Of a DNA stretch of 10,352 nt, positions 1 to 10,352 are shown piece after piece. Under the pieces are notes generated by a model. The model was given only the letters and a program-made list of their open reading frames with translations, did no database searches and was not told the origin of the DNA. The position numbers were made by a program, and so were the translations under genes. Position 1 is the first letter of the stretch. Every line of letters starts with the position of its first letter. This stretch comes from Pseudomonadota bacterium (GTDB lineage: Bacteria; Pseudomonadota; Alphaproteobacteria; Acetobacterales; Acetobacteraceae): contig JAJZCS010000048.1 in NCBI GenBank assembly GCA_021829055.1, positions 1 to 10,352 of the forward strand. The letters run 5' to 3'.

Positions 1-178
1 CGATGGTGTGCAAGATTGCGGTAAACCGCTTCCCGCCTCTGCTAGGACGCCAAAACGCAAATGTCAGGTCCTCTTGTCGGGAACCTTTTACTAGATGCGC
101 CGCAAGCTGCTGATCGATGTCCTGGATAAAAGCAACGGAGCTATCTGCGAAGCCCTCGATGGTCAGCCTGGCGTCCAT
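1..178 (-). CDS. Partial JAB/ThiF-like protein (probable deubiquitinase-E1 component of the Ubl operon), N-terminus only
   Basis: The reading frame starts at an ATG at 178 on the minus strand and stays open for 59 codons to the window edge. It begins MDARLTIEGFADSS and later contains QEDLTFAFWRPSRGGKRFTA. That block resembles, from memory, the first strands of bacterial JAB (Mov34/MPN) domains fused to ThiF/E1 adenylyltransferase domains in Ubl operons. The catalytic JAB residues and the ATP-binding E1 part would lie outside the window, so neither can be seen. The start overlaps the end of the E2-like gene by 16 nt, which suggests translational coupling. If correct, the protein would activate and/or process the Ubl encoded two genes upstream. 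The frame is certain; the family is inferred from a short match and from operon position. Confidence 0.55.
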   Translation of the reverse strand, partial: MDARLTIEGFADSSVAFIQDIDQQLAAHLVKGSRQEDLTFAFWRPSRGGKRFTAILHTI

Positions 179-531
179 CTCGGGTCCGATAACACGGTCA
201 GGATATGGGCCCAGAGATTTTTCACCGTAAGGGGTCTATCAAAACGGCGACTCCAATACTGCCAGCCAGGGCCGATACCGCTGGGCTGAGTCTTTAACGG
301 ATCAGACCAAACCATTGATACTAATGCCGGCCGCGTGTGAACTGCTGTAGGAGCAACATAAGGCGCGGCTGTTGAGCGTGTTATCGCGACGTCACAGCGA
401 TGTCCTTTCAAGCCGCCATAAGTAATGTCCACGTCGTGGACAAGAACATACTCGACGTTGTCCTGGCCCTTAATGGTTTCGACGTTTTTGCCAAGATCCC
501 GTAGATAAGCTTCAAATTCTTCGATTCTCAT
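163..531 (-). CDS. Prokaryotic E2/UBC-like protein (Prok-E2_E type)
   Basis: This is a 122-residue protein starting MRIEEFEAYLRDLGKNVE. It fits the small bacterial E2/UBC-fold families found beside multiubiquitin genes. Supporting features are a hydrophobic strand followed by a Pro/Tyr-rich stretch (PYVAPTAVHTRPAL, about 57-70), a WSDPL segment near 75-79, a GWQYWSRRF block at 89-97, and a C-terminal helix LWAHILTVLSDP. An E2 would carry the activated Ubl from the E1 to its target. The only cysteine is Cys46, in the strand region before the usual active-site position, so a classical thioester cysteine is not obvious. The protein may be a non-catalytic UEV-like member or use another site. The ATG at 531 lies 7 nt after the Ubl stop codon. 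An in-frame upstream extension to 681 exists but would overlap the Ubl gene and looks non-coding. Confidence 0.65.
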   Translation of the reverse strand: MRIEEFEAYLRDLGKNVETIKGQDNVEYVLVHDVDITYGGLKGHRCDVAITRSTAAPYVAPTAVHTRPALVSMVWSDPLKTQPSGIGPGWQYWSRRFDRPLTVKNLWAHILTVLSDPRWTPG

Positions 532-538
532 AGTGAGC

Positions 539-769
539 CTATGATGTCGGGGTCTGACCGAGGAACAAGGCGGTAAACCGCTCACCTTTGTGGAGCGGGA
601 CCTCCTCACCATAGTTCGTGTACACGAACTCACCTTCGTCTCGAGTGAGCTGATATTGGTTAGCCGGCTTAAAGCCAGCATTTTCCAAGATCATCGCGAC
701 CGTCAGTTTCTTCTCATTCGTGAACTGACGTTCACCGTTGATGAAATATTCGATTTTGTTGTCGTCCAT
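539..769 (-). CDS. Ubiquitin-like protein (single multiubiquitin-type domain)
   Basis: This 76-residue protein has a beta-grasp pattern: first hairpin IEYFINGERQFT, then a central helix VAMILENAGFK, then strands around YQLTRDEGEFVY, EEVPLHKGERFTALF and a short tail. It resembles the bacterial multiubiquitin family, which is usually encoded next to E2, E1 and JAB genes, but carries one domain copy. The ATG at 769 is chosen because GAGGTGAT, an excellent Shine-Dalgarno match, lies at 774-781. An in-frame TTG at 811 would add 14 residues and overlap the previous gene, but it has no such site. The protein ends LFLGQTPTS instead of Gly-Gly, so conjugation would need trimming or a different C-terminal chemistry. 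It sits between a membrane hydrolase gene and an E2-like gene, and its role as the conjugated modifier is inferred from that context. Confidence 0.7.
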   Translation of the reverse strand: MDDNKIEYFINGERQFTNEKKLTVAMILENAGFKPANQYQLTRDEGEFVYTNYGEEVPLHKGERFTALFLGQTPTS

Positions 770-773
770 ATCA

Positions 774-781
774 ATCACCTC
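774..781 (-). promoter_or_regulatory. Strong ribosome binding site of the Ubl gene
   Basis: On the minus strand this reads GAGGTGAT, eight consecutive bases complementary to the 3' end of 16S rRNA, four bases before the ATG at 769. It decides the Ubl start in favour of 769 over the upstream TTG at 811. It also suggests that the modifier is translated more strongly than its operon neighbours, whose sites are weaker. Confidence 0.7.
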
Positions 782-803
782 ACAACTAACTTCAGCGCCG
801 TCC

Positions 804-1181
804 TTAGCCAAGTTTTCCTACTAGCGGCAAAGATGCAGGGGTACAAACGTCCATCGCCAAATGAACCAAATATGCTCCGCCGACCGCGAGCCCAACGAAT
901 TGAAGGAGTTTCCCCCAGTCGTCCTCGGGTTCCCAGCGATACAGCTTGTACATCCCGTAGCCAAGCCCTCCTGCGAATGCGATGCTGTGCAGGACCTGTC
1001 GATGACGTGGACTTGTTGCCGGCTCAAGGATGTCAGGTAGTGTTCCCGCCAGGGCTGCGATCGATGACGCAGCAAGCGGTCGGGCAAGGTTGGCTTGTTC
1101 CCCGCGATTGAGTTCATAGGTCAGGCTGGTAAGCCCAACCGTTAACCCGGCTCCGAGACGATGTGCTGTTGCATTTGCCAT
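804..1181 (-). CDS. YdjM/DUF457-like membrane-bound metal-dependent hydrolase
   Basis: This is a 125-residue inner-membrane protein. Conserved points match the YdjM/DUF457 family: an early His (TAHR, residue 7), ALAGTLPDILEP, then SPRHRQVLHSIAF with paired histidines, and the C-terminal HLAMDVCTPASLPLVG that matches the usual H..LD..TP.G.P motif. There are about three hydrophobic segments, near 33-47, 66-76 and 92-108. Family members are thought to be metal-dependent hydrolases in the membrane, but the substrate is unknown. The ATG at 1181 is preceded by AAGGAG at good spacing; an upstream in-frame ATG at 1217 is less likely. It is the first gene of the minus-strand operon and lies 34 nt before the Ubl gene. 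That position suggests it works with the Ubl system, perhaps anchoring the response at the membrane, which is speculation. Confidence 0.7.
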   Translation of the reverse strand: MANATAHRLGAGLTVGLTSLTYELNRGEQANLARPLAASSIAALAGTLPDILEPATSPRHRQVLHSIAFAGGLGYGMYKLYRWEPEDDWGKLLQFVGLAVGGAYLVHLAMDVCTPASLPLVGKLG

Positions 1182-1280
1182 GCTATTTCTCCTTACCGAC
1201 GTCTTTGCGATGCCCATCTCCAGGGGGAGGTTTGGCGGCCATAACCTGTATCCCCGGGGTTGCTTTTAGGCCTGTTTGGT

Positions 1281-1309
1281 ACTATAGTTTACAAAAATCA
1301 TAAAAGCAA
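1281..1309 (-). promoter_or_regulatory. Candidate promoter of the hydrolase-Ubl operon
   Basis: Read on the minus strand, TTGCTT (1304-1309) and TATAGT (1281-1286) are separated by exactly 17 nt. The -10 box matches 5 of 6 consensus bases; the -35 box is weak. The left arm of the palindromic operator fills the spacer, so a bound repressor would block it. The leader to the ATG at 1181 would be roughly 90 nt. Confidence 0.45.
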
Positions 1310-1323
1310 GTATTTTTGTAAAC
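1287..1323. promoter_or_regulatory. Palindromic operator between divergent genes
   Basis: The arms GTTTACAAAAAT (1287-1298) and ATTTTTGTAAAC (1312-1323) are perfect 12-bp inverted repeats with a 13-bp centre. They overlap candidate promoters on both strands and lie just upstream of an XRE repressor-type gene. The natural reading is that this is the binding site of that XRE protein, with one dimer or two spanning the arms. The palindrome is seen directly; the binding protein is inferred. Confidence 0.7.
1288..1316 (+). promoter_or_regulatory. Candidate promoter of the XRE-ImmA/PIN operon
   Basis: TTTACA (1288-1293) and TATTTT (1311-1316) are spaced by 17 nt. Each box lies inside one arm of the palindromic operator, an arrangement typical of an autorepressed antitoxin-like regulator. 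Transcription would begin near 1323, giving a very short leader before the start at 1337. Confidence 0.5.
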
Positions 1324-1336
1324 CTAGGAGATGGCC

Positions 1337-2401
1337 ATGCTAGGAGAACGAATCAAGCGGGCTCGGGTAGCTGCTGGCCTTAACCAGCGTGAGCTAGCCG
1401 AGGCCGCCGGCGTTTCGGCCATGGCTATCTCCAAGTACGAGCGGGGTGAGAACACCCCGTCCTCTACCGTTTTGCTCGCTCTGGCGAAGGCGCTGGAGGT
1501 GCGGACGGAGTACTTTTTCCGGGAGACCGCGATGGAACTCGAGGAAATCGAGTTCCGCAAGCACCCCGAGCTGCCTGAAAAGACAAAGCACCGTGTACTG
1601 GCAGATGCTCACGAACAGTTGGAGCGCTGGGCCGAGCTGGATCACGTTATGCCCGGTTCCTGGGCTACCACGTTCCAGGCTCCCTCTGAGCTGCCGCAGC
1701 ACGTCAATAGCTACGACGAAGTAGAAGGCGTCGCCGAAAAGGTGCGTGAGGCATGGCACTTGGGATTTGATCCGATACCCGATTTAGTAGAGACAGTGGA
1801 AGCCCACGGGATTACCGTGCTTATGAGCAAGTATGCAGAAGCCAAGACCTTTGACGGCTTGGCCGGCACTATGAACGGCCACTCTGTAGTTGTTGTGGGC
1901 GCGGAACTACCTGGGGATCGGCAGCGGTTCACACTCGCACACGAGCTTGGGCATCTAATGTTGAAAGGGCGCCTCTCCGAGAATCTCTCAGAGGAAGATG
2001 CTTGTCATCGATTTGCAGGCGCATTTCTAGTCCCAAAGCGAGCTGTTCTTCGGGCTCTTGGAAAGAGCCGTCAGTGGCTTGAGCCACAAGAGCTTTGGCT
2101 ACTCAAACGGACGTATGGCCTGAGCATGGGGGCTTGGACGTTCCGTGCGCGTGATCTGGGCATCATTAATCAATCTACGATGAGCCAGCTATGGCAGCTT
2201 CTAAAACTCAACGGCTGGGACAAGCGCGAGCCAGACCCGCAATACCCGAAGGAGAAATCGCGGCGATTCAAGCGGTACGTATATCGCGCACTGGCTGAAA
2301 ATATCATCGGCGAATCAAAGGCGGCAGAGCTTCTGAGTATCTCTGTAAGCGCGCTGCATGCCGAACGGCAATTGGAGCGCGCGGGTGATAATAATCAGTG
2401 A
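1337..2401 (+). CDS. XRE-family regulator fused to ImmA/IrrE metallopeptidase
   Basis: This 354-residue protein has two parts. Residues about 1-65 form an XRE helix-turn-helix (MLGERIKRARVAAGLNQREL, then AGVSAMAISKYERGE). Residues about 125-260 form an ImmA/IrrE (DUF955, M78-like) zinc peptidase with HELGH at about 202-206, followed by an acidic EED and HRFAGAFLVP, the usual third-ligand region. The C-terminal part is helical and typical of the longer fused forms. Such proteins act as repressors or antitoxins, and some cleave a partner repressor in response to stress. ATG 1337 is preferred over ATG 1331 because AGGAG ends at 1330, giving a 6-nt spacing. The PIN gene overlaps its 3' end, and a palindromic operator lies directly upstream. 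It therefore probably regulates its own operon, and possibly the divergent Ubl operon. Confidence 0.85.
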   Translation: MLGERIKRARVAAGLNQRELAEAAGVSAMAISKYERGENTPSSTVLLALAKALEVRTEYFFRETAMELEEIEFRKHPELPEKTKHRVLADAHEQLERWAELDHVMPGSWATTFQAPSELPQHVNSYDEVEGVAEKVREAWHLGFDPIPDLVETVEAHGITVLMSKYAEAKTFDGLAGTMNGHSVVVVGAELPGDRQRFTLAHELGHLMLKGRLSENLSEEDACHRFAGAFLVPKRAVLRALGKSRQWLEPQELWLLKRTYGLSMGAWTFRARDLGIINQSTMSQLWQLLKLNGWDKREPDPQYPKEKSRRFKRYVYRALAENIIGESKAAELLSISVSALHAERQLERAGDNNQ

Positions 2402-2876
2402 TGCCAACGTCCTGATTGATATCCTGACGGCGGAGCTGATCCAGGAAATGTTTCGGCTCCCCGAAGCCTTTGCTGTTCCCGACATCCTCTTCACGGAAGA
2501 GCTCGCCGACCACCATCCAGAATTGCCAGGCGCGGGGCTGCAGATCTTGGAGATGGCACCAGAACATATCGAACAAAGTGCGCAGCTTCGTCAACGATAC
2601 GCTCGCCCGAGCATGAACGACTTGTTAGCGCTGACTTTAGCAAGGAATCATCGTTGTCCCTTGCTAACAGGTGACCGTGATCTTCGGATCGTTGCAGATG
2701 AACATGGCGTTGAGGTTCACGGAACACTGTGGTTGCTTGAGCGTTTGATTCAGCAGGAGTTGATTGTGCTGGATCAGTTGGAACAAGCGTATGAACGGAT
2801 GCGTGCCGCCCAGCGGCGTCTGCCATGGGATGAAGTCGAACGGCAGCTACAGAGACTGAACAACCCTCGCCTATAA
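2385..2876 (+). CDS. PIN-domain nuclease (VapC-like toxin candidate)
   Basis: This 163-residue protein starts with a classic PIN first strand, IIISDANVLIDIL. With the GTG start at 2385 the likely metal-binding acids are Asp6, Glu38 (or Glu39), Asp79 in MNDLLALTLA and Asp97 in LLTGDRDLR, a full PIN set. PIN toxins of type II systems cut RNA, and the adjacent regulator acts as antitoxin. The GTG is preferred because GGAG at 2374-2377 gives a 7-nt spacing. An ATG at 2358 in the same frame would add nine residues but overlap the regulator further. The gene overlaps the end of the XRE-ImmA gene by 17 nt, which supports co-translation. The long C-terminal helix (about 110-160) may contact the partner protein. 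Pairing of PIN proteins with XRE-DUF955 proteins is known in general. Confidence 0.8.
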   Translation: MIIISDANVLIDILTAELIQEMFRLPEAFAVPDILFTEELADHHPELPGAGLQILEMAPEHIEQSAQLRQRYARPSMNDLLALTLARNHRCPLLTGDRDLRIVADEHGVEVHGTLWLLERLIQQELIVLDQLEQAYERMRAAQRRLPWDEVERQLQRLNNPRL

Positions 2877-3039
2877 GGCGAGGGGTTCAAGGGCCGTCGC
2901 CTGGAAGGCGACTTGAAATCCAAAGGCACTGCTATTGTGCACATTTCCGAAATTCAAGATTTACGGCTCATGGGCTTCGCCCATGTCGCCGAACTTGCTT
3001 CGCCTGAAGGCGAGGGGTTTCCACCATCCCCGAGGGGGA
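2864..3039. repeat. Cluster of five short hairpins sharing an AGGCG stem
   Basis: Five inverted repeats lie close together after the PIN gene. They are CCCTCGCCT/AGGCGAGGG (2864-2884, overlapping the PIN stop codon), GTCGCCT/AGGCGAC (2896-2912, with outer TTCAA/TTGAA pairing), CATGGGC/GCCCATG (2969-2985), TCGCCT/AGGCGA (3000-3013) and TCCCC/GGGGA (3027-3039). Three share the same CGCCT/AGGCG stem with different loops. None is followed by a clear T-run, so simple terminators are unlikely, though the first may end PIN transcription. Options are a structured RNA, remnants of an IS200/IS605-type end, or REP-like repeats. Confidence 0.55.
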
Positions 3040-3091
3040 CACTAAGAGGCGAATTGTAGATTCAAGGCTGGAAGCAAAGCGCTAAGAGCGT
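2877..3091. other. Non-coding stretch between PIN gene and truncated pseudogene
   Basis: No convincing reading frame is seen here on either strand. Apart from the hairpin cluster, the only notable point is GTCTAAC at 3090-3096, at the exact edge of the pseudogene. The stretch separates the Ubl/XRE/PIN block from the exported-protein genes and so may hold an old insertion junction. Confidence 0.5.
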
Positions 3092-3270
3092 CTAACAAAA
3101 TGAGTTTTCATATGCGTACCAAGAAGCGCCAATGTAATTGGGCCAGAAACTCGTTTTGTAGGTCTCGATAGTGCCAGTCCCTGTGGGCAAGGCGCGCTCT
3201 ACGTCGGTGGAATCGAAGTGCCGCCAGTGGTGTGAATGCTGCAGTCGCTTTACGAGAAACGTGTTCTTAC

Positions 3271-3272
3271 TA
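3271..3272. repeat. TA target-site copy, left of IS630
   Basis: This TA dinucleotide abuts the left end of the element. A second TA lies at 4376-4377. IS630/Tc1-type elements insert at TA and duplicate it. Removing the element plus one TA restores the interrupted frame. Confidence 0.65.
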
Positions 3273-3289
3273 ACCAGAGCAGATAATAC

Positions 3290-3317
3290 TTGACTTTTCT
3301 ATATCCGGTGCCATACT
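3290..3317 (+). promoter_or_regulatory. Candidate IS630 transposase promoter
   Basis: TTGACT (3290-3295) and CATACT (3312-3317) are spaced by 16 nt just inside the left end. The -10 box ends six bases before the ATG at 3324, so the transcript would be almost leaderless. No Shine-Dalgarno site precedes the ATG. Confidence 0.3.
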
Positions 3318-3323
3318 TACGGC

Positions 3324-4349
3324 ATGCGGGAGGATGCACGGTCTTTGTCAGCGACAGCCCAAGCGGCCTTGCGCCGGCGTGGGGTGCGGGCGGTGGCGGC
3401 GGACCAGCCGGTGGCGGCCGTGGCGGCGCTGCTGGGTGTAAGCCGGCAGGCGGTGTATGACTGGCTCGAGGCACGGGAGCGGGGAGGTGACGCGGCGCTC
3501 GCCCCGCGGCGTCGCGGCCGGCCGAAGGGGGCACGGCTTAAGGCGGACCAAGCGCGCAAGGTCACGAGTCTCTTGCGGGACAAACGCCCTGACCAGCTCA
3601 AGCTGCCGTTCTACCTGTGGACGCGAGAGGCCGTGGTGCAACTGCTGGCACGGGAATGCGGGGTGAAGGTGTCGGTGTGGACCGCCGGGCGGTATCTGAA
3701 GGCGTGGGGCTTCACCCCGCAAAAGCCGGTGCGCCGGGCGTATGAGCGGAACCCGTTGGCGGTGGCGCGCTGGCTGAAGACGGAGTACCCCAAGATCCGG
3801 GCCCGGGCGAAGCGGGAGAAGGCCGAGATTTACTGGGGGGACGAGATGGGCTTGCGCTCGGACCAGGCGGCCGGCCGCTCCTTCAGCCCCCGGGGCGAGA
3901 CCCCGGTGATCCCGGGCACCGGCCAGCGCTTTGGCTGCAACCAGATCTCGGCCCTGACCAACAAGGGCAAGCTGCTGTTCATGGTGTTCCAGTCCGGCTT
4001 CACCGCCCGGGTGTTCCGGGAGTTCCTCACCCGACTGGAGCGGCAGGTCAGGCGTCCGGTGTTCCTCATCGTCGGCGGCCATCCGGTGCACAAGGCACGG
4101 GCGATCAACGCCTGGCTGGCGCGTCCCGGTTGCCGGATCACCCTCTACTTCCTCCCCGGTTACAGTCCGGAGCTCAACCCCGACGAGCTCCTGAATCACG
4201 ACGTCAAAAGCCACGTCGGCCGGCGCCGTCCGCGTACCCGCAGCGAACTCCTACGCACCGTGCGCGGTCACCTGCGCCGCCGCCAGCGGCAACCCCACAT
4301 CGTCCGCCGCTTCTTCCAGGAAGTGCCTGTGCGCTATGCGGCCGCGTAA
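3324..4349 (+). CDS. IS630-family transposase, second catalytic Asp replaced by Gly
   Basis: This is a 341-residue transposase. It has an N-terminal helix-turn-helix (AVAALLGVSRQAVYDWLEA, about 32-50), a basic linker (RRRGRPKGARL), a second winged-helix region, and a DDE_3 catalytic domain from about 165. The first acid is Asp173 in IYWGDEMG. The third is Glu288 in YSPELNPDELLN. The usual central motif is VDGHPVH, but here it reads IVGGHPVHKA, so the catalytic Asp is Gly251 (codon GGC at 4074-4076, one base from GAC). The frame is otherwise intact and of normal length. The protein is therefore probably inactive unless a related copy acts in trans. The start agrees with the MREDAR-type N-terminus common in this group. 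Confidence 0.9.
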   Translation: MREDARSLSATAQAALRRRGVRAVAADQPVAAVAALLGVSRQAVYDWLEARERGGDAALAPRRRGRPKGARLKADQARKVTSLLRDKRPDQLKLPFYLWTREAVVQLLARECGVKVSVWTAGRYLKAWGFTPQKPVRRAYERNPLAVARWLKTEYPKIRARAKREKAEIYWGDEMGLRSDQAAGRSFSPRGETPVIPGTGQRFGCNQISALTNKGKLLFMVFQSGFTARVFREFLTRLERQVRRPVFLIVGGHPVHKARAINAWLARPGCRITLYFLPGYSPELNPDELLNHDVKSHVGRRRPRTRSELLRTVRGHLRRRQRQPHIVRRFFQEVPVRYAAA

Positions 4350-4375
4350 TACTGTCAGCTATTTAGTGCTCCCCG

Positions 4376-4377
4376 TA
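4376..4377. repeat. TA target-site copy, right of IS630
   Basis: This is the partner of the TA at 3271-3272. It sits inside the ATT codon at the end of the 5' fragment of the interrupted gene. Confidence 0.65.
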
Positions 4378-4637
4378 ATAACTATCCAGGTGCCTAAAAT
4401 AAAGTCGAATGCGTGAGCTTGTGCGTCCGCGGTTCGCGCAGAAAGGGGAACCCCCGTCGCAGCGCCACTTGCAACGGTGAACAACAGGATAAAACCGCCA
4501 AAACACGCGGCATTGAACCAAGCTTTCAGCATGAATAGCCCTCCATTGTCTGTGATGTACCCTCAGAAAGGAGCGTCAAGGCGCTTCATGGACGACGTTA
4601 GCGCATTATTAGGTCAAGACCGGCCCTATTTTGGAGT

Positions 4638-5144
4638 TCAAAGTTGACGACGGCGCAGAAATAGGATGTCGAAATCAGGTTGCCATGACTTACCCTTATC
4701 TTTCGAAACATAGGCAATTTCACGCACTCCCTCGCCCTGTTTTTGCCAGGTGGCCCGATACCACACGGGCTTGCCGTTTTTGTCCAGATTGTGCCCGTAC
4801 ATCGTGAGCATACCGTTCCTGAAATGACCCTCCAAGATAAGTAACTCTCCAGCATTTGTTACCCAAGATTGATACCAGACGTGTCTCGTTATGTCATAAA
4901 TGCTGAAGCTCTCCCCATCGTGCCCATCATTCTGCAGATAACGCTCGCGAATGACACAGCCTTTGAGTATTGAGCTGATCTGATCTCTGGCAATGTCCGG
5001 CCCCTTACCATCGTCATCGAATGCATTCCAATTCCCCAACCAGAAGTCAAATTGGCGATATTCGGGTGTGCTGCAAGGCCTGCCACCAGCTACGGCAGAG
5101 CCAGCCAGTAGGAAAATCACGATCATCAATAAACTCTTGAACAT
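4638..5144 (-). CDS. Exported protein of unknown function with FDFWLGNW motif (DUF1579-like)
   Basis: This 168-residue protein has a clear Sec signal peptide (MFKSLLMIVIFLLAGSAVAGG). The mature part opens with CSTPEYRQFDFWLGNWNAFD, then LKGCVIRERYLQND, SFSIYDITRHVWYQSWV, LLILEGHFRNGMLTMYGH and a terminal SWQPDFDILF. Such alternating strands and the FDFWLG.W opening are typical of small exported beta-barrel proteins of the DUF1579 kind; no enzymatic role is established. The start at 5144 is chosen because the signal peptide begins there. The in-frame ATG at 5201 would put 19 polar residues before it. The Shine-Dalgarno site is weak. The split pseudogene 105 nt downstream, in the same direction, carries the same motif, so the two look like old tandem relatives. 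Confidence 0.7.
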   Translation of the reverse strand: MFKSLLMIVIFLLAGSAVAGGRPCSTPEYRQFDFWLGNWNAFDDDGKGPDIARDQISSILKGCVIRERYLQNDGHDGESFSIYDITRHVWYQSWVTNAGELLILEGHFRNGMLTMYGHNLDKNGKPVWYRATWQKQGEGVREIAYVSKDKGKSWQPDFDILFLRRRQL

Positions 5145-5201
5145 CGATGTTTCCGATGTAAGGGGTCTTGACAAGGAAAGACGACAGCTATGATGCAGCA
5201 C

Positions 5202-5414
5202 CCTGAGTCAAGTTTTATGTCTTCGAAACCGTATTGAACAACTACCGGCTTTTCCGTGTCGGGGGTGTGCGTGTGTCGTTTTCACAAATTCGACAACAGT
5301 GGTTTATATACATGGACATGAATCTAATGCTTTCAGGGTCTGCTGCCTGATCAGATGTGGTGCATCCACAAATCTATCCAGTGGTTGAGGAAAAGCTTTA
5401 TTTTTGCAAGAACG
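5202..5414. other. Intergenic stretch, no gene seen
   Basis: About 210 nt of lower-GC sequence separates two minus-strand genes. A TATATAAA-like stretch on the minus strand near 5304-5311 could be a -10 region for the downstream exported protein, but no -35 box fits. No RNA gene or terminator is evident. Confidence 0.4.
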
Positions 5415-5858
5415 TTACCAAAAGCTGACGTCCTGGACCTTCCATACCACCGGTTTCCAGACACCGGAAGCTTTAAATTTCGCACCGATGTAATACGCTT
5501 TACCCGCGCGTACATGCAATTTTAGTTCATGTGCGGCATGTTTGTGACCCGCCGAATGGACGAGCCCAGGTACGTCGGCAAAATTTACCGCCTGGCTGAC
5601 ACGCAGCGTGAAAGTGTAGACGCCGGGACGGACCCACAACACGCCCTGATTGGACCGATTGGTCAAGACACCGTCAACGGCTCGGATTTGAACAGGCCAG
5701 ATTTGCCGGGCGTGCTCATCCACGTTCAGATACAATGTGGCGTGCTGCGTCTTTTCAGATGCTACAAAGGGCGAAGTCGAGGCGCAGACCGCAAACGTTG
5801 CAAATATGAGAGCTGCCGTGACAGCCAGCAACGTTCCGCGCTGAAAGGTAGTACTCAT
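5415..5858 (-). CDS. Small exported protein of unknown function
   Basis: This 147-residue protein has a signal peptide (MSTTFQRGTLLAVTAALIFA, then TFAVCAST), probably cleaved after the Ala-Val-Cys-Ala region. The Cys is preceded by Val, so a lipobox is not convincing. The mature part is rich in beta-strand patterns: ATLYLNVDEHARQIWPVQIR, GVLWVRPGVYTFTLRVSQA, LKLHVRAGKAYYIGAKF and VWKPVVWKVQDVSFW. The sequence ..RPGVYTFTLRV....L.V.AGKAYYIGA resembles small beta-sandwich periplasmic proteins in which a polypeptide-binding or PEGA-like strand order recurs, but no family is recognised. The ATG at 5858 has GGAG eight bases upstream. An in-frame ATG at 5966 would add 36 non-signal-like residues. 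It lies in the same direction as the HAF gene, but 148 nt separate them. Confidence 0.6.
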   Translation of the reverse strand: MSTTFQRGTLLAVTAALIFATFAVCASTSPFVASEKTQHATLYLNVDEHARQIWPVQIRAVDGVLTNRSNQGVLWVRPGVYTFTLRVSQAVNFADVPGLVHSAGHKHAAHELKLHVRAGKAYYIGAKFKASGVWKPVVWKVQDVSFW

Positions 5859-5908
5859 ACGGCAATCTCCGCTTTTGTGTGGATATAGATACGTTCGATT
5901 TCGAAGAT

Positions 5909-5933
5909 GGGGGCAGGATCTAACCCCGCCCCC
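5909..5933 (-). other. GC-rich hairpin downstream of the HAF gene
   Basis: GGGGGC (5909-5914) pairs with GCCCCC (5928-5933) in the gap after the HAF stop. A second small stem, GCGTG/CACGC, lies at 5949-5964. No T-run follows on the minus strand, so an intrinsic terminator is only a weak possibility. Confidence 0.3.
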
Positions 5934-6006
5934 GTGCCTTGCGGTGACGCGTGCACTTTCACGCACGCTAACTCGGCGTCGGCGAGACGCGGTTTAGGCC
6001 GGTCTC

Positions 6007-7236
6007 TCAATGTTCCGAATCCGTGGGAATCGCTTTAAACGCCACAGTTGTGCCAGTACTTGGGTCATATGCTTGACCCGTAATCTCACCTCGATCGTTG
6101 ATATCCTGGGCATCCGTGAGCACCAGCGTGGTGCCCGTCACTAGCAAGGTATTGAGATCCGTCATCCTGCCGTCTTGCCAGATAAACGCGTGACCAGAGG
6201 GATAAGACACTCCCACTACCTGCCCTCTGTCATTGACGCCCAGGGCTTCACTTACCGCATCGCCCGTAAGCACGCCCAGGTCGCAGGTGCCGGTGATTTG
6301 ATTGCCATTACAGTTAAAGGGTTTTCGAGACCAGTAGAAAGCATGGAAATTCGCTCCACTAATTGTCGGCCCGTCACCTGGAAGGTCAGAGAATCCTGCC
6401 ACATTCCCGCGGTTGTTGATGTCCATGGGTGTGTTCCAGTAGGCACCGCCCAGCGTCGGCAACTCGCGAACGACTCTTCCGTCACGCCACATGACCATGT
6501 GCTCGGCAGTCGCGCCGCCGATTGCGCCATCACAGATGCCTGAAATGCCAACCACTTGGCCCCTTTGGTTAATGGCGGTGGCCGCACCGTCCAGATCGCC
6601 GGTATACGGGGGCAATTCACTCGCTTGATACTGACCCTTCTGTCGCGTCCATATGACTGCTTCGAATTGCAGCACCTGGTTATTGTTTGTGTACTCCCCG
6701 CAGGTAGGATCATGATTGGTATTTTCGGCCCAGCCCACAATCTGGTCGCGGTTATTGACACCCGTGGCAAAGCCGTTGTCGCCCCCCAATGTGGGGAGCT
6801 CTGTCATTACACCGTCCTGCCATACAAAACCACGGCACACATGTCCGTCGGGGTAAAAGAAAACTGCGAGGTAACAACTCCATTTTTCGCCCAGAGGCTG
6901 TGTTTCGGCGGTCTCGGAAATGCCCACGATCACCCCATGATCATTACGGTTCGGCCAAGCCACCGCGCTGTTGGGTCCGCCGAGTGTGCCAAGATCAACT
7001 GCAGTGTTGTCCTGCCAAAGTTCCGCGTGCATGATGAAGGTACTCGGATAGGTGGAAAAACCCAGAACCTGTCCCGGCTGGTTATTGCTGGTACCCTGGC
7101 TTAAGACGCCGCCCAGCGGATTTCCGAGGTCGATTACTTGATAAAGGGTATTTTCTGTATTGCCGGCATATACGCTGCAGGCAAACAGCAGGATGGCCGA
7201 CATAGAGCTTAATCTGAATAGGAATTTAAATTTCAT
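6007..7236 (-). CDS. HAF-repeat exported protein
   Basis: This is a 409-residue protein with a signal peptide (MKFKFLFRLSSMSAILLFAC, then SVYAGN; cleavage probably after Ala24). The rest is made of about seven HAF repeats. Each is a DLGTLGG-like strand followed by an IN.RGQVVGIS-like strand, with HAF/HAFYW/HAFIW segments between. Repeat cores fall near 34-61, 80-108, 145-171, 207-233, 258-285, 319-346 and 360-390, and the spacing is irregular because loops with Cys pairs are inserted. HAF repeats are found in secreted or cell-surface proteins of proteobacteria and are thought to form a beta-propeller-like fold; their role is unknown. No PEP-CTERM or autotransporter C-terminus is present, so it is probably periplasmic or secreted. 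AAGGAG eight bases upstream supports the start. Confidence 0.85.
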   Translation of the reverse strand: MKFKFLFRLSSMSAILLFACSVYAGNTENTLYQVIDLGNPLGGVLSQGTSNNQPGQVLGFSTYPSTFIMHAELWQDNTAVDLGTLGGPNSAVAWPNRNDHGVIVGISETAETQPLGEKWSCYLAVFFYPDGHVCRGFVWQDGVMTELPTLGGDNGFATGVNNRDQIVGWAENTNHDPTCGEYTNNNQVLQFEAVIWTRQKGQYQASELPPYTGDLDGAATAINQRGQVVGISGICDGAIGGATAEHMVMWRDGRVVRELPTLGGAYWNTPMDINNRGNVAGFSDLPGDGPTISGANFHAFYWSRKPFNCNGNQITGTCDLGVLTGDAVSEALGVNDRGQVVGVSYPSGHAFIWQDGRMTDLNTLLVTGTTLVLTDAQDINDRGEITGQAYDPSTGTTVAFKAIPTDSEH

Positions 7237-7592
7237 AATTAACTCCTTGACAAGGACCGAGCCACCGCTTTGTGACGACCCTAGGATGGAATCGGAAGCA
7301 CTGGCAGATTACATATGCAATCGCATTCAATTCGCAAAAGTAATTTCGTCACGCTGCAAATGAAATACTAGGCTGTGCGCGTTTATTTGCTGGCGGTATT
7401 CGGACCTCAATGTGCGCCAAAATGCAGGGTCCCCTGGTAGCCTGCGCGCGTGCCTCGCGTGATACGGCTGTGTGAGGCTTCCGTCAGCGTCCTGAAATTC
7501 AACAGTGCAAACCGTGGGGACTATGCAAAGCAACGAACCAAAGACAATAATGTCTGAAAACGGCCAGCCGAAGAAGAATCAGTGTCAGTAGA
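7237..7592. other. Divergent intergenic region between HAF and Ada-AlkA genes
   Basis: These 356 nt should hold promoters for both genes, but no convincing -35/-10 pair is visible for either. A TTGACA on the plus strand at 7246-7251 lacks a -10 box. A short perfect palindrome AGACA-ATAA-TGTCT occurs at 7542-7555, about 40 nt before the Ada-AlkA start. No clear copy of the E. coli Ada box was seen. Confidence 0.4.
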
Positions 7593-9101
7593 ATGACGTC
7601 GGTGTGTGCCCCAAGCTCGGACAGCCATGTGGAACTGCTAGACGAACAAACGTGCGAGCAGGCGCGGCTCAATCGGGATGCGCGTTTTGACGGACGCGTG
7701 TTTATCGGAGTCACGTCCACAGGCATCTATTGCCGCCCCATCTGCCCCTCTCCGCATGCAAAACGTGTGCATGTGCGGTATTTCCCCTCGGCCGCAGCGG
7801 CGACCCAGGCTGGATTTCGTCCTTGTCTGCGCTGCCGTCCGGAAGTGGCGCCAGGCACACCTGCTTGGAATGGAACGTCGGCCACGGTGAACCGCGGCCT
7901 GCGACTCATTTCCGAAGGTGCGCTGGATGAGGGTAATGTAGAAACGCTCGCAGTGCGCCTGGGAATGAGTGCGCGCCACCTATCACGACTGTTTTCGCGA
8001 CATTTGGGGGCGTTACCCACGACTGTTGCCCAGACGCGACGACTGCATTTTGCCAAGCAGTTGATCAGTGATACCAACTTATCCATGGCAGAGGTCGCGA
8101 TGGCCTCTGGATTCAAAAGCATCCGACGGTTCAATGAGGTCTTCCGTAAATGCTATGGGCGCCCACCCTCCGAATTGCGGCGCATGGGCCTTCACGCTCG
8201 AGCCTCTGACGAGTACATATTCAATCTAGCTTACCGCCCGCCGTACGATTGGAAATCACTGCTTACCTATCTTGCCGTTAGTTTGACGCCTGGGGTCGAA
8301 TCAATAGCGAACGGCGCATACCACCGCAGCATCGTAATCCACGATCATCACGGAATGCTTGAAGTAAAGCCAGTGGCGGGTGCCCATACACTGCGAGTTC
8401 ACATCCGGTTCCCTCAACCCGAGTGTTTGCTTCAGATCGTCACGCGGGTGCGTGCCATGTTTGATTTAGCGGCAGATCCGGAAGTTATTCGCCAGCATTT
8501 AAGTCGTGATAGCTTGCTGGCGCCCCTGTTGCTGCGTCATCCAGGAATGCGGATACCTGGAGCCTGGGATAGTTTTGAGCTGATCGTGCAGGCAATTCTA
8601 AGCCAGCAATATCCACTGCGCGAGGCCAGGATGCTGGCTGGTCGATTGGTCAAGTGTTTTGGTGAACCGATAGTATCCTCTGATACGCAGGAGCTTTCCC
8701 GTACTTTTCCGCAGGCAAAGACGCTGGCCTGCGCCCGTCTTTCATGCTTGCCGCGATCATGTGCACGCACCATCCGGGCTGCTGCGCAGGCCGTAACCGC
8801 GTCAGGGTCAGACAAATCTCTCGACCAGCTCCTGGCCCAATTGAGAGGCATTAAACAGATAGAAGAATCCACGATTCAATTTATTGCGATGCGGGCACTT
8901 AATGACCCGGACGCGTTTCCCGTAGGACATCGGGTACTGCAGCCCATAATTAGGATAGGTCCAATGCGAGAGGCCGTGCTGCGGCGTGCTGAGACCTGGA
9001 AGCCGTGGCGCGGGTATGCTGCCATGTACCTGCTCTGTGCGGCAGGAGCTCGCCACGAAGACCTGCGCGCTCATAGAGCAGATGCACCATTAGGTGCATA
9101 G
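7593..9101 (+). CDS. Ada-AlkA fusion: alkylation-sensing regulator with degenerate 3-methyladenine glycosylase domain
   Basis: This 502-residue protein has three parts. (1) The Ada zinc/methyl-acceptor domain, about 17-85, has all four cysteines: Cys47 and Cys51 in IYCRPICPS, and Cys78 and Cys81 in PCLRCRPE. (2) An AraC-type helix-turn-helix, about 98-198, includes LAVRLGMSARHLSRLFSRHL and MASGFKSIRRFNEVFRKCYG. (3) An AlkA N-domain (YRPPYDWKSLLTYLA) is followed by an HhH-GPD glycosylase domain with IPGAWDSFELIVQAILSQQ and IAMRALNDPDAFP. In active relatives the HhH reads LPGIGPWTAQYIAMR; here it is LRGIKQIEES-TIQFIAMR, with three extra residues and no Trp. The catalytic Asp expected after DAFP..D is His446 (CAT at 8928-8930). 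Methyl sensing and transcription control may survive while base excision probably does not. The start is weakly supported; a GTG at 7629 is possible. Confidence 0.85.
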   Translation: MTSVCAPSSDSHVELLDEQTCEQARLNRDARFDGRVFIGVTSTGIYCRPICPSPHAKRVHVRYFPSAAAATQAGFRPCLRCRPEVAPGTPAWNGTSATVNRGLRLISEGALDEGNVETLAVRLGMSARHLSRLFSRHLGALPTTVAQTRRLHFAKQLISDTNLSMAEVAMASGFKSIRRFNEVFRKCYGRPPSELRRMGLHARASDEYIFNLAYRPPYDWKSLLTYLAVSLTPGVESIANGAYHRSIVIHDHHGMLEVKPVAGAHTLRVHIRFPQPECLLQIVTRVRAMFDLAADPEVIRQHLSRDSLLAPLLLRHPGMRIPGAWDSFELIVQAILSQQYPLREARMLAGRLVKCFGEPIVSSDTQELSRTFPQAKTLACARLSCLPRSCARTIRAAAQAVTASGSDKSLDQLLAQLRGIKQIEESTIQFIAMRALNDPDAFPVGHRVLQPIIRIGPMREAVLRRAETWKPWRGYAAMYLLCAAGARHEDLRAHRADAPLGA

Positions 9102-9122
9102 AGCACACGAGCAAAAGCGTAC

Positions 9123-9177
9123 GCCTGCACAGAACTCGAGGGGAAACCTCAGGGACAGACCACGGTTTCCTGCAGGC
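9123..9177. repeat. Long paired-arm element after Ada-AlkA
   Basis: GGTTTCCTGCAGGC (9164-9177) pairs with two split pieces on the left, GCCTGCA (9123-9129) and GGAAACC (9142-9148), separated by a 12-nt insert. That gives 14 paired bases around a 15-nt loop, with a bulge on one side only. There is no T-run, so it is not a standard terminator. It could be an RNA structure in the leader of the thioredoxin remnant, or a mobile-element remnant. Confidence 0.5.
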
Positions 9178-9203
9178 AGTAGCAATAAAACCAAGGTGGC
9201 TTT

Positions 9204-9339
9204 ATGAACGAAACTCTCAGCCAGAGCGATCCATTGAACTTCGATGCGCAGGTACTCCAATCGGAGCTGCCTGTACTGGTGAATTACCGGCTCTGATACC
9301 GCTCGACCCCCGACAGGGCGATGTCCCATCTCTAGTTGA
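9204..9339 (+). pseudogene. Decayed thioredoxin gene start, cut by IS256
   Basis: An ATG at 9204, with AAGG eight bases upstream, opens a 30-codon frame. It reads MNETLSQSDPLNFDAQVLQS then ELPVLVNYRL before a TGA at 9294-9296. This matches the N-terminus of thioredoxins (...FEQEVLQS..PVLVDFWA). The bases that follow look like a damaged WCGPCK-AMAPL region: GACCCCCGACAGGGCGATG at about 9304-9322 resembles CGPCKAM codons with indels, then ATGTCCCATCTC resembles MAPL codons. The resemblance ends where the IS256 terminal repeat begins. The active-site CGPC is not readable in any one frame. The gene is therefore frameshifted and truncated. The N-terminal match is good; the downstream homology is a by-eye inference. 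Confidence 0.5.
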
Positions 9340-9356
9340 AGGTTAGAGGCGGCGGT
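9340..9356 (+). repeat. IS256 left terminal inverted repeat
   Basis: AGGTTAGAGGCGGCGGT lies 63 bases before the transposase start and mirrors the final bases of the window. Confidence 0.6.
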
Positions 9357-9418
9357 TTCCGGGTAAATCCGCGAGAATCGGGTTTGCCAACCATGACACT
9401 CTTGGAGAGGAAACCGCC

Positions 9419-10325
9419 ATGAAGAATCGTAGAGTAAAGTCCGCCGGCAAGAAAGCCCGTCTGCGGGTAGTCAGCCGGATCGATCCGCAGGCGCTGCGCG
9501 CCTGTTTTGCCGGGCAGGAGACGCTGCTGGCGCCGTTGCTGACGCTGGTGCAGGACGCCCGGGCGAGCATCGACGAGCTGATGAACGAGACTGCTTGCGG
9601 CTTCGTCGAGCAACTGCTGGTGCTGTCGGCCCAGGAGGTCGCCGGCGACAAGCGTCCGGGAAGGGCGCACGGCGAGGTGCGCTGGCACGGTACCCAGCCG
9701 GGGCGTATTGCGCTGGCGGAACGCAAGCTCAGCGTCCAGCGCCCGCGCCTGCGCACACAGGGTCCGGCATCGCGGGAAGTGGCAGTGCCGGCCTACGAAC
9801 AGCTGCGCACGCAACCGCAGCTGGGCCAGCGGGTGCGCGACATTCTGGTGACCGGGGTCTCGACGCGCAAGTACGCGCGAGTGCTGCCGGCGATGGCGGG
9901 CAGTGTGGGCATCGCCCGCAGCAGCGTGTCGCGTCAGTTCATCCGGGCAGCCGCCCAGGCGCTTCAGACGCTGGTGAGCCGACGTTTCGAGGACCTGGAC
10001 CTGCTTGCCGTGTATCTGGATGGCATCGTGGTCGAGGGCCATCACGTTCTGGCGGCAGGTCAATCGGCTGAAGCTCACACCGGCGCTCATGCGCTGTCTG
10101 GCCACCACTAATCTGATCGAGAATCCGAATGGCGCCGTACGGCGCGTCACCGGCCGCGTTACGCGCTACCGGGATGCCGAGATGGCGTTGCGCTGGGCCG
10201 CCATGGGCTTCCTCGAAGGCGAGAAGTCGTTCCGCCGCATCCAAGGTCATCGTGATCTGTGGGTACTGGCCACCGCGCTCGGGAGAACGGCCATACGCGT
10301 TGACGCCAGCGGGAAGGTCGCGTAG
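9419..10325 (+). pseudogene. IS256-family (mutator-type) transposase, internally deleted and frameshifted
   Basis: The first frame (ATG 9419, with GGAGAGG upstream) runs to about 10058. It encodes the N-terminal part up to LDLLAVYLDGIVVEGHHVLAA, which holds the first catalytic Asp (Asp201). The second frame, from about 10059 to the TAG at 10323-10325, encodes the usual C-terminus: VNRLKLTPALMRCLATTNLI, then ENPNGAVRR, RWAAMGFLEGEKSFRRIQGH and RDLW. In intact family members roughly 150 residues lie between these blocks, including the second catalytic Asp. Here the blocks meet directly at GGCGGCAGGTCAATCGG, out of frame. The protein cannot be active. The remaining ends could still be mobilised by another IS256 copy. 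Confidence 0.85.
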
Positions 10326-10336
10326 TTTATGAATCG

Positions 10337-10352
10337 ACCGCCGTCTCAACCT
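10337..10352 (-). repeat. IS256 right terminal inverted repeat
   Basis: The final 16 bases, read on the minus strand as AGGTTGAGACGGCGGT, pair with 9340-9356. Confidence 0.6.

Follow-up and report, generated by a model that had tools for sequence, protein, structure and literature searches.

The left end of the window (the whole 10,352-nt stretch analysed, positions 1-10352 of contig C197, from a genome bin that is 78.5% complete at 2.1 Mb) carries a Bub-type conjugation operon. It is a variant with a single-domain ubiquitin-like protein (Ubl) ending in TPTS and a separate E2 gene, and not a categorically new kind. We assign it to the Bub type because the JAB::ThiF proteins of its relatives are closest to BubCD and because the best fold match of the E2 model is BubB. 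An earlier note on this DNA had proposed a Ubl conjugation operon of Bil-like kind; the gene content and its broad meaning stood, but the name did not, as the proteins are Bub-like (BubA, BubB, BubCD). Most probably, the operon serves damage-induced defence; a divergent XRE-M78 protease would control it, and its promoter end has gained a membrane hydrolase of the YdjM type.

Organization of the operon

On the minus strand (1242 down to 1), a 19-codon micro-ORF, YdjM/DUF457, Ubl, E2 and a JAB gene truncated by the contig end follow each other in this order (Table 1). The earlier note had correctly described four packed genes with two of three junctions at 7 nt or less or overlapping; we measured 34 nt between YdjM and Ubl, 7 nt between Ubl and E2, and a 16-nt overlap between E2 and JAB. 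Its YdjM-like first gene was confirmed by a PF04307 match of 33.1 bits, over the cut-off of 29, and its divergent XRE-ImmA and PIN pair by Pfam HTH_3, Peptidase_M78 and PIN matches. Ribosome-binding-like sequences precede YdjM (AAGGAG) and Ubl (GAGGTG). The earlier note does not mention the micro-ORF (1242-1183).

Table 1. Features of the operon and its divergent neighbours in the window.
Feature	Position	Strand	Basis or remark
JAB::ThiF, N-terminal 59 codons (BubCD-like DUB-E1 fusion), open at contig end	1..178 (178-2)	-	alignment with L002
E2, BubB-like, Prok-E2_E, 122 aa	163..531	-	UBC fold of model; Pfam below cut-off
Single-domain Ubl, BubA-like, 76 aa	539..769	-	AlphaFold2 model, fold matches, alignment with Ubls of L002-L005
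YdjM/DUF457, predicted small membrane metal-dependent hydrolase, 125 aa, first long gene of the operon	804..1181	-	Pfam PF04307
Divergent intergenic region, 149 bp, contains micro-ORF	1182..1330	.	between YdjM and XRE-M78
19-codon micro-ORF MAAKPPPGDGHRKDVGKEK	1183..1242	-	stop 1 nt before YdjM start
Weak promoter candidate TTGCTT-17-TATAGT	1309-1281	-	8/12 match; not called by promoter scan
Perfect 12-bp inverted repeat GTTTACAAAAAT / ATTTTTGTAAAC	1287-1298 and 1312-1323	.	shuffle test
Promoter-like pair TTTACA-17-TATTTT	1288-1316	+	overlaps inverted repeat
XRE HTH - M78 (ImmA/IrrE) metallopeptidase, RmrA/CapH-CapP-like putative regulator or antitoxin, 356 aa	1331..2401	+	Pfam, PADLOC
PIN-domain protein, putative toxin	2358..2876	+	ORF from ATG 2358; Pfam

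The Ubl, E2 and JAB::ThiF proteins

The AlphaFold2 model of the Ubl (pLDDT 85.4, pTM 0.69) has beta-grasp secondary structure. Its nearest folds include bacterial multi-ubiquitin proteins, the best at E 1.1e-3, and ThiS is also among the best matches; Pfam gave no match. The C-terminus reads GQTPTS, without GlyGly. Thr73, Pro74 and Ser76 are invariant in 12 close Ubl rows, of which that of L005 has two residues more, and all eight plasmid Ubls aligned end in VA. The E2 scored 21.8 bits against Prok-E2_E, below the Pfam cut-off of 25, and its model adopts the UBC fold, with Citrobacter BubB as the best fold match. Foldseek returned no match under E 0.001 for the Ubl and E2 models, and a PDB sequence search with the E2 and Ubl alignments nothing convincing, so that the matches came by fold only.

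The E2 has 134 relatives at E 0.001. Its single cysteine, Cys46, is invariant in all 32 rows of the close family (window included) and absent from the plasmid E2s and BubB. Ser94 and Arg95 are invariant in 13 of 13 rows, BubB among them, and are not kept in the more distant L025. Bub reportedly uses oxyester (Ser) rather than thioester intermediates, a chemistry that Ser94 would fit.

The 59-aa JAB stretch has no meaningful Pfam match. It aligns with residues 13-57 of the JAB::ThiF protein of locus L002 (49% identity over 45 codons, E 3.6e-8). Within the L002 protein Pfam finds ThiF and no JAB domain; the JAB reading comes from an HxH...D motif seen by eye and from the alignment with BubCD, which itself reaches 43 bits with Prok-JAB. 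Judging from relatives, the cut last gene is probably a fused JAB::ThiF (E1), for which the closest PDB entry is Citrobacter BubCD. We consider the gene families settled, given the homologues, i.e. the E2 relatives and the L002 alignment. Both points on which the earlier note had let its reading depend, the beta-grasp fold of the 76-residue protein and the JAB/ThiF nature of the gene at the left edge, came out as it had predicted.

The features that mark a Bub operon were found as follows. A Ubl of beta-grasp fold adjoins an E2 gene, the E2 is of the BubB/Prok-E2_E kind, and the fused JAB-E1 (BubCD) is present in the relatives, while the window holds only its 59 N-terminal codons. Searching the bin with the L002 JAB::ThiF yielded no further piece of the gene; two other matches reached only E 0.009 and 0.013. 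The assembly thus lacks the E1 part, and the complete gene set is seen in relatives, not in the window.

Comparison with known Ubl systems

The Citrobacter proteins BubA, BubB and BubCD are reportedly those of Ye et al. 2026 and Gong et al. 2025, both cited in PMC13373217, with PDB entries 9ea4, 9eae and 9ea8. The operon shares with the Citrobacter system a Ubl, an E2 of the Prok-E2_E kind, a JAB::ThiF fusion (in the window's relatives) and an upstream regulator. The Citrobacter locus (L020) differs in that its multi-Ubl and E2 form one 362-aa protein, whereas the window's Ubl is a single 76-aa domain encoded by its own gene. In L020, JAB::ThiF and DUF6527 come after this protein; a hypothetical gene and a winged-HTH gene, which probably occupy the capK/capS position, come before it. 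Relative to Citrobacter Bub, YdjM is an addition.

The single-Ubl Bub operons of actinobacterial plasmids (L019, L022, L023, L024) have the same order of single-domain Ubl, E2 and JAB::ThiF, and an M78-type protein adjoins the operons of L022-L024 (in L023 below the Pfam cut-off). Unlike the window, these four have Ubls ending in VA instead of TPTS, E2s that are only 24-29% identical to that of the window, and no YdjM. In Bil systems, the E1 and the deubiquitinase are separate genes and the E2 has a catalytic cysteine. The PADLOC Bil models gave no match at E 1 to the window's proteins. Pfam and PADLOC found no CD-NTase, the mark of a CBASS operon, among the visible genes of the window, whose contig ends inside the operon.

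Relatives and occurrence

In L002, an XRE-M78 gene and a gene for a PemK/MazF toxin lie divergent to Ubl, E2 and JAB::ThiF. The operons of L003-L005 (Actinomycetota bins, Acidiferrimicrobium) are divergent from separate HTH and M78 genes, and the actinobacterial plasmid operons mostly from XRE-M78 genes; in L023 there is also a HigB-like toxin. Upstream sides were read at 18 Bub-like loci (window, L002-L005, L015-L025, L039, L040), which represent fewer than 18 independent cases because there are near copies among them (L003-L005; L023-L024; L020-L021). The divergent gene or pair contained M78 over the Pfam cut-off at nine (window, L002, L003, L004, L005, L016, L017, L018, L024) and below it at two (L015, L023); M78 lay on the same strand at one (L022). 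None was recorded at the other six (L019, L020, L021, L025, L039, L040), L040 being covered without its XRE gene. In PMC13373217 (EMBO J 2026), 219 of 544 Bub operons are reported beside CapW or CapH+CapP, and protection by Bub against phage is said not to have been demonstrated.

The E2 was found in 1 of 147 genomes of relatives and in 1 of 398 genomes of the phylum, in each case the window's own; the other 146 sampled relatives had neither YdjM nor E2. Among 396 genomes of the phylum of genome G149, two matched, G149 itself and one weakly (4.4e-4), and a scan of GTDB contigs gave four E2 relatives. The plasmid, phage and viral-contig collections held no match to the window's E2. These sparse matches indicate that the operon is rare and probably mobile; no mobile element was delimited around it.

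The divergent regulator and the control region

The XRE-M78 protein matched HTH_3 (61.7 bits) and Peptidase_M78 (54.8 bits) in Pfam, and RmrA (1.3e-52), capH (6.3e-14) and capP (8e-13) in PADLOC. Its HTH and M78 domains are those of the CapH+CapP and RosmerTA regulators. It differs from CapH+CapP in that HTH and protease are fused in one 356-aa protein that sits divergent to Bub; separate HTH and M78 genes occur in L003 and, by ORF, in L004 and L005. In RosmerTA/RmrA, an XRE-M78 antitoxin adjoins a toxin gene, and here the PIN ORF, a putative toxin that overlaps the end of the XRE-M78 gene, takes this place. Searched from 2373 on, it matched Pfam PIN (31.9 bits) and DUF3368 (30.4 bits). PMC10440598 names PIN-like domains among the partners of ImmA antitoxins.

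The toxin families beside XRE-M78 near Bub differ, being PemK/MazF at L002:371-727, HigB-like at L023:3817-4134 and PIN at window 2358-2876. Toxins may have been swapped at one slot beside Bub operons. The stretch after the PIN gene (window 2870-3060) appeared by eye to be rich in short repeated palindromic pieces.

The divergent intergenic region contains a perfect 12-bp inverted repeat, which was matched by 1 of 2000 dinucleotide shuffles and by none of 300 in a second shuffle test. Such a repeat is not a common feature: for 9 of the 13 divergent regions of other loci, more than 10% of shuffles did as well as the best repeat, and a search for an operator common to the divergent regions found none. 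The promoter scan called two promoters in the region vs a shuffle mean of 1.9, i.e. no excess. In the divergent region of L031, GGTTTAC and GTAAACC half-sites were noticed by eye.

YdjM and its neighbourhoods

In a 21-row alignment of YdjM, His60, Arg61, His65, His107 and Asp111 are invariant and Asp50 is nearly so; these are putative metal-site residues. The PF04307 cut-off was also exceeded in L027, L031, L032 and L033, and no PADLOC model matched YdjM. PMC11442139 and PMC8557891 present YdjM of E. coli and S. aureus as a LexA-regulated, predicted phospholipase. The proteins found here share with these the Pfam YdjM domain, the conserved His/Asp residues and, presumably, damage-linked control. 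They differ in forming a short subfamily (119-139 aa in six loci) that lies beside local immune regulators, a position suggesting local instead of LexA control.

Among 147 relatives, only the window's own genome carried YdjM, and the same held for 385 genomes of the class at 1e-6; at E 1e-8, three of 398 genomes of the phylum had it. G912 alone matched among 60 genomes of its family, and in the order of G546 the single genome covered, G546 itself, matched. Two of 72,556 plasmid records and one viral locus among 38 candidate stretches carried it (0 of 3 in another viral set), no phage record did, and blastn gave no E. coli match.

Six YdjM loci could be read. Besides the Bub operon of the window, they comprise three CBASS operons, an Hma system and a lone pair of XRE-M78 and PIN genes. 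In the Vibrio plasmid L027 (CBASS), an HTH protein, a 57-aa protein and YdjM precede a SAVED/HNH effector, a cyclase and an E2. The Pseudoalteromonas plasmid L028 (CBASS) has CapP divergent from YdjM, cyclase, E2 and a SAVED/2TM effector, whereas L032 (CBASS) has CapP divergent from cyclase, a phospholipase (patatin) effector and YdjM. The Hma-like viral contig L033 (L033:4973-11550) encodes a WYL protein overlapping YdjM, followed by HmaA and a PtuA-like ATPase. In L031, XRE-M78 and PIN genes are divergent from a 57-aa protein and YdjM. All six adjoin an immune-type regulator or sit in a defence operon, that of L027 being an HTH protein of uncertain kind; the six, of the short subfamily, are a small sample next to the 112 YdjM relatives indexed. 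This recurrence across immune operons, a matter of neighbourhood, hints at a shared immune module.

The literature searched, which covered no preprints and few subscription papers, did not mention CBASS together with YdjM. The DUF457 mentions in PMC12642688 proved to be DUF4579 and irrelevant.

Proposed mechanism and alternatives

In the reading that we prefer, the XRE-M78 protein of a resting cell would be bound to the inverted repeat (1287-1323) and hold down both divergent promoters. By analogy with CapH+CapP, a damage or phage signal would trigger the M78 protease and lift the repression. YdjM, Ubl, E2 and the JAB-E1 fusion would then be made from one transcript. The E1 half would adenylate the Ubl C-terminus (Ser76) and pass the Ubl through the E2 to target proteins, from which the JAB half would remove it. 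YdjM would act as a damage-induced, lipase-like partner or effector at the membrane.

It is quite conceivable, although we lean against it, that XRE-M78, PIN, micro-ORF and YdjM are a separate toxin-antitoxin-like defence unit that landed upstream of Bub and has its transcript, not its function, in common with it. Three proteins of this cassette recur together in L031 (58%, 50% and 50% identical, XRE-M78 being the first and PIN one of the latter two), where no Bub gene is present: tblastn with the Bub proteins over the 14-kb stretch gave only a 13-residue match at E 0.07. YdjM is also absent from 16 other Bub-like loci tested (L002-L005, L015-L020, L022-L025, L039, L040), some of which have short flanks; within the sample, no Bub operon but that of the window carries YdjM. 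The YdjM-Ubl gap of 34 nt likewise agrees with a separate unit, compared with 7 nt and an overlap downstream. Nevertheless, YdjM is found inside CBASS and Hma operons too, and joining immune operons is therefore a habit of YdjM. Another point against a separate unit comes from contig sizes. YdjM relatives of 85% and 80% identity lie on longest contigs equal in size to those of E2 (89%) and Ubl (91%) relatives, the only such coincidences for YdjM besides window-identical rows, and for identical YdjM and identical Ubl the longest listed contig is 15603 bases in both cases. These equal sizes suggest, if indirectly, that YdjM and Bub have stayed together during a divergence of their proteins to 80-91% identity.

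YdjM might instead serve the Ubl as a target or anchor in the membrane, where conjugation would recruit or switch the hydrolase. Of the three YdjM-bearing CBASS operons, two encode an E2 (PADLOC E2 2.3e-99 and 2.8e-49), as does the window's operon, and the spacing makes co-transcription in the window likely. We regard this as unlikely, since the PADLOC-tested proteins of L032 (the third CBASS), L031 and L033 include no E2. A sulfur-carrier or cofactor pathway, with a ThiS/MoaD-like Ubl served by an E1 and a JAB peptidase in place of protein conjugation, is highly improbable: the Ubl has ThiS among its best fold matches and JAB proteases also occur with sulfur carriers, but the operon has a dedicated E2 with BubB as its best match, the Ubl lacks a GlyGly end, and a toxin and an immune-type regulator adjoin.

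Returning to the damage-induced operon that we prefer, a wider and rather doubtful extension is that small membrane lipases of the YdjM type, frequently accompanied by a 57-aa microprotein, act as a general immunity plug-in beside XRE-M78, CapP or WYL regulators. Machines with no other relation, namely Bub, CBASS (with patatin or SAVED effectors), Hma and the lone RmrA-like/PIN pair, would share it as a damage-induced effector at the membrane. For Bub operons, neither an effector nor a proven phage target is known to us; if the plug-in reading were true, YdjM would give Bub a candidate executor. A YdjM co-transcribed with Bub and recurring in CBASS and Hma alongside damage-sensing regulators of one class would also connect immunity with YdjM of E. 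coli and S. aureus, which LexA controls. Moreover, the small parts (76-aa Ubl, 122-aa E2) would make a handy model of diverged conjugation chemistry.

The microprotein family and the micro-ORF

The 57-aa microprotein has no Pfam match and shows the pattern GDGHR ... TGRFMD ... FKGVRKEK. It precedes YdjM in L027 (L027:4826-4999) and L031 (L031:6504-6677), and in the Nocardioides Bub plasmid L022 the Ubl gene comes after that of a 51-aa relative (L022:4153-4308). The window's micro-ORF resembles the two ends of the L031 and L027 proteins at E 0.009-0.016, which is weak by itself, and its position and 1-nt spacing to YdjM are as in L031. Given the likeness to both ends and the identical place, it is plausible, not proved, that the micro-ORF is a shortened copy of this family.

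Microprotein matches occurred in 75 of 72,556 plasmid records, and we looked at 12 of these 75 loci (L035-L046). The gene was divergent from a WYL gene in five, fewer than five independent cases because two Klebsiella plasmids are similar; in one of the five, annotated nucleotidyltransferase and ThiF genes follow. It was divergent from an XRE gene in one, the last gene of a Bub operon in two (L039, L040) and among TIR/SIR2 and retron genes in one; three had no defence gene directly adjoining.

A likely second Ubl operon and other features

The bin seems to carry a Bil-like operon besides the Bub-like one, judging from a row of genes on contig C217 (G000; L001:656-1725, L014:910-2967): a Ubl-like ORF, a 153-aa ORF, a JAB piece, ThiF and a TIR-like protein. 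The Ubl-like ORF (83 aa) reached only 0.0075 with the PADLOC model BilA. The JAB piece matched BilC (3.3e-7), the ThiF protein BilD (1.3e-11) and the TIR-like protein ThsB (6.5e-7), and the 153-aa ORF had no Pfam or PADLOC match. This operon is the source of the E 0.013 match to the L002 JAB::ThiF.

Elsewhere in the window, judged by eye, a 341-aa ORF (3324-4349) is presumably an IS630-type transposase, and two overlapping plus-strand ORFs at the other contig end (9419-10325) resemble what we take to be a disrupted transposase. A 502-aa ORF (7593-9101), also by eye, presumably encodes an Ada/AlkA-type DNA alkylation repair protein.
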